Assembly: GCF_001592285.1 (NCBI RefSeq)
Contig: NZ_BCWQ01000001.1
Coordinates: forward strand, 496,001-560,000
Direction of reading: 5' to 3'
Origin: Hydrogenophaga pseudoflava NBRC 102511
GTDB taxonomy: Bacteria > Pseudomonadota > Gammaproteobacteria > Burkholderiales > Burkholderiaceae_C
Length of the DNA stretch: 64,000 nt
The number at the start of each line of letters is the position of its first letter. Position 1 is the first letter of the stretch. Below, in pieces: positions 1 through 64,000 of this stretch. Both the position numbers and the translations under genes were made by a program. The notes beneath the pieces were generated by a model, which ran no database searches, was not told the DNA's origin, and worked only from the letters and a program-made list of their open reading frames with translations.

Positions 1-1
1 C

Positions 2-2530
2 ATCGAGAACCGCGACCTGCTCGACCCCGACCGGCCGCAGATGAACCCGGCGGTCGACTGGGTGCGCTTCACCCGCGCGGTGCTGGGCCAGCTGGCCAGC
101 CGCATCGACGCCGACATGGACAGCCCCGGCGGCAGCACCCTGGCCACCCAGATCGAAAAGTACCGCCACTCGCCCGATGGCTTCACGCAGGATGCCCGCG
201 AAAAGCTGCGCCAGATGGCGTCGGCCTCGGTGCGCGCCTACCGGCAGGGTGCCGACACGCTGCCGGTGCGGCGCCAGATCCTGCTGGACTACCTGAACTC
301 CGTGCCGCTGTCGGCGGCGCCTCGCCATGGCGAGGTGCACGGGCTGGGCGACGGCCTGTGGGTGTGGTTCGGGACCGACTTCGAGCGCGCGCGGACGCTG
401 CTGACGCCCGCCCAGGGGCTCGCGGCCGACCCGGCCGAGCGGGCCCAGGTGCTGCGGCAGGTGGTGGCACTCATGGTGGCGCACCGGCGGCCGTCCTGGT
501 ACCTGGCAGAGGGCCGCGAGGAGCTCGACCGGACCACCGACGCCTACCTGCGGCTGCTGGCCGCCGAAGGCCTCATCGACACCGGCTGGCGCGACGCCGC
601 CCTGCGGCAGCGGCTGGTGTTCCGCGACATGACCCGCCAGCCGCCGAAGCTGCCCGCCAGCCCGGGCAAGGGCACGACCGCCGCGCGCAGCCGCCTGGCC
701 GGCTGGCTGGGCACCTCGCTCTACAACCTCGACCGGCTCGACGTCCGCCTCGACACCACGATCAACGCCCCCCTGCAGGACGCGGTGAGCGGCTACCTCG
801 GGCGCCTGGGCGACCCCGAGTTCGCGCGCAGCCAGGGCCTGATCGGCGAGCGCCTGCTGCAGCCCGGCACGCTGGGCGCGGTGCGCTACAGCTTCACCCT
901 GCTCGAACGCACACCCGAGGGCAACCAGGTGCGCGTGCAGACCGACACCACCAACCAGCCGCTGGACATCAACGAAGGCAGCAAGCTCGAACTGGGCTCC
1001 ACCGCCAAGCTGCGGGTGCTGGCGATCTACCTGGAACTTGTTGCCGAACTGCACGCCCGCCTGGCGCCGCAGGAGCCCAGGACCCTGGGCAGCATCGCCT
1101 TCGACCGGCAGGACACGCTCACCCGCTGGGCCGTGCAGCACCTCACCACCAGCCCCGACCGCAGTCTGGACGCCATGCTGGAGGCGGCGCTGGAGCGCCG
1201 GTTCTCGGCCGATCCGGGCGAGCGCTTCTTCACCGGTGGCGGCCTGCACAGCTTCAGCAACTTCAGCGCCGACGACAACACCCGCTCGCCGACGGTGCGC
1301 GAGGCCATGCAGGCCTCGATCAACCTGCCGTTCGTGCGGGTGATGCGCGAGGTGGTGCGCCACACCATGTACCAGGTGCCGGGCAGCACCGCACGCCTGC
1401 TCGAAGACGACCAGGACCCGCGGCGCAGCGCCTACCTGGCGCGCTTTGCCGACCGCGAGGGCCAGACTTTCCTGCGCCGCTTCTGGCGCAAGACCGACCA
1501 GCGCAACCCGGCCGAGCTGCGCGCCCTGCTGCTGGACGGCCTGCGCCCCACGCCCGAGCGGCTGGCCGCGGTGTTCCGCTATCTGGAGCCAGAGGCACCG
1601 GCGGATGCGCTCGGGACCTTCCTGCGCGAGCGCCTGGGCGAGAAGGCACCCGACGCGGCGCGGGTGGCGCGCCTGCACGAGCGTTTCGCGCCCGGCGCGC
1701 TGGACCTGCCCGACCGCGGCTACGTGGCCGGCGTGCACCCGCTCGAACTCTGGCTGGTGGCCTACCGGCTGCAGCACCCCGGCGCCAGCCTGGCGCAGGC
1801 GCTGGAGGCGAGTGCCGACGAGCGGCAGGCGGTCTACGGCTGGCTGTTCCGCACCCGGGTCAAGAGTGCGCAGGACACCCGCATCTACACGCTGCTGGAA
1901 GTGGAAGCCTTCCTCGACATCCACAGCCGCTGGGCGCGGCTGGGCTACCCCTTCGGCCACCTGGTGCCCTCGCTGGCGACCGCGCTGGGCAGCTCGGGCG
2001 ACCGGCCGGCGGCCCTGGCCGAGCTGATGGGCATCATCGTCAACGACGGGGTGCGCCTGCCCACCCGCCACATCTCCGGCCTGCACCTGGCCGCTGACAC
2101 GCCCTGGGAGACGTCGCTGGGCCGCACGGCGACGCAGGGCGAGCGCGTGATGGCGCCGGAGGTGGCGCGGGCGCTGCGCAAGGCCCTGTCCGAGGTGGTG
2201 GAGCGGGGCACCGCGCGGCGCCTGTCCGGCAGCTTCAGGACCGAGGGTGGCGAGGACCTGTCGCCGGGCGGCAAGACCGGCACTGGCGACAACCGTGTGG
2301 TGGTGCGCGGGCGCGCCACGCTGGCGCTCAACCGCACCGCCACCTTCGTCTTCCACCTCGGACCGCGCTACTTCGGCAGCCTCACCGCCTATGTGGTGGG
2401 GCCGGATGCCGCGAAGTACCGCTTCACCTCGGGGCTGCCGGTGCAGATCCTGACGTCGATGGGGCCGGGCCTCATGCCCTATCTGGATGGCACCCAGGGC
2501 CGGGCCTGCCCGGTCACGCCGCGCCCTTGA
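2..2530 (+). CDS. Transglycosylase/transpeptidase (PBP1-like), 5' end cut by window
   Basis: Bifunctional penicillin-binding-protein-like enzyme that would polymerise and cross-link peptidoglycan at the periplasmic face. The reading frame is open to the left window edge, so the N-terminus is missing; it already codes for protein before the first visible ATG at 41. GT51 hallmarks lie at the start (ENRDLLD, then NPAVDW and GGSTLATQIEKYRHSP). A transpeptidase-like second half carries an SxxK-type STAK and a KTGTGDN motif near residue 750 counted from the ATG at 41. More than 830 residues are visible, so this is a large protein with a long insert between the two parts. Its 3' end runs to the convergent AraC gene. 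Family assignment is firm; the exact PBP class is not. Confidence 0.85.
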   Translation: MENRDLLDPDRPQMNPAVDWVRFTRAVLGQLASRIDADMDSPGGSTLATQIEKYRHSPDGFTQDAREKLRQMASASVRAYRQGADTLPVRRQILLDYLNSVPLSAAPRHGEVHGLGDGLWVWFGTDFERARTLLTPAQGLAADPAERAQVLRQVVALMVAHRRPSWYLAEGREELDRTTDAYLRLLAAEGLIDTGWRDAALRQRLVFRDMTRQPPKLPASPGKGTTAARSRLAGWLGTSLYNLDRLDVRLDTTINAPLQDAVSGYLGRLGDPEFARSQGLIGERLLQPGTLGAVRYSFTLLERTPEGNQVRVQTDTTNQPLDINEGSKLELGSTAKLRVLAIYLELVAELHARLAPQEPRTLGSIAFDRQDTLTRWAVQHLTTSPDRSLDAMLEAALERRFSADPGERFFTGGGLHSFSNFSADDNTRSPTVREAMQASINLPFVRVMREVVRHTMYQVPGSTARLLEDDQDPRRSAYLARFADREGQTFLRRFWRKTDQRNPAELRALLLDGLRPTPERLAAVFRYLEPEAPADALGTFLRERLGEKAPDAARVARLHERFAPGALDLPDRGYVAGVHPLELWLVAYRLQHPGASLAQALEASADERQAVYGWLFRTRVKSAQDTRIYTLLEVEAFLDIHSRWARLGYPFGHLVPSLATALGSSGDRPAALAELMGIIVNDGVRLPTRHISGLHLAADTPWETSLGRTATQGERVMAPEVARALRKALSEVVERGTARRLSGSFRTEGGEDLSPGGKTGTGDNRVVVRGRATLALNRTATFVFHLGPRYFGSLTAYVVGPDAAKYRFTSGLPVQILTSMGPGLMPYLDGTQGRACPVTPRP

Positions 2531-3449
2531 AGCGCGTGAGGCTCTGGCGCCGGAACTCGGTGGGCGTCATGCCCTTGATTTCCAGAAAGCGCCGGTTGAA
2601 GTTGGCCACGTTGTTGAAGCCGACCTCGTAGCAGATGTGGGTGACCTGCTGGTCGGTGTCCATCAGCAGCTGGCAGGCGCGGCTGATGCGCACGCGGTTG
2701 ACGAAGTCGGTGAAGGTGTTGCCGGTGGCCTTGCGGAAGAAGCGGCTGAAGCGGCTCTCGCTCATGCCCAGCTCGGCCGCCAGTGCGCCGGCCGAGTGGT
2801 CGTCGGCCAGGTGGTCGGTGATGCGGCTGACCACGGCGTGGATCTGGTCGATGGAGGCATCGTCGTCGTCGCTCTGCAGCTGCACGCTGGAGAGCAGCCG
2901 GTAGTCGGTGCAGGCCGTGAGGTCGGCCAGGTAGTCGCAGAAGGCGGTGAGCCGCCGCAGGCCGCGCGCGTTCTTGACGCGGTGCCAGTGCCGCTCGGCC
3001 GCCTCGGACAGGCCGAAGAACTCGATGCCGTGTTTGGCGCGCTCCAGCAGGGGCAGCACCTCGCGCAGCTCGGGGATGGTTTCTGCGGCGCGGGTCAGGG
3101 GCTCGTGGGTGAACTGGATCACCAGGTCGCGCTGGGCCACGCCGCCTTCGGGCATGTCCATGGTGACCCAGTTGTGCGGCAGGCGCGGGCCGGTGAGCAC
3201 CAGCTGGCCGGCCTGGAAGGGGCCGATCCAGTCGCCCACGAACACCTTGCCGCTGGTGCTTGTGATCAGGTGCAGCTCGTACTCGTCGTGGTAGTGCCAG
3301 CGCGCCAGCGGCGTCGGGAAGCCGTGGGAGAGACAGCGCACGAAGCCGACATCCGACGACAGCTCGTAGCCCAGGTCGGGCGAGCGCACGAACTCGTGTT
3401 CCAGCTCGGGCTTGAGCTGGCGCGGGGCGGTGGGCACTTTCACGGTCAT
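2514..3449 (-). CDS. AraC family transcriptional regulator of the polyol operon
   Basis: Predicted DNA-binding activator of 311 residues. The N-terminal half looks like a cupin-type sensor (WHYHDEYELHLI near residue 65). The C-terminal hundred residues are a double helix-turn-helix AraC domain with the typical ending HICYEVGFNNVANFNRRFLE. I chose the ATG at 3449 because a GGAG sits about six bases upstream; a GTG at 3473 would add eight residues but has no ribosome site. It is the last gene of a run transcribed leftward that encodes a polyol ABC transporter and two dehydrogenases, so it most likely senses a sugar alcohol and activates that operon. Its 3' end overlaps the convergent PBP gene by 17 bases. 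Confidence 0.87.
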   Translation of the reverse strand: MTVKVPTAPRQLKPELEHEFVRSPDLGYELSSDVGFVRCLSHGFPTPLARWHYHDEYELHLITSTSGKVFVGDWIGPFQAGQLVLTGPRLPHNWVTMDMPEGGVAQRDLVIQFTHEPLTRAAETIPELREVLPLLERAKHGIEFFGLSEAAERHWHRVKNARGLRRLTAFCDYLADLTACTDYRLLSSVQLQSDDDDASIDQIHAVVSRITDHLADDHSAGALAAELGMSESRFSRFFRKATGNTFTDFVNRVRISRACQLLMDTDQQVTHICYEVGFNNVANFNRRFLEIKGMTPTEFRRQSLTRFKGAA

Positions 3450-3488
3450 GGCGGGCTCCGGCGGCGGTGGCACCTAAGTTACACCGGT

Positions 3489-4880
3489 TCAGGCCCTGGC
3501 GCGTTCCGCCACGAAGGCCTGCACGCGGGCAAAGGCCTTGCGCAGGGTCTCGACCAGTTGCGGGTGGCCGGCCATTTCGCCCCAGAGCGTGGTGTCGGCG
3601 GCGTAGGCGGCCACCGGGTCGGCCGCGTCGCAGATGGCGTGCGCCACGGCCGGGTCCATGGCCTGGTCCTGGTAGGTGTAGGGGATCTGCCCGGCGTGCC
3701 AGCGCTGCAGGTAGGCCAGGAACAGTGCGGGCAGCAGGGCCACGCTGTCGAAGCTGCCGCCGCGGGCCAGCTGGTCGCGGATGGTGGGCGCGATCATGCC
3801 GGGGATCTTGGAAAAGGCGTCCATGGCCACGCGCTGGTTGGTGTCGGCGATGGCGGGGTTGCCGAAGCGGTCGAGCACCACGTCGCGGTACTGCTCCAGG
3901 TTGATTGGGCAGGGCAGCAGAACCGGGATGGCGTCGTCGGTCACGTAGTCGTAGGCCATCTTCCGGATGGCGGCGTCGTGCGTGCCTTCGTGGATGTAGA
4001 GGTAGCCCGCCAGCGTGCCGGCCCAGGCGATGCAGCTGTGCGTGGCATTCAGCAGGCGGATCTTGGCCTCCTCGTGGGCCTGCACCGAGTTCACCATCTC
4101 GACCCCGACCTTTTCCCACTCGGGGCGACCGGCGATGAAGTTGTCCTCGATCACCCACTGGATGAAGCTCTCGCCCATGAGGGCGGCCTTGTCGTCCCAG
4201 CCGGTGGCGGCCTTGACGCGTTCGGCCACGTCGGGCGTGGGGCGGGGCGTGATGCGGTCGACCATGGCGTTGGGGCTGCGGGTGTGTTCCTGCACCCAGG
4301 CCTTGAGGGCCGTGTCCCCCAGCGCGTCGATGAACTGCAGCAGGCCGCCGCGCGAGCGTTCGCCGTTGTGGCGCAGGTTGTCGCAGTTCATCAGCGTGAC
4401 GGCGCCACCGCCCGCCTTCATGCGCGCGCGCAGGATGCTGACCAGGCCGCCGTAGATGGTGTGGCCGGCCTGGCCCGCCTTCACGGCCTCCAGGTCGGCG
4501 CGCAGGTCGGGGAAGGTGGCCCAGTCCAACTGGTTGTTTGCGTCGAGGTAGTAACCGGCTTCGGTGACGGTGAAGCTGATGATGCGGGTGGCCGGGTCGG
4601 CGCCGGTGGCGATCAGCGGGGCCAGGTCGTCCTGGTAGGGGATCACGCGCTGGATCGATTCGATGACCGTGTAGCTGCGTTGCCCCTGGGGCGTGACGGT
4701 CTCCAGCGTGTAGCGGCCGCCCTGGGCCTGCAGGGCGGCGATGGTCTCGGCCATGTCGGGGCGCAGATTGCCGCCGGCGATGGCCCAGCGCAGATCGCCT
4801 TGCTGGCGCAGCTGGTGGATGTAGACGGCCTGGTGGGCGCGGTGGAACGAGCCCAGGCCCAGGTGCAGGATGAAGTTCAT
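3489..4880 (-). CDS. Mannitol dehydrogenase family protein (polyol 4/5-dehydrogenase)
   Basis: Cytosolic NAD-dependent long-chain polyol dehydrogenase of 463 residues, usual for the mannitol, arabinitol and fructuronate reductase family. The N-terminus (LGLGSFHRAHQAVY) is the dinucleotide-binding start of this family, and the active-site signature with Asn and His is seen in RLLNATHSCIAW. Members oxidise D-mannitol to fructose or D-arabinitol to xylulose; the sequence does not let me choose. The start is the ATG at 4880, where homology begins; the frame stays open upstream but runs into the next gene. It lies 26 bases behind the short-chain dehydrogenase and ahead of araC in the same operon. 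Confidence 0.9.
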   Translation of the reverse strand: MNFILHLGLGSFHRAHQAVYIHQLRQQGDLRWAIAGGNLRPDMAETIAALQAQGGRYTLETVTPQGQRSYTVIESIQRVIPYQDDLAPLIATGADPATRIISFTVTEAGYYLDANNQLDWATFPDLRADLEAVKAGQAGHTIYGGLVSILRARMKAGGGAVTLMNCDNLRHNGERSRGGLLQFIDALGDTALKAWVQEHTRSPNAMVDRITPRPTPDVAERVKAATGWDDKAALMGESFIQWVIEDNFIAGRPEWEKVGVEMVNSVQAHEEAKIRLLNATHSCIAWAGTLAGYLYIHEGTHDAAIRKMAYDYVTDDAIPVLLPCPINLEQYRDVVLDRFGNPAIADTNQRVAMDAFSKIPGMIAPTIRDQLARGGSFDSVALLPALFLAYLQRWHAGQIPYTYQDQAMDPAVAHAICDAADPVAAYAADTTLWGEMAGHPQLVETLRKAFARVQAFVAERARA

Positions 4881-4906
4881 GGTGCGTCGGTGAAAAGGGG
4901 GACGTG

Positions 4907-5641
4907 TCAGAGGTCGAAGTTCGTGGGCATGAGCACGACGTCGCGGATGGTCATGCCGCGCGGGCGGGTGAGCATGAACAGCAGCACCTCGGCCACCTCG
5001 GCGGCTTCGATCAGGCTGCCGCTGGCCTTGGCCTCGGCGAGTTTTTCTGCCGGCCAGTCGGACAGCAGCGAGGTGATGACCGGTCCCGGCGAGACCGAGC
5101 CGAGGCGGATGCCGTGTTTGAACATCTGCCGCCGCACGGTCTGCACGAAGCAGTCGATGGCCCACTTGGACGAGGCGTAGACCGGCTCCCAGGGCGTGGG
5201 GAAGTGCGCGGCCAGCGAACTGGTGACGAGGATGTCGCCCGTGCCGCGGCCGATCATGTGCGGCAGCACGTTGTGCACGTTCTTCATCACCACGTTCACG
5301 TTCAGGTTCAGCATGCGGTCGATGGCCTCGGGCGTGGTGTCCAGCAGGTCGCCGCCGACGTAGAGGCCGGCGTTCGCATGGAAAATGTCCAGCTGGCCGG
5401 TCAGCGCCAGCGTGCGCTCCAGCAGACTGTTGCACTGCGCCGGGTCCAGCAGGTCCAGCACCAGGGGCAGGGCGTGGTCGCCGATGGCGGCGCAGGCCTT
5501 GTCCAGCGCGGCGGCGTCGCGGTCGATCAGCAGCACGCGGGCGCCGGCGTCGGCCATGGCCTTCGCGCTGGCGAAGCCGATGCCGGAGGCAGCGCCGGTG
5601 ATGGCCGCGGTTTTGTGTTGCAGGGGAAACGATGGGCTCAT
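4907..5641 (-). CDS. Short-chain dehydrogenase/reductase, polyol type
   Basis: Classical SDR of 244 residues. It has the glycine-rich cofactor motif TGAASGIG near residue 15, the NAG-like NANAGLY, the catalytic Ser in VTSSLAAH, and the YxxxK motif as YASSKWA. An Asp after the second beta strand (LLIDRD) points to NAD rather than NADP. SDRs in such operons usually oxidise sorbitol, ribitol or xylitol to the ketose; the substrate here is inferred from neighbours only. It sits four bases after the ABC ATPase gene and before the mannitol-type dehydrogenase, so the operon carries two polyol oxidation routes. Confidence 0.87.
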   Translation of the reverse strand: MSPSFPLQHKTAAITGAASGIGFASAKAMADAGARVLLIDRDAAALDKACAAIGDHALPLVLDLLDPAQCNSLLERTLALTGQLDIFHANAGLYVGGDLLDTTPEAIDRMLNLNVNVVMKNVHNVLPHMIGRGTGDILVTSSLAAHFPTPWEPVYASSKWAIDCFVQTVRRQMFKHGIRLGSVSPGPVITSLLSDWPAEKLAEAKASGSLIEAAEVAEVLLFMLTRPRGMTIRDVVLMPTNFDL

Positions 5642-5645
5642 GGCG

Positions 5646-6689
<1,044 letters not shown>

Positions 6690-6717
6690 GGTGGTCTCTT
6701 GTCTCTCTTGAATGGGG

Positions 6718-7548
6718 TTACTTCACAGCGCCGAACGTGAGGCCCTGGACGAGCTGCTTCTGGCTGAACCAGCCGAAGACCACGATGGGGGCAATCGCCA
6801 TGAGCGAGGCGGCGGACAGCTTGGCCCAGAACAGGCCTTCGGGGCTGGAGTAGCTGGCGATCAGCGTGGCCAGCGTGCCGGCCTTGGCCGAGCTGAGGTT
6901 GAGCGACCAGAAGGCCTCGTTCCAGCTCAGCACCAGGCACAGCAGGCCGGTGGAGGCCAGGCCGCCCATGCCCAGCGGCAGCAGCACCTTGGTGGCCTCC
7001 TGCCAGAGGGTGGCGCCGTCCATGCGCGCGGCCTCCAGGATCTCGTGCGGGATCTCCTTGAACGAGGAGTACAGCATCCAGACCATGATCGGCAGGTTGG
7101 ACAGCGTGAACACGATGATCAGGCCCAGCTGCGTGTCCAGCAGCTGGCTCTTCTGCGCCATCACGTAGATCGGCACCAGGGCGCCCACCGCCGGCATCAT
7201 CTTGGTGGAGAGCATCCACATCAGGATGTCCTTGTCGCGCTTGCCCTTGTGGAAGGCCATCGCGTAGGCCGCGGGCGCGGCAATCGCCAGGCCCAGCAGG
7301 GTGGATACCACGCTGGTGACCACCGAGTTCCAGGCGTAGTGCAGGTAGTCGCTGCGTTCCTGCACCTCGTGGAAGTTTTCCAGTGTGGGCGAGAAGAACA
7401 GCTCGGGCGGCACCGCGATGGCCTGCAGCTCGGTCTTGAACGCTGTCAGCAGCAGCCAGCCCAGCGGGAAGAACAGCAGCAGGGCCACGGCCCAGGCGGC
7501 CACGGTGCGCACCGCGTAGGCGGGGGTGAAGGTGGATTGACGTGCCAT
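6718..7548 (-). CDS. Carbohydrate ABC transporter permease (SmoG/MtlG-like)
   Basis: Inner-membrane permease of 276 residues with about six hydrophobic segments, starting with one near residues 15-35. The EAA loop that docks the ATPase is seen as EAARMDGATLWQEATKVLLPL. Members of this family are the shorter MalG-like partner in polyol and sugar importers. It starts ten bases after the stop of the other permease, as expected for subunits made in equal amounts. Confidence 0.92.
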   Translation of the reverse strand: MARQSTFTPAYAVRTVAAWAVALLLFFPLGWLLLTAFKTELQAIAVPPELFFSPTLENFHEVQERSDYLHYAWNSVVTSVVSTLLGLAIAAPAAYAMAFHKGKRDKDILMWMLSTKMMPAVGALVPIYVMAQKSQLLDTQLGLIIVFTLSNLPIMVWMLYSSFKEIPHEILEAARMDGATLWQEATKVLLPLGMGGLASTGLLCLVLSWNEAFWSLNLSSAKAGTLATLIASYSSPEGLFWAKLSAASLMAIAPIVVFGWFSQKQLVQGLTFGAVK

Positions 7549-7558
7549 GGGATGGGCC

Positions 7559-8437
7559 TTATTTGTCGAGGTTCTTGCCGACCATGCGGATCAGGAAGAT
7601 CGCGGCGATGTTGGCCAGCACGACGGCGAACAGGGCACCGGCCGAGGCCACACCGGCGTCGAAGTTCAGCAGCGCCTGCTTGAAGATCAGGAAGGCCACG
7701 TTGGTGCTGGCGTCGCCCGGGCCGCCACCGGTGGTGGTGTAGATCTCGGCGAAGACGCTGAGCAGGAAGATCAGCTCGATCATCACGACCACGGCCACCG
7801 AGCGGCCCAGGTGCGGGATGTAGAGGTAGCGCAGCTGCTGGCCGTAGGTGGCGCCGTCCATGCGCGCGGCTTCCAGCTGCTCGCGGTCCATGCTCTGCAG
7901 CGCGGTCATGAAGATCAGCGTGGCAAACGGCAGCCACTGCCAGCTCACCATCACGATCACCGAGAACAGCGGGTGGTCGGTGAGCCAGTCCACCGGCGCG
8001 GCGCCGAAGAAGGCCCAGACCTGGGCCAGCACGCCGTAGATCGGGTTCATCATCATGTTCTTCCACATCAGCGCGTTGACCGTGGGCATGACGAAGAAGG
8101 GCGAGATCAGCAGCACGCGCACCAGGCCGCGGCCGGCGAAGGGCTCGTTGATCAGCAGGGCGATGGCCACGCCCAGGATCACGGTGATCAGGATCACGCT
8201 GCCCAGCAGCAGGATGGTGTTGATCACCGAGGTCGTGAACGACGGATCGGTCACGAAGTATTCGAAGTTCTCCAGCCCGACGAAGCCGCTCTGGTCGGGC
8301 TGCATCAGGTTGTAGCGGATGACGGAGAAATAGATCGTCATCACCAGCGGCACGATCATCCACAGGAAGAGCGTGGCCACTGCGGGCGTCAGCAGCAGAC
8401 GCGGCAGGGTGCGCGATGTGGGGCGGTTCATGGCCAT
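7559..8437 (-). CDS. Carbohydrate ABC transporter permease (SmoF/MtlF-like)
   Basis: MalF-like inner-membrane permease of 292 residues with six predicted membrane segments. Its EAA loop reads EAARMDGATYGQQLRYLYIP. Two in-frame ATGs, at 8437 and 8431, are both possible starts and neither has a strong ribosome site. It pairs with the permease at 6718-7548. It is separated from the upstream binding-protein gene by a 74-base spacer holding a strong hairpin, which probably lowers its expression relative to the binding protein. Confidence 0.91.
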   Translation of the reverse strand: MAMNRPTSRTLPRLLLTPAVATLFLWMIVPLVMTIYFSVIRYNLMQPDQSGFVGLENFEYFVTDPSFTTSVINTILLLGSVILITVILGVAIALLINEPFAGRGLVRVLLISPFFVMPTVNALMWKNMMMNPIYGVLAQVWAFFGAAPVDWLTDHPLFSVIVMVSWQWLPFATLIFMTALQSMDREQLEAARMDGATYGQQLRYLYIPHLGRSVAVVVMIELIFLLSVFAEIYTTTGGGPGDASTNVAFLIFKQALLNFDAGVASAGALFAVVLANIAAIFLIRMVGKNLDK

Positions 8438-8455
8438 GGACGTGAGAGGGGAAAG

Positions 8456-8482
8456 CCCCTCCCCCGCGGGCGGGAGAGGGGG
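8456..8482 (-). terminator. GC-rich hairpin after the polyol binding-protein gene (attenuator)
   Basis: A near-perfect inverted repeat of C-rich and G-rich arms, followed on the minus strand by CTTTCCCC. A second, smaller hairpin (CAGACC, six-base loop, GGTCTG) lies at 8487-8504. Both sit between the binding-protein stop and the first permease start. In sugar ABC operons such hairpins stabilise the binding-protein message or stop part of the transcription; that role is inferred here. Confidence 0.5.
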
Positions 8483-8511
8483 CGGTCAGACCGTGTGGGG
8501 TCTGTGGTGGC

Positions 8512-9816
8512 TTACTTGTAGTAGCCGGCCTTCTTCATCTCGCGTTCGGCGGCGACCTGCGAGGCTTTGAGCGCGTCGTCCACGCTGGTCTTGCCAGCCA
8601 AAGCAGCGCTCATCTGCTGGCCCACGGCGATGCCGATGGACTGGAACTCCGGAATGGCGGCGAACTGCACGCCGACGTACGGGCTCTTGGGCAGGGTCGA
8701 GTCGGTCGGGTTGGCCGATTCGATGGCCTTGAGCTCGGCCGCGGCGAAGCGGGCCGCCTTCTGGAATTCCGGCGAGGCGTAGGTGCTCTTGCGGGTGCCG
8801 GTGGGCACGTTGGCCCAGCCGTTGGTCTTGGCGACCAGCTGGATGTATTCCTTGCTGGTGGCCCAGGTCACGAACTTCTGGGCGGCGTCGACCTTCTTCG
8901 AGCCGGCCGGGATGGCCAGGTTCCAGGACCACAGCCAGTTCGCACCCTTGGGCGTCACGGCGGTGGGGGCCTGGGCGAAGGCCATCTGGTCGGCCACCTT
9001 CGACTGCTTGGGGTCGCTCACGAAGGAGGCGGCGATGGTGGCGTCGATCCACATGCCGCACTTGCCCGAGTTGGTCAGCGCCAGGATTTCGTTGAAGCTG
9101 TTGTTCGACGAGCCGGGCGGGCCGTAGTTCTTCAGCAGGTCGACGTAGAAGGTGATGGCGTCCTTCCAGGGCTTGCTCTCCAGCTGGGGCTTCCAGCTCA
9201 TGTCGAACCACTGGCCGCCGTGGGTGTTGACCAGGGTGGACAGGAAGGCCATGTTGTCGCCCCAGCCCGGCTTGCCGCGCAGGCAGATGCCGTAGGTGTT
9301 GGGCGGGTTGTGGATCTTGGCGGCCAGCGCCTTGATGTCGGTCCAGGTCGGGTTGTCGGCGACCTTGATGCCGGCCTTGTCGGCCAGGTCCTTGCGGTAC
9401 ATCAGCATGGACGATTCGCCGTAGAACGGGGCGGCGAACAGCTTGCCGTCCACCGTCAGGCCGCCGCGCACCGCGGGCAGCAGGTCGTTCACGTCGTAGG
9501 CGGCGTCGGTCTTGAGCTCGGTGAGCCAGCCCTTCTTGCCCCAGATCGGCGCTTCGTACATGCCGATGGTCATGATGTCGAACTGGCCGCCCTTGGTGGC
9601 GATGTCGGTCGTCACGCGCTGGCGCAGCACGCCTTCTTCCAGCGTGACCCACTTGAGCTTGATGTCGGGGTTGGCGGCCTCGAAGTTCTTCGAGAGCTTC
9701 TGCATCTCGATCATGTGGCCGTTGTTCACGGTCGCGATCACGAGTTCGGTGGCGGCGTTGGCGCCCGCGGCGGCCAGCAGGCCGGCGGCGAACACGGTGG
9801 CAAGGCGGAATTTCAC
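8512..9816 (-). CDS. Polyol/sugar ABC transporter substrate-binding protein
   Basis: Periplasmic binding protein of 434 residues, the size of SmoE/MtlE-type proteins. A signal peptide is clear: MKFRLAT, a hydrophobic stretch, then cleavage after the first ANA near residue 21. The mature part begins TELVIATVNNGHMIEMQKLS and belongs to the family 1 extracellular solute-binding fold. It is the first gene of the leftward polyol operon. The AraC regulator at the far end and two polyol dehydrogenases suggest that it binds sorbitol, mannitol or arabinitol. Confidence 0.92.
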   Translation of the reverse strand: MKFRLATVFAAGLLAAAGANAATELVIATVNNGHMIEMQKLSKNFEAANPDIKLKWVTLEEGVLRQRVTTDIATKGGQFDIMTIGMYEAPIWGKKGWLTELKTDAAYDVNDLLPAVRGGLTVDGKLFAAPFYGESSMLMYRKDLADKAGIKVADNPTWTDIKALAAKIHNPPNTYGICLRGKPGWGDNMAFLSTLVNTHGGQWFDMSWKPQLESKPWKDAITFYVDLLKNYGPPGSSNNSFNEILALTNSGKCGMWIDATIAASFVSDPKQSKVADQMAFAQAPTAVTPKGANWLWSWNLAIPAGSKKVDAAQKFVTWATSKEYIQLVAKTNGWANVPTGTRKSTYASPEFQKAARFAAAELKAIESANPTDSTLPKSPYVGVQFAAIPEFQSIGIAVGQQMSAALAGKTSVDDALKASQVAAEREMKKAGYYK

Positions 9817-10036
9817 AGGGTGTCTCCTGAGGTGGGTGGTGGCGTTCGTCCAGGTTCAACGGTGTCTGAAACCGTGGACCGGATTCTGGGCACCTTCTGA
9901 CCCGCGGTTTGTACGCAAATCGGCCAGATATGTACTTGCTTGCGTTATCAGGCTGGGATTAACCCTAGGTGCCGGCAAAAAGTATGTGCGACCTGCAAAG
10001 CGGTACTTCGCGGGTGCAGCAAGGTATCGAAACGGC
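9817..10036. promoter_or_regulatory. Promoter region of the polyol operon
   Basis: This 220-base gap lies between the start of the binding-protein gene and the stop of the LacI-family gene, so only the polyol operon starts here, on the minus strand. The stretch 9908-9946 is AT-richer than its surroundings and carries the word TGTAC twice (near 9909 and 9931) with similar flanks. Spaced direct half-sites would suit AraC-type binding. I see no clear -35/-10 pair. Confidence 0.3.
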
Positions 10037-11065
10037 TCAGGTGGAGGCGCGCAGCCGCAACTCGAAACCCAGGTCCACCGAGTGCCGGGCGGGCGTGTCG
10101 CCGCGCATCAGGGTCAGCAGCATCTGCGCGCTGGCCTCGCCGATGGCGCCACGCGGTGTGGCCACCGTGGTCAGCGGCGGCAGCATCTGGTCGCTGCCGG
10201 AGAGGTCGTTGAAACCCGCCACCGCCAGCCGCTGCGGCACCGCCACGCCCAGGCGCAGGGCGGCCAGCAGCCCGCCCTGGGCCAGGTCGTCGTTGCAGAA
10301 GAAGATGGCGTCGCAGCCGGGTTGCTCGCGCAGCAGCTGATCCAGCAGCTCGCCGCCCAGCGCCATCGACGAGGGGCGGGGATCGAGCCACTCCAGCGCC
10401 GGGTCGTACAGGCCCGCGGCCTGCAGCGCGCGGCGGTAGCCCTCGGCGCGCTGCAGGGTGCGCGGGTCCAGCTGCGCGGCGACGAAGGCGATGCGGCGCC
10501 GGCCGCGCTCCAGCAGGTGGCGGGTGATCGCCTCGCCCGCGTCGCGCTGCGAGAAGCCCACGCAGTACAGCGCCGGGTCGGTGGACAGCTCCATCAGGTG
10601 CACGCAGGGCACGGCGCTGTGCGCCATCAGCTCGCGCGTGGCGGCGTTCTGGTCGATGCCGGTCACCAGCAGGCCGGCGGGCCGGTGCTGCAGCTGCTCG
10701 CGCAGCAGCTGTTCTTCCTCGTCGGGGCTGTAGTGGGTGATGCCGATCAGCGTCTGGTAGCCGGCCGGGCGCAGGGTGCGCTGCACCGCCTCCAGCAGGT
10801 CCACGAACAGGGCGTTGGACAGCATCGGTATCAGCACCGCCACATGCGAGCCGTGGCGCGAGGCGAGGGCGCGCGCCGCCGGGTCGGGCACGTAGCGCAG
10901 CTGCTGCGCCGCCTCCCGGACGCGCCCGGCCAGCACCGGGTCCACGGTGCGCTCGCCGCGCAGGGCGCGCGAGACGGTGATCGGGCTCACGCCCGCCAGC
11001 GCCGCGACGTCGGCCAGGGTCACCCGGCCGGTGGCGCGGGGGCGGGAAGGGAGTGGGGGGGGCAT
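10037..11065 (-). CDS. gntR: LacI family repressor, probably of the gluconate operon
   Basis: Repressor of 342 residues. The LacI helix-turn-helix is at residues 15-40 (VTLADVAALAGVSPITVSRALRG) followed by a hinge helix and a periplasmic-binding-protein-like effector domain. It faces gntK across a 149-base gap that contains two copies of the same palindrome, so it very likely represses gntK and the TRAP genes, and perhaps itself. Gluconate or 6-phosphogluconate is the likely inducer by analogy with GntR of enteric bacteria; this is inferred from context. Confidence 0.85.
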   Translation of the reverse strand: MPPPLPSRPRATGRVTLADVAALAGVSPITVSRALRGERTVDPVLAGRVREAAQQLRYVPDPAARALASRHGSHVAVLIPMLSNALFVDLLEAVQRTLRPAGYQTLIGITHYSPDEEEQLLREQLQHRPAGLLVTGIDQNAATRELMAHSAVPCVHLMELSTDPALYCVGFSQRDAGEAITRHLLERGRRRIAFVAAQLDPRTLQRAEGYRRALQAAGLYDPALEWLDPRPSSMALGGELLDQLLREQPGCDAIFFCNDDLAQGGLLAALRLGVAVPQRLAVAGFNDLSGSDQMLPPLTTVATPRGAIGEASAQMLLTLMRGDTPARHSVDLGFELRLRAST

Positions 11066-11104
11066 CAGGGTTTTTACGGGTGTCGGCCAGGAATCATAGC
11101 CTTA

Positions 11105-11118
11105 AGATAGCGCTATCT
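11105..11118. promoter_or_regulatory. Operator palindrome O1 (AGATAGCGCTATCT)
   Basis: Perfect 14-base palindrome within a 19-base block that is repeated exactly 91 bases downstream. The central GCGC and the length suit a LacI-family dimer. It lies 40 bases upstream of the repressor start on its own strand and 97 bases upstream of gntK, so it could control both directions. Confidence 0.75.
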
Positions 11119-11160
11119 CAAGACGGCAGACCCCCTCGAAAACCCGATCTGCCCCAAGCC

Positions 11161-11184
11161 CGGCCTGCCCACAGGCCGTTTTTT
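11161..11184 (+). terminator. Intrinsic terminator between the two operators
   Basis: Seven-base stem CGGCCTG/CAGGCCG with a CCCA loop followed at once by six T residues, pointing toward gntK. It lies 31 bases before the gntK start and between O1 and O2. It could stop stray rightward transcription or attenuate gntK if the promoter is at O1. It resembles, in shape and in loop bases, the terminator after the TRAP operon at 14627. Confidence 0.7.
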
Positions 11185-11195
11185 CTACCGACAAA

Positions 11196-11209
11196 AGATA
11201 GCGCTATCT
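11196..11209. promoter_or_regulatory. Operator palindrome O2 abutting the gntK start codon
   Basis: Second perfect copy of AGATAGCGCTATCT. It ends five bases before the gntK ATG and so occupies the place of the ribosome site. Bound repressor would block either the promoter or elongation there; with O1, 91 bases away, it could form a loop. No Shine-Dalgarno sequence is visible around it. Confidence 0.75.
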
Positions 11210-11214
11210 CAAGC

Positions 11215-11742
11215 ATGAACACGGTTCAAAATGCGTCGCTGGTGATCATGGGCGTGGCCGGTTGCGGCAAGTCCAGCCTGGGCGCCGGTCTGGCCCAACG
11301 CCTCGGGCTGCCGCTGATCGAAGGCGACGACCACCACAGCCCTGCGAGCCGGCAGAAGATGCGCGAAGGCATCGCCCTGACCGACGCCGACCGCGCCGGC
11401 TGGCTGGCGACCCTAGCCGGCCTGCTGGCCCGTTCGCCCGGTGGCGTGGTGCTGACCTGCTCGGCCCTGCGGCGCGCCTACCGCGACCAGCTGCGCGCCG
11501 CGGCCCCGGGACTGCGCTTCGTCTTCATCGACATCACCCCGGCGCTGGCCAGCGAACGCGTGGCCGCGCGCTCGGCGCACTTCTTCAACACCGCACTGGT
11601 GGACAGCCAGTTCGCCACGCTGGAATCGCCGGTGGGCGAGCCCGGCGTGCTGCGCGTCGACGCGGCCGAGCCCCTGCCGCAACTGCTGGACCAGGCCGCC
11701 GCCTGGGCCGCCGCCCCGTCCCCCAGCCAGGAGGCCGCATGA
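11215..11742 (+). CDS. gntK: Gluconokinase
   Basis: Cytosolic kinase of 175 residues that phosphorylates D-gluconate to 6-phosphogluconate. The P-loop is GVAGCGKSS near residues 14-22, followed by the gluconate kinase blocks EGDDHHSPASRQKMREG and CSALRRAYRDQLR. Length is normal for the family. The ATG at 11215 is taken as the start although it lacks a ribosome site; the frame extends upstream only through the operator region. The stop overlaps the next gene by four bases (ATGA), so the kinase and the TRAP transporter are translationally coupled. Confidence 0.93.
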   Translation: MNTVQNASLVIMGVAGCGKSSLGAGLAQRLGLPLIEGDDHHSPASRQKMREGIALTDADRAGWLATLAGLLARSPGGVVLTCSALRRAYRDQLRAAAPGLRFVFIDITPALASERVAARSAHFFNTALVDSQFATLESPVGEPGVLRVDAAEPLPQLLDQAAAWAAAPSPSQEAA

Positions 11743-12245
11743 ACACGCCCGACCAACCCAAGGCGCATCCCCTGCAGCGCGCGGCCCAGACCCTGATGGC
11801 CGTTTGCCTGGCCGTCATGGCCTGTTCCGTCTTCCTCAACGTGGTGCTGCGCTACGGCTTCGGCAGCGGCGTGGCCGCCAGCGAGGAACTCTCGCGCCTG
11901 CTGTTCGTCTGGATGGTGTTCCTCGGCGCCGCCGCGGCCTACCCGGCCGGCGAGCACATGGCCTTCACCAGCCTGGTGGGTCTGCTGCGCCGCCGTCCGC
12001 TGGCTTTCAAGGCCGCCACGCTGCTGATCCGCCTGCTGGTGCTGCTGGCCTGCGTGCTGCTGGGCCGGGGCGCCTGGCAGCAGGTGGTGGTGGGCATGGA
12101 CAGCCACTCGGTGGTGCTCAAGGCGCCGGCCGCGCTGCTGCCGCTGCCGGCGTTGCTGTGCGCCATTGCCATCGGCGCGATGGTGGTGTGGGAAATCATC
12201 AAGGCCAAGCCGCTGGACCTCGGCCACGGCGTGGACGTGGAGTGA
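11739..12245 (+). CDS. TRAP transporter small permease (DctQ-type)
   Basis: Small inner-membrane subunit of a tripartite ATP-independent periplasmic transporter, 168 residues with four predicted membrane segments. Typical family words are FLNVVLRYGF and EELSRLLFVWMVFLGAA. It is coupled to gntK by an ATGA overlap and followed four bases later by the large permease. Confidence 0.9.
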   Translation: MNTPDQPKAHPLQRAAQTLMAVCLAVMACSVFLNVVLRYGFGSGVAASEELSRLLFVWMVFLGAAAAYPAGEHMAFTSLVGLLRRRPLAFKAATLLIRLLVLLACVLLGRGAWQQVVVGMDSHSVVLKAPAALLPLPALLCAIAIGAMVVWEIIKAKPLDLGHGVDVE

Positions 12246-12249
12246 CGCG

Positions 12250-13542
12250 ATGAGCCTCGAAGCACAAGCCTTCATCGTCTTCGTCCTCGGCATGCTGGTG
12301 CTCATGGGCATCGGCATGAACATGGCGTTCGCCCTGCTGCTCACCGGCGCCGCCATGGCCTGGGTGATGGACTTCTTCGACACCCAGCTGCTGGCGCAGA
12401 ACATGGTGGCCGGTGTGGACAGCTTCCCGCTGCTGGCCGTGCCCTTCTTCATCCTGGCCGGTGAGCTGATGAACAGTGGCGGCATCAGCCGGCGCATCAT
12501 CGAAATGGCGCAGACCTGGGTCGGCCACATCCGCGGCGGCCTGGGCTTCGTGGCCATCGGCGCGGCGGTGCTGATGGCGTCCATGAGCGGCTCGGCCCTG
12601 GCCGACACCGCGGCGCTGGCCACCATCCTGCTGCCCATGATGCGCGAGCACGGCTACCCCATGCACCGCTCGGCCGGGCTGATCGCCTCGGGCGGCATCA
12701 TCGCGCCCATCATCCCGCCGTCCATGCCGTTCATCATCTACGGCGTCACCACCAACACCTCCATCTCGGCGCTGTTCCTCTCGGGCATCGTGCCGGGTCT
12801 GATGATGGGCGCCGCGCTCATCGTCACCTGGAAGATCGTGCTCAAGGGCATGAACCTGCAGGACAACCCGCCCGTGCCCATGGCCGGCCGGCTGCGCGCC
12901 ACGGCCCGGGCCTTCTGGGCGCTGCTGATGCCGCTGATCATCATCGGCGGCATGAAGAGCGGTGTGTTCACGCCCACCGAGGCCGCCGTGGTGGCCGCGT
13001 TCTACGCGCTGGTGGTGTCGCTGTTCATCCACCGCGAGATGAAGATCGGCGCCCTGCACGGTGTGCTGGTGCGCGCCGCGCGCACCACCGCGGTGGTGAT
13101 GTTCCTCTGCGCCGGTGCCCAGGTGGCCAGCTACATGATCACCCTGGCCGACCTGCCCGGTGTGCTGGGCGGCTGGTTGGGCCCGCTGGTGGAGAACCCG
13201 CGCCTGCTGATGGCCGTGATGATGATCGTGCTGGTGCTGATCGGCACCGCACTGGACCTCACGCCCACCATCCTGATCTTTGCGCCGGTGATGCTGCCGA
13301 TCGCCGTCAAGGCCGGCATCGACCCGGTGTACTTCGGCCTGATGTTCGTGCTCAACGGCGCCATCGGCCTCATCACGCCGCCCGTGGGCACCGTGCTCAA
13401 CGTGGTGGCCGGCGTGGGCCGCCTGCCCATGCACCAGGTCATCAAGGGCGTGAACCCCTTCCTGCTCAGCTACACGCTGGTGCTGGCCCTGTTCGTGTTG
13501 TTCCCGCAGATCGTCACCGCCCCCGTGGCGTGGATGCGCTGA
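12250..13542 (+). CDS. TRAP transporter large permease (DctM-type)
   Basis: Large permease of 430 residues with about twelve hydrophobic segments. It couples sodium flow to substrate entry. Family signatures include FPLLAVPFFILAGELMN, SGSALADTAA and the PPSMPFIIYG region, and IGLITPPVGTVLNV near the end. The order kinase, small permease, large permease, binding protein makes one unit with the preceding and following genes. Confidence 0.94.
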   Translation: MSLEAQAFIVFVLGMLVLMGIGMNMAFALLLTGAAMAWVMDFFDTQLLAQNMVAGVDSFPLLAVPFFILAGELMNSGGISRRIIEMAQTWVGHIRGGLGFVAIGAAVLMASMSGSALADTAALATILLPMMREHGYPMHRSAGLIASGGIIAPIIPPSMPFIIYGVTTNTSISALFLSGIVPGLMMGAALIVTWKIVLKGMNLQDNPPVPMAGRLRATARAFWALLMPLIIIGGMKSGVFTPTEAAVVAAFYALVVSLFIHREMKIGALHGVLVRAARTTAVVMFLCAGAQVASYMITLADLPGVLGGWLGPLVENPRLLMAVMMIVLVLIGTALDLTPTILIFAPVMLPIAVKAGIDPVYFGLMFVLNGAIGLITPPVGTVLNVVAGVGRLPMHQVIKGVNPFLLSYTLVLALFVLFPQIVTAPVAWMR

Positions 13543-13577
13543 TCCGTTCGTCCGCTTTTTCACCCAAGGAGACTGTC

Positions 13578-14591
13578 ATGTCCATGTTCCGCCGCACCCT
13601 GATCGCCGCCACCGCCGTGGCCGCCTTCGCCGCCCCGTTTGCCAGCTTCGCGCAGGACATCAAGCCGCGCCTGATCCGCTTCGGCTACGGCCTCAACGAA
13701 GACTCCAACCAGGGCCGCGCCGTCAAGCTGTTCGCTCAGGAAGTCGAGAAGGCCTCGGGCGGCAAGATGAAGGTGCGCGCCATCGGCGCCGCCGCGCTCG
13801 GCTCCGACGTGCAGATGCAGCAGGCCCTGATCGGCGGCGCGCAGGAAATGATGGTCGGCTCCACCGCCACCCTGGTGGGCATCACCAAGGAAATGGCGAT
13901 CTGGGACACGCCCTTCCTGTTCAACAACGCCAAGGAAGCCGACACCGTGCTCGACGGCCCGGTGGGCCAGAAGGTGATGGACAAGCTGCAGGAGAAAGGC
14001 CTGGTCGGGCTGGTGTACTGGGAGAACGGCTTCCGCAACCTGACCAACAACAAGCAGCCCGTGGCCAAGCTGGAAGACCTGAACGGCATCAAGCTGCGCG
14101 TGATGCAGAACGACGTCTTCCTCAACAGCTTCAAGACCCTGGGCGCCAACGCCATCCCGCTGCCGTTCTCCGAGCTGTTCACCGCGCTGGAGACCAAGAC
14201 CGTCGACGGCCAGGAGAACCCCTACAACACCATCCTGTCGAGCAAGTTCTACGAGGTGCAGAAGTACCTGACCGTGACCAACCACGTCTACAGCCCCTGG
14301 ATCGTCACCGTGAGCAAGAAGTGGTGGGACGGCCTCTCCAAGGACGAGCAGAAGGTGCTGGCCGACGCCGCGAAGAAGAGCCGCGACTTCGAGCGCCAGG
14401 ACACCCGCGCCGAAGCCGCCAAGGCCCTGGGCGACCTCAAGGCCAAGGGCATGCAGGTCAACGAACTCAGCCCAGCCGAAGCCAACCGCATGCGCGAGAA
14501 GCTGGGCGCCGTCAACGCCAGCATCGCCGCCAACGTGGGCGAAGCGCTGTGGAAGGACACCCAGGCCGCCGTCGCGGCGGCGCGCAAGTGA
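13578..14591 (+). CDS. TRAP transporter substrate-binding protein (DctP-type)
   Basis: Periplasmic receptor of 337 residues. The signal peptide ends in FASFAQ near residue 24. The DctP core contains GLVGLVYWENGFRNLTNNKQP, which carries the conserved region before the substrate-clamping Arg, and the signature ALETKTVDGQENP. A consensus AAGGAG lies eight to ten bases upstream of the ATG. Its place behind gntK suggests a hexonate such as D-gluconate as substrate; that is inferred. A strong terminator follows. Confidence 0.93.
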   Translation: MSMFRRTLIAATAVAAFAAPFASFAQDIKPRLIRFGYGLNEDSNQGRAVKLFAQEVEKASGGKMKVRAIGAAALGSDVQMQQALIGGAQEMMVGSTATLVGITKEMAIWDTPFLFNNAKEADTVLDGPVGQKVMDKLQEKGLVGLVYWENGFRNLTNNKQPVAKLEDLNGIKLRVMQNDVFLNSFKTLGANAIPLPFSELFTALETKTVDGQENPYNTILSSKFYEVQKYLTVTNHVYSPWIVTVSKKWWDGLSKDEQKVLADAAKKSRDFERQDTRAEAAKALGDLKAKGMQVNELSPAEANRMREKLGAVNASIAANVGEALWKDTQAAVAAARK

Positions 14592-14626
14592 TCTGAATCC
14601 GCGGCCTGCTGCAGGCCCGCACCCGG

Positions 14627-14656
14627 AAGCCGGTCTTGCCCCAGACCGGCTTTTTT
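14627..14656 (+). terminator. Rho-independent terminator of the gntK-TRAP operon
   Basis: Ten-base perfect stem AAGCCGGTCT/AGACCGGCTT with a six-base loop; the stem runs into a tract of six T residues, then GTTTTC. It lies 36 bases after the binding-protein stop and separates the TRAP operon from the AroE-like gene. Confidence 0.9.
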
Positions 14657-14704
14657 GTTTTCATGGGCCTCTTTTCACGAGCCCAGGCTCCGCAGGGACA
14701 CGCC

Positions 14705-15556
14705 ATGAACTTCCTCCACACGCTCACCGGCTCCTTCGCCCAGCCCGCCGCCGAGAACCCGACGGTCGCCATGATCGAGGCCGCCTACCGCCACCACGGC
14801 ATGGAATGGCGCTATGTCAACTGCGAAGTGCCGCCCGAGAAGCTGGCCGACGCGGTGCGCGGCGCCCGCGCCATGGGCTGGGTGGGTTTCAACTGCTCGC
14901 TGCCGCACAAGGTGACCGTGATCGAGCACCTGGACGGCCTGGCGCCCTCGGCGCAGATCATTGGCGCGGTCAACACCGTGGTGCTGCGGGACGGCTTGCT
15001 GGTGGGCGAGAACACCGACGGCCAGGGCTTCGTCGAGGCGCTGCGCCCGGTCTGCACCATCGAAGGCCAGCGCGTGCTGCTGTTCGGCGCCGGTGGCGCG
15101 GCGCGCGCGGTGGCGGTGGAACTGGCGCTGGCCGGCGCCGCCCACATCACCGTGGTCAACCGGGGCCGGCTGCGCGGCCAGGAGCTGGCCGACCTGATCG
15201 CGGCCAGGACCGGCGCCACCGCCGAATACCTGCACTGGCAGCCGACCATGCAGATTCCCACGGGCACCGGCATCGTGGTCAACGCCACCTCCATCGGCCT
15301 GTTCCCGGCCGTGGACGACCAGCTCGACATCGACTGGAGCACCCTGCGCCCCGGCATGGTGGTGGCCGACGCCATCCCCAACCCGCCGCGCTCCCACCTC
15401 ATCCGCACCGCCGAAGCCGCCGGCTGCACTGTGCTTGATGGCCTGGGCATGCTGGTGAACCAGGGCGCGGTGGCGATCCGGCTGTGGAGCGGGGTGGATG
15501 TGGACCGGGGGGCGATGCGGCGTGCGCTGGGGAGGGTGCTGGGTGTGGCAGAGTAG
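14705..15556 (+). CDS. Shikimate dehydrogenase family protein (AroE-like)
   Basis: NAD(P)-dependent dehydrogenase of 283 residues. The substrate domain has the catalytic Lys in GFNCSLPHKV and the Asp in ENTDGQGF; the cofactor domain has the glycine-rich VLLFGAGGAARAV. The Lys motif reads NCSLPHK rather than the NVTxPFK usual in biosynthetic AroE, so this may be a paralogue acting on quinate or another polyol acid. It is transcribed alone after a terminator and is followed by creB after 27 bases. Whether it serves aromatic biosynthesis cannot be told here. Confidence 0.78.
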   Translation: MNFLHTLTGSFAQPAAENPTVAMIEAAYRHHGMEWRYVNCEVPPEKLADAVRGARAMGWVGFNCSLPHKVTVIEHLDGLAPSAQIIGAVNTVVLRDGLLVGENTDGQGFVEALRPVCTIEGQRVLLFGAGGAARAVAVELALAGAAHITVVNRGRLRGQELADLIAARTGATAEYLHWQPTMQIPTGTGIVVNATSIGLFPAVDDQLDIDWSTLRPGMVVADAIPNPPRSHLIRTAEAAGCTVLDGLGMLVNQGAVAIRLWSGVDVDRGAMRRALGRVLGVAE

Positions 15557-15583
15557 CCGCCTGCTTCAACGCCCCCGCACGCA

Positions 15584-16282
15584 ATGCCCCACATCCTGCT
15601 CCTCGAAGACGAGCTCGCCATCGCCGACACGCTGCTCTACGCGCTGCGCAGCGAGGGCTTCGAGGTCACCCATGTCACCCTGGCGCGCGACGCGCTGGCG
15701 GCATTCGCGCAGCAGCCTCCCGACCTCGCCATCCTCGATGTCGGCGTGCCCGACGGCAACGGCTTTGACGTGTGCCGCGCGATCCGCAAGACCAGCGAAC
15801 TGCCCATCGTCTTCCTCACCGCGCGCAGCGAGGAGATCGACCGTGTGCTCGGTCTGGAGCTGGGCGCGGACGACTACGTGAGCAAGCCGTTCTCGCCGCG
15901 CGAGGTCTGCGCGCGGGTCAAGGCGATCTTGCGGCGCACGGCCAACGGCAAGGCGGCGGAGCAGGGCGCTGCGCTGCCGCTGGCCGGGGCGGCCGCGTTG
16001 CGGCTGGACGAACCCGCGCAGCGCATCGCCTGCGGCGGCGGCTACCTCGCGCTCACGCGCTACGAGTACCTGCTGCTGGCGACGCTGCTGCGGCGGCCCG
16101 GCCGCATCTACTCACGTGCTGAACTCATGGACCTGGTCTGGGCCGACGCGCCCGACACGCTGGACCGCACGGTCGACGCCCACATCAAGCTGCTGCGCGC
16201 CAAGCTGCGCGAACGCGGCCTGTCGCCCGAGCTGATCCAGACGCACCGGAACATGGGCTATTCGCTGAGCATTTCGATCTGA
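15584..16282 (+). CDS. creB: Two-component response regulator CreB
   Basis: OmpR-type response regulator of 232 residues. The receiver domain has the acidic pair at residues 8-10, the phospho-acceptor Asp52 in LAILDVGVPDGNG and the Lys in DDYVSKPF. A winged-helix DNA-binding domain ends the protein (THRNMGYSLSI). The pairing with a CreC-like kinase and the presence of creD with a cre tag nearby support the name. CreB is known to bind TTCAC repeats spaced by six bases. Confidence 0.87.
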   Translation: MPHILLLEDELAIADTLLYALRSEGFEVTHVTLARDALAAFAQQPPDLAILDVGVPDGNGFDVCRAIRKTSELPIVFLTARSEEIDRVLGLELGADDYVSKPFSPREVCARVKAILRRTANGKAAEQGAALPLAGAAALRLDEPAQRIACGGGYLALTRYEYLLLATLLRRPGRIYSRAELMDLVWADAPDTLDRTVDAHIKLLRAKLRERGLSPELIQTHRNMGYSLSISI

Positions 16283-16286
16283 TCCG

Positions 16287-17726
16287 ATGCGCATCGGCCT
16301 CCGCCTCCTGCTCGCCTTCTTCCTGGTGCTCGGCCTGGCGCTGTTCGTGGTGCTGCGCGTCTTCATCGAGGAGGTCAAGCCCGGCACGCGGCTGGCGATG
16401 GAGGACAGCCTGGTGGACGCTGCGAACGCGCTGGCGCTGGTGGCGGCGCCGGATCTGAAGGCCGGCGCCATCGCCAGCGGTCCCTTCGCGCAGGCTCTGT
16501 CGAAGCTGCCGACGGTGGACCCGGGCGCGACCATCTGGGGCTTTCGCAAATCGCACATCGACTACCGCATCACCGTTACCGACGCGCGCGGCATCGTGGT
16601 GTTCGACAGCCGCGGGCAGGATCTGGGCAAGGACCATTCGCAGTGGAACGACGTGCTGCGCACGCTGCGCGGCGAGTACGGCGCGCGCTCCAGCGGCGAA
16701 AGCGCCTACGACGCCGACCGCACGGTGATGCACGTGGCGGCGCCGGTGAAAGACGGCGAACGCATCATCGGCGTGCTCACCGTCTCGCGGCCAAACCAGA
16801 CGCTGGAGCCCTACATCCAGCGCAGCCGCGACCGCATCCTCAACTGGTCCTGGGTGCTGCTGGGCTTGTCGCTGGCGATCGGCCTGCTGTTCACCTGGTG
16901 GATCGCGAGCTCGCTCTCGCGCCTGCGCGGCTACGCCAACGCCGTGGCGCGCGGCGAGCGGGCCGAGCTGCCGCGCATGGGCCGGCTCTCGGGCAACACC
17001 GAGTTCGCCGACCTCGCGCAGGCGGTCGAGCGCATGCGCCTGAAGCTCGAAGACAAGGCCTACGTCGAGAACTATGTGCACACGCTGACGCACGAGCTCA
17101 AGAGCCCGCTGGCGGCGATCCGCGGTGCAGCCGAGCTGCTGCAGGAGCCCATGCCCGAGGCCGACCGCGAGCGCTTCGCGGGCAACATCCAGCGCCAGAC
17201 CGAGCGCCTGCAGCAGCTGATCGACCGGCTGCTGGCGCTGGCCGACGTGGAGCAGCTGCGGCAGCTGCGCACGGTGGAGCCGGTGGACCTGGCGGCGCTC
17301 ACGCGCGAGCTGTTGCACACCGCCGAACCGACGCTGCGGCGCAAGGACTTGCGGCTGCAGACCACGCTGGACGAGGGCGCCACGGTGCACGGCGACCGCT
17401 TCCTGATCGCGCAGGCGCTGCAGAACCTGCTGGACAACGCCATCGACTTTTCACCGCAGGGTGGCGCGCTGGCGGTGTCCGCGCGGCGTGTGGATGGGCA
17501 GGTGGAGTGGTCGGTGCGCGACGAGGGGCCGGGTGTGCCCGACTACGCGGCCGACCGCATCTTCGAACGCTTCTACTCGCTGCCGCGCGCGGACACGCAG
17601 GAAAAGAGTTCGGGCCTGGGGCTGTGCCTGGTGAAGGAGGTCAGCGAGCTGCACGGAGGCATCCTGCGCATCGAGAACGTGGACCACCCGCGCGGCTGCC
17701 GCGCGAGCTGGACGCTGCCGGTCTGA
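16287..17726 (+). CDS. creC: Sensor histidine kinase CreC
   Basis: Membrane sensor of 479 residues: N-terminal membrane segment (residues 5-25), a periplasmic sensor part of about 150 residues, a second segment near 185-205, a HAMP region, the phospho-acceptor His in THELKSPLAA near residue 268, and an ATPase domain with NLLDNAIDFS and the G boxes DEGPGVP and GLGLCLV. It starts four bases after creB. CreC responds to carbon source or fermentation state in enteric bacteria; the signal here is unknown. Confidence 0.88.
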   Translation: MRIGLRLLLAFFLVLGLALFVVLRVFIEEVKPGTRLAMEDSLVDAANALALVAAPDLKAGAIASGPFAQALSKLPTVDPGATIWGFRKSHIDYRITVTDARGIVVFDSRGQDLGKDHSQWNDVLRTLRGEYGARSSGESAYDADRTVMHVAAPVKDGERIIGVLTVSRPNQTLEPYIQRSRDRILNWSWVLLGLSLAIGLLFTWWIASSLSRLRGYANAVARGERAELPRMGRLSGNTEFADLAQAVERMRLKLEDKAYVENYVHTLTHELKSPLAAIRGAAELLQEPMPEADRERFAGNIQRQTERLQQLIDRLLALADVEQLRQLRTVEPVDLAALTRELLHTAEPTLRRKDLRLQTTLDEGATVHGDRFLIAQALQNLLDNAIDFSPQGGALAVSARRVDGQVEWSVRDEGPGVPDYAADRIFERFYSLPRADTQEKSSGLGLCLVKEVSELHGGILRIENVDHPRGCRASWTLPV

Positions 17727-17745
17727 CGCGCCGCCGGCCCGCGGC

Positions 17746-18300
17746 TCACCGGCTGGCGCGTGCCGCGGCGTCGAAGATGAAGCAGGTGGTGGTGGCGTGG
17801 GCGTAGAGCTTGCCGTCGGGGCCGACGATGCGCGCCTCGGCGGTCGCCATCTGCCGGCCGCTGTGGATGACTTTGCCGATGGCGCGCAGCGGGCCGGTTT
17901 TGTCGCTGGCGGCGCGCACGATGTTCAGGCCGAGTTCGGCCGTGGTGTAGCCAGTGCCGGCGGGCAGTTTGGTTTGCACCGCGCAACCCAGCGCCGAGTC
18001 GAGCAGGGTCGCGTACCAGCCGCCGTGCACGGTGCCCAGCGGGTTGTAGTGTTTGAACTGCGGTTCGCCTTGGAACACCGCGTGGCCGTCGCCGACCTCG
18101 ATCAGGAAGAAGCCCAGGGTCTCGCTGATGGGCGGGTAGGGCAGCTCGCCGCGCAGCAGCGCCTGCATGATTTCCAGCCCCGTCTTGCCCGCGATCTGTT
18201 CGGGCCGGGCCACGCCGGCCCGGCCGCCACCGGCTTCAATGCGCTGACGAACGGCGGCTTCTTCCTGCTCCCAGCGCAGACGGATGTTCTCGGTGTCCAT
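17746..18300 (-). CDS. PaaI family hotdog-fold thioesterase
   Basis: Predicted acyl-CoA thioesterase of 184 residues. The hotdog core has the PaaI motif HYNPLGTVHGGWYATLLDSALG with the catalytic-region Gly-Gly and Asp. The N-terminal 55 residues are an extension beyond the usual 130-residue core. It is divergent from a MarR regulator across a 52-base gap carrying an operator-like palindrome, so it is probably under that regulator. Confidence 0.85.
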   Translation of the reverse strand: MDTENIRLRWEQEEAAVRQRIEAGGGRAGVARPEQIAGKTGLEIMQALLRGELPYPPISETLGFFLIEVGDGHAVFQGEPQFKHYNPLGTVHGGWYATLLDSALGCAVQTKLPAGTGYTTAELGLNIVRAASDKTGPLRAIGKVIHSGRQMATAEARIVGPDGKLYAHATTTCFIFDAAARASR

Positions 18301-18324
18301 GGTGTGTCCTCAAAATAGTTGCAT

Positions 18325-18350
18325 ATACAATCATTGTAGATACAATCATT
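18325..18350. promoter_or_regulatory. MarR operator candidate (palindrome plus direct repeat)
   Basis: The 52-base divergent gap holds a perfect palindrome TACAATCATTGTA at 18326-18338. The 11-base word ATACAATCATT occurs at 18325 and again at 18340, 15 bases apart. This AT-rich block is the only such stretch in the area and ends two bases before the MarR start codon. It probably serves autoregulation and control of the thioesterase. Confidence 0.6.
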
Positions 18351-18352
18351 CC

Positions 18353-18823
18353 ATGGCCGCAAGCACCTCCCCCAAAACCCTGCCGCAGGGCTGCACCAAC
18401 CTCAAGCTGCGCCAGTTCATGCGCCGCGTGAGCCAGTTCTACGACGCCGAGATGGCGCAGGTGGGGCTCAAGACCACGCAGTACTCGCTGCTGTCCTACG
18501 TCGACAAGCTCGGGCCGGTGCGCCCCGGCGAACTGGCGGAGGGCCTGAAGATGGACGCCTCCACGCTCACGCGCAACCTCAAGCCGCTCGTGGATGCAGG
18601 CTGGGTGGTGGTGGAGGCCGGCGAGGACGCGCGCAGCCGACGGGTGAGCCTCACCCCCGCCGGCCGCGAGAAGCGGGCCGAGGCCAAGCGGCGCTGGAAG
18701 GTGGCCCAGACGGGCATCAACCGCCTGCTCGGCGAGGACCAGGTGGTCGCGCTGCACGCGCTGATCGACGCGTCGATGGACAAGCTTGCGCCCGAAGCGG
18801 CCGGGGGCGAAGGTGATGAGTGA
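18353..18823 (+). CDS. MarR family transcriptional regulator
   Basis: Winged-helix regulator of 156 residues. The recognition part LKMDASTLTRNLKPLVDAGWV and the wing EDARSRRVSLTPAG are typical. Its gene overlaps the MATE exporter by eight bases, so it likely regulates that exporter and the divergent thioesterase in answer to a small, perhaps aromatic, ligand. The ligand is not predictable from sequence. Confidence 0.88.
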   Translation: MAASTSPKTLPQGCTNLKLRQFMRRVSQFYDAEMAQVGLKTTQYSLLSYVDKLGPVRPGELAEGLKMDASTLTRNLKPLVDAGWVVVEAGEDARSRRVSLTPAGREKRAEAKRRWKVAQTGINRLLGEDQVVALHALIDASMDKLAPEAAGGEGDE

Positions 18824-20177
18824 GCCCGGCGCGGCCGCGCCCAACCCCTTGCTGACCGCGCCCATCCTGCCGACGCTGCTGAGGTTCGCGCTGCCCAACA
18901 TGGTGGCGATGCTGGCGACCGCGCTGGCAGCGATCGCCGAAACCGCCTACGTCGGCCGCTTCGGTTCACCCGCCTTGGCCGGCATGGCGCTGGTGTTTCC
19001 CTTCGTGATGTTCCAGATGATGCTGTCGGCCGGGGCCATGGGCGGTGGCGTGTCCTCGGCGGTGAGCCGCGCGCTCGGCGCGGGCGATGCCGGGCGGGCC
19101 AACGCGCTGGCGGTGCACGCGGTGTGGATCGCGCTGGCCGCCGGTGTCGTGTACACGGTGGCCATGCTCACGCTCGGCGAAGCCCTGCTGTCGGCGCTGG
19201 GAGGGCAGGGCGAGGCGCTGGCGCAGGCCATGGCCTATGGCAACGTGGCCTTCCTGGGCTCGGTGTTCGTCTGGCTGGTGAACACCCTGGCGTCGGTGAT
19301 CCGCGGCGCGGGCAACATGGCCGCGCCCTCGGTCACGCTGTTTGCCGTGGCGCTGTTGCAGGTGGTGCTGGGTGGAGTGCTCGGGCTGGGCTGGGGGCCG
19401 TTCCCGCCGCTGGGCATGGCGGGCGTCGCGGCGGGTGGTGTGGTCGCCTACGGGGCGGGCGCGGCCTGGTTGTGGTGGACTCTCGCTTCGGGCCGGGCGC
19501 GCATATCGCTGAACATGCGCGGCACGCGTTTCGAGCGCGCGCTGTTCGCCGACATCCTGCGCGTCGGCGCGGTGGCCTGCATCTCGCCGCTGCAGACCGT
19601 GCTGACCATCCTCATCCTCACGCGGCTGGTGGCGCAGTTCGGCACCGACGCGCTGGCCGGCTACGGCATCGGCACGCGGCTCGAATTCCTGCTGGTGCCG
19701 GTCGCGTTCGCCGTGGGCGTGGCATCGGTGCCGCTGGTGGGCATGGCGATCGGCGCCGGCCAGGTGGCCCGGGCGCGGCGCGCGGCCTGGACGGCGGCCG
19801 CTCTGGCGACGGTGATCCTGGGCGGGCTGGGCCTGATCGTGACGCTGGCGCCCGACCTCTGGACCGGCCTGTTCTCGCAGGACCCGGCGGTGCTGGACGC
19901 CGCGGCGGGCTACTTCCGCTGGGCCGGCCCGGTCTACGGCCTGTTCGGCCTGGGCCTGTCGCTGTACTTCTCGTCGCTGGGTGCGGGCAAGGCCGTTGGC
20001 CCGGTGCTGGCGGGCACGCTGCGGCTGGTGATGGTGGCCGGCGGCGGCCTGCTGCTGGCACTGTGGCAGACGCCCACCTGGACCATCTTCGCGCTGCTGT
20101 CGGCGGGCATGGCGGCGTACGGCCTCAGCTCCGTGCTGTTCGTGCGTCTCACCCCTTGGGGCGTCGAGAGATCCTGA
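18816..20177 (+). CDS. MATE family multidrug exporter
   Basis: Inner-membrane antiporter of 453 residues with about twelve hydrophobic segments in two repeated halves. Family words include ETAYVGRFGSPALAGMAL in the first half and GFGL-type loops in the second. The start ATG at 18816 overlaps the end of the MarR gene. It probably exports cationic drugs or metabolites under MarR control. It lies between creC and creD, which are usually adjacent. Confidence 0.9.
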   Translation: MSEPGAAAPNPLLTAPILPTLLRFALPNMVAMLATALAAIAETAYVGRFGSPALAGMALVFPFVMFQMMLSAGAMGGGVSSAVSRALGAGDAGRANALAVHAVWIALAAGVVYTVAMLTLGEALLSALGGQGEALAQAMAYGNVAFLGSVFVWLVNTLASVIRGAGNMAAPSVTLFAVALLQVVLGGVLGLGWGPFPPLGMAGVAAGGVVAYGAGAAWLWWTLASGRARISLNMRGTRFERALFADILRVGAVACISPLQTVLTILILTRLVAQFGTDALAGYGIGTRLEFLLVPVAFAVGVASVPLVGMAIGAGQVARARRAAWTAAALATVILGGLGLIVTLAPDLWTGLFSQDPAVLDAAAGYFRWAGPVYGLFGLGLSLYFSSLGAGKAVGPVLAGTLRLVMVAGGGLLLALWQTPTWTIFALLSAGMAAYGLSSVLFVRLTPWGVERS

Positions 20178-20182
20178 TCCGT

Positions 20183-20198
20183 TTCACATTCGCTTCAC
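20183..20198 (+). promoter_or_regulatory. cre tag (CreB binding site) upstream of creD
   Basis: TTCAC, six bases, TTCAC: an exact match to the known CreB tag. It lies 66 bases before the creD start and five bases after the MATE stop. This supports direct control of creD by the CreBC system encoded 2.5 kb upstream. Confidence 0.85.
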
Positions 20199-20264
20199 AC
20201 AGGCTGCGTGGGCGCCGCACAGCAGATTTCAAGAATCGCTCCATCCCAACACAAGGAGCGAGAA

Positions 20265-21608
20265 GTGAACCGGTTTCCCCTGCTGAGCAAGACCGCCGTC
20301 ATCGGCTTTCTGATGGTCCTGCTGCTGATTCCCCTGGCCATGGTGAGCGACCTGGTCACCGAGCGCACCCAGAACCGCGAACAGGCCACGCGCGAGGTGG
20401 CCCGAGCCCACGCCGGCACACAGACCCTCACCGGCCCCGTGCTGCACGTGCCCTACACCGAGACATTCACCCGCAAGGTGGTGGTCGACGTGGCGCGCAA
20501 CATCGAGCGCGAAGAGACGGTCAAGGAACACCGCGTGGCGACGGTGTTTCCTCAAACCATGGACACACGCAGCCGCCTCACCACCGAGGTGCGCTGGCGC
20601 GGCGTGTTTCCGGTCACGGTCTACAACAGCCGCCACGACAGCGCCGGGCGTTTCGTCTGGGACGGCGTGGCACCGCGAGAGAAGGGCGGCCAGATCGCGC
20701 TGGGCCGGCCCTGGCTGAACTTCGGCGTGAGCGACCTGCGCGGCCTGCAAGGCCAGCCCGAACTGAAGCTCGCAGGCCAGACCCTGACCATCAGCGCAGC
20801 GCCGGCCGATGCGGACCTGCCGCTGCCCCTGGCCGCCGCTCTTGGGGCCGACCTGCTGCAGCCCGGCGCCGCGCTGGACTTCACCCTGGGCATGGACCTG
20901 GCCGGCACGGGGCAGATCGGCTTCGTGCCGCTGGCGGATGACAACAAACTCAGCCTGGTCTCGGCCTGGCCGCACCCCACCTTCGGCGGCGACTTCCTGC
21001 CGCGCCAGCGCACGGTGAACGTCGACGGCTTCGAGGCGCAATGGAGCGTGCCCGCGCTCTCCACCCAGGCGCAGCAGCAGTTCCTGTCGCAGGGCAAGGA
21101 GCGCGTGGCGCTGGACAGCTTCTCGGTCTCGCTGGGCAACCCGGTCGACGTCTACCGCCTGACCGAGCGCGCCACCAAGTACGGCCTGATGTTCATCGTG
21201 CTCACCTTCGCCGCCTTCTTCGTGCTGGAGATGGTCAAGCGCTGGCGCATCCACCCCATGCAGTACCTGATGATCGGCGCGGCCCTGGTGCTGTTCTTCC
21301 TGCTGCTGCTCTCGCTGTCTGAACAGCTGGGTTTCTTCGTCGCCTACCTGGCCGCCAGCGCCGGCTGCATCGCGCTGCTGACCCACTACCTGCGCCACGT
21401 GCTGGGCGGCTGGCGCCCGGCGCTGGGCATCAGCGGCCTGCTGGTGGCGCTCTACGGCGTGCTCTACGGCATCCTGCAGTCGGAGGACAACGCGCTGATG
21501 ATGGGCTCGCTGCTGCTGTTCGGCGTGCTGGCCGCGGTCATGGTCGCCACCCGCAGGATCGACTGGTACAACGTGATGGGCAGCCGCGAGCAGGCCACCC
21601 ATGCGTGA
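20265..21608 (+). CDS. creD: Cell envelope integrity protein CreD
   Basis: Inner-membrane protein of 447 residues. One N-terminal membrane segment is followed by a large periplasmic domain of about 270 residues and a cluster of about five membrane segments at the end, the standard CreD plan. The start is a GTG at 20265 because AAGGAG sits six bases upstream and the protein begins there with NRFPLLSKT. CreD expression affects envelope stability and beta-lactam or colicin tolerance in other bacteria. A cre tag precedes it. Confidence 0.9.
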   Translation: MNRFPLLSKTAVIGFLMVLLLIPLAMVSDLVTERTQNREQATREVARAHAGTQTLTGPVLHVPYTETFTRKVVVDVARNIEREETVKEHRVATVFPQTMDTRSRLTTEVRWRGVFPVTVYNSRHDSAGRFVWDGVAPREKGGQIALGRPWLNFGVSDLRGLQGQPELKLAGQTLTISAAPADADLPLPLAAALGADLLQPGAALDFTLGMDLAGTGQIGFVPLADDNKLSLVSAWPHPTFGGDFLPRQRTVNVDGFEAQWSVPALSTQAQQQFLSQGKERVALDSFSVSLGNPVDVYRLTERATKYGLMFIVLTFAAFFVLEMVKRWRIHPMQYLMIGAALVLFFLLLLSLSEQLGFFVAYLAASAGCIALLTHYLRHVLGGWRPALGISGLLVALYGVLYGILQSEDNALMMGSLLLFGVLAAVMVATRRIDWYNVMGSREQATHA

Positions 21609-21681
21609 CGACACCGGCAGGGTCCGGCGACGGGCCGCGATGGTGCTGCTGGCCGGCGCCTGGCTCGGGCGCCGCCTGGCC

Positions 21682-22179
21682 TCACTCCAGCGGCAGCGCG
21701 CCCGTGCACTTGAGCTCGTTCAGGCAGATGCTCGAGCGCACGCCGCTGACGCCAGGCTGCTGCGCCAGCGTGCCGAGCAGGAAGTCGGACAGGCCCTTGA
21801 GATCGTGTGCGACCACCTTGCAGACGTAGTCGAAGTCGCCGGTCACCGCGTAGCACTCCAGCACCTGCGGCATCTTGCCGACGGTGCGCTGGAACTTCAG
21901 CACCTCCTTGTGCTGTCCGCGCTCCATCGAGATGTGCACGAAGGCGGTCACGCCCAGGCCCAGGCGGTCGGCGTCCAGACGCGCTTCGTAGCGGCGGATC
22001 ACGCCCATGGCCTCCAGCCGGCGGTGGCGCCGGTTGCACTGCGCCGGTGACAGGTGCACCAGGCCGGCCAGTTCCTGGTTGCTGATGCGGCCGTTGGCCT
22101 GCAGCGCGGCCAGGATGCGCCGGTCCAGACGGTCGAGGGTGGCGGCGTGCAAGGAATCCTTGGCGATGTCTTCGTTCAT
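21682..22179 (-). CDS. Lrp/AsnC family transcriptional regulator
   Basis: Regulator of 165 residues with an N-terminal helix-turn-helix (LDRRILAALQANGRISNQELAGLV) and a C-terminal RAM amino-acid-sensing domain (ECYAVTGDFDYVCKVVA). The ATG at 22179 is chosen because the longer frame upstream is not protein-like. It is divergent from phhBA across 117 bases, so it likely senses phenylalanine or tyrosine and controls phenylalanine hydroxylation. The link is positional. Confidence 0.9.
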   Translation of the reverse strand: MNEDIAKDSLHAATLDRLDRRILAALQANGRISNQELAGLVHLSPAQCNRRHRRLEAMGVIRRYEARLDADRLGLGVTAFVHISMERGQHKEVLKFQRTVGKMPQVLECYAVTGDFDYVCKVVAHDLKGLSDFLLGTLAQQPGVSGVRSSICLNELKCTGALPLE

Positions 22180-22296
22180 GAAAGGGTCTCTCGTGAAAGC
22201 GGGTGATCGTGGGCACAAACGAGAGCAAATTGTCCGACAGACGGCGCAAACTGCACAGCCCATGGGCCCTGCAGAGCCCCATCACAAGGAGACACC

Positions 22297-22605
22297 ATGA
22301 CACCGCTGGACGCCGAGTCCCTGAAGCACCACCTTGCCGGCCTGCCCGGCTGGACCCACCACCCCGAGCGCGGCGCGATCTCGCGCAGCTTCCGCTTCGC
22401 CAACTTCGCCGAGGCCTTCGGCTTCATGGCCCAGATGGCGGCGGTGTCGGAGCGGCTGGACCACCACCCCGAGTGGTTCAACGTCTACAACCGCGTCGAC
22501 ATCACGCTCACCACGCACGACGCCGATGGCCTGTCCGAGCGCGACATCACCTGGGCCAAGGCCGCCGACGGCGCCTACGCCGCATTCCAGCGCAACGGAG
22601 GCTGA
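22297..22605 (+). CDS. phhB: Pterin-4a-carbinolamine dehydratase
   Basis: Small cytosolic enzyme of 102 residues that dehydrates 4a-hydroxytetrahydropterin, recycling the cofactor of phenylalanine hydroxylase. The family motif is seen in ERLDHHPEWFNVYNRVDITLTTHDADG, with the catalytic His pair. An AGGAG lies eight bases before the ATG. It is followed after one base by phhA, giving the pairing known from Pseudomonas and Ralstonia. Confidence 0.94.
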   Translation: MTPLDAESLKHHLAGLPGWTHHPERGAISRSFRFANFAEAFGFMAQMAAVSERLDHHPEWFNVYNRVDITLTTHDADGLSERDITWAKAADGAYAAFQRNGG

Positions 22606-22606
22606 G

Positions 22607-23500
22607 ATGCTGGCCGAACCCGTTGCCGCCAAACACGGCCTGGCCGCCGGCGAGGCCGGCCGCCCCGCCAACGCCGACTGGACCATCGACCAGGGCTGGG
22701 AGCACTACAGCGCCGCCGAACACGCGACCTGGAAGACGCTGTTCGAACGGCAGACGAAGCTGTTGCCTGGCCGGGCCTGCGACGAATTCGTGCAGGGCAT
22801 GAAGGACCTGCCCATCGGCGCGGACCAGATCCCCGATTTCCGGCGCCTGTCGGACGTGCTGATGAAACGCACCGGCTGGCAGGTGGTGGCGGTGCCGGGC
22901 CTGGTGCCCGACGACGTGTTCTTCGAGCACCTGGCCAACCGCCGTTTTCCGGCGGGCCACTTCATCCGCAAGCCGCACGAGCTGGACTACCTCGAAGAGC
23001 CCGACGTGTTCCACGACGTGTTCGGTCATGTGCCCATGCTCATGAACCCGGCCATCGCCGACTTCATCCAGGCCTACGGGCAGGGTGGCCTGCGCGCGCA
23101 GCAGCTGGGCTGCCTGCCGCAGTTGGCGCGGGTCTACTGGTACACCATCGAGTTCGGGCTGGTGCAGCAGCGCGATGGCCTGCGCATCTACGGCGCGGGC
23201 ATCGCCTCGTCGTTCACCGAATCGGTGTTCTGCCTCGACAGCCCCTCGCCCAACCGCGTGCGGTTCGATCTGGAGCGCGTGATGCGAACGCACTACCGCA
23301 TCGACGATTTCCAGGAGAGCTACTTCGTGATCCGCGATCTCGACGAGTTGCTGGACTTCACCCGCGTCGACTTCGCGCCGCTGTACCAGCGCGCCCTGAA
23401 CGCCCGCGAACTGCAGCCCGGCGATCTGCTGCCGGACGACGTGCTGTTCCAGCGCGGCGATGGCAGCTACCACCGCGCGCGGAACACGGTCACGGGCTGA
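22607..23500 (+). CDS. phhA: Phenylalanine 4-monooxygenase
   Basis: Non-haem iron hydroxylase of 297 residues that converts L-phenylalanine to L-tyrosine with tetrahydropterin and oxygen. The iron ligands are visible as the two His of FHDVFGHVP and the Glu of YTIEFGL. Length matches bacterial single-domain enzymes. It follows phhB with one base between and ends exactly where the convergent ribB-type gene ends. Confidence 0.95.
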   Translation: MLAEPVAAKHGLAAGEAGRPANADWTIDQGWEHYSAAEHATWKTLFERQTKLLPGRACDEFVQGMKDLPIGADQIPDFRRLSDVLMKRTGWQVVAVPGLVPDDVFFEHLANRRFPAGHFIRKPHELDYLEEPDVFHDVFGHVPMLMNPAIADFIQAYGQGGLRAQQLGCLPQLARVYWYTIEFGLVQQRDGLRIYGAGIASSFTESVFCLDSPSPNRVRFDLERVMRTHYRIDDFQESYFVIRDLDELLDFTRVDFAPLYQRALNARELQPGDLLPDDVLFQRGDGSYHRARNTVTG

Positions 23501-24610
23501 TCAGGCCGGGGACACGAAGGCTTCGGCCACCAGACCGTAGGCGCCCATGCTCGGGAAGCGGCGCGGGTTGCCCAGCACCTTCATGCGCGAGATGCCCAGG
23601 TCGCGCAGGATCTGGGCGCCCAGGCCGTAGGTGCGCAGGTCGGCGTCGTTGCCGGGTTCGCTGCGCTGCTTGGCGGCGCGCGGCTGGCTGGCCGCGGCGA
23701 TCAGGTCCTCGGACGACTCCGTGGGGTTGAGCAGCAGGGCCACGCCCCTGCCCTCGGCCTTGATCGCGCCCAGCGCGGCCTGCAGCGGCCAGGAGTGCGG
23801 GCTGCTGGCGGTGTCGAGCCAGTCCATCAGCGACAGCGGCTCGTGCACGCGCACCATCACCTGCTCGTCGGCGGTCCACTGGCCGTAAGTCAGCGCCAGG
23901 TGGGCGCCGCCGAACTCGTCCTGGTAGGTGTGCAGGTCGAACTCGCCGTAGGGCGTGGCCACCGGGCGCACCGCCACCTGGCGGACCAGGCGCTCGTTCT
24001 GGCTGCGGTAGCGGATCAGGTCGGCAATCGAGCCGAGCTTGATGCCGTGCTGCTTGGCGAACTCCACCAGGTCGGGCAGACGGGCCATGGTGCCGTCGTC
24101 CTTCATGATTTCGCAGATCACGGCCGCCGGCTGCAGGCCGGCGAGCGCAGCGAGGTCGCAGCCCGCCTCGGTGTGCCCGGCGCGCATCAGCACGCCACCG
24201 GCGGCGGCGCGCAGCGGGAACACATGGCCCGGCTGCACCAGGTCGGTGGGCGCGCTTTCCTTCGCCACGGCCACCTGGATGGTGCGCGCGCGGTCGGCGG
24301 CCGAGATGCCGGTGTCGACGCCGGTGGCGGCTTCAATCGACACGGTGAACGCGGTGCTGTGCTTGGTGCCGTTGCGCGAGGCCATGGGCGGCAGCTGCAG
24401 GAAGTCGCAGCGCTCGGCGGTCAGGGTCAGGCAGATCAGGCCGCGGCAGAAGCGGGCCATGAAGTTGATGGCCTCGGGCGTGATCTTGTCGGCGGCGATG
24501 ATCACATCGCCTTCGTTTTCGCGGTTCTCGTCGTCGACGAGCACGACCATGCGGCCGGCCGCGATGTCGGCCACGAGTTCGGGGATGGGGGCGAGCTGGA
24601 ATTCGGACAT
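23501..24610 (-). CDS. ribB: 3,4-dihydroxy-2-butanone 4-phosphate synthase with degenerate GTP cyclohydrolase II-like domain
   Basis: Riboflavin pathway enzyme of 369 residues. Residues 1-205 are a full RibB domain (VDDENRENEGD, ASRNGTKHSTAF, RAGHTEAGCDLA) that makes dihydroxybutanone phosphate from ribulose 5-phosphate. The C-terminal part has the RibA fold outline (RVHEP, LRTYGLGAQILRDLGI) but lacks the zinc-binding Cys cluster of true GTP cyclohydrolase II, so it is probably not active as RibA. Such RibBX-type proteins are known. The gene lies behind an FMN riboswitch, so its product is repressed when flavin is plentiful. It ends flush against phhA. Confidence 0.9.
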   Translation of the reverse strand: MSEFQLAPIPELVADIAAGRMVVLVDDENRENEGDVIIAADKITPEAINFMARFCRGLICLTLTAERCDFLQLPPMASRNGTKHSTAFTVSIEAATGVDTGISAADRARTIQVAVAKESAPTDLVQPGHVFPLRAAAGGVLMRAGHTEAGCDLAALAGLQPAAVICEIMKDDGTMARLPDLVEFAKQHGIKLGSIADLIRYRSQNERLVRQVAVRPVATPYGEFDLHTYQDEFGGAHLALTYGQWTADEQVMVRVHEPLSLMDWLDTASSPHSWPLQAALGAIKAEGRGVALLLNPTESSEDLIAAASQPRAAKQRSEPGNDADLRTYGLGAQILRDLGISRMKVLGNPRRFPSMGAYGLVAEAFVSPA

Positions 24611-24675
24611 GGCTTCGGTCGTCGGGGTTGAACGGGTTGAACAAACACCGTTCGCAGGGCGCGACAAAGCCAAGG

Positions 24676-24705
24676 CAGCCACGGCGCTGCACGAGCGCGT
24701 GGCTG
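24676..24705 (-). terminator. Expression-platform hairpin of the FMN riboswitch
   Basis: Inverted repeat CAGCCACG/CGTGGCTG, extended by an inner GCGC-rich stem with a five-base loop. It lies between the aptamer and the ribB start and is followed on the minus strand by CCTTGGCTTTG. It is the likely off-state terminator or a ribosome-access switch. Confidence 0.5.
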
Positions 24706-24718
24706 GGATTGGTTGCGT

Positions 24719-24884
24719 GTCTCTTTCATCCGGACTGTGACCGTCGGCCATGGCTTCGGCTTTGCGCGGGCATCGCCTTCCATGTCTGCTGACCCTGCCA
24801 GCATGAGCCAGCAGGCGCTCGCGGGCTCCCTCGGCCGAAGCCTCGGACACCGCCGGTGGGGAGTTTCACCCCGCCCTGAGAACG
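24719..24884 (-). promoter_or_regulatory. FMN riboswitch (RFN element)
   Basis: On the minus strand the block begins TTCTCAGGGCGGGGTGAAAC, continues with CCCCACCGGCGGT, contains AGCCCGCGAGCG and GGTCAGCAG, and closes with ACGGTCACAGTCCGGATG and AAAGAGAC. These are the conserved stems of the FMN aptamer in the right order. It lies 109 bases upstream of the ribB-type gene, so that gene is controlled by flavin mononucleotide. Confidence 0.96.
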
Positions 24885-24920
24885 TCGGAGTGAATTATGC
24901 CCGCGGCTACCATTGCCCGC

Positions 24921-25631
24921 ATGAACCGACTCGACACCGAACACCAGCGACTCTTCGCCTCCGACCCCGATGCCACTGCCGAAGGCCGGCTGCGCCACCT
25001 GGTGCTCGCCCTCAGCGGGCCGGTCGACTGGGCGCCGCTGTCGGCCGTCTGGCGCGGCGTGCAGGCCGACCTGGACCTGCCCGCACCCGCCATCGCGGTT
25101 AACGGCGTGGACGCCTTTGAACTCTGGTTTTCGCTCGCCGACCCGGTGCCAGCCCACACGGCGGCCGCCTTCCTCGACGGCCTGTGCGACCGCTACCTGG
25201 GCGAAGTGGCACCCGCGCGCCGGCGCTGCTGGCCGTCGTCCGACCCCGGACTGCAGGTCGAACCGGCGCGTGTGCCGCAGCTGCAGGCGGAGACCGGCCG
25301 CTGGTCGGCCTTCGTCGCACCCGACCTGGCCGCCGTGTTCGGCGACGACCCCTCGCTCGACATCCCGCCGGGCGACGAGGCCCAGGCCGATCTGCTCTCG
25401 CGCCTGAAGTCCGTCACCCGCGCCGAGTTCCAGATCGCCCTGGCCCGGCTGACACCCGAGCCCTCGCCGTTCCTGCCGGCGGTGCAGCCGCCTGTGCCCA
25501 CGGTCGTGACCCCGGCGGCGGCCAGCACGATCCGCCGCCACGACGACCCGCGCCAGTTCCTGCTGGACGTGATGAACGACCCGTCGGTGGCCATGGAGCT
25601 GCGCATCAAGGCGGCGAAGGCGCTGCTGTGA
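24921..25631 (+). CDS. Protein of unknown function
   Basis: I do not recognise this 236-residue protein. It has no signal peptide or membrane segment. The first 150 residues are a compact, Trp- and Pro-containing part (VDWAPLSAVWRGVQADLDLPAPAI, then FELWFSLADP). A Pro-rich linker near residues 180-200 leads to a short, charged C-terminal motif (HDDPRQFLLDVMNDPSVAMEL) that looks like a conserved helical tail. An alternative ATG at 24897 would add eight residues. It is divergent from the FMN-riboswitch gene, and the VOC-HD gene starts ten bases after its stop, so the two are likely co-transcribed. Confidence 0.7.
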   Translation: MNRLDTEHQRLFASDPDATAEGRLRHLVLALSGPVDWAPLSAVWRGVQADLDLPAPAIAVNGVDAFELWFSLADPVPAHTAAAFLDGLCDRYLGEVAPARRRCWPSSDPGLQVEPARVPQLQAETGRWSAFVAPDLAAVFGDDPSLDIPPGDEAQADLLSRLKSVTRAEFQIALARLTPEPSPFLPAVQPPVPTVVTPAAASTIRRHDDPRQFLLDVMNDPSVAMELRIKAAKALL

Positions 25632-25641
25632 AGTGCCCGCG

Positions 25642-26934
25642 ATGACGCTGGCTGTTGACCACCTCTTCCTGCTCATCGAACCCGACGGCCCCGAGATCGA
25701 GGCCCTCCGGCATCTCGGCCTGACCGAGACCTACCGCCGTGCGCACCCCGGGCAGGGCACAGCCAACGCCTGTTTCGCCTTCGACAACCTCTACCTCGAA
25801 CTGCTCTGGCTCACCAGCGAACCCGAGGCGCGCAGCGCGCCCGTCGCTCGCACGCGCCTGTGGGAGCGCAGCCGCTGGAAACAGGAACGCGTCTGCCCGT
25901 TCGGCATCGCGGTGCGTGGCGACCTGGCGGGCGCGGGCGTTTCGACCTGGGACTACCGCCCGCCCTACCTGCCCGAGGGCATGGGCATTGCGGTGGCCTG
26001 CGCCAGCGACGACCCGGCGTTGCCGATGGTGTTCGTCTCGCCAGGACACCAGAACCCCGCCAATTGGCCGGAGGTGCAGCGGGGTCAACTGCAAAGGGCC
26101 GCCGGGTTTGGCAACGTGCTGTCGGTTGAATTCGGTGTTCCCGCGCACGCGGCGTCAGCGCCGCTGCTGCGCGCCCTGGACGGCGCTCATCCGCCCACGA
26201 GCGTGGTGGCGCGCCGCGACGACCGCCACCACCTGCGGCTCGCGCTGGCCGATGCACAAGGGCGGCACACCCACACGCTGGACCTGGCCTCCACCGCCCT
26301 GGGTGCATGGCGCGTGTCGCTGATCGACGAACACCTGCCCGTACGCTCCTGGCAACGCGCCTGGGCGGTCCTGGGCCTGAGCGCGCCCGAGGGCCTGATG
26401 CCGCGTCTGCTGGGTGCCTGGGCCGAGCCGCAGCGCCACTACCACTCGCAGCAGCACCTGCACGAATGCCTGGCCCTGCTGGAACCGGCGCTGGACCTGG
26501 CGCAACACCCCGGCGAGGTCGAGCTGGCCCTCTGGTTCCACGACGCGGTCTACGACCCGCAGGGAAAGGGCAACGAAGCCCGCAGCGCCGACTGGGCTTG
26601 CGAAGCGCTCGCACAGGCCGGTGCAAGCCACGAGGTGCAGCAGCGGGTGCACGCGCTGATCATGGCCACCTGCCACGATGCCGAGCCCGTGGGCGACGAC
26701 GCGCGGCTGCTGGTCGACATCGACCTCGCGATCCTGGGCGCCGACCCGGCGCGGTTTGCCGAGTACGACGCGCAGGTGCGCGCCGAGTACCGCTGGGTGC
26801 CGGGCTGGCTGTACCGGCGCAAGCGCAGGGAGGTGCTGGCGGGGTTTCTGGCGCGGCCGGCGATCTACGGCACCGAGCGGTTTCGGGAACGCTTCGAGGG
26901 GCGGGCACGGGAGAATATGAGGGGTTCGGGGTAG
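25642..26934 (+). CDS. VOC-like domain fused to HD-superfamily phosphohydrolase
   Basis: Protein of 430 residues made of two parts usually found in separate proteins. Residues 1-215 resemble a glyoxalase/VOC-type fold (MTLAVDHLFLLIEPDGPEIE, NACFAFDNLYLELLWL, paired repeats). Residues 230-420 match the predicted metal-dependent HD phosphohydrolases of the COG4339 type, with HYHSQQHLHECL, LALWFHDAVYDPQGKGNEARSA and the later HALIMATCHDAE and DIDLAILG, which supply the metal-binding His and Asp residues. The frame is continuous and coding throughout. Either this is a genuine fusion or a stop codon between two genes has been lost. The substrate is unknown. Confidence 0.75.
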   Translation: MTLAVDHLFLLIEPDGPEIEALRHLGLTETYRRAHPGQGTANACFAFDNLYLELLWLTSEPEARSAPVARTRLWERSRWKQERVCPFGIAVRGDLAGAGVSTWDYRPPYLPEGMGIAVACASDDPALPMVFVSPGHQNPANWPEVQRGQLQRAAGFGNVLSVEFGVPAHAASAPLLRALDGAHPPTSVVARRDDRHHLRLALADAQGRHTHTLDLASTALGAWRVSLIDEHLPVRSWQRAWAVLGLSAPEGLMPRLLGAWAEPQRHYHSQQHLHECLALLEPALDLAQHPGEVELALWFHDAVYDPQGKGNEARSADWACEALAQAGASHEVQQRVHALIMATCHDAEPVGDDARLLVDIDLAILGADPARFAEYDAQVRAEYRWVPGWLYRRKRREVLAGFLARPAIYGTERFRERFEGRARENMRGSG

Positions 26935-26960
26935 GGCGGCTGGCCGGTTGCGCCCCTTTT
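26934..26960 (+). terminator. Weak terminator after the VOC-HD gene
   Basis: GGGCG pairs with CGCCC across a loop of twelve bases containing GGCC, and the stem is followed by CTTTTC. It begins at the last base of the stop codon. The stem is short, so this is tentative. Confidence 0.35.
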
Positions 26961-27059
26961 CTGCCAGATAGCCGTTCACGACGTGAGTCATTCGCTCATC
27001 GAAACGCGGACGGACCGAGGTCTCAGTGGACGGTCGCTGTGTCGGTGCCGTTCGCCGGT

Positions 27060-27176
27060 TCATTGCCCTGCCCGCGCCGCGCCCGGCCCAGCAGCCCGGA
27101 AACTCCAGTAAGCGGGCGACAGGCCGGCCAGACCGGTCGTCGAGGGCGCAGCGACCGGGTGGCTGGTGTCCGTCAT
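27060..27176 (-). pseudogene. Possible truncated gene start downstream of the P450
   Basis: The 279-base gap between the VOC-HD gene and the P450 has no intact gene. On the minus strand a 38-codon ORF begins at 27176 with MTDTSHPVAAPSTTGLAGLS and PAYWSF, which reads like a real protein start, and then becomes Ala/Gly/Arg-rich noise and stops. It may be the 5' stub of a lost gene that followed the P450. I could not identify the family. Confidence 0.25.
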
Positions 27177-27213
27177 GGTCAGGTGGCCCCGGCGACGCGC
27201 GATGACGTGCGCT

Positions 27214-28380
27214 TCAGCGCAGCCGGACCGGCACCCGGCGCCAGCCGCCCAGGGGATAGGTCTCGCGCTCGGGCGAGGCACCGGGCGCGGGATCGATGAG
27301 CGCCGTGGCCTTCAACAGTGCCTCCACGGCGACGACCAGTTCCATCGTCGCCAGCGGTCGCCCTGGGCACGCGTGGATGCCGGTGCCATAGACGAGGTTG
27401 TGTGGCGCGTTCTGCTCGGGCCGGTAGGCGCCGGGATCGCCGAAGACGGCCTCGTCCCGGTTGGCCGAGGTCCAGTTGAGGTACACGCGGTCGCCGGCGG
27501 CGAGTTCATGTTCCCCGATGCGCACGGCACGCGTCGTCACGCGCCGGTTGACGAGGAAGGGGTCGTCGATGCGCAGCATCTCGTCGATCGCCAGCGCAAG
27601 GTCCTGGGGGCGGTCCCGCAACGCCTGCTGCACGTCCTGGTGGGTGGCGAGGAACCAGACGACGACACCCAGGGCCGCCGCCATCGACGCGAGATCACCC
27701 GCCGTCCAGTTGCGCAGGATGGAGACGATGTCCGCTTCGCTCAAGGGCTGCCCGTCGAGCGTTGCGGTCAGCAGTGCGGTGGTCGGATCGTCGGAGGTGG
27801 CCTGGTCCGGCGTGCGGCGCCTGCGCAGTTGCCTGCGGATGATCTCGTCGAACGCCGCGGCAACGGCGGCGCTGCGCGCGGTGTCGCCGCTGCGCGTGGC
27901 GGCGTGGTTCTCGGCCATCCAGGCAAGCAGTTCGTCCTCGATTCCCTGCCACCCCAGCCAGGCCGTCTGCGCCCGAACGGCGAACGGTCGGCCGATCTCG
28001 GCGACCGCGTCGACCACGGTGCCGCGCGGCAGCGCTGCCACGAGGGCATCGGCAATCGCGCGCACGCGGGGCTCCAGCGCGGCGATCTGCGCAGGGGCGA
28101 AGAAGCTGTCGACCAGTGCCCGCCAGGGGGCGTGTTCGGGCGGATCCATGCCGTTCGGGACTGCGCGCCGCGCCGACACGGCCGACGAGAAGGTCTGCGG
28201 GTCGTGTGCCGCCGCGACGACGTCGGCATGCCGGAACAGCGTGACGCCGCGGGGCGACCGGGCCAGCGCACAGGCGATGCGCTGGCGGTCGTAGGTGCCC
28301 AGCTGGTCGGCAAGCACCTCGGGTGACAAAGGCTCCCAGGCCGGGATCGCGGCTTGCGGATCATCAACGCGCCGGTTCAT
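27214..28380 (-). CDS. Cytochrome P450 without the usual acid-alcohol pair
   Basis: Soluble bacterial P450 of 388 residues. The haem loop is YGTGIHACPG with the thiolate Cys at 338 (Tyr replaces the usual first Phe), and the ExxR pair is Glu267 and Arg270 in DEMLR. In the I helix the motif reads TAGDLASMAAALGVV: the positions normally taken by Asp/Glu and Thr (230-231) are Leu and Ala, so classical oxygen activation is doubtful. P450 nitric oxide reductases and peroxygenases also depart from that motif. The ATG at 28380 fits the family start; the open frame continues to 28518 but overlaps an NsrR-like operator and is not protein-like. A hemerythrin-like gene lies upstream on the same strand. 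Substrate and redox partner are unknown. Confidence 0.88.
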   Translation of the reverse strand: MNRRVDDPQAAIPAWEPLSPEVLADQLGTYDRQRIACALARSPRGVTLFRHADVVAAAHDPQTFSSAVSARRAVPNGMDPPEHAPWRALVDSFFAPAQIAALEPRVRAIADALVAALPRGTVVDAVAEIGRPFAVRAQTAWLGWQGIEDELLAWMAENHAATRSGDTARSAAVAAAFDEIIRRQLRRRRTPDQATSDDPTTALLTATLDGQPLSEADIVSILRNWTAGDLASMAAALGVVVWFLATHQDVQQALRDRPQDLALAIDEMLRIDDPFLVNRRVTTRAVRIGEHELAAGDRVYLNWTSANRDEAVFGDPGAYRPEQNAPHNLVYGTGIHACPGRPLATMELVVAVEALLKATALIDPAPGASPERETYPLGGWRRVPVRLR

Positions 28381-28509
28381 GGCGAAAGCGCTTGGCGACG
28401 CCTCGGGCGTCGAAGGGGGAGATGGCTGACGGTGACAGGTGAAGATGGGGTTGCGACATCGCGGGATCCTGGGGTCGGGAGAAGGTGGGGAGGTCGGTGT
28501 ATCGTGTTT

Positions 28510-28532
28510 AAGATGCATTTGTTATGCATCTA
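28510..28532 (-). promoter_or_regulatory. NsrR-type operator upstream of the P450
   Basis: AAGATGCATTT, one base, TTATGCATCTA: a near-perfect inverted repeat that closely matches the NsrR consensus of gamma- and betaproteobacteria. It lies 130-152 bases before the P450 start. On the minus strand a TTGTCG and a weak AT-rich -10 just upstream of and overlapping the palindrome could be the promoter, so a bound repressor would block it. The site overlaps the stop codon of the hemerythrin-like gene. NsrR is the nitric-oxide-sensing repressor; its gene is not in the window. Confidence 0.7.
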
Positions 28533-29147
28533 TGTTATCGGTCCTCGAACGACAAGGCAATGAAGACCCGTGGCCAGCTCACTCGACCCATCCGGAGCAC
28601 GCCCAACATGAGGCCCGTCGCGCCGCTGGCGCATCGCCTTGCCGATCTCGGCCAGTGCATCGTCCCCGAGGAGCCGCGAGGCCATCGGAAGCAGTTCGGC
28701 CTCCTCACGCGCGATGTGCCGCTCGTACATGCAGATGAACGGCTCGACGTCCGTGGGGTCCAAACTCACCGAGTCGCCCGCCGCGATGGCGTGCAGCACC
28801 TCACGCAGGCGCTGCCACCGGAAATCCAGCGCTCGATGTTCGAGCGTCAACGAATCGATCAGCTCACGGATGCAGATCGCATCCGAGCCGGCCATCGACT
28901 CGATCAGGGCCGGAAACAGGTCCGTCTCCTCGTCGGCGTGGTGGTCCCTGGTTGCGGTATCGAAGCAGCGCATCACCGCTGCTGCGGCAGCACGTGCGTC
29001 TTCGTCCGGATCGCGGTCGAGCAGATGCGCCACCAGTCGCCGCAACGTGGCGCACTGCCGCTCGACGCGGCGATGGCAGCCCGAAAGCACCTCCAGCGGC
29101 GCCTCGAATCCTGAGGCCGCCGCATGGCCGGAGATCGTCATCGACAT
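28530..29147 (-). CDS. Hemerythrin-like (HHE) domain protein
   Basis: Four-helix di-iron protein of about 205 residues. The metal-ligand pattern is present: His in SGCHRRVE, HxxxE in DHHADEETDLFP, His in LEHRALDF, and HxxxE in ERHIAREEAELLP. HHE proteins act in oxygen, nitric oxide or iron-cluster stress. The ATG at 29147 is preferred over 29153 because GGAGG then lies eight bases upstream. The C-terminal 35 residues (after AMRQRR) look unlike the family and may be a drifted tail. It is between a Yip1-like gene and the P450, all on one strand. Confidence 0.85.
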   Translation of the reverse strand: MSMTISGHAAASGFEAPLEVLSGCHRRVERQCATLRRLVAHLLDRDPDEDARAAAAAVMRCFDTATRDHHADEETDLFPALIESMAGSDAICIRELIDSLTLEHRALDFRWQRLREVLHAIAAGDSVSLDPTDVEPFICMYERHIAREEAELLPMASRLLGDDALAEIGKAMRQRRDGPHVGRAPDGSSELATGLHCLVVRGPIT

Positions 29148-29337
29148 GGGCATCGCCTCCTGGCTATGCGTTGTGCCTGGCGGGGGAACGGCGGCGTGTG
29201 ACGGGTGCGCTGATCGGAGCCATCGCCCTGGAGCGCCGCGCACTTGATGCGGCTGAGGCAGCGGCGCACGCCGGTCAGGCTGACGAAGCCGTGAGGGCAG
29301 GGCTGGTGCAGGGCCTTTTGCATCGATTCGACGTGGG

Positions 29338-29895
29338 TCAGCTCAGCATGGTCAGCGCGACGGCCAGACACCCCCAGGCGGCGAGCCCCGCGCCGGCCGC
29401 GACCTGCACGACGGCCGCAGCCACGAAGGCCTCGCGGGGGCGGCACATGGCCACGAGCCCGTGGTACGCGATGCCGCAGCTCAACCCGAGACCGGTCAGC
29501 AACACCGCCGCAGGCGCTGCCATGCCGGGCAGCGCAAAGCCCGCCGCAGAACCCCACAGCGGCAGCGGCGCCAGCGCGGCGAGCAGGCGCGCCTCGTGCG
29601 GCCCGAGAACCATTGCGTACGCGCCTGCGATGTGACGGAACAGCTGGCCGGCCACCGCCACCGAGGCGAACTCCGCCAGCAGGACCAGCAGCGACAGTTC
29701 ACCCCAGGGATGGCTGCCATCCCTGATGTCGGAAGGGCCGACCGTGCCGGCCAGATAGAGGACCACAGGTGGCAGCAACGCGACGGGCAGCACGATCTGC
29801 AGGAACAGGCGCCACCCGGCGGGGCGGGTGCGCAGCAGTTCGGGCCAGCCGCGCTCTGCGGAAAGCGGCAGGGCCGCCAGGGTGTAGAGATTCAT
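29338..29895 (-). CDS. Yip1-family-like membrane protein
   Basis: Integral membrane protein of 185 residues with about five hydrophobic segments (near 30-50, 68-88, 103-125, 128-150, 158-183). The layout and the words WRLFLQIVLPVALLPPVV and AGAYAMVLGP resemble bacterial Yip1 domain proteins. No catalytic motif is visible. It is divergent from a MarR regulator and is followed, 190 bases later, by the hemerythrin-like gene. Function unknown. Confidence 0.7.
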   Translation of the reverse strand: MNLYTLAALPLSAERGWPELLRTRPAGWRLFLQIVLPVALLPPVVLYLAGTVGPSDIRDGSHPWGELSLLVLLAEFASVAVAGQLFRHIAGAYAMVLGPHEARLLAALAPLPLWGSAAGFALPGMAAPAAVLLTGLGLSCGIAYHGLVAMCRPREAFVAAAVVQVAAGAGLAAWGCLAVALTMLS

Positions 29896-29944
29896 CGCGC
29901 CGACTGTGAAAATCGCTTGACTATTCTTACAATAATATCACGAC
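29896..29944. promoter_or_regulatory. AT-rich divergent promoter/operator region
   Basis: The gap between the Yip1-like and MarR genes is markedly AT-rich from 29908 on. It holds TTGACT at 29917 and an imperfect palindrome TATT-CTTAC-AATA at 29922-29934, which would suit a MarR dimer. No convincing -10 box is paired with the TTGACT. Confidence 0.4.
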
Positions 29945-30409
29945 ATGATACAAAAGCGCATGCCTTCAAGACCGCCCAAGACACCGCCGGCCAGCTCGTC
30001 GAGAGCGCTGGACAAGAGCGACTTCGAGCGCCTGTCGGACTTCCGGCACCGGCTTCGTCAGTTCCTGCGCGCCAGCGAGCTCACCTGCCGCACGCATGGG
30101 CTCACGGCGCTGCAGTACCAGTTGTTGCTGCACGTGGCCGGCTTCCCGGGCCGGTCGTGGGCCACGATCGGGGAACTCGCCGAGCGCTTGCAGGCCCAGC
30201 ACCATGGCGTCGTGGCGCTGGTGGATCGCTGTGCGGCCCTGGGTTGGCTGGCGCGCCGCCCCGGTCGGGAGGATGGCCGTGTGGTCGAGATACACCTGCT
30301 GCCAAAGGGCGAGCGACTGCTGGCCAGGGTGGCGAGCCTGCACCGTGACGAACTGCACACGCTGCTCGGCGAGTTCTCGGCCGCAGTGCCGGATCGTCGT
30401 GCGCCGTGA
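29945..30409 (+). CDS. MarR family transcriptional regulator
   Basis: Winged-helix regulator of 154 residues (149 if the second ATG at 29960 is used). The DNA-binding part is seen in TIGELAERLQAQHHGVVALVDRCAALGWL, and the wing in GREDGRVVEIHLLPKGE. Neither start has a clear ribosome site. It is divergent from the Yip1-like gene and probably controls it and perhaps the hemerythrin-like gene. Confidence 0.87.
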   Translation: MIQKRMPSRPPKTPPASSSRALDKSDFERLSDFRHRLRQFLRASELTCRTHGLTALQYQLLLHVAGFPGRSWATIGELAERLQAQHHGVVALVDRCAALGWLARRPGREDGRVVEIHLLPKGERLLARVASLHRDELHTLLGEFSAAVPDRRAP

Positions 30410-30543
30410 TCCGGATGCATGTCGGCGAGCCGGTGATGTTCCTTGAGCGGCCGGCGCTGGTGGATGCCGAAGCGGCTGGAGATGCGTTTGTACTGAAGCT
30501 CTCGAAGGAGGCTGTCTTCGCCAAAAATGAGCGTTGCGCGCGT
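30397..30543 (+). pseudogene. Remnant of a Crp/Fnr (DNR-like) regulator
   Basis: In the frame starting near 30397 about 45 codons read RMHVGEPVMFLERPALVDAE, then AAGDAFVLKLSKEAVFAKNE and RCARF. This is the end of the cyclic-nucleotide-binding-type beta roll of Crp/Fnr proteins (the GE-VMFL-P ... LLxLSKxxVFxxxER-PRF pattern of the DNR-like group). The parts before and after are gone; the DNA-binding domain is missing. The 5' end overlaps the tail of the MarR gene in another frame. It looks like a leftover of a larger regulator beside the nitrosative-stress-like genes. Recognition is by eye. Confidence 0.45.
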
Positions 30544-30546
30544 TTC

Positions 30547-30566
30547 AAAGGTACGTGTGTCGTACC
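30547..30566 (-). terminator. Weak terminator after mgsA
   Basis: Six-base stem GGTACG/CGTACC with a five-base loop, followed on the minus strand by TTTGAAA, ten bases after the mgsA stop. The T run is short. It would end the zwf-to-mgsA operon. Confidence 0.4.
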
Positions 30567-30575
30567 GGCCGCTTG

Positions 30576-30941
30576 TCAGCGCAACATACCGCCCAGCAGC
30601 ACCCGCGCCGTCGCCACATTCGTCGCACACGGCACGTTGTGCACGTCGCACGCCCGCACCAGGGCGTTGATGTCCGGCTCGTGCGGCTGGGCCGTCATCG
30701 GGTCGCGCAGGAAGATCACCGCGTCGATCTCGCCAACCGACAGCCGCGCCCCGATCTGCAGGTCGCCGCCCAGCGGCCCGCTGAGCAGGCGTTCCACCGT
30801 CAGGCCCACCTCGTTCTGCAGCCGGCCGCCGGTGGTGCCGGTGGCCATGAGGGTGTGTTGCCGCAGCAGCGGCGCGAACTCGGTGGCCAGGGCCACCATG
30901 TCGTCCTTCTTGCGGTCGTGGGCGACGAGGGCGATGCGCAT
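30576..30941 (-). CDS. mgsA: Methylglyoxal synthase
   Basis: Cytosolic lyase of 121 residues that turns dihydroxyacetone phosphate into methylglyoxal and phosphate, an overflow bypass of lower glycolysis. The family start [15 protein letters not shown], the GTTGG phosphate site and the conserved [14 protein letters not shown] and IFLRDPM blocks are all present. It directly abuts pgi (no spacer) and is the last gene of the Entner-Doudoroff operon, an unusual but sensible place for a phosphate-recycling valve. Confidence 0.93.
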
Positions 30942-32528
30942 TTACTGCTTTTCCATGGCCTTGGCCATCGTCTTGCCCAGCTCCACACCCCACTGGTCGT
31001 AGGCGTTGATGCCCCAGACGGCGGCCTGCACGAACACCTTGTGTTCGTACAGCGCGATCAGTGCGCCCAGGCGGTGCGGGCTGAGCTGGTCGATCCAGAG
31101 CACGCTGTTGGGCACGTCGCCGGCAAAGCTGCGCTGGGTCACGAAGGGCTCGGCCTGCTCCAGGGTCTGGCCCTCGGCCATCAGGGCCTTGAGCGTGTCG
31201 GCTGCGTTGCGGCCCACAGCCAGGGCCTGCGACTGCGCACGCAGGTTGAGGTTGACCACGCGGTGGTGTTCAGCGGCCAGCGGCAGCGGCGTGTCTTCGG
31301 TCTCCACGCCGATGAATTCCACCGGCACGCGGTGCGTGCCCTGGTGCAGCAGCTGGAAGTAGGCGTGCTGCCCGTCGATGCCCAGGCCGCCCCACAGGAT
31401 GGGGCCGGTGCCGGTGTCGGCGGGCTGACCATCCTTGCGGGTGCGCTTGCCGTTGCTTTCCATGTCCATCTGCTGCACGAAGGGCGCGAAGCGCACCAGG
31501 CGGCTGGGGTAGCAGCTCAGCAGCTGGGTCGGGCAGTTGAGGAAGTTGCGGTTCCACACGCCGCTCATGGCCAGGATGACGGGCAGGTTCTGCTCCAGCG
31601 GGGCCGAGCGGAAGTGCGCGTCCATGGCCTGGCCGCCGGCCAGGAACTCGCGGAAGGCTTTGGAGCCGATGGCCATGGCCAGCGGCATGCCCAGTGCGGA
31701 CCAGACGGAGTAGCGGCCACCGACCCAGTCCCAGAAGGTGAAGGTGTGTTCGGCCGGGTAGCCGGCGGCGCCGGACTTCTGCGGCGCAGCGGTGATGGCG
31801 ACCAGGTGCGCGCTCTGCGCCGCGCCGGTGATGCCGCCGTCTTCCAGCCAGCGGCGGGCGCTGGCGGCGTTGGTCATGGTTTCCTGCGTGGTGAAGGTCT
31901 TGCTGGCCACGATGACCATGGTGGTCTTCGGGTCCAGCCCGCGCAGCGTGCTGTGCAGCGCCCAGGCGTCGGGGTTGCTGACGAAGTGCACCCGCAGGCC
32001 GGTCTTGCCGTCGCTGCACAGCGGGGCAAGTGCATCGGCCGCCATGCGCGGGCCGAGGTCCGAGCCGCCGATGCCGATGTTCACCACGTCGGTGAAGGCG
32101 GCGCCGGTGCTGCTCTTGACCTCGCCGGCGCGCACGCGGTCGGCGAAGGCGCAGACACGGTCGAGTTCGTTCTGCACCAGTTGCTGGATCTCGGCGCCCC
32201 AGGGCGCCGCGTCACCGGTGGCGCCGGGCGTGCCGCGCAGGGCCACGTGCAGCACCGCGCGCTGTTCGCTGGTGTTGATGGTGTCGCCGCGGAACATGGC
32301 GTCGCGCTGGGCTTCGACCTGGGCTTCGCGGGCCAGCTGCAGCAGGGCCGCCAGAATGGCGCCGTCGAAGGCTTGGCGGGTGAAGTCGAGCCGGATGCCG
32401 GTGCCGGCGGCGGCGGCCTGCATGGCCTCGCGACCGGGCTGGGCCAGGCGCTCGCGCAGGTGCGGTTGCGGCAGGGCGGCGAACTGGGTGAGCGTCTGCC
32501 AGGCGGGCAGGGTGGTGGGGCTGGTCAT
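30942..32528 (-). CDS. pgi: Glucose-6-phosphate isomerase
   Basis: Cytosolic isomerase of 528 residues interconverting glucose 6-phosphate and fructose 6-phosphate. Signatures are visible: VNIGIGGSDLGPRM, the catalytic-Glu region around GGRYSVWSALGMPLAMAIG, and GINAYDQWGVELGK near the end. Here it probably runs toward glucose 6-phosphate, feeding fructose-derived carbon into zwf. It lies 34 bases after eda. Confidence 0.96.
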   Translation of the reverse strand: MTSPTTLPAWQTLTQFAALPQPHLRERLAQPGREAMQAAAAGTGIRLDFTRQAFDGAILAALLQLAREAQVEAQRDAMFRGDTINTSEQRAVLHVALRGTPGATGDAAPWGAEIQQLVQNELDRVCAFADRVRAGEVKSSTGAAFTDVVNIGIGGSDLGPRMAADALAPLCSDGKTGLRVHFVSNPDAWALHSTLRGLDPKTTMVIVASKTFTTQETMTNAASARRWLEDGGITGAAQSAHLVAITAAPQKSGAAGYPAEHTFTFWDWVGGRYSVWSALGMPLAMAIGSKAFREFLAGGQAMDAHFRSAPLEQNLPVILAMSGVWNRNFLNCPTQLLSCYPSRLVRFAPFVQQMDMESNGKRTRKDGQPADTGTGPILWGGLGIDGQHAYFQLLHQGTHRVPVEFIGVETEDTPLPLAAEHHRVVNLNLRAQSQALAVGRNAADTLKALMAEGQTLEQAEPFVTQRSFAGDVPNSVLWIDQLSPHRLGALIALYEHKVFVQAAVWGINAYDQWGVELGKTMAKAMEKQ

Positions 32529-32562
32529 GGTGGAGGTTCCTCTTCCCTTCAGATGCGCCTGT

Positions 32563-33198
32563 TTATACCTGCGCCGCGAGCGCGCTCGCTTCGCGGGCGA
32601 GGCGCGTGATGCGCGCCCAGTCGCCAGCGGCCAGCGCGTCGGCCGGGGTCAGCCAGCTGCCGCCGGCCATGGCCACGTTGGGCAGCTTGAGGAAGTCCTT
32701 CAGATTCTCGGGGCTCACGCCGCCCGTGGGGCAGAACATCACGTCGGGGATCGGCGCGCCCAGCGCCTTGAGCATGCCCAGGCCGCCGGCCTGCTGCGCG
32801 GGGAAGAGCTTCATCAGCGTGAAGCCCTGTTCGCGGCGGTGCATGACCTCGCCGGGCGTCATCACGCCGGGGATGAAGGGCAGGCTGGCGGCCTTGACGG
32901 CGCTGACCAGGGCGTCGGTGGCACCGGGCGAGAGCGCAAAGCTCGCGCCCGCGTCGATCACCTGCTGCACTTCGGCCACGCGGGTCACGGTGCCGGCGCC
33001 GGTGTGCATTTGCGGCACCGCTTTGGCGACCGCTTCGATGGACTTCAGCGCGGCGTCGGAGCGCAGGGTGATCTCCATCACGTCGATACCGCCTTCGAGC
33101 AGGGCGTGTGCCAGCGGCACGGCGTGCGCCGGGTCCTGCAGCACGATGACGGGGACGACGCGGGAGGTGAAGGCGGGGCGGGTGAAGCAGTTGGTCAT
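32563..33198 (-). CDS. eda: KDPG/KHG aldolase
   Basis: Class I aldolase of 211 residues that splits 2-keto-3-deoxy-6-phosphogluconate to pyruvate and glyceraldehyde 3-phosphate. The active Glu is in [11 protein letters not shown], and the Schiff-base Lys is in [23 protein letters not shown] forms the phosphate site. It follows edd by 13 bases in the operon. Confidence 0.96.
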
Positions 33199-33211
33199 GG
33201 TGTGTCCAAGT

Positions 33212-35043
<1,832 letters not shown>

Positions 35044-35047
<4 letters not shown>

Positions 35048-35748
35048 CCCTTCCAGACGCTCACGGGCGTCTGTGTTTGGTTCAGGATCAGCGAGACGGG
35101 CAGGGCCCCGTCGGCCTTTTGCGAGGCGCGGTCATACACGGCGAGCTTGGACGCGCCGGCGATGGAGAGCAACAGTTCCCGCGATGCCAGCAGGGCGTGC
35201 AGCGTGAACGTGAGGCGTGCGTGCGGCGCGGGAATGGGGGCCTGCTCGGGCACGACCCAGGCCAGGCGCTCGTCGGTGGCGATGGCGCGGGCGTAGCCGG
35301 GTGCGCCGGGGAAGAGCGAGGCGGTGTGCGCGTCCTCGCCCATGCCGAGCACGGCCAGGTCCAGCGGCCAGGGCAGGGGGGCGATGCGCGCGGTCGCGTC
35401 CTCGACCAGCGCGTCCAGCACCGCGGCGTTGAACTGCGGCGCCAGTTCGCGGAAGAACGGCAGGAAGCGGGCCGCGGCGGCTTGGCCCTGCAGCAGGTAC
35501 TTAGCCACGAGCGCGGTGTTGCTGGCCTCGTGGTCGCGCGGAACGATGCGCTCGTCCACCAGCACCACGGTGACCTTGGCCCAGTCCAGGTCCTGCTCGC
35601 GCAGGGCTTCGAACATGGGGATCGGCGACTTGCCGCCCGAGACCGCGAGGCTGGCCTGGCCGCGCGCGGCGATGGCGGTGCGCAGCGCGTCGGCGATGTG
35701 GGCCGCGATGGCGGCCGGCGTCGCGCCAGGGTGTTCGGTCACGGCCAT
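35044..35748 (-). CDS. pgl: 6-phosphogluconolactonase
   Basis: Hydrolase of 234 residues (DevB/SOL type) acting on 6-phosphogluconolactone. Family motifs are [35 protein letters not shown] and [18 protein letters not shown]. It is joined to zwf by a TGATG stop-start overlap and to edd by an ATGA overlap, so the three steps from glucose 6-phosphate to KDPG are coupled. Confidence 0.95.
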
Positions 35749-37217
35749 CAGGCCTCCTCCACCCAGGCCGAACCCTCGCGCGCCATCAGCGCCGACGAGG
35801 CGGCCGGGCCCCAGCTGCCGGCGGTGTAGGCCTTGGGTTTCTCGCCCAGCTGCTGCCAGCCGTCGATGATGGGTTCGACCCAGGCCCAGGCGGCTTCCAG
35901 TTCGTCGCGGCGCATGAAGTGCGTCAGGCGGCCCTTGGTGACGTCGATCAGCAGGCGTTCGTAGGCCTCGGCGCGGCGCTCGGTGAAGGCCGACTCGAGG
36001 TCCAGGTTCAGGCTCACCGGGCGCAGCTTCATGCCGCTGCCGGGCTCCTTGGCCATCATCTGCAGCTGGATGTGTTCCTCCGGCTGCAGGCGGATCATCA
36101 GGCGGTTGACCGACCGGTGGGCCGAGTCGCTGAAGATGGTGAAGGGCAGGTCGGCGAACTCGATCACGATCTCCGACTGGCGTGCGGCCATGCGCTTGCC
36201 GGTGCGCAGGAAGATCGGGACGTTGGCCCAGCGCCAGTTGTTGATGTGGGCCTTGAGCGCGACGAAGGTTTCGGTGGTGCTGCCTTCGGGGATGTTGGCT
36301 TCCTGCAGGTAGCCCACCGCGGCCTCGCCGTTGGAGGCGCCGGCGGTGTACTGGCCGCGCACCGTGTCCTTGGCCACATCGGCCACGGTCATCGGGCGCA
36401 GCGAGCGCAGCACCTTGAGCTTCTCGTCGCGCACCGCGTCGGGGTCTAGCGAGACCGGCGGCTCCATGGCCACGATGCACAGCAGCTGCAGCAGGTGGTT
36501 CTGGATCATGTCGCGCATGGCGCCGGTGCCGTCGTAAAAACCGGCGCGGCTGCCCACGCCCACGCTCTCGGCCACGGTAATCTGCACGCTCTTGATGTAG
36601 GGGCTGCGCCAGAGCGGTTCGAAGATGCTGTTGCCAAAGCGCAGCACCATCAGGTTCTGCACCGTTTCCTTGCCCAGGTAGTGGTCGATGCGGAAGATCT
36701 GCTGTTCCTGGAAGTAGCGGCCCACGTCGTCGTTGATCTGGCGCGCCGAGGCCAGGTCGTGGCCCAGGGGCTTTTCCAGCACCACGCGTGCGCGCTCGTC
36801 GATCAGGCCGGCGCCGTGCAGGTGGGCGCAGATGCCCACGAACAGGGACGGCGCGGTGGCCAGGTAGTACACGCGGTCGGACCCCGGCTGCATGGCCGCG
36901 GCCAGCGCGGCGAAGTCTTCGGCCCTGGTGGCGTCGACGCTGGTGAACTGCAGACGGTCGAGGAAGCCGGCCCAGACGCCGTCGTCGAAGTGTTTGGCCT
37001 CGATGAAGCCGGGCACCTTCTCGCCGATGAAGGCGAGGAAGCCGGCGCGGTCCCAGGTCTGGCGGCCCAGGGCGTGGATGCGGGTGGCGGCCGGCAGGTT
37101 GTTGTGCAGGTGCGCCATGTACAGCGCGGGCAGCAGCTTGCGCACCGAGAGGTCGCCCACGCCACCGAAGATGACGAGGTCCAGCGGGGCGGAGGAGGGG
37201 GACGGGGAAGTGGCCAT
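35748..37217 (-). CDS. zwf: Glucose-6-phosphate 1-dehydrogenase
   Basis: Dehydrogenase of 489 residues producing 6-phosphogluconolactone and reduced cofactor. The Rossmann start [20 protein letters not shown] has a Val where many enzymes have Ala/Thr; the active-site block [21 protein letters not shown] is intact. It is the first gene of the operon zwf-pgl-edd-eda-pgi-mgsA and is preceded by a HexR-like palindrome. Confidence 0.96.
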
Positions 37218-37253
37218 GGCTTTACCGGGTTACCTTTGATGGGTGGAGTTTAT

Positions 37254-37268
37254 GGTAATTAAGTTACA
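37254..37268 (-). promoter_or_regulatory. HexR-like operator upstream of zwf
   Basis: On the minus strand the site reads TGTAACTTAATTACC, which matches 12 of 15 positions of the HexR palindrome TGTAATTAAATTACA known from gammaproteobacteria. It is centred about 44 bases upstream of the zwf start, overlapping the expected promoter. HexR releases DNA on binding KDPG, which would suit induction of this operon. No hexR gene is in the window. Confidence 0.5.
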
Positions 37269-37326
37269 TGCAGGGTTCTTTTTTGCAGCAGCCCCTGCAA
37301 GGGCTGCGCGCATGGCCGCGAGCCGG

Positions 37327-38334
37327 TCAGGCCAGGACCTTGAAGTGTGGTCGGCCCTGGGCCAGGCGCTGCAAGACCTGTTCCCGCGTCGGCGGCACGC
37401 AGCCGGTTTCCATCACGCACAGGCTGGCGCAGGCGACGGCGTTGGCCAGCAGGTCTTCCACATCGTCGGCAGTCAGCGTCAGCTCGGCGGCGGTCTTCGC
37501 GGCGCGCATGGCGGGGCGGTCCAGCAGCGCGACCAGCATGCCGGCCAGGAAGCTGTCGCCCGCGCCCACGGTGTCGGCCACCTGCACGGGCTGTGATTCG
37601 GCCGCCTGCCAGGCCCCGCCGTCGCGCGCCAGGATGACCGCGCCCTTGGCGCCCAGCGTCAAGGCCAGCCAGCGCGCAGGTGTTTTCGCGAGCAGCTCGC
37701 GCGCGGCGACCAGCGGGTTGGGGTGGATGAAGCCGAGGATGCCCAGGTCGTCGTCGCTCACCTTGACGATGTCGGCCTCGCCCAGCGCCGCCATCACGCT
37801 GGCCCGGTAGGCCGCCATGTCCGGCACGATGGCCGGGCGCAGGTTGGCGTCCACCACGACCAGCCTGCCGGCCGCCCGCTGCGCCTGCAGCCAGGGCAGG
37901 TACTTGTGCGTGTCGTCGGCCACCAGGGCCAGGCAGCCGGTGACCACCATCTTCAGCGCCGGCTGCGCCGCGCACTGCGCATTCATGGTGGCGGCGTCGA
38001 CGCGGCGGTCGGCCACGCCCTCGCGGTAGAAGCTGTAGCTGGCCTTGCCGGCCTCGTCCAGGCTGACGACGGCCAGCGAGGTGGGCTCGTGCGCCGGCTC
38101 GGGGTGGGCCAGCGTCACGCGGGCCCGCGCGATGGCGTGGGCCAGGCCGCGGCCGAAGCGGTCCTGCGAGAGCGGGTTCAGGTAGAGCGTGCCCACGCCC
38201 TGCAGGCCGAGCGCGCGGGTGAGGTTGTAGACCGCGCCACCGTCGCAAGGGCGCAGCCGGCCGTCGGCCTCCTGGATCATGTCCATCAGGGCCTCGCCGG
38301 CGGTGGCGACGGTGATCGGGGTGTTGGGCTGCAT
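37327..38334 (-). CDS. PfkB family carbohydrate kinase, probably fructokinase
   Basis: Sugar kinase of 335 residues. The N-terminus (ITVATAGEALMDMI) and the C-terminal anion-hole/catalytic motif DTVGAGDSFLAGML, with the catalytic Asp, identify the ribokinase/PfkB fold. The GEALMDMI start resembles fructokinases (ScrK/FrcK). The ATG at 38334 fits the homology; ATGs at 38358 and 38370 would extend it by 8 or 12 residues without a better ribosome site. It is divergent from the fructose ABC operon and just upstream of zwf, which supports D-fructose as substrate. Confidence 0.85.
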   Translation of the reverse strand: MQPNTPITVATAGEALMDMIQEADGRLRPCDGGAVYNLTRALGLQGVGTLYLNPLSQDRFGRGLAHAIARARVTLAHPEPAHEPTSLAVVSLDEAGKASYSFYREGVADRRVDAATMNAQCAAQPALKMVVTGCLALVADDTHKYLPWLQAQRAAGRLVVVDANLRPAIVPDMAAYRASVMAALGEADIVKVSDDDLGILGFIHPNPLVAARELLAKTPARWLALTLGAKGAVILARDGGAWQAAESQPVQVADTVGAGDSFLAGMLVALLDRPAMRAAKTAAELTLTADDVEDLLANAVACASLCVMETGCVPPTREQVLQRLAQGRPHFKVLA

Positions 38335-38361
38335 TTGGTCGGAAGTAGGGAAAACCATAAC

Positions 38362-38378
38362 TAAATCCAATTGATTTA
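38362..38378. promoter_or_regulatory. Palindrome TAAATC-N5-GATTTA, operator candidate of the fructose genes
   Basis: Perfect 6-5-6 inverted repeat in the divergent gap between the fructokinase and the frcB-like gene. It overlaps the -35 box of the rightward promoter. The most likely binder is the ROK repressor encoded at the end of the operon. Confidence 0.5.
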
Positions 38379-38400
38379 TTTAACGCCCAGCAACTATAGT
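38371..38400 (+). promoter_or_regulatory. Sigma-70-type promoter of the fructose ABC operon
   Basis: TTGATT and TATAGT separated by 18 bases. The likely transcription start near 38407 gives a leader of about 97 bases to the GTG start, containing the hairpin at 38413-38449. Confidence 0.6.
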
Positions 38401-38412
38401 TCAGTCACTCCG

Positions 38413-38449
38413 CAGCCGGACTCGGGCTAACCCGAAGGTCCGGCGGCTG
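38413..38449 (+). other. Stable hairpin in the fructose operon leader
   Basis: The arms CAGCCGGAC-TCGGG and CCCGA-GTCCGG-CTG pair around a CTAA tetraloop with a small bulge. It starts within a few bases of the predicted transcription start and lacks a T run, so it is more likely a message-stabilising 5' structure than a terminator. Confidence 0.5.
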
Positions 38450-38503
38450 AGAAAACCTGGTTCAACAACGTCTGATCCCATCCATCCTCCTCAGGAGACA
38501 TCT

Positions 38504-39487
38504 GTGAAAAAAGTCGCTTTCGCCTTCACCGCCCTGGCCCTGGCCGCTGGTTCCACCTTCGCCGCCGAGCCCGTGATCGGCCTGATCACCAAGACCGAAA
38601 CCAACCCCTTCTTCGTGAAGATGAAGGAAGGTGCGCAGGCGGAAGCCAAGAAGCTGGGTGCCAAGCTGATGACCGCCGCCGGCAAGAAGGATGGCGACAC
38701 CGCCGCCCAGATCACCGCCATCGAGAACATGGTCACCGCCGGTGCCAAGACCATTCTGATCACGGCCAGCGGCGACGCCATCATTCCCGCTGTCAAGAAG
38801 GCCCAGGCCAAGGGCGTGCAGGTGATCGCGCTGGACAGCCCGTTTGACGGCGCCGACGCCCTGTTCGCCACCGACAACTACAAGGCCGGCATCCTGATCG
38901 GCCAGTACGCCAAGGCCGCGCTGGGTGGCAAGCCCGCCAAGATCGCCATGCTCGACCTGTTCCCCGGCCACCCCGTCGGTGCCCAGCGCCACAACGGCTT
39001 CATGACCGGTTTCGGCCTGAAGGCCAACGACGCCAAGTCCAACGAACTGTCGTCCACACCGGAGACCGTCTGCGCCGCTGACACCGACGGCAACCAGGCC
39101 AAGGGCCAGACCGCGATGGAAAACTGCCTGCAGAAGGACCCGGCCATCAACGTGGTCTACACCATCAACGAACCCGCCGCAGCCGGCGCCTACAACGCGC
39201 TGAAGAAGGCCGGCAAGGAAAAGGACGTGATCATCGTGTCCGTCGACGGCGGCTGCGCCGGTGTGGCCGATGTGGGCAAGGGCGTGATCGCCGCCACCAG
39301 CCAGCAGTACCCGCTGAAGATGGCCGCCATGGGCGTGGCCGCGGGCGTCGAGTACGCCAAGGGCGGCAAGAAGGCGTTCGGCTACGTCGACACCGGCGTG
39401 ACCCTGATCGCCGCCAAGGCTGTGCCGGGCGTGGAAAGCAAGGACGTGAAGGTCGGTACCGAGCTGTGCTGGGGCGACAAAAAGTGA
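38504..39487 (+). CDS. frcB: Fructose/ribose-type ABC transporter substrate-binding protein (FrcB-like)
   Basis: Periplasmic binding protein of 327 residues. The signal peptide MKKVAFAFTALALAAGSTFA is followed by AEPVIGLITKTETNPFFVKM, typical of the ribose-binding-protein family. A CAGGAG lies eight bases before the GTG start. With the permease, ATPase, mutarotase and ROK regulator downstream and a fructokinase opposite, the set matches the FrcBCA fructose system of rhizobia and betaproteobacteria. Confidence 0.9.
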   Translation: MKKVAFAFTALALAAGSTFAAEPVIGLITKTETNPFFVKMKEGAQAEAKKLGAKLMTAAGKKDGDTAAQITAIENMVTAGAKTILITASGDAIIPAVKKAQAKGVQVIALDSPFDGADALFATDNYKAGILIGQYAKAALGGKPAKIAMLDLFPGHPVGAQRHNGFMTGFGLKANDAKSNELSSTPETVCAADTDGNQAKGQTAMENCLQKDPAINVVYTINEPAAAGAYNALKKAGKEKDVIIVSVDGGCAGVADVGKGVIAATSQQYPLKMAAMGVAAGVEYAKGGKKAFGYVDTGVTLIAAKAVPGVESKDVKVGTELCWGDKK

Positions 39488-39595
39488 TCTGAGCCCCCAC
39501 GCTCCGCCGCTTCGCGGGTCGCTGCCCCCCAGGGGGGCTGACCCGGCTTGGCGCGGCCCGGCGCCGGGTCTTCATCTTCGCCACCAAGGCGCCGG
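39488..39595. repeat. GC-rich intergenic repeat candidate
   Basis: This stretch after the binding-protein gene has the look of a dispersed Comamonadaceae intergenic element: CGCCGCTTCGCGGGTCGCTG, then a run of C and G around CCCCCCAGGGGGG, then ACCCGGC pairing with GCCGGGT. I recognise the style from related genomes, but no second copy lies in this window. Confidence 0.4.
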
Positions 39596-39655
39596 GGGCG
39601 CCCCTTTGAACCGGGACCCAGGAGTCCCGGCGAAGCAAGGGCGCCCTTTTCTTTT
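39596..39655 (+). terminator. Cruciform attenuator between frcB and the permease gene
   Basis: Outer arms GGGCGCCC at both ends enclose an inner seven-base stem CCGGGAC/GTCCCGG. The structure is followed by TTTTCTTTTC. It would end most transcripts after the binding-protein gene, giving the excess of binding protein usual for such operons. Confidence 0.65.
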
Positions 39656-39685
39656 CTCTGTTTGCTCTCTACCGGAGATCTCGTC

Positions 39686-40645
39686 ATGAGCTCTTTCAAG
39701 GACCGGCTGCCTCCCATCAGCCAGATGGGGCCTTTCATTGCCCTCGCGATCGCCTGTGCCATCTTCGGCATGACGACCGACAACTTCTTCACCGGCGCGA
39801 ACTTCGCGCTGATCCTCCAGCAGGTCATGGTGGTGGGCGTGATCGCCATCGGCCAGACCCTGGTCATCCTGACCGCCGGCATCGACCTCTCGTGCGGCAT
39901 GGTGATGGCCCTGGGCAGCATCGTGATGACCAAGTTCGCGGTCGAGCTGGGCGTGCCCGCGCCGCTGGCCATCCTCTGTGGCATCGGCGTGACGGCTGCT
40001 TTCGGCCTCATGAACGGCCTGCTGGTCACGCGCATCAAGCTGCCGCCCTTCATCGTGACCCTGGGCACGATGAACATCGCCTTCGCGATCACCCAGCTGT
40101 ATTCCGGTGCGCAGACCGTTTCCGACCTGCCGCCCTTCATGACCGCGCTGGGCGGCACCTTCGACATCGCCGGCGCGCCGGTCGCCTACGGCACCGTGGT
40201 GATGGTGTTGCTGTACCTGGGCGCCTGGTTCTGGCTGCGCGAGACCGCCTCGGGCCGCCATGTCTACGCCGTGGGCAACAGCCCCGAGGCCACGCGCCTG
40301 GTCGGCATCCCGACCGACCGCGTGCTGCTGTGGGTGTATGTGCTGGCCGGCGTGTTCTACGGCATCGCCTCGCTGCTGCTGGTGGCTCGCACCGAAGTCG
40401 GCGACCCCAACGCCGGCCAGACCGAGAACCTGGACGCCATCACCGCCGTGGTGCTGGGCGGCACCAGCCTGTTCGGCGGCCGCGGCATGATCCTCGGCTC
40501 GCTGGTCGGTGCCATCGTGGTCGGTGTGCTGCGCAACGGATTGACGCTAATGGGTGTTTCGTCGGTGTACCAGGTGCTGATCACCGGCATCCTGGTGATC
40601 ATCGCCGTGACTGTGGACCAACTCTCCCGCAAAGGAGCCCGGTAA
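39686..40645 (+). CDS. frcC: Fructose-type ABC transporter permease (FrcC-like)
   Basis: Inner-membrane permease of 319 residues with eight to ten hydrophobic segments. Family signatures are VILTAGIDLSCGMVMALGS, the ATPase-docking region GRHVYAVGNSPEATRLVGI, and AVVLGGTSLFGGRGMILGS. The ATG at 39686 has CGGAGA eight bases upstream. Its stop overlaps the ATPase start by one base (TAATG). Confidence 0.92.
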   Translation: MSSFKDRLPPISQMGPFIALAIACAIFGMTTDNFFTGANFALILQQVMVVGVIAIGQTLVILTAGIDLSCGMVMALGSIVMTKFAVELGVPAPLAILCGIGVTAAFGLMNGLLVTRIKLPPFIVTLGTMNIAFAITQLYSGAQTVSDLPPFMTALGGTFDIAGAPVAYGTVVMVLLYLGAWFWLRETASGRHVYAVGNSPEATRLVGIPTDRVLLWVYVLAGVFYGIASLLLVARTEVGDPNAGQTENLDAITAVVLGGTSLFGGRGMILGSLVGAIVVGVLRNGLTLMGVSSVYQVLITGILVIIAVTVDQLSRKGAR

Positions 40646-41436
40646 TGAGCACTTCCCACAAACTCGTGATGCAGGCCAAGGGCCTGGTCAAGCGCTACGG
40701 CCAGGTCACCGCCCTCGACGGTGCCGACTTCGAGCTGCGCGCCGGTGAAATCCTGGCCGTGATCGGCGACAACGGTGCCGGCAAGTCCAGCCTGATCAAG
40801 GCGCTCTCGGGCGCCACCATTCCCGACGAGGGCGAGATCTACCTGGACGGTCAGAAGATCCACTTCAACACCCCGATCGACGCGCGCCGCGCCGGCATCG
40901 AGTGCTGCTACCAGGACCTGGCCGTGGCCCCCGCCATGACCATCACCGAGAACCTGTTCCTGGGCCGCGAGATGCGCCGCGAGGGTTTCCTGGGCAGCAC
41001 CCTGCGCATGCTCGACAAGAAGAAGATGCTGGAGATCGCCGTGCAGCGCATGGCCGACCTCAAGGTGGGCATCCGCTCGATGACGCAGGCGGTGGAGACC
41101 CTCTCGGGCGGCCAGCGCCAGTGCGTGGCGGTGGCCCGCGCCGCGGCCTTTGCGCAGCACGTGGTCATCCTGGACGAGCCGACCGCCGCGCTGGGCGTGA
41201 AGGAAGGCAACATGGTGCTGGAACTGATCCGCCGCGTGCGCGACAAGGGCCTGCCGGTCATCCTGATCAGCCACAACATGCCGCACGTGTTCGAGATCGC
41301 CGACCGCATCCACATCGCCCGCCTGGGCAAGCGCGCCTGCGTGGTCAACCCCAAGACGATCAGCATGAGCGACACGGTGGCGGTGATGACGGGCGCGCGC
41401 GATCCCGCGACGCTGCCCGCGGAATGTCTGGCCTGA
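40645..41436 (+). CDS. frcA: Fructose-type ABC transporter ATPase, single domain (FrcA-like)
   Basis: ATPase of 263 residues. Walker A is GDNGAGKSS, the signature LSGGQRQCVAVARAA, and Walker B VVILDEPTAALG. Unlike the double-length RbsA it has one cassette, as FrcA does. It is coupled to the permease gene by a stop-start overlap. Confidence 0.93.
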   Translation: MSTSHKLVMQAKGLVKRYGQVTALDGADFELRAGEILAVIGDNGAGKSSLIKALSGATIPDEGEIYLDGQKIHFNTPIDARRAGIECCYQDLAVAPAMTITENLFLGREMRREGFLGSTLRMLDKKKMLEIAVQRMADLKVGIRSMTQAVETLSGGQRQCVAVARAAAFAQHVVILDEPTAALGVKEGNMVLELIRRVRDKGLPVILISHNMPHVFEIADRIHIARLGKRACVVNPKTISMSDTVAVMTGARDPATLPAECLA

Positions 41437-41445
41437 GGACGCACC

Positions 41446-41898
41446 ATGCTCAAAGGAATTGATCCCCTGCTCAGCCCGGAGCTGCTCAAGCTGCTGGCCG
41501 AGATGGGGCACGACGACGCGGTGGTGCTGGCGGATGCCAACTTCACCGCCATGAGCCTGGGCGCCGGCAAGCCGGTGCTGCGCCTGCCGGGCGTCGGCAT
41601 GATTCGAACATTGGAGGCGGTGGTGAGCGTGTTTCCCCTGGCCGAGGATGTGACCCATCCCGTGGCGTACATGCAGGTGGGTGACACGCCGGAAGGCTAC
41701 CGGTCGGCCCTGCAACGAGAGGCTGTGGCCCTGCTGGCATCGGCCGGTCTGCCGCCCGAACGCGTGCAGGCGGTGGAGCGCTACGCGTTCTACGAGCGTG
41801 TGAAGAAGGCCTACGCCATCGTCGTCACCGGCGAGCTGGAGCCCTGGGGCAACTTCCTGCTGCGCAAGGGTGTGCTGGGACAGGCCCTGCGGCCCTGA
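41446..41898 (+). CDS. RbsD/FucU family sugar mutarotase
   Basis: Protein of 150 residues in the ribose pyranase/fucose mutarotase family: MLKGIDPLLSPELLKLLAEM, then GHDDAVVLADANF with the catalytic His, and the C-terminal AYAIVVTGELEPWGNFLLRK. These proteins interconvert ring forms of a ketose or aldose after uptake. Here the substrate is probably fructose, since the operon encodes a fructose-type transporter. It starts nine bases after the ATPase gene. Confidence 0.9.
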   Translation: MLKGIDPLLSPELLKLLAEMGHDDAVVLADANFTAMSLGAGKPVLRLPGVGMIRTLEAVVSVFPLAEDVTHPVAYMQVGDTPEGYRSALQREAVALLASAGLPPERVQAVERYAFYERVKKAYAIVVTGELEPWGNFLLRKGVLGQALRP

Positions 41899-41901
41899 GG
41901 C

Positions 41902-43187
41902 GTGTCACACTCGGCGGCTGTGAGCGAAGACAAGCACCCCCCAGGGCAGGCCGATCCGTCGGCGCCGGACAGCGGCGCCGACGCGGGCGACGCCCCGCGC
42001 CTGCGCCAGCGCGGATCGAACCAGATTGGCATGCGTCAGTTCAACGACCGCGTCGTGCTGCAGGCGCTGCGGGTGCATGGCAGCATGCCCAAGGCCGAGC
42101 TGGCGCGGCTGACTGGCCTCACGGCACAGACCATCGGCCTGATCACCGCGCGGCTGGACGAAGACCAGCTGCTGGTGCGCGAAGCGCCGGTGCGTGGCCG
42201 GGTCGGCCAGCCCTCGGTGCCGCTGGGCCTGAACCCCGACGGCGCGTTTGCCGTGGGCATCAAGATCGGCCGCCGCAGCGCCGACTGGCTGCTGGTCGAC
42301 TTTCTCGGCCGGGTGCGCCAGCGCCTGTCGATTGCCTATCCGTTCCCGGACGCGGCGTCGCTGCTGCCGGAAATCGAGAAGAACCTCAACCGCCTGCTCG
42401 ACGACCTGGGCGGTCTGCGCAGCCGGGTGGTCGGCGTGGGCGTGGCGGCGCCGTTCCAGCTGGGCGGCTGGCACCGCATGCTGGGCCTGACCGAGGCGCA
42501 GTCCGACGCCTGGACCCACCTCGACCTCGCCGCCGAGGTGCAGGCCATGACCGAGCTGCCGGTCAGCTTTGCCAAGGACACCTCGGCCGCCTGCGTGGCC
42601 GAGCTGCTGCAGGGGCGCGGGCGCGACCTGCACAGCTTCCTGTACCTCTTCATGGACACCTTCGTCGGCGGCGGGCTGGTGATCGATTCGCACCTGCACC
42701 GCGGGGTGAACGGCAACGCGGGCGCGGTGGCCTCGCTGCCGCTGCAGGTGGCCGCGTCGGCGAACCCGCGCGAACTGCCGCCGCAGCTGATCAGCCAGGC
42801 CTCGCTGTGGGACCTGGAGCAGCGCTTCCGCGAACACGGGCTGGACCCGATGGCCGCCTACGATGCGCGCGCCCTGGCCGGCCACTGGCTGCCCTACACC
42901 CGCGAGTGGATCGATCGTGCGGCGCTGGCGCTGGCGCACTGCGTGGTGGCGGGCACTGCTTTCCTCGACGTGGAGGCGGTGGTGATCGATGGCGTGGTGG
43001 TGCCCGACCTGCTGCGCGAACTCTGGCAACGCACCGGTGAGGCGCTCAAGGCCTACAACCCCGAAGGTCTGCTCGCGATGCCCCGGCTCGAACTCGGCAC
43101 CATCGGCTCCGACGCGCGTGCGCTCGGCGGGGCGCTGCTGCCGCTGCACGCGAGCTTTGCGCCGGATCGGGATCTGTTCCTGAAGGT

Positions 43188-43191
<4 letters not shown>
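41902..43191 (+). CDS. ROK family transcriptional repressor (FrcR-like)
   Basis: Regulator of 429 residues with an N-terminal winged helix (MRQFNDRVVLQALRVHGSMP, KAELARLTGLTAQTIGLITARL) and a sugar-kinase-like ROK domain. The Cys-rich zinc motif of ROK kinases is not present, as in many pure regulators. Start candidates are GTG at 41902 and at 41920; the first 40 residues are low-complexity, so a later start is possible. Placed last in the fructose operon, it probably represses it by way of the palindrome at 38362. Confidence 0.85.
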
Positions 43192-43837
<646 letters not shown>

Positions 43838-43841
<4 letters not shown>

Positions 43842-44812
43842 GACCGGCCTTCCATCAGGGGCGCGACCTCCGCCAGCACCCGCGCCAGCGCATCGGGCGC
43901 ATCGCAGGCGATCACGCGCCGCTGCGGCATCGAGCGCAGCCAGGTGATCTGGCGCTTGGCGAGCTGGCGCGTGGCGAAGATGCCGCGGTCGCGCAGTTCG
44001 GCTTGCTGGGCAGCATTCAGCGGCGCGTCGGCAGCGGCGTCCAGCGCTTCCCAGGCCTGGCGGTAGCCGACGCAGCGCATCGAGGGCAGGTCCGGGTGCA
44101 GGTCACCGCGCGCTCGCAGGCGCCGCACCTCGTCCACAAAGCCGTCGGCCAGCATGGCGTCGAAACGCTGGGCGATGCGCCCGTGCAGCCAGGCGCGGTC
44201 GGCGGGTTCCAGGCTGAGGAAGGCGCCTTCCGGCACGGGGTTGTCCGCCGTCCGGCGGTCGCCGGTCTGGAACGACGAGATCGGCCGGCCCGAGACCTCG
44301 AACACTTCGAGCGCGCGCTGGATGCGCTGCGCGTCGTTGGGGGCCAGCCGGGCGGCGGTGACCGGGTCAACTTTCGCGAGTTCGGCGTGCATCACGGGCC
44401 AGCCGTGGGCGGCGGCCGCTGCTTCGATGCGCGCGCGCACATCGGCGTCGGCGCGGGGCATGTCGTCCAGGCCCTGCATCAGCGCCTTGAAATACAGCAT
44501 GGTGCCGCCCACGAGCAGCGGCGTGCGGCCGCGCGACCGGATCTCGCCGATCAGCCGCTGCGCGTCGCGAACGAATTCGGCCGCGCTGTAGGCGTTCAGC
44601 GGGTCGGTGATGTCGATCAGGTGGTGTGGCGCAACGGCGCGCTCGACCGCGGTGGGCTTGGCGGTGCCGATGTCCATGCCCCGGTAGACCAGGGCCGAAT
44701 CGACGCTGATGATTTCGACCGGCCAGCGCTGGGCGATGGCCAGTGCGGCGGCACTTTTTCCGCTGGCGGTGGGGCCGGCGAGCGCAATGCAGTGCGCGGG
44801 CTCAGCGGGCAT
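43838..44812 (-). CDS. miaA: tRNA dimethylallyltransferase
   Basis: Transfers a dimethylallyl group to A37 of tRNAs reading U-starting codons; 324 residues. P-loop GPTASGKSA near residue 13, [16 protein letters not shown], and [12 protein letters not shown] are diagnostic. The ATG at 44812 is used; a GTG at 44833 would add seven residues and overlap the exporter gene further. Its 5' end overlaps the preceding Bcr/CflA gene. Confidence 0.95.
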
Positions 44813-46058
44813 CGCTCGCTCCGGTGGTGACACGCACCGGCGGCGTTTTCACCTCGCCATGGCGCTGCACCAGGGTCCAGGCGGTCAGCGCGATCAGCAC
44901 GCTCCAGAACCACAGGCCGTCGGTCAGCGGCCGCACGCTGCCCGGGTTTTCGGCCAGGCTTTTGCCGAGCCAGCCGCCCATGAAGAAGGCGGTCAGCATC
45001 ATCAGGCAGCCGCTCATGGCCGAGGCCGCACCCGCCGCCTGCGGGAACGGGCCGACGGCGCCGCTCTGGCCGCAGGGCTGGTGCACGCCGTGGCCGAGCA
45101 TGAACAGGACGAAGGGGCCGAGGATGGCGGCCGGGTGCTGGATGCCCGCCAGCGCCAGCAGCCCCATGGTGCTGCCGGCGAGCAGGGTGCAGCCGCCGGC
45201 GATGGCGACGGTGAGCCGCACGCCCAGGCCCTGCAGCAGGCGGCGGCAGATGAAGGTGCCCACGATGTAGGACAGCGACATCACCAGCATCAGCAGGCCG
45301 TAGGCGGTCTTGCTCAGGCCCAGCACGCCAATGAACACAAACGACGAGGCGGCCAGGAAGGTGAACAGGCCGCCGTAGGAGGTGGCCGAGAGCAGGGTGA
45401 AGGCCCAGAAGGTCGGATGGCGCAGGATGCCGGCCCAGGTGCGCAGCAGGGTCAGCGGCTCCAGTGCGCGCGGGTTCTTCTGGGGCAGGGTTTCATCAAA
45501 GCGCCAGACCAGCAGCGCCAGCGTGCCGGCGCCGAACACCGCCAGTGCCAACAGGGCCACACGCCAGCCGGCGAGGTCGGCCAGCAGACCGCCGATCGGC
45601 GCGCTTGCGCAGGCGATCACGCCCAGGCCGGTGAGACCCTTGGACATCACCCGAGCGCCATCCACCGGCGCATACAGGTCGCGCACCACGGCGCGCGCAC
45701 ACATCACGCCCGCGCCCATGGCCATGCCCTGCAGGATGCGCCAGACGATGAGCTGCTCCATCGACGCTGAAAACGTGCTGCCCACCGCGGCCAGCACATA
45801 CAGGGCGGTTCCGACCAACAGGACCGGGCGGCGGCCGAAGCGGTCGGACAGCGGCCCCCAGACCAGCTGGGACAGACCGAAGGCCAGCAGCAGGGCGGTG
45901 AGCGTCAGCTGCGCCTGCGGCATGCTGGCGCCGAAGCCCTGGGTGATCGAGGGCAGGGCGGGCAGGTAGAGGTCGGTGGTGACCGGCTGCAGGCCCAGCA
46001 GCAGCGAAAGCACCAGCACGATCAGGCCGGGCGACATGGCGGAACGGGGAGCGGACAT
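44802..46058 (-). CDS. Bcr/CflA family multidrug efflux MFS transporter
   Basis: Twelve-segment major facilitator of 418 residues. The family start [17 protein letters not shown] and the MFS loop [16 protein letters not shown] are clear, as is the [11 protein letters not shown] motif. Homology starts at [12 protein letters not shown], so the ATG at 46058 is preferred to 46091. It overlaps miaA by 11 bases. Substrate unknown; relatives export chloramphenicol, bicyclomycin or amino acids. Confidence 0.9.
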
Positions 46059-46122
46059 CCGATTGAGGTTAGCAGATGCCCTCATGTTCAACCGGAACTA
46101 CGCCGAAGGCGGCGCGGGGGGA

Positions 46123-46965
46123 TCACTTCATTCCGAACAGCTCGGCCAAGGCGGTGCGGTACTGCGGCTGCCCCACCGCGTTGGTGTTGTGGTGCGACCC
46201 GCCCTCCACCAGCTCGAAGCGTTTCGGGCCCGTGGCGGCCTCGAACAACTGGCGGCCCAGTTCCGGCGCGATGGTGCGGTCCTCGCTGCCGTGCACCACC
46301 AGCAGCGGCGAGCCGATCCTCTTGACCCGCTCCACGGTCTCGAAGCGCTGGGTGATCAGCGGGCCGACCGGCAACCAGCCCCACTTGTAGGAACTGACTA
46401 CGTCGGGAATCGAAGTGAAGGTGCCCTCGACCAGGGTGCCCGCCTCGTCCTGAACCTGGGCCGCCAGGTCGATGGCAATCGCGCCGCCCAGCGAGTGGCC
46501 GAAGATGTAGCGCGGCCGGTCGGGGTGCTGCCGGGCCAGCCAGTCCCAGGCGGCGCGCGCATCCTCGTAGGCCATGGTTTCCGAGGGCAGGGTGTTGGTG
46601 CTCTTGCCGAAGCCCCGGTAGTCCACCGCCAGCACCGAGAAGCCCAGCTCCTGCATGCGCCGCGCGCGGAACGCCGAGCCGACCACGTTGAAGCGCGCGC
46701 CGTGCAGGTAGAGCAGCACGGGGACCTTGGGGTCGCTCGCGAAGCGCTCGTGCGCGCTCCACAGGCCATGCAGCTTCACCGGCTGGCCGGTTTCCTGCGA
46801 CTGGAATTCGATCCACACGTCCTGCATGCCCTGTGCCGCCTCTTCGCCGCGCCACCAGCTGCGGTCCGAGGGCTGGAAGATCCAGCCGCGCTGGCGTTCG
46901 TCGAGGGTGGCGCAACCGGCCAGCACGGCGGCCGAGAGCAGGACGAGGGCGATCAGGCGTTTCAT
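46123..46965 (-). CDS. Lipoprotein alpha/beta hydrolase
   Basis: Serine hydrolase of 280 residues with a lipoprotein signal peptide (lipobox LAGC near residue 18), so it is anchored to a membrane. The oxyanion region is LLYLHGARFNVVGSAF, the nucleophile elbow is FGHSLGGAIA, and the acid and His are in VVHGSEDRT and EGGSHHNTN. The fold resembles BAAT/BEM46-type hydrolases. Substrate unknown. It is monocistronic. Confidence 0.85.
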   Translation of the reverse strand: MKRLIALVLLSAAVLAGCATLDERQRGWIFQPSDRSWWRGEEAAQGMQDVWIEFQSQETGQPVKLHGLWSAHERFASDPKVPVLLYLHGARFNVVGSAFRARRMQELGFSVLAVDYRGFGKSTNTLPSETMAYEDARAAWDWLARQHPDRPRYIFGHSLGGAIAIDLAAQVQDEAGTLVEGTFTSIPDVVSSYKWGWLPVGPLITQRFETVERVKRIGSPLLVVHGSEDRTIAPELGRQLFEAATGPKRFELVEGGSHHNTNAVGQPQYRTALAELFGMK

Positions 46966-47041
46966 GGGCTTACACGATCCTCCGGGCCGGTGGAAAGTTC
47001 ACTGCCGGCGCGCCGGCCGGTCGCCGCCGGGCACTCACCGG

Positions 47042-47070
47042 TTGACACGGGCGCCCGTCCTGCCTACATT
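47042..47070 (+). promoter_or_regulatory. Strong sigma-70 promoter upstream of the rnk-like gene
   Basis: TTGACA and TACATT separated by 17 bases, close to consensus. The predicted transcription start is about 47077. The 353-base gap from 46966 to 47318 holds this promoter, a short ORF that starts where the message starts, and a long-range hairpin. Confidence 0.75.
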
Positions 47071-47077
47071 GCCGCCC

Positions 47078-47197
47078 ATGCTGCGCATCCACCACCCGAC
47101 GACCCTGTGTCGCGTTCTGTCGCCTCTTGCGACGGAACCGGGTGTGCGCGTGCCCGTCCACACCTCAGGTGGTGGCGCGACGGCCGCACATTCCTGA
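47078..47197 (+). CDS. Near-leaderless upstream ORF of 39 codons
   Basis: The ATG at 47078 lies within a base or two of the predicted transcription start, so it would be leaderless. The peptide begins MLRIHHPTTLCRVLSPLATE and ends GGGATAAHS. It could be a leader peptide tuning the following hairpin and the rnk-like gene, or chance. Nothing in the sequence proves translation. Confidence 0.3.
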   Translation: MLRIHHPTTLCRVLSPLATEPGVRVPVHTSGGGATAAHS

Positions 47198-47251
47198 GCC
47201 CGGCGATCCCCTTCCTCTCCCACTCATCCGCGCCACGCGCGATCGCCGGGC
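47198..47251 (+). other. Eleven-base-pair leader hairpin before the rnk-like gene
   Basis: GCCCGGCGATC (47198-47208) pairs perfectly with GATCGCCGGGC (47241-47251) around a 32-base loop. It starts directly after the stop codon of the 39-codon ORF and ends 67 bases before the rnk-like start. No T run follows. Confidence 0.5.
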
Positions 47252-47318
47252 CCCTCGACCAGAGCGCATAGCCGTTCCCCCGCCTGCTCGGCCGGGACGG
47301 GCCTTTTCTGGAGCCGAC

Positions 47319-47720
47319 ATGTCCCTGTTTTCCCGTGGTGACCGCATCGTCACCGAGCTTGATCTCGTCCGCCTGCACAAGCTGGGCGTCCACCGCATGC
47401 CCGCCGGTCTGCCCGACGCGCTTGATCTGGCCGAGCAGGTGCCCTCACCCGAGGTGCCTGCCGACGTGGTGACCATGTATTCGCAGATCGAAATCCTCGA
47501 AGCGGGCGAAACGGCGCCGCGCAAGCTCACCCTGTGTTATCCCGAAGACGCCGAGCCGGCCCAAGGCTTCATCTCGGTGCTGTCTCCGGTGGGCGCCAGC
47601 CTGCTGGGGCTGCGCGTCGGTGGGCGCGCGCACTGGCACACGCCGCAGGGCGAGCCCCGCTCGGCCCGGGTGACGGCCGTCCTGTTCCAGCCCGAGGCGA
47701 GCGGCGACTACACCACCTGA
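47319..47720 (+). CDS. Rnk-like nucleoside diphosphate kinase regulator (GreA/B C-terminal domain)
   Basis: Protein of 133 residues. The C-terminal half has the GreA/GreB-type FKBP-like domain of Rnk: VVTMYSQIEILEAGETAPRK, then TLCYPEDAEPAQGFISVLSPVGASLLGLRVG. Rnk binds RNA polymerase and influences nucleotide pools. CTGGAG lies six bases upstream of the ATG. It is convergent with gdhA, four bases apart. A long leader with a short ORF precedes it. Confidence 0.82.
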   Translation: MSLFSRGDRIVTELDLVRLHKLGVHRMPAGLPDALDLAEQVPSPEVPADVVTMYSQIEILEAGETAPRKLTLCYPEDAEPAQGFISVLSPVGASLLGLRVGGRAHWHTPQGEPRSARVTAVLFQPEASGDYTT

Positions 47721-47724
47721 TGCG

Positions 47725-49068
<1,344 letters not shown>

Positions 49069-49176
49069 GCGTGTGATGCTCCAGAAAAGTGCATGAGAGT
49101 ATGCAAAACCCGCATTTCATGATCCAAAAGGCACATGAATGCGGCGTGAGGCCCACTAATGGTGCAAGCGAAAGCC

Positions 49177-49206
49177 GCACAACCGAGGGCTTTCCCTCGG
49201 TTGTGC
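49177..49206 (-). terminator. Hairpin terminator after mutL
   Basis: Thirteen-base perfect stem GCACAACCGAGGG/CCCTCGGTTGTGC with a four-base loop, lying 20 bases after the mutL stop. The T run on the minus strand is short (GGCTTTCGC). The rest of the gap 49069-49176 must hold the gdhA promoter; I see no clear boxes. Confidence 0.6.
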
Positions 49207-49225
49207 TCGCGTTTGGTGCGGTGTG

Positions 49226-51172
49226 TCAGCGGCCGCGCAGGAACAGCGCGTCCAGGTCTTTCATGCCCAGCTGGCGCCAGGTGGGCCGGCCGTGGTTGCA
49301 CTGGTCGCTGCGCTCGGTCACTTCCATCTGGCGCAGCAGGGCGTTCATCTCGTCCAGGGTCAGGCGGCGGTTGGCGCGCACCGCGCCGTGGCAGGCCATG
49401 GTGGCCAGCAGCTCGTTGCGGGCGCGCTGCACCACCGTGCTGGCGTCGTGCTGGCTGAGTTCGGCGAGCACGCTGCGGGCGAGCTCCACCGGGTCGCCGG
49501 CGGCCAGGGTGGTGGGCACGGCGCGCACGGCCAGGGTCCTGGGCGAGAACGGCACGATCTCCAGCCCCAGCTGGGCCAGCACCTCGGCTGCAGTTTCGGC
49601 GGTGGCGACTTCTTCAGGCGTGGCCGCGAAGGTGGCCGGGATCAGCTGCGGCTGGCTGGCGATCTGGTGCGCGTCCAGCTGCTGCTTGAGGCGCTCGTAG
49701 ACGATGCGCTCGTGCGCCGCATGCATGTCCACCACCACCAGGCCCTGGGCGTTCTCGGCCAGGATGTAGACGCCGTGCAGCTGGGCGACCGCGCGGCCCA
49801 GCGGCCATTCGCCATCGGGCAGGGGGGCGGGCGCTTCCTGCGTGGCCGGGGTAGGTGCGAACACCGGTTCGGCGCGGCGGATGTCGGGCGCGTCCAGCGG
49901 CGCCGCAATCCGTTCGGCTGGGCGCCAGAGCGCTTCGAGGTCGCTCACACGCTGGCCCGCCTGCGGCGCCTCGGGCCGCCAGGGCAGGGGCTGCTGGCGC
50001 GGCACCGGGGCGAGGAAGGTGGAAGCGGGCGTTTCGGTCGGCGTCGCTGAAAGTGGGCCAGTGACGGGCAGCGTCTGCGCCGAGCGAGGCGCGGCCAGCG
50101 CCCCTTCCACCGCGTGTCGCACCGCCTGGTGCACCTCGCGGCTGTCGCGGAAGCGCACCTCGATCTTGGTCGGGTGCACGTTCACGTCCACGCGCGTCGG
50201 GTCGATGCTCACGTACAGCGCATACACCGGCTGGCGGTGGCCGTGCAGCACGTCTTCATACGCGCTGCGGGCGGCGTGGGTGATGACCTTGTCGCGCACG
50301 AAGCGGCCGTTGACGTAGGCGAACTGCCAGTCGGCGCGCGAGCGGGCCGCGTCGGGCACGCCGGCAAAACCCCAGACGCGCAGGCGCTGCTGGCCGCCGG
50401 CGGTAGCTTCTTCGCCCGGCACATCGCTGGCCGGCCAGTTCACCGCCACGGCGTTTTCGATGAACTCCTCACCCAGCACGTCGGCCAGGCGGCGGCGCAG
50501 CGCGTCCAGCAGATGTTCGCCACCGGCCAGGTCGGGCGCCACGGCGCGCCACTGTGCGACCAGCTTGCCGTCGTGCCAGATGGCAAAGCCCACTTCGGGC
50601 CGCGCCAGCGCGTGGCGGCGAACGGCCTCGATGCAGTGGGCCAGCTCGGTGCTTTCGGACTTGAGGAACTTGCGCCGCGCGGGCGTGGCGAAGAACAGCT
50701 CGCGCACTTCGACCGTGGTGCCGCGCGCGCGGGCGGTGGGTTGCAGCTCGCCGCTGCGGCCGTCCAGCAGCCAGCCGTGGGCGGCCCCTTCGTCGGTGCG
50801 GGTCAGCACCGAGACCTCGGCGATGGAACAGATGGCGGCCAGTGCCTCGCCGCGGAAACCCATGGTGTCCACGGCTTCGAGGTCGTTCAGGCTGGCGATC
50901 TTGCTGGTGGCGTGGCGCTTGAGCGCGGTGGGCAGTTCCTCGCGCAGGATGCCGATGCCGTCGTCCTCCACGCTGATGAGCCGGATGCCGCCGGCCTGCA
51001 GCCGCACGGTGATCTGCGTGGCTCCGGCGTCCAGCGCGTTGTCCACCAGCTCGCGCACCACGGACGCGGGGCGTTCGACCACTTCGCCGGCCGCGATCTG
51101 GCTGATCAGCTCGTCGGGAAGTTCACGGATGGGGCGGCGGTGGGCGGGCAGGGGGGCGTTCACCCGGGGCAT
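49226..51172 (-). CDS. mutL: DNA mismatch repair protein MutL
   Basis: GHKL ATPase of 648 residues that links MutS to downstream repair. N-terminal motifs are intact: ISQIAAGEVVERPASVVREL, DDGIGI, and GFRGEALAAI. A variable Pro-rich linker lies near residues 360-450, followed by the dimerisation domain. The C-terminal DQHA(x)2E(x)4E endonuclease motif is replaced by VVVDMHAAHERIVYERLK, which is also seen in other non-MutH bacteria. Start ATG at 51172 is 38 bases from the divergent DedA gene. Confidence 0.95.
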   Translation of the reverse strand: MPRVNAPLPAHRRPIRELPDELISQIAAGEVVERPASVVRELVDNALDAGATQITVRLQAGGIRLISVEDDGIGILREELPTALKRHATSKIASLNDLEAVDTMGFRGEALAAICSIAEVSVLTRTDEGAAHGWLLDGRSGELQPTARARGTTVEVRELFFATPARRKFLKSESTELAHCIEAVRRHALARPEVGFAIWHDGKLVAQWRAVAPDLAGGEHLLDALRRRLADVLGEEFIENAVAVNWPASDVPGEEATAGGQQRLRVWGFAGVPDAARSRADWQFAYVNGRFVRDKVITHAARSAYEDVLHGHRQPVYALYVSIDPTRVDVNVHPTKIEVRFRDSREVHQAVRHAVEGALAAPRSAQTLPVTGPLSATPTETPASTFLAPVPRQQPLPWRPEAPQAGQRVSDLEALWRPAERIAAPLDAPDIRRAEPVFAPTPATQEAPAPLPDGEWPLGRAVAQLHGVYILAENAQGLVVVDMHAAHERIVYERLKQQLDAHQIASQPQLIPATFAATPEEVATAETAAEVLAQLGLEIVPFSPRTLAVRAVPTTLAAGDPVELARSVLAELSQHDASTVVQRARNELLATMACHGAVRANRRLTLDEMNALLRQMEVTERSDQCNHGRPTWRQLGMKDLDALFLRGR

Positions 51173-51210
51173 TCTAGGCGTGGGGCACCGCCCGGGGATA
51201 ATCGCGGGCT

Positions 51211-51876
51211 ATGGATTTCGCCCTCTACCTGATCGACTTCATCCTGCACGTGGACAAGCACCTGCAGGCCTTCGTACAAGCCTACGGCGCCTGGGTGTAT
51301 GCCCTGCTGTTCCTCATCATCTTTGTCGAGACCGGCCTGGTGGTCATGCCCTTCCTGCCGGGCGACTCGCTGCTGTTCATCGTGGGTGCGCTGTGCGGCG
51401 CCGGGCTGATGGACTGGTCGATCGCGGCGGGACTGATGCTGGCCGCCGCCATCCTGGGTGACCAGACCAACTACAGCATCGGGCGCTACTTCGGGCCGAA
51501 AGTGTTCCAGTGGGAGAACTCGCGCTTCTTCAACAAGAACGCCTTCAACCAGGCCCACAACTTCTACGAGCGCTACGGCGGCGTGACCATCATCCTGGCG
51601 CGCTTCATGCCCTTCATCCGCACCTTCGCGCCCTTCGTGGCGGGCGTGGCCGAGATGACGCGCAGCAAGTTCACCGCCTACAACGTGGTGGGCGCCGTCA
51701 TCTGGGTGATCGGCCTGACGGCCGCGGGCTACTTCTTCGGCAACCTGCCCTGGGTGCAGGCCAACCTGTCCAAGATCATCTGGGCGCTGATCTTCGTGCC
51801 GGGCCTGATCGCCATCTTCGGCGGCTGGCGCGCCGCGAAGGCGGAGAAAGCCCGGGCTGCGGCGGGGCAGGCCTGA
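51211..51876 (+). CDS. DedA family membrane protein
   Basis: Integral membrane protein of 221 residues. Signature parts are FVETGLVVMPFLPGDSLLFIVGAL, GDQTNYSIGRYFG and the FYERYGGVTIILARFMPFIRTFAPFVAG motif with its key Arg residues. DedA proteins of the YqjA/YghB type are thought to flip or recycle undecaprenyl phosphate and help membrane homeostasis. It stands alone between divergent mutL and a convergent lipoprotein gene. Confidence 0.92.
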   Translation: MDFALYLIDFILHVDKHLQAFVQAYGAWVYALLFLIIFVETGLVVMPFLPGDSLLFIVGALCGAGLMDWSIAAGLMLAAAILGDQTNYSIGRYFGPKVFQWENSRFFNKNAFNQAHNFYERYGGVTIILARFMPFIRTFAPFVAGVAEMTRSKFTAYNVVGAVIWVIGLTAAGYFFGNLPWVQANLSKIIWALIFVPGLIAIFGGWRAAKAEKARAAAGQA

Positions 51877-51888
51877 TCAGGCCTGCCC
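51865..51888. terminator. Perfect 24-base palindrome at the end of the DedA gene
   Basis: GGGCAGGCCTGA followed by its exact inverse, spanning the DedA stop codon. It lies between two convergent genes and could form a hairpin in both transcripts. There is no T run, so a role as bidirectional terminator is only possible. Confidence 0.4.
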
Positions 51889-51904
51889 ATGTTGAATCAG
51901 GGCG

Positions 51905-52570
51905 TCACTGGAACCCGAACGTCTTGAGCAGCTCGTTGCTGGCCTGATCGGTGAGTCGGGTCAGAGATTGCTGGACCATCTCTACCTTGTCGGTGTCGAT
52001 CGCCGCGCCCGCGCCCAGCGAGTACTTCTGCAGTTCGAAGCTTGATGTGGTGTAGGTGGCAATGGTTTCGCCAGATTTCAGGTCGACCAGTTCGGCCTTG
52101 ATGGCAGCGTGTGGCAAGGAGTTGAGCTTCATGCCCAGTGCGGAGCGCTGAAACACACCAAAACCGCGCATCACCTGATTGGTCTGATACAGCGGATCTG
52201 GCGCCACACCGTTGGTCAGCAGCAGCGCCAGGTCAGGTCCATTGCCAATGGACTTGAGGACTTCGCTTCGTTCGCTCCCCGCGGGTGTCGAACGAGTCAC
52301 TTCGGAGAGTCGGCCAGACGCCTGCAGTTTCTTCACCACGTGCTGGACCAAGGTCTCTGGTAACGCCCACTCCGGCTTGTCCAGCACCTGCTGCTCAATA
52401 TTGAAAGCAGTGGTGCCGACCCAGAGCAGCGTCAGCTTGCTGTCTACGGTCGAGGCGACGACCAGCTTCTTGCCATCGGTTCTCGATTTGACAGCGGCGG
52501 TATCGACCGTGGCACAACCTCCCAGCAGCAGGGTGATACCGAGAAAAGACCAGAACAAGCGGCGGCGCAT
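51905..52570 (-). CDS. Predicted lipoprotein of unknown function
   Basis: Protein of 221 residues with a lipoprotein signal peptide (LLLGGC near residue 19). The mature part is mixed alpha/beta without a motif I can name; it contains FNIEQQVLDKPEWALPE and LVDLKSGETIATYTTSSFEL, which recalls outer-membrane-associated lipoproteins that build oligomers. Base composition is lower in GC than its neighbours. It is transcribed alone, toward the DedA gene. Confidence 0.75.
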   Translation of the reverse strand: MRRRLFWSFLGITLLLGGCATVDTAAVKSRTDGKKLVVASTVDSKLTLLWVGTTAFNIEQQVLDKPEWALPETLVQHVVKKLQASGRLSEVTRSTPAGSERSEVLKSIGNGPDLALLLTNGVAPDPLYQTNQVMRGFGVFQRSALGMKLNSLPHAAIKAELVDLKSGETIATYTTSSFELQKYSLGAGAAIDTDKVEMVQQSLTRLTDQASNELLKTFGFQ

Positions 52571-52616
52571 GGACACTCCCTTTGAAAAACGAGGCAGTGT
52601 AGCCAAGGCCCCGGGC

Positions 52617-54011
52617 CTAGACGCTGCGCACGCGCGCCAGCGGCGGATTCGCCGCGAAGTACTTGACAATGCCCTTGAGCAGGGCGTCGGCCAGCTGGTT
52701 CTGGTAGGCCTCGCTGCGCAGCCGGGCCTCTTCGTCGGGGTTGCTGATGAAGGCCGTTTCCACCAGCACGCTGGGAATATCCGGCGCCTTGAGCACCGCG
52801 AAGCCGGCCTGTTCCACCCGCGGTTTGTGCAGCTTGCCCACGCGGCCTACCTCGACCAGCATCGCGCCGCCCAGTTTGAGGCTGTCCTTGATCTGGGCCG
52901 TGGTGCTCATGTCCAGCAGCGTGCGGGCTACGGTCGCGTCCTTGGACTTGACGTTGATGCCGCCCACCAGGTCGGCGGCGTTTTCCTTGTTCGCCATCCA
53001 GCGCGCGGCCGCGCTGCTGGCGCCCTTGGTGCTGAGCGCAAAGATGCTTGCGCCCTGCGGGCGTGGCGTCATGAAGGCGTCGGCATGGATGCTGATGAAC
53101 AGGTCGGCGCGCACCCGCTGCGCCTTCTTCACCCGCGTGCCCAGGGGCACGAAGAAATCGGCGTCGCGTGTCATGTAGGCGCGCATCGGGTTGCCGTTGA
53201 CCGTGGTCGCGTTGATGCGCTCGCGCAGGCGGTGGGCCACCTGCAGCACCACGTCTTTCTCCTGCGTGCCGCCAGGGCCGATGGCGCCCGGGTCTTCGCC
53301 GCCGTGGCCGGGGTCGAGCGCCACGATGATGAGTCGCTCGGTTTTTTTGCCGGGTGATGCCTTCGGCTCACCGGCCGGGGCGGGTTTGCCGGCGGTGGCG
53401 CCGGGTGCCTTGGGAGGTGCCGGTTTGTCGTGGCGGGCAATGAGGTCGGCCAGCGGGTCGTCCGCTGGCGTGGCTGGCATGTCCCGCAGCTCGGCACCCA
53501 GCAGCTCGGCGGCGCGCCGGGCCGATTCGTCGACCGCGGCCGTGTGCTGGCGGATCAGTTCCTCGAAGGGGTCGACCGTCTGCACCGGGTAGAGGTCGAG
53601 GACCAGCCGGTGGCCGTAGGCGGCGACCGGTTCCAGGTTGAACACCTGCGGCTTGATTGGTTTTTTCAGGTCCACAGTCAGCCGCGCGACGTTGGCACTG
53701 ACCGGGGCGACGCGGATGGCCGCGATGTTCGGGTCGTCGCTCTGCAGCTTGCCCACCAGATCGCGCATGCCTTCAATGAGGTCGATGCCCTCGATGTCGA
53801 CCACCAGGCGCGACGCCTGGTCGACCGTGGTTTTCTGTGCCTTGAGCTCGCCGTCGGACTCGATGGTCACGCGCGTGTAGTCCTGCGCCGGCCAGATGCG
53901 CACCGCCACCACACGCCCCGCGTGCGCCAGGTGCGGCGCGCCGATCAGCAGCACCAGCGCGCCGGCCTGCAGCAGGCGGCGGCGGTCGGGGTGGGGCGTC
54001 GGTCGGGTCAT
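52617..54011 (-). CDS. amiC: N-acetylmuramoyl-L-alanine amidase
   Basis: Periplasmic amidase of 464 residues that splits daughter-cell peptidoglycan. The start DRRRLLQAGALVLL is a twin-arginine signal, as in AmiA/AmiC. An AMIN domain follows (residues 32-150), then a Pro/Ala linker, then the Amidase_3 domain with zinc ligands in DPGHGGEDPG, the Glu in GTQEKDVVLQ, and SIHADAF, plus the catalytic Glu in VLVETAFISN. Its start overlaps the tsaE stop, as is common in proteobacteria. Confidence 0.94.
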   Translation of the reverse strand: MTRPTPHPDRRRLLQAGALVLLIGAPHLAHAGRVVAVRIWPAQDYTRVTIESDGELKAQKTTVDQASRLVVDIEGIDLIEGMRDLVGKLQSDDPNIAAIRVAPVSANVARLTVDLKKPIKPQVFNLEPVAAYGHRLVLDLYPVQTVDPFEELIRQHTAAVDESARRAAELLGAELRDMPATPADDPLADLIARHDKPAPPKAPGATAGKPAPAGEPKASPGKKTERLIIVALDPGHGGEDPGAIGPGGTQEKDVVLQVAHRLRERINATTVNGNPMRAYMTRDADFFVPLGTRVKKAQRVRADLFISIHADAFMTPRPQGASIFALSTKGASSAAARWMANKENAADLVGGINVKSKDATVARTLLDMSTTAQIKDSLKLGGAMLVEVGRVGKLHKPRVEQAGFAVLKAPDIPSVLVETAFISNPDEEARLRSEAYQNQLADALLKGIVKYFAANPPLARVRSV

Positions 54012-54577
54012 GTGTTCAGGGCTGCCAGCAGGCGCCGGCCGGTGTCGGTGAAGGCCTGCATCGTCACCTGGCGCGGGCCGTCGGTGAGGTCGGTGTCGTC
54101 ACTGGGCGTTTCCTCCGGCCCGATGGTCAGTGCCGCGTCCACCGCGCCCATGAGGCCGGCGGCGCGCTCGGGCCATTCCACCAGCTTGAGGCCGGGGCTC
54201 GCAAACAGTTCCCGAAAACCCGCGTCTTCCCACTCGCGCGGGTCGCCGAAGCGGTAGAAATCGAAGTGCCAGGCCGACAGCGCGCCGTGCGGCCCGGCCT
54301 CGGCGCGGTGCGGCTCGACCACGGCGTAGGTCGGGCTCTTGATGCGCCCCTGCACGCCCAGCGCGCGCAGCAGGTGCCGCACGAAGGTGGTCTTGCCCGC
54401 GCCCAGGTCGCCGGCCAGCGTCAGCGTGGCGTTGGTGATCGCCGGGCTGGCGGCCAGTCGCTGCGCAAAGTGGGCGGTGCCCGTCTCGTCCAGCCAGCGC
54501 CCGTCCCAGCGCGCGCCGTCGGGGGAGGGCGTTCCTACAATGAGCGGACGATGCGATCCGGATTCGATGCTGCTCAA
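54008..54577 (-). CDS. tsaE: tRNA threonylcarbamoyladenosine biosynthesis ATPase TsaE
   Basis: ATPase that drives the t6A37 tRNA modification complex. P-loop LAGDLGAGKTTFVRHLLRALG, then KSPTYAVVE and HFDFYRFGDPREWEDAG identify it. No ATG precedes the homology; candidates are TTG at 54577 (used here) and TTG at 54625. Either overlaps the divergent queG start, at 54551. The C-terminal 50 residues are longer than usual. Overlaps amiC by four bases. Confidence 0.85.
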   Translation of the reverse strand: MSSIESGSHRPLIVGTPSPDGARWDGRWLDETGTAHFAQRLAASPAITNATLTLAGDLGAGKTTFVRHLLRALGVQGRIKSPTYAVVEPHRAEAGPHGALSAWHFDFYRFGDPREWEDAGFRELFASPGLKLVEWPERAAGLMGAVDAALTIGPEETPSDDTDLTDGPRQVTMQAFTDTGRRLLAALNT

Positions 54578-55624
54578 CTGATCACTCAGGTTCAGGCCTG
54601 GGGCCGGGAACTGGGATTCTCCCAAATCGGGGTGGCCGGCGTCGACCTCTCAAGCGCCGAACCGGGCCTTTCGGCCTGGTTGTCGGCCGGATTTCACGGT
54701 GGCATGGACTACATGGCGCGCCATGGCATGAAGCGCGCGCGGCCGGCCGAGCTGGTGCCCGGCACGGTGAGCGTGATCACCGCGCGCATGGACTACCTGC
54801 CACGGTACACGCCCGAGGACTGGACGGAACAGGAGCTGGCCCGCCTGCAGCGGCCCGGAGAAGCCATCGTCTCGGTCTATGCCCGGGGGCGCGATTACCA
54901 CAAGGTGCTGCGCAGCCGCCTGCAGCAACTGGCCGAGCGCATCGGGGCCGCCGTTGGCCCGCTCGGTCACCGTGTGTTCACCGACTCGGCGCCCGTGCTC
55001 GAAGCCGAGCTTGCACGCCGCAGCGGCCAGGGCTGGCGCGGCAAGCACACACTGATCCTCAGCCGAGAGGGTGGCTCGATGGCTTTTCTCGGCGAGATCT
55101 ACCTCGACCTCGCCCTGCCACCAACCGCAGCGGTCAGCGACCACTGCGGCTCCTGCAGCGCCTGCATGGCCGTCTGCCCCACGCAGGCCATCGTCGCGCC
55201 GTACCGTCTCGACGCGCGGCGTTGCATCTCTTACCTCACCATCGAACACGACGGCCCGATTCCCGAGAGCCTGCGCCCGCTGATCGGCAACCGCATCTAC
55301 GGCTGCGACGACTGCCAGCTCGTCTGTCCCTGGAACAAGTTCGCGCAGCGCAGCCCGCTGCCCGACTTCGACCCGCGCGAGGGCCTGACCGGCGCAACCC
55401 TTGTCGAGCTGTTCGGCTGGAGCGAAGAAGAGTTCCTGCGCCGCACCGAAGGCAGCCCGATCCGCCGCATCGGCCACGCGCGCTGGCTGCGGAACATCGC
55501 GGTGGCGATGGGCAATGCGCTGCGGCAGGCCGACGAGCCGGTCACCCGCGCTGCGCTGGCCGCGCACACCGCGCACCCCGACCCGGTGGTGCGGGAGGCT
55601 GTGGCCTGGGCCTTGTCGGCGTAG
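54551..55624 (+). CDS. queG: Epoxyqueuosine reductase
   Basis: Cobalamin-dependent iron-sulfur enzyme of 357 residues that reduces epoxyqueuosine to queuosine in tRNA. Two 4Fe-4S sites are seen as CGSCSACMAVCP and CDDCQLVCPWN; DYHKVLRSRL and the HEAT-like tail fit the family. The ATG at 54551 is the first Met before the homology. It is divergent from tsaE with overlapping 5' ends. Confidence 0.94.
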   Translation: MRSGFDAAQLITQVQAWGRELGFSQIGVAGVDLSSAEPGLSAWLSAGFHGGMDYMARHGMKRARPAELVPGTVSVITARMDYLPRYTPEDWTEQELARLQRPGEAIVSVYARGRDYHKVLRSRLQQLAERIGAAVGPLGHRVFTDSAPVLEAELARRSGQGWRGKHTLILSREGGSMAFLGEIYLDLALPPTAAVSDHCGSCSACMAVCPTQAIVAPYRLDARRCISYLTIEHDGPIPESLRPLIGNRIYGCDDCQLVCPWNKFAQRSPLPDFDPREGLTGATLVELFGWSEEEFLRRTEGSPIRRIGHARWLRNIAVAMGNALRQADEPVTRAALAAHTAHPDPVVREAVAWALSA

Positions 55625-55664
55625 GCTGCTCAGCGCTTTCTCCCTCTCTCAAGGAAACAGCCGC

Positions 55665-57161
55665 ATGGCCCACGCCGAAACCGAACTCAAGCTGCTGCTG
55701 CCAGGGGCACAGCCCACGGTCATCGAGGAGCGGCTGCGCCGGCTCGGCGCGCTGGCGCGGCGCCGGCAGACCACCCACTGGCTGTGGAACATCTACTTCG
55801 ACACGCCGGACCAGCAACTGCATCAGCAACGGCACGCGCTGCGCCTGCGCTGCATCTCGGACTCCCCTTGGCGCGCCAACGCCAACGCGGCGACGGTGCG
55901 TGGCGAATGGGTGCAGACCTTCAAGTCGGCGGGCATTTCGCGGGGCGGACTGAGCCGCCGCGGCGAGTGGGAGAGCCGCCAGCCCTCCGGCCGGCTCGAC
56001 GCGGAGGCGCTGCGCGAGACGCCCTGGACCGATCTGGATCCCGACGGCCGCCTGTTCGGCCAGCTGGCCCCGTGCTTCGAGACCCGCTGCCGCCGCACCG
56101 TCTGGACCCTGCACCGCTACCAGGGCGCAACCATCGAGGTCGCGCTGGACATCGGCGAGATCGCCGCCTGCGGCCGGTCGGAGCCGATCCTGGAGCTGGA
56201 GTTCGAGCTGCTGCAGGGGCCGTCCGAGGCCCTGTTCCATCTGGCGCAGCAGGTCGCGTCCGAGGTGGCGGTCCTGCCCTTTGACCAGAGCAAGGCCGAG
56301 CGCGGCTACCGGCTGGCGCAGGGCCTGCCCCGCGAAGCCTCGCCGGCCCAGGCTTTGCATCTTTCGCCGGGCACCGGGCCGCAGCAGGCGGGGGCCCAGG
56401 CGCTGTCGGCCTGCTTCGACCACTTCAGCCGCAACCTTGCGACTGTGCTGGTGTCGGACGACCCCGAGGTGGTGCACCAGGCGCGCGTCGGCTGGCGGCG
56501 CTGGCGCAGCGCGGTCCGGCTGTTCGCGCCCTGGCTGCCCGGCCGGCCCGATGCCGACGGCCTGCGGCCCCTGCTGGCCGAATTGGGCCGGATGCGCGAC
56601 CTGGACGTGCTGCGCGTCGACACCCTGGGGCGCTGGTTGCCCGCCTTTGTTGACGAAGATGCTCAGCGCCAGCGAATCGCCGATGTCGCACTCGAACGCA
56701 TCGACGAGGCGCGCCGGGCGCAGCGCAGGCGGCTGCGGGATGCCCTGGCCGCGCCGGGAACCGGCCAGACCCTCCTGGCACTGGCGCAGGGGCTCTTCCA
56801 GTTGGCCACAGCGCAGACCGCAGCGGGTGCATACGACACCCCCTGGGCGCGCAAGCGCATCCGCAAGCTGCGCCGCCGCCTGGACGCTGCACTGAAAGCC
56901 AGCCGGCGGGCGCCTGCGGACCTGGAAAAAGACCACCGCGTCCGCATCCAGGCCAAACGGGTGCGCTACGTGGCCGAGATACTGCGCGACCTGCTGCCCG
57001 CCCGGCGCACCAAGGGCCTCGCCAAGGCGGCCACCGAAGTCCAGACCCGGCTGGGGGCCGAGCGGGATCTGAGACAGGCCGTGCGGCTGCTGGACGAGCT
57101 GGGGACTGAAGCCGAGCTCAGCTCGTTTCTGCGTGGGGTGCTGGCGGCGTCAAAGGGCTGA
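55665..57161 (+). CDS. CYTH and CHAD domain-containing protein
   Basis: Protein of 498 residues. Residues 3-205 are a CYTH domain (ETELKLLL, the ExExK motif, and later ELEFELLQG), a fold that hydrolyses tripolyphosphate or related triphosphates. Residues 240-490 are a CHAD domain with its conserved His/Arg helices (VHQARVGWRRWRSAVRLF and HRVRIQAKRVRYVAEIL), which binds polyphosphate. An AAGGAA lies before the ATG at 55665. It probably works in polyphosphate-linked metabolism. Confidence 0.92.
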   Translation: MAHAETELKLLLPGAQPTVIEERLRRLGALARRRQTTHWLWNIYFDTPDQQLHQQRHALRLRCISDSPWRANANAATVRGEWVQTFKSAGISRGGLSRRGEWESRQPSGRLDAEALRETPWTDLDPDGRLFGQLAPCFETRCRRTVWTLHRYQGATIEVALDIGEIAACGRSEPILELEFELLQGPSEALFHLAQQVASEVAVLPFDQSKAERGYRLAQGLPREASPAQALHLSPGTGPQQAGAQALSACFDHFSRNLATVLVSDDPEVVHQARVGWRRWRSAVRLFAPWLPGRPDADGLRPLLAELGRMRDLDVLRVDTLGRWLPAFVDEDAQRQRIADVALERIDEARRAQRRRLRDALAAPGTGQTLLALAQGLFQLATAQTAAGAYDTPWARKRIRKLRRRLDAALKASRRAPADLEKDHRVRIQAKRVRYVAEILRDLLPARRTKGLAKAATEVQTRLGAERDLRQAVRLLDELGTEAELSSFLRGVLAASKG

Positions 57162-57283
57162 CGGCCTCGTTCAAGGTGCCACCGAAGGAACGGGAGTGTT
57201 TGTCAACGTTCGTCGCGTTCAAGCAGTGCCTGACAAAGCGTTCGAAGATACGTGTCTCCGCGCTTGCTGATGCCCGGCAGCTT

Positions 57284-57302
57284 AGGGAAGGTCTGCGCAA
57301 CA
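57284..57302 (+). repeat. Probable terminal inverted repeat of an IS5-type element
   Basis: AGGGAAGGTCTGCGCAACA resembles the ends of IS5-group elements of betaproteobacteria. It lies downstream of the transposase remnant, where the right end is expected. A decayed partner may lie near 58018-58040 (GAGGGTTTTCTGCAACG), but pairing is poor. The sequence from 57162 to 57283 holds nothing I recognise. Confidence 0.4.
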
Positions 57303-57368
57303 CCCGCCGCAGCGTGAGTTGATGTCCGTGATTTCAGATGACGGCGGTTTGCGCCTCGCAGGGCTCAT

Positions 57369-57995
57369 TTACAGGTTAGACAGTGCAAACAGCGTGAACG
57401 TGTGTTCGACCTTGGCCCGGATGTGCGCCTTGACCTGCCCCAGCGGATCCTTGATCGCGCCCATCGGCGTGCTCTTGTACAGCACCTTGCGCTTGCCCGG
57501 CCGCATGGCCACGTGCCAGTTGACATTGGCCGCCGTGCCCACCACCTTGTGCACCAGTCCCGATTCCGCATCCACATCCATGTGGGCCTTCATTCCGAAG
57601 TGCCACTGAGGTGGCGAAACCGAAGAATGGAGCTCTCGTCGGGCAGGTTGTCTTCACCGGCATCGAGTCCCACGAACTCGCGGAACAGCGCCATGTCGTA
57701 CAGCGCCTCTTCCATTGCGGGGTCGGAGAGGTTGGACCACTGCTGCAGGAAGTGAATGCGCAACATGGTCTCAACGGCAAACGGCGGGCGTCCGCCTTTG
57801 GCGCTGGGTTTGGGCGCGTGCGGCGCGATCAGCGACACCGGCCCGGCCCACGGCACCACCAGGTTCATCTCGTCCAGGAACTCTCGCTTGCGCGTCCATC
57901 GGCGCCCCTGGCGCGGGGTTTTGCAGACCATCCCTGGGCAGCCCGAGCACTGAGTGCCTCTCAGATTGTTTCCTGCCTCAGTGTGTATAGCCCCC
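57369..57995 (-). pseudogene. IS5 family transposase, internally deleted and frameshifted
   Basis: Two overlapping reading frames on the minus strand carry pieces of one transposase. The first part (57590 to about 57995) has KTPRQGRRWTRKREFLDEMN and then MLRIHFLQQWSNLSDPAMEEALYDMA, and breaks at ILRFRHL. The second (57369-57613) resumes in another frame at WHFGMKAHMDVDAESGLVHK. From what I know of intact relatives, three blocks are missing: one after FRHL, one between GTAANVN and WHVAMRPGKR, and one between KVEH and TLFALSNL. The first two losses remove the first two catalytic Asp regions, so the enzyme is dead. Confidence 0.85.
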
Positions 57996-58205
57996 GACAT
58001 TTGGAGGAACACAGGCGAGGGTTTTCTGCAACGCACGCCTTGACCGGTTATGAAACAAAAAGTAAACTAAAGTTGGTGAATGATGTCCGTACATGCATCG
58101 CATGATGCTGCATTTTTCGATCATGCAAATGACTTTTCAAGTCGTTTGCGCATTGTCTAACCATAGGCCATATCTCTGATATTGGGTGTAGGGAGTAGGG
58201 AATTT
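57996..58205. other. Low-GC spacer between IS remnant and subtilase gene
   Basis: About 210 bases, clearly AT-richer than the chromosome around them. They probably hold the decayed left end of the insertion element and the subtilase promoter. TATCTCTGATATTGG near 58168 and a poor ribosome site (GGGAGTAGGG) before 58206 are the only notable words. Confidence 0.4.
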
Positions 58206-60089
58206 ATGAAGAAGAAACAAATCCTGTCGCATATTCTTGTATTGACATCTGCGGTTTTTTTTGCTCATGGGGCTTATGCAGGTGGCAAGGAGGCGCAACC
58301 CCAGGTTGACCGTTCTGTCCAATCCAGACCACTCAATCAGGGTGGCATCATCATCAAGTACAAAACGGGACAGTTGAGTGGTCAAAAACTGACTCTGCAA
58401 CATGCAGGTCAAAATGCCGCAGGCTTGGGGTTTGGCAACGCCAGCGCGTCGGCCAACAAGTTTGGCATTACCCTGTACTTTGACAAGCCGTTGGCCACGG
58501 GTGCCTATCTGCTGAAGCAGAGTGCTCCTCTTTCCCAAAATCGGCTCAAAGAGTTGATTCAGGAAATCGCCAAAGATCCGGCGGTGGAGTATGTCGAGCC
58601 CGATGCCTGGATGCGCCGTCAGTTTGTGCCGAACGACCCTGGTTATTCATCTTTCCAATGGCACTACGGGGCCGGGGTTGGAGGGGTCAATCTGCCCGCT
58701 GCCTGGGATATCAGCCAGGGGACTGGTGTGCGGGTCGCGGTGCTGGACACCGGCATCACCAGCCATCCTGATCTTGATGCCAACAGGGTCGGTGGCTACG
58801 ATTTTGTTTCTCATGCATGGGTGGGAAATGATGGAACGGGGCGCGACAGCGATCCGTCGGATCCTGGTGACTGGGTGGCCTACGCGGATTCTGTGGGGTT
58901 AACGTTCGGCGGATTTTTTGAAGGTTGCCCTGAAGAGGATTCCAGCTGGCATGGCTCCCACGTTGCAGGGACCATTGCGGCGGTGACCAACAACTCCACA
59001 GGCGGTGCTGGCGTTGCTTTTGGTGCCAAAGTGGTTCCCGTACGTGTGTTGGGGAAGTGCGGGGGATATGCTTCGGACATCGCTGATGGCATTGTCTGGG
59101 CGGCCGGCGGCAGCGTGGCGGGTGTTCCTGTCAATACCCATGCGGCGTCAGTGATCAATATGTCACTGGGTGGCGAGGGTGTCTGTTCCAATACATTCCA
59201 GGCGGCGATCAACAGCGCGCGCAGCCGGGGGGCTACGGTCGTGGTGTCAGCGGGCAATGACAGCGTCAGCACCGTGAATGCGCAGCCTGCCAATTGTGAG
59301 GGTGTCATTGCTGTCTCTGCGACGACTTCTTCGGGAGGCATTGCCAGCTATTCCAATTTTGGCCCTCACGTCGGGTTGGCGGCCCCAGGCAGCCTTGTTT
59401 ATTCCACGGTCAACAGTGGAACCACTTCACCTGTAGGACCTGCGTATGCCAACTACTATGGCACATCCATGGCGGCGCCTCACGTTGCGGGTGTCGCTGC
59501 CCTGCTGCTCGCTCAAAACCCTGCGTTGACGCCCAACCAGGTTGCTGCGCGGCTCAAACTGGGTTCAAAACCGTTTCCTGCGTCATGCCCGCAGTGCGGT
59601 GCGGGTTTGCTCAATGCATACACCGCTCTGGTGCCGCCTTCCTTTGAGGCTGGAACTGTTTTCAGGTTTTACAACCTGTTCAACGGCATCCATCTGTTCA
59701 CTGGCAATACCGCTGAGCGTGACATTGTTTTGGGTGCCATTCCATCGTACCAATACGAGCGTGCTGCATTCAAAGTTAAGCCGGCGGCTGAGGCCGGAAT
59801 GTTGCCGGTCTATCGGTTTCGGAACACGAGGAATGGGGCCTATTTCTACACCATCAATCAGGCAGAAAAGAATATCGTAGACGGTATTCCATATTTCGTG
59901 CTCGAAGGCGTTGCATGGTATGCCTCTGCTGCTCCTGCTGCAGGAACCATTCCATTGCATCGATTCATGTACAAGCCGACCGGCTCGCATTTTTATTCCT
60001 ACTCTTCCGCTGAAGTGGCCTATATCCAGTCCTCGTTGTCTCATCTCTACCAATACGAAGGCATTGGGTTTTACGTCTGGCCTCTGTGA
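58206..60089 (+). CDS. Secreted subtilisin-like (S8) serine protease with DUF5648-like repeats
   Basis: Extracellular or cell-surface protease of 627 residues. A signal peptide ends in GAYAG near residue 26. A propeptide of about 125 residues follows, then the S8 domain with the triad Asp181 (AVLDTGI), His249 (SWHGSHVAGT) and Ser421 (YGTSMAAPHVAG). From residue 485 three tandem modules follow (VFRFYN...HLFTGN, VYRFRN...YFYTIN, LHRFMY...HFYSYS), each ending in a YEG/YER-like turn; they resemble DUF5648 repeats, possibly carbohydrate binding. GC content is well below that of the neighbours and the gene sits next to a dead insertion element, so recent transfer is likely. No secretion genes adjoin it. 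Confidence 0.92.
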   Translation: MKKKQILSHILVLTSAVFFAHGAYAGGKEAQPQVDRSVQSRPLNQGGIIIKYKTGQLSGQKLTLQHAGQNAAGLGFGNASASANKFGITLYFDKPLATGAYLLKQSAPLSQNRLKELIQEIAKDPAVEYVEPDAWMRRQFVPNDPGYSSFQWHYGAGVGGVNLPAAWDISQGTGVRVAVLDTGITSHPDLDANRVGGYDFVSHAWVGNDGTGRDSDPSDPGDWVAYADSVGLTFGGFFEGCPEEDSSWHGSHVAGTIAAVTNNSTGGAGVAFGAKVVPVRVLGKCGGYASDIADGIVWAAGGSVAGVPVNTHAASVINMSLGGEGVCSNTFQAAINSARSRGATVVVSAGNDSVSTVNAQPANCEGVIAVSATTSSGGIASYSNFGPHVGLAAPGSLVYSTVNSGTTSPVGPAYANYYGTSMAAPHVAGVAALLLAQNPALTPNQVAARLKLGSKPFPASCPQCGAGLLNAYTALVPPSFEAGTVFRFYNLFNGIHLFTGNTAERDIVLGAIPSYQYERAAFKVKPAAEAGMLPVYRFRNTRNGAYFYTINQAEKNIVDGIPYFVLEGVAWYASAAPAAGTIPLHRFMYKPTGSHFYSYSSAEVAYIQSSLSHLYQYEGIGFYVWPL

Positions 60090-60131
60090 GGCTCACCTTG
60101 TGAACAGGGCAAGCGGCACGGTATCGACCTG

Positions 60132-61706
60132 TCATGGCTGATACCGCGATCGCAATTCCCGCTTCAACAGCTTCCCGCTCGGATTCTTCGGCAGCGCCTC
60201 AGCGAACACCACGCGCTTGGGGCATTTGAAATGCGCCATGTGTTCGCTGCAATGCGCCATCACCTCGTCCTCGGTCAATGACTGTCCGGCCTTGACCACG
60301 ATCACGGCGGTGACCGCTTCCACCCATTTCGGGTCGGGCAGGCCGATCACCGCCACCTCGCTGACGGCGGGCAGGCGGTAGATCATTTCTTCCACCTCGC
60401 GGCTGGCGACGTTTTCGCCGCCGGTCTTGATCATGTCCTTCTTGCGGTCGACGACGGTGATGTAGCCCTCGGCGTCGATGGTGGCCAGGTCGCCGCTGTG
60501 GAACCAGTCGCCGCTGAAGCTGGCGGCGGTCTTTTCGGGGTCGTTGAAGTAGCCGAGCATCAGGTGCGGCGAGCGGTGCACGATCTCGCCGACTTCGCCC
60601 ACGGCCACGTCCTGCATGTCGTCGTTCACCACGCGGGTCTCGACGTTGATGACGGCCTTGCCGCACGAGCCCGGTTTGCGCAGCTGGTCCTCGGGCGCCA
60701 GCATGGTCGCCAGCGGCGCAATCTCGGTCTGGCCGTAGAGGTTCCACAGGCGAACATTCGGCAGCCGCGCCGCCAGTTCCTTCAAGACTTCCACCGGCAT
60801 GATCGACGCGCCGTAGTAGCCCTTGGCCAGGTGCCTGAGCTTGTCTGCGTCGAACAGCGGTGAGCGCAGCAGCGCGATCCAGACCGTGGGCGGTGCGAAG
60901 AAGCTGGTGATCTGGTGCTGTTCCAGCAGCGCCAGCAGGTGGTCGGGCGTGGGCTTGCCGGTGATGACGTTGCGGCTGCCGATGTAGATGGCGGGGCCGA
61001 AGAACACGTCCAGCTGCGCGCAGTGGTACAGGGGCAGGGCGTGCAGCGTGCGGTCGGCTTCGGCCACCTCGGCGTTGATGACGCAGCTGACGTACTGCCA
61101 GAGCACCGCGTCGTGCGTGAGCATGGCGCCTTTGGGCATGGACTCGGTGCCGCTGGTGTAGACGATCTGCGCCAGGTCGTGGCTCTGGGTGCCCACGGCC
61201 GGCAGCGGGTCGGTGCAGGCGGTCAGCTCGTCGAAGCGGTGCATGCCCGGCGCCGGCAAGGTGGGGTCTTCGCTGGGCAGCCAGATGAACTGCTGCACCT
61301 GGGTCTCCAGCGCCGAGGCTTCGCGCGCCAGGCCGGCCAGGCCGCTGTCGGTGGCCAGGGTGCGGGCGCCGGCGTGGCGCAGGATGTAGGCGACTTCTTC
61401 CGCCTTGAGCATGAAGTTGATCGGCACCAGCACCGCGCCGCGGCGGGCCAGGGCGAAGCGCAGCGCCGCGAAGCCGTGCGAGTTGCGCGCCAGCACCGCC
61501 ACCTTGTCGCCTTCGCCCACGCCGATCCGGTGCAGACCTGCCGCCAGCCGCGTGACCAGGGCGTCGAATTCGGCGTAGGTCCAGCTGGTGGCGCCGCAGG
61601 TGATCGCGGTCTTGGCCGGCAGGCGCCGGGCGGTGCGGTGCAGCGCGTCGGCTATGGTCTGGCGGCGGATGGCGGGGGCGAGCGGGGGCAGGGGCTTGGC
61701 GGACAT
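60132..61706 (-). CDS. Acyl-CoA synthetase (AMP-binding, fatty-acid type)
   Basis: Adenylate-forming ligase of 524 residues that activates a carboxylic acid to its CoA thioester. The ATP motif is IVYTSGTESMPKGAMLTH (Glu replaces a usual Thr), then NLYGQTEIAP, then GDWFHSGDLATIDAEGYITVVDRKKDMIKTGGENV, and the C-terminal Lys in NPSGKLLKREL. The family includes long-chain and medium-chain fatty acid ligases; the chain length is open. The ATG at 61706 is 54 bases from the divergent mlaE-like gene. Confidence 0.9.
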   Translation of the reverse strand: MSAKPLPPLAPAIRRQTIADALHRTARRLPAKTAITCGATSWTYAEFDALVTRLAAGLHRIGVGEGDKVAVLARNSHGFAALRFALARRGAVLVPINFMLKAEEVAYILRHAGARTLATDSGLAGLAREASALETQVQQFIWLPSEDPTLPAPGMHRFDELTACTDPLPAVGTQSHDLAQIVYTSGTESMPKGAMLTHDAVLWQYVSCVINAEVAEADRTLHALPLYHCAQLDVFFGPAIYIGSRNVITGKPTPDHLLALLEQHQITSFFAPPTVWIALLRSPLFDADKLRHLAKGYYGASIMPVEVLKELAARLPNVRLWNLYGQTEIAPLATMLAPEDQLRKPGSCGKAVINVETRVVNDDMQDVAVGEVGEIVHRSPHLMLGYFNDPEKTAASFSGDWFHSGDLATIDAEGYITVVDRKKDMIKTGGENVASREVEEMIYRLPAVSEVAVIGLPDPKWVEAVTAVIVVKAGQSLTEDEVMAHCSEHMAHFKCPKRVVFAEALPKNPSGKLLKRELRSRYQP

Positions 61707-61760
61707 GGGCGAAATCTCCTGTTGTCTCCAGTTACAGCGGCCCGTTTTATCATCGCCCGA

Positions 61761-62579
61761 ATGTCCGGTCCACCGCTCGTTTCCACTGCCCTCGACCGCT
61801 CGCTCGGCGGCTGGGGCCGTCGTGTCCGGGCCTCCTGGGCTTCGTGGTGGCATGTGCTGCTGCTGGGCGCGCAGGTGATGGTGCTGGCCCTGGCGCCGTC
61901 GAGCTACGCGCAGGGCGCGCAGCGCAGCGCGGTGCTGCAGCAGATCTACCGCGCCTCCACACCGCTGATGCCCGGCTTCCTCACGCTGTCGGCGCTGCTG
62001 AGCCTGGTGCTGATCCGTATCGTGGTCGCGACCGCCTACAGCTATGGGCTGTCGCAGTACGCGCTGGAGGTGCTGGTGCGCACCCTGGTGCTGGAGATCA
62101 TTCCGTTGTACGCCGCGATGTTCGTGGCGCTGCGCCACACCATGCCCGAGGCCCAGCGCATCCGCAGGCGGCTGTCGCAACAGCACCGCAGCGGCGTGCA
62201 GCACGAGGAGCAGACCCTGCTGCGCACCGAGCTGCTGCCGCGCGCGCTGGGGGGCATCTTCTCGGTGCTGCTGCTGGCGGCGGTGAGCTGCGTGATCGCC
62301 CTGGTGCTCACCTATTTCAATGTCTACGGCTTCTCGCACTGGGCGCTGCCGGCCTACACACTCGCGGTCGGGCAGGTGTTCAAGCCGGCCGTGGTGCTCA
62401 TCTTCAGCCTCAAGACCCTGTTCTTCAGCCTGTCGGTGGCCATCGTGCCGCTGGCCGCCAGCGCGCGGCGCGACGAGGCCGGCGGTTTCGGCCGCCTGAG
62501 CGACATCTCCGAATTCGCGCGCCTGCTCTCGGTGCTGCTGCTGGTGGAGGTGACCTCGCTGCTGGGCAACTACTACTGA
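61761..62579 (+). CDS. MlaE/YrbE family ABC transporter permease
   Basis: Inner-membrane permease of 272 residues with five to six hydrophobic segments; the region LVLRTLVLEIIPLYAAMFVALR corresponds to the conserved MlaE core, though E-loop residues differ from the standard enzyme. With the MCE protein and lipoprotein downstream it would move phospholipids across the envelope. The first ATG, at 61761, is used. Only three bases separate it from the next gene. Confidence 0.82.
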   Translation: MSGPPLVSTALDRSLGGWGRRVRASWASWWHVLLLGAQVMVLALAPSSYAQGAQRSAVLQQIYRASTPLMPGFLTLSALLSLVLIRIVVATAYSYGLSQYALEVLVRTLVLEIIPLYAAMFVALRHTMPEAQRIRRRLSQQHRSGVQHEEQTLLRTELLPRALGGIFSVLLLAAVSCVIALVLTYFNVYGFSHWALPAYTLAVGQVFKPAVVLIFSLKTLFFSLSVAIVPLAASARRDEAGGFGRLSDISEFARLLSVLLLVEVTSLLGNYY

Positions 62580-62582
62580 TCC

Positions 62583-63620
62583 ATGGACCGTTCAACGATG
62601 AACCCTGCCGACCATGTCCCGCCGCCGGAGCCCACGCCGCCTCCGGTGAAGAACCTGGAGTTCAAGGCGGCGCTGCTGCTCGCTTTCCTGCTGTTGCTGG
62701 TGGTGGGCTCGGCGCTGTACGTGGCCTACGCGCGCGGCGCCTTCGAGCGCACCCAGCGGCTGGTGCTGGTGGCGCCCGACTCGGAAGGGGTGTCGGTGGG
62801 CATGAACCTCACCTTCGCCGGTTTTCCCATCGGCCGCGTGGGGCGCATCGAACTGGCCGAGGACGGCAATGTGCAGATCCTGGTGGACGTGCCGGTGAAG
62901 GATGCGAAGTGGCTGCGCAGCTCCAGCATCTTCACCATGGAGAAGGCCCTGGTTGGCGGCACCAAGATCAAGGCCTTCAGCGGCGTGCTGACCGATCCAC
63001 CGCTGGAAGACGGCGCGGTGCGCCAGGTGCTCAGCGGCGACGCGGCGGCCGAGATCCCGGGCATCGTGGCGTCCATCAAGGAGTTGATTGGCAACCTCAA
63101 TGCCCTGACCAACGCCGACGCGCCGCTGCCACAGAGCCTGGTGCACCTGCAGGGCACGGCGGCGAAGCTCAACGGGCCGCAGGGGGCGATGGGCGCGCTG
63201 TTCGGCAACGAGGCGGATGCGAAGAAGGTGGTCGAGGCCATCGACCGGGCCAACACGCTGCTGGCGCGGGTGGACCAGCTCACCGGCCGGCTCGACAGCC
63301 TGGTGGCCAACGCCGACAAACAGGTGTTCGGCCAGGGTGCCGGCCCCGGCGGCACGGCGCAGGGTGGCCTGGTGCAGGACGCGCGCGGCACGGTGAAGCA
63401 GCTCGACGGCCTGCTGGCGGACGCGCGCGTGAGCCTGCAGAAGGTGGACAAGCTGCTGGTGGACGCGCAGGCCATCACCGCCAACACCCGCGAGGCCACC
63501 ACCGACCTGCACCTGCTGCGCGCCGAGGTCGACGCCAGCCTGCGCAAGGTGGAGTCGCTGATCAACGAGGTCAACCGCCTGTGGCCGCTCAAGCGCGACG
63601 CCGAAATCCAGCTCAAATGA
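62583..63620 (+). CDS. MlaD family (MCE domain) protein
   Basis: Membrane-anchored periplasmic lipid-binding protein of 345 residues. One membrane segment near residues 28-50 is followed by an MCE domain (residues 58-140, starting RLVLVAPDSEGVSVGMNLTF) and a long helical tail (residues 180-340) that may form a tunnel. A second ATG at 62598 is possible. It is joined to the lipoprotein gene by an ATGA-type overlap. Confidence 0.9.
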   Translation: MDRSTMNPADHVPPPEPTPPPVKNLEFKAALLLAFLLLLVVGSALYVAYARGAFERTQRLVLVAPDSEGVSVGMNLTFAGFPIGRVGRIELAEDGNVQILVDVPVKDAKWLRSSSIFTMEKALVGGTKIKAFSGVLTDPPLEDGAVRQVLSGDAAAEIPGIVASIKELIGNLNALTNADAPLPQSLVHLQGTAAKLNGPQGAMGALFGNEADAKKVVEAIDRANTLLARVDQLTGRLDSLVANADKQVFGQGAGPGGTAQGGLVQDARGTVKQLDGLLADARVSLQKVDKLLVDAQAITANTREATTDLHLLRAEVDASLRKVESLINEVNRLWPLKRDAEIQLK

Positions 63621-64000
63621 ACATGACACTTCGAAGCGCCCTCTGGCTCTGCTGTGCCTCGCTCCTGGTGGCCTGCAGCAGCACGCCCCCGCCGCCCGAC
63701 TGGCAGATGAACGCCAGGAGCAGCGCCGAGCGCGCGGCGGAGGCCTGGCTCAGTGGCAACAGCAAGGTGGAAGAGGTGGAGTTCCTGCGCGCGCGCGGCG
63801 AGGTGGCGCGCACCGCGCAACCGGCGCTGCTGGCGCGGCTGGAGCTGACGCGCTGCGCCACCCGCGTGGCGGCGCTGGTGTTCGAGCCCTGCGCGGGTTA
63901 CGAGGCGCTGGTTGCCGACGCCGCACCCGCCGAGCAGGCCTATGCGCGCTACCTGGCCGGCCAGGCGACGGCGGCCGACGCGGCCCTGCTGCCGCCGGCG
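63617..64000 (+). CDS. Lipoprotein of the Mla-like operon, 3' end cut by window
   Basis: The first 128 codons of a gene that overlaps the MCE gene by four bases. The start MNMTLRSALWLCCASLLVAC has a lipobox ending at Cys20. The mature part (PPDWQMNARSSAERAAEAWL) is Ala-rich and helical and contains no motif I can name. By position it is an outer-membrane or periplasmic lipoprotein serving the same lipid transporter. Confidence 0.75.
   Translation, partial: MNMTLRSALWLCCASLLVACSSTPPPPDWQMNARSSAERAAEAWLSGNSKVEEVEFLRARGEVARTAQPALLARLELTRCATRVAALVFEPCAGYEALVADAAPAEQAYARYLAGQATAADAALLPPA

Follow-up and report, generated by a model that had tools for sequence, protein, structure and literature searches.

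We find that a cytochrome P450 of Hydrogenophaga pseudoflava NBRC 102511 is a soluble member of a distinct, uncharacterised bacterial clade, and that this clade probably belongs to nitrogen-oxide metabolism. The best reading, and the simplest role, is that the enzyme serves modules that handle nitrate, nitrite and nitric oxide (NO) by disposing of the NO, to which we give about an even chance. It is a good candidate for a bacterial NO-disposing P450 because a near-perfect NsrR box stands before it and because its relatives repeatedly occur beside genes for nitrate and nitrite reduction; as support for the NO link, the family context is stronger than the box. The features concerned lie in a stretch of 64,000 nucleotides, here called the window:

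27214..28380, minus strand: cytochrome P450 gene, 388 aa (Pfam PF00067, listed homologues, AlphaFold2 model)
28364..28459, minus strand: remnant of a DUF2249 gene, a 31-codon frame with its 5' end intact (DNA alignment with locus L003, translation)
28510..28532, no strand assigned: NsrR-type palindrome, an exact fit to the published core gATGyAT-N5-ATrCATc
28530..29153, minus strand: gene for a hemerythrin HHE-domain protein, 207 aa (PF01814, 61 bits), upstream of the box

The P450 has many close homologues. Among the best 120 of 2619 protein matches, identities range from 69 to 95%, apart from one identical entry. Most of these matches are about 381 aa long and the identical one has 388 aa; the coding start is therefore placed at about 28380 and not at 28518. 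The heme cysteine and the ExxR pair of classical P450s are present, and the earlier statement that they are kept is borne out, Cys338, E267 and R270 being invariant in all 44 aligned sequences (the window's included). The AlphaFold2 model of the protein has a pLDDT of 93.7. A search of plasmids with the P450 returned nine records at E <= 1e-60, all below 60% identity. On one of them, the Deinococcus plasmid NZ_CP021083.1, a radical SAM/SPASM protein lies under the P450 match, with TIGR04053 as the model named.

The genes around the P450 were compared across 82 loci, namely the best 80 of 164 relatives in genome contigs, the window and one further locus (L002), by scanning 8 kb on each side of the P450 with local profiles. 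Genes for NarGHJI, NirK, NorB, NnrS, DUF2249, hemerythrin or cytochrome P460 lie within this distance in 16 of the 82 loci (window included) versus 5 of the 80 windows used as controls (p = 0.018), a contrast that is biased upwards because most of the HMM seeds were taken from P450 loci. The control windows, 17 kb each, were taken at round positions on long contigs of selected P450-bearing genomes, and the P450 loci average about 14 kb. If loci with NarG or NarH alone are dropped, an exclusion chosen after seeing the data, the counts become 15/82 versus 3/80 (p = 0.005). None of these nitrogen-oxide genes was found within 8 kb in the other 66 loci, which include that of an 82% identical relative. 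Mapped on the P450 tree, the 16 positive loci among the 82 rows scanned require 13 changes, and hence the linkage has been gained or lost on many occasions.

The positive loci, in which nar, nirK, nor, nnrS, DUF2249 or HHE genes neighbour the P450, come from Proteobacteria, Acidobacteria and Actinobacteria. In a member of the Acidobacteriaceae (L011) the order is NarK-like transporter, NirK, P450 and molybdopterin reductase, the NirK scoring 308.7 bits, above its NCBIfam cut-off. A Nocardioides locus (L032) has a respiratory NarG above its cut-off, and L237, from the same genome, like L236, from the same family, carries NirK-like, NnrS-like (by eye), HHE, NarK, NarG, NarH, NarJ, NarI and CBS-like (by eye) genes followed by the P450. 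The HHE protein is an HHE-DUF2249 fusion in L236, as checked with Pfam, and is taken to be one in L237. A further locus of this family (L235) reads P450, SLAC1, NirK-like, HHE-DUF2249. Elsewhere the P450 is found near NnrS and DUF2249 (L015), near a cytochrome P460 (L005) and near a qNorB (L024, where P450, NirK and qNorB occur together); further loci with nitrogen-oxide neighbours are L033, L034, L045, L075 and L079. In two phyla, HHE, DUF2249 and SLAC1 genes are repeatedly found next to the P450. The NirK-like proteins of L045 and L235 fall below the NirK cut-off yet carry the HSxDxH motif, as in L011; only these three loci test the motif, since the frames in L075, L034, L236 and L237 were picked by it.

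Several other features of these neighbourhoods were recorded. The hemerythrin-DUF2249 fusions of the denitrification islands lie at L236:7180-7980 and L235:4165-4962, and hemerythrin and DUF2249 domains recur beside NirK-like genes and the P450. In two distant members of the family (L010:7390-7884 and L079:7124-7747), a carbonic anhydrase gene (Pfam Pro_CA) immediately precedes the P450. Proteins of the nitronate-monooxygenase family (PF03060) adjoin the P450 at L013:9233-10660 and L015:6493-7926, the latter having FabK as its nearest NCBIfam model, below cut-off; a radical SAM/SPASM protein is encoded near the P450 in the Acidobacterium locus (L013:12486-13634). Shared neighbours obtained by clustering reflect mostly lineage-specific synteny, for example in Marinobacter, and were set aside as evidence. 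We saw no electron-transfer gene recurring beside the P450 in these loci, only single cases (an FMN reductase in L006, Fe-S/Rieske-like proteins in L013).

Co-occurrence at the level of genomes points the same way as the neighbourhoods. We sampled 245 genomes from the family of the Nocardioides genome above (presumably Nocardioidaceae; two draws treated as one), with cut-offs of E <= 1e-70 for the P450 and E <= 1e-60 for NirK-like proteins. The P450 is present in 13 genomes, a NirK-like protein in 35 and both in 10, so that NirK accompanies 10/13 P450-positive versus 25/232 P450-negative genomes (Fisher p = 2.2e-7, a value that ignores phylogeny and genome size). NirK is absent from three of the 13 (G915, G935 and G1036).

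Among 49 genomes selected from the 82 loci, 24 have NirK at E <= 1e-30. Nineteen of the 20 Actinomycetota in this set do so, and the remaining one (L006) has a match of only 7e-19. Twelve of the 24 NirK-bearing genomes lack a NorB match at E <= 1e-6, a count that covers NorB alone among the NO sinks; they include the genomes of L032, L033, L034 and L045, in which the P450 lies within or close to a nar or nirK cluster. The 16 loci with nitrogen-oxide neighbours are divided between 12 in genomes with a NorB match and four in genomes without, and therefore the P450 could stand in for NorB only in part of the family. The genome of H. pseudoflava itself has a cNorB, and no NirK match was found in it.

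The box that stands before the P450 was the starting point of the initial annotation, and as a sequence it holds up well. The palindrome AAGATGCATTTGTTATGCATCTA (28510-28532) lies about 130 nt upstream of the coding start, has three mismatches to the long consensus AAGATGYATTTNAAATRCATCTT and fits exactly the core given in PMC1274295, and 100 dinucleotide shuffles produced no palindrome like it. The exact core was found at a single place in the 60 genomes scanned (the window's own and 59 relatives), namely here, and a control pattern does not occur; allowing up to three mismatches, the own genome has two sites and the control pattern again none. The other site, AAGATTCATATGATATGCATCTT, lies directly before a SufB gene (L084:1501-1523; contig C2:394620-394642 of the own genome), where NO control of Fe-S cluster assembly is possible. 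The own genome also encodes an Rrf2 protein that scores highest against the NsrR model of NCBIfam, with 120 bits, short of the 182 required, and whose gene adjoins NnrS and DUF2249 genes; by eye, an HHE-like frame adjoins the NsrR/NnrS genes as well.

Conservation of the box is a different matter. It is kept in the closest relative, the metagenome-assembled genome HGW-Betaproteobacteria-9 (L003; P450 94% identical), where the 14 fixed core bases are the same and three of the five spacer bases differ, these being the only differences within the box in the DNA alignment. Sites with up to three mismatches to the NsrR consensus were found in two of the 82 loci, the window and this relative, both exact, with 2.7 loci expected at such tolerance; the other 80 do not keep the box. 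None of the loci at 82% identity or below has the long consensus within 1 kb of the P450 even with up to six mismatches, and FNR/DNR boxes upstream of the P450 are not enriched (one locus against 0.75 expected). As the box is kept only in the closest relative, we dropped its conservation as a main argument.

Comparison with the same relative explains what lies between the box and the P450. There the order is HHE, box, DUF2249, P450 and SLAC1 channel, with an intact DUF2249 of 85 aa (PF10006) that ends 6 nt before the P450, and the box is the head of one DUF2249-P450 unit. In the window most of the DUF2249 gene has been deleted; the remnant, which the initial annotation passed over, sits between the box and the P450, and its frame overlaps the start of the latter. 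We take DUF2249 to be the same as COG4309. COG4309 is described as a predicted NsrR-regulon gene that is often co-transcribed with norB (PMC1274295). The relative thus resembles these predicted NsrR-controlled operons of beta-proteobacteria in having an NsrR box, DUF2249 and a following gene in one unit; it differs in that the P450 takes the place of norB, and the window differs further in that only a remnant of DUF2249 is left.

The HHE protein adjoins the P450 as first described, and its score against the RIC/YtfE equivalog is 28.8 bits, with a cut-off of 204.7. It does not hold up as a conserved neighbour: an HHE gene of this type adjoins the P450 in only 5 of the 82 loci, window included. 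In the closest relative the HHE gene (L003:6910-7550) is split over two frames, by a frameshift or an assembly error. Before the HHE and P450 genes, at 29338-30409 of the window, lie genes for a probable membrane protein, which has no Pfam match, and for a divergent MarR regulator, both kept in this relative.

The case made from the I helix reads differently after alignment of the family. The clade has the signature RN-x-T-x-G-[DE]-[LIV]-[AGSN]-[ST], in which an acid and an alcohol stand three residues apart ([DE]-x-x-[ST]); this arrangement is present in all 106 P450s from the loci and in all 120 of the protein matches listed (of 2619), and the adjacent acid-alcohol pair of classical monooxygenases is absent from both sets. 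Since every sequence checked has both residues, the pair is re-spaced and has not been lost, and this is a hallmark of the family. Leu-Ala, which the initial annotation saw in place of Asp/Glu-Thr, appears at the acid-alcohol position only when Ala-Gly is used to anchor the helix. In both BLASTP and hhalign, Ala231-Ser232 of the window P450 falls without gaps on Ala242-Thr243 of fungal P450nor, so the original argument seems to have used a doubtful register.

The same alignments limit the analogy with P450nor that had been drawn from the outset. P450 families are usually named at about 40% identity or more. The window P450 has 27% identity to P450nor over 308 residues, which rules out membership of CYP55. 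In the gap-free alignments, though not in one anchored on Ala-Gly, both have an alanine where the I-helix acid would stand and an alcohol next to it; they differ in the additional conserved acid of the window P450, three residues before that alcohol. P450nor Ser286, part of the NADH/hydride network, faces a gap in the window P450 in hhalign (for the roles of Ser286 and Thr243 see PMC4030948). The B' helix of P450nor, tied to NADH/NADPH use by the title of a paper cited in PMC4030948, appears to be missing, as residues 58 to 83 of the AlphaFold2 model contain no helix. P450nor is also not among the best 60 PDB matches listed. P450eryF (CYP107A1), an enzyme of macrolide biosynthesis that departs from the standard I-helix threonine, is among the closest solved folds, with 26% identity. 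On the grounds of identity, the Ser286 gap and the missing B' helix, the window P450 is not a P450nor. Because the NADH-linked features are missing, the P450nor mechanism is not simply transferable, and NO reduction would need another electron route. Like members of this clade, fungal P450nor (CYP55A1) is a soluble P450 that occurs with NirK, according to PMC7412212. The NO link first proposed is upheld by family neighbours and NirK co-occurrence; the I-helix, P450nor, box and HHE arguments for it are weaker.

In its own genome, NsrR would repress the P450 via the box at 28510-28532, NO would damage the cluster of NsrR, and the P450 would be released from repression. Most probably its ferric haem would then bind NO and dispose of it in the cytosol. 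Reduction to N2O is our leading guess at the product, held tentatively, with a donor that is not recognised nearby. We think it rather unlikely that the P450 simply oxidises an organic molecule, as an ordinary monooxygenase or peroxygenase would, and has no tie to NO beyond co-regulation with NO stress in some few lineages; this would leave unexplained the repeated linkage to nar and nirK islands in three phyla and the co-occurrence with NirK. The missing B' helix, a usual substrate-recognition element of P450s, also speaks against it in the AlphaFold2 model.

Bacterial P450s that use NO do exist; in the reaction of TxtE, the 4-nitrotryptophan synthase, both NO and O2 are used. By analogy, the haem could combine NO and O2 so that a substrate is nitrated or oxidised, or the enzyme could be an NO dioxygenase making nitrate. 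Such an NO-dependent reaction would fit the NO modules and the NsrR box, the TxtE type is among the weak NCBIfam matches of the window P450 (51.8 bits versus a cut-off of 500), and two loci have nitronate-monooxygenase-family proteins nearby. We nevertheless consider it improbable, since several hosts have an adjoining respiratory nitrate reductase that is expected to work without oxygen. Still less probable is a sensor, buffer or module accessory that does not turn over NO, such as one that works together with the HHE and DUF2249 proteins. These do recur beside the P450, as separate proteins in L003 and as fusions in L235 and L236, and no electron-transfer gene is repeatedly found with it; yet the strict conservation of ExxR, the cysteine and [DE]xx[ST] suggests catalysis, and pure sensing would be unusual for a P450 fold. 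Disposal of NO remains the reading that we prefer. A bolder version of it, which we regard as unlikely, is that the clade is a second, independent line of bacterial P450 NO reductases outside CYP55, with the re-spaced pair and a donor other than P450nor-style NADH, that stands in for NorB in NirK-bearing, nor-less Actinobacteria and elsewhere.

Fungal P450nor has been viewed as derived from bacteria (PMC7412212), and a P450 has been put forward as a putative NO reductase in an ammonia-oxidising archaeon, without biochemical proof (PMC6775971). In the literature searched, which was mostly outside subscription journals, we found no bacterial P450 described as part of nirK or nar clusters or as controlled by NsrR. 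According to one survey, 35% of nirK organisms were without a canonical nor (PMC4250227). A P450 clade that occurs with NirK and nitrate reductase is a concrete candidate for the way in which such organisms deal with their own NO. The clade is present in Actinobacteria without a NorB match, and the protein can be expressed and assayed. If N2O is indeed made, these P450s would be a bacterial source of this greenhouse gas that is missed by surveys counting cnorB, qnorB and fungal P450nor.
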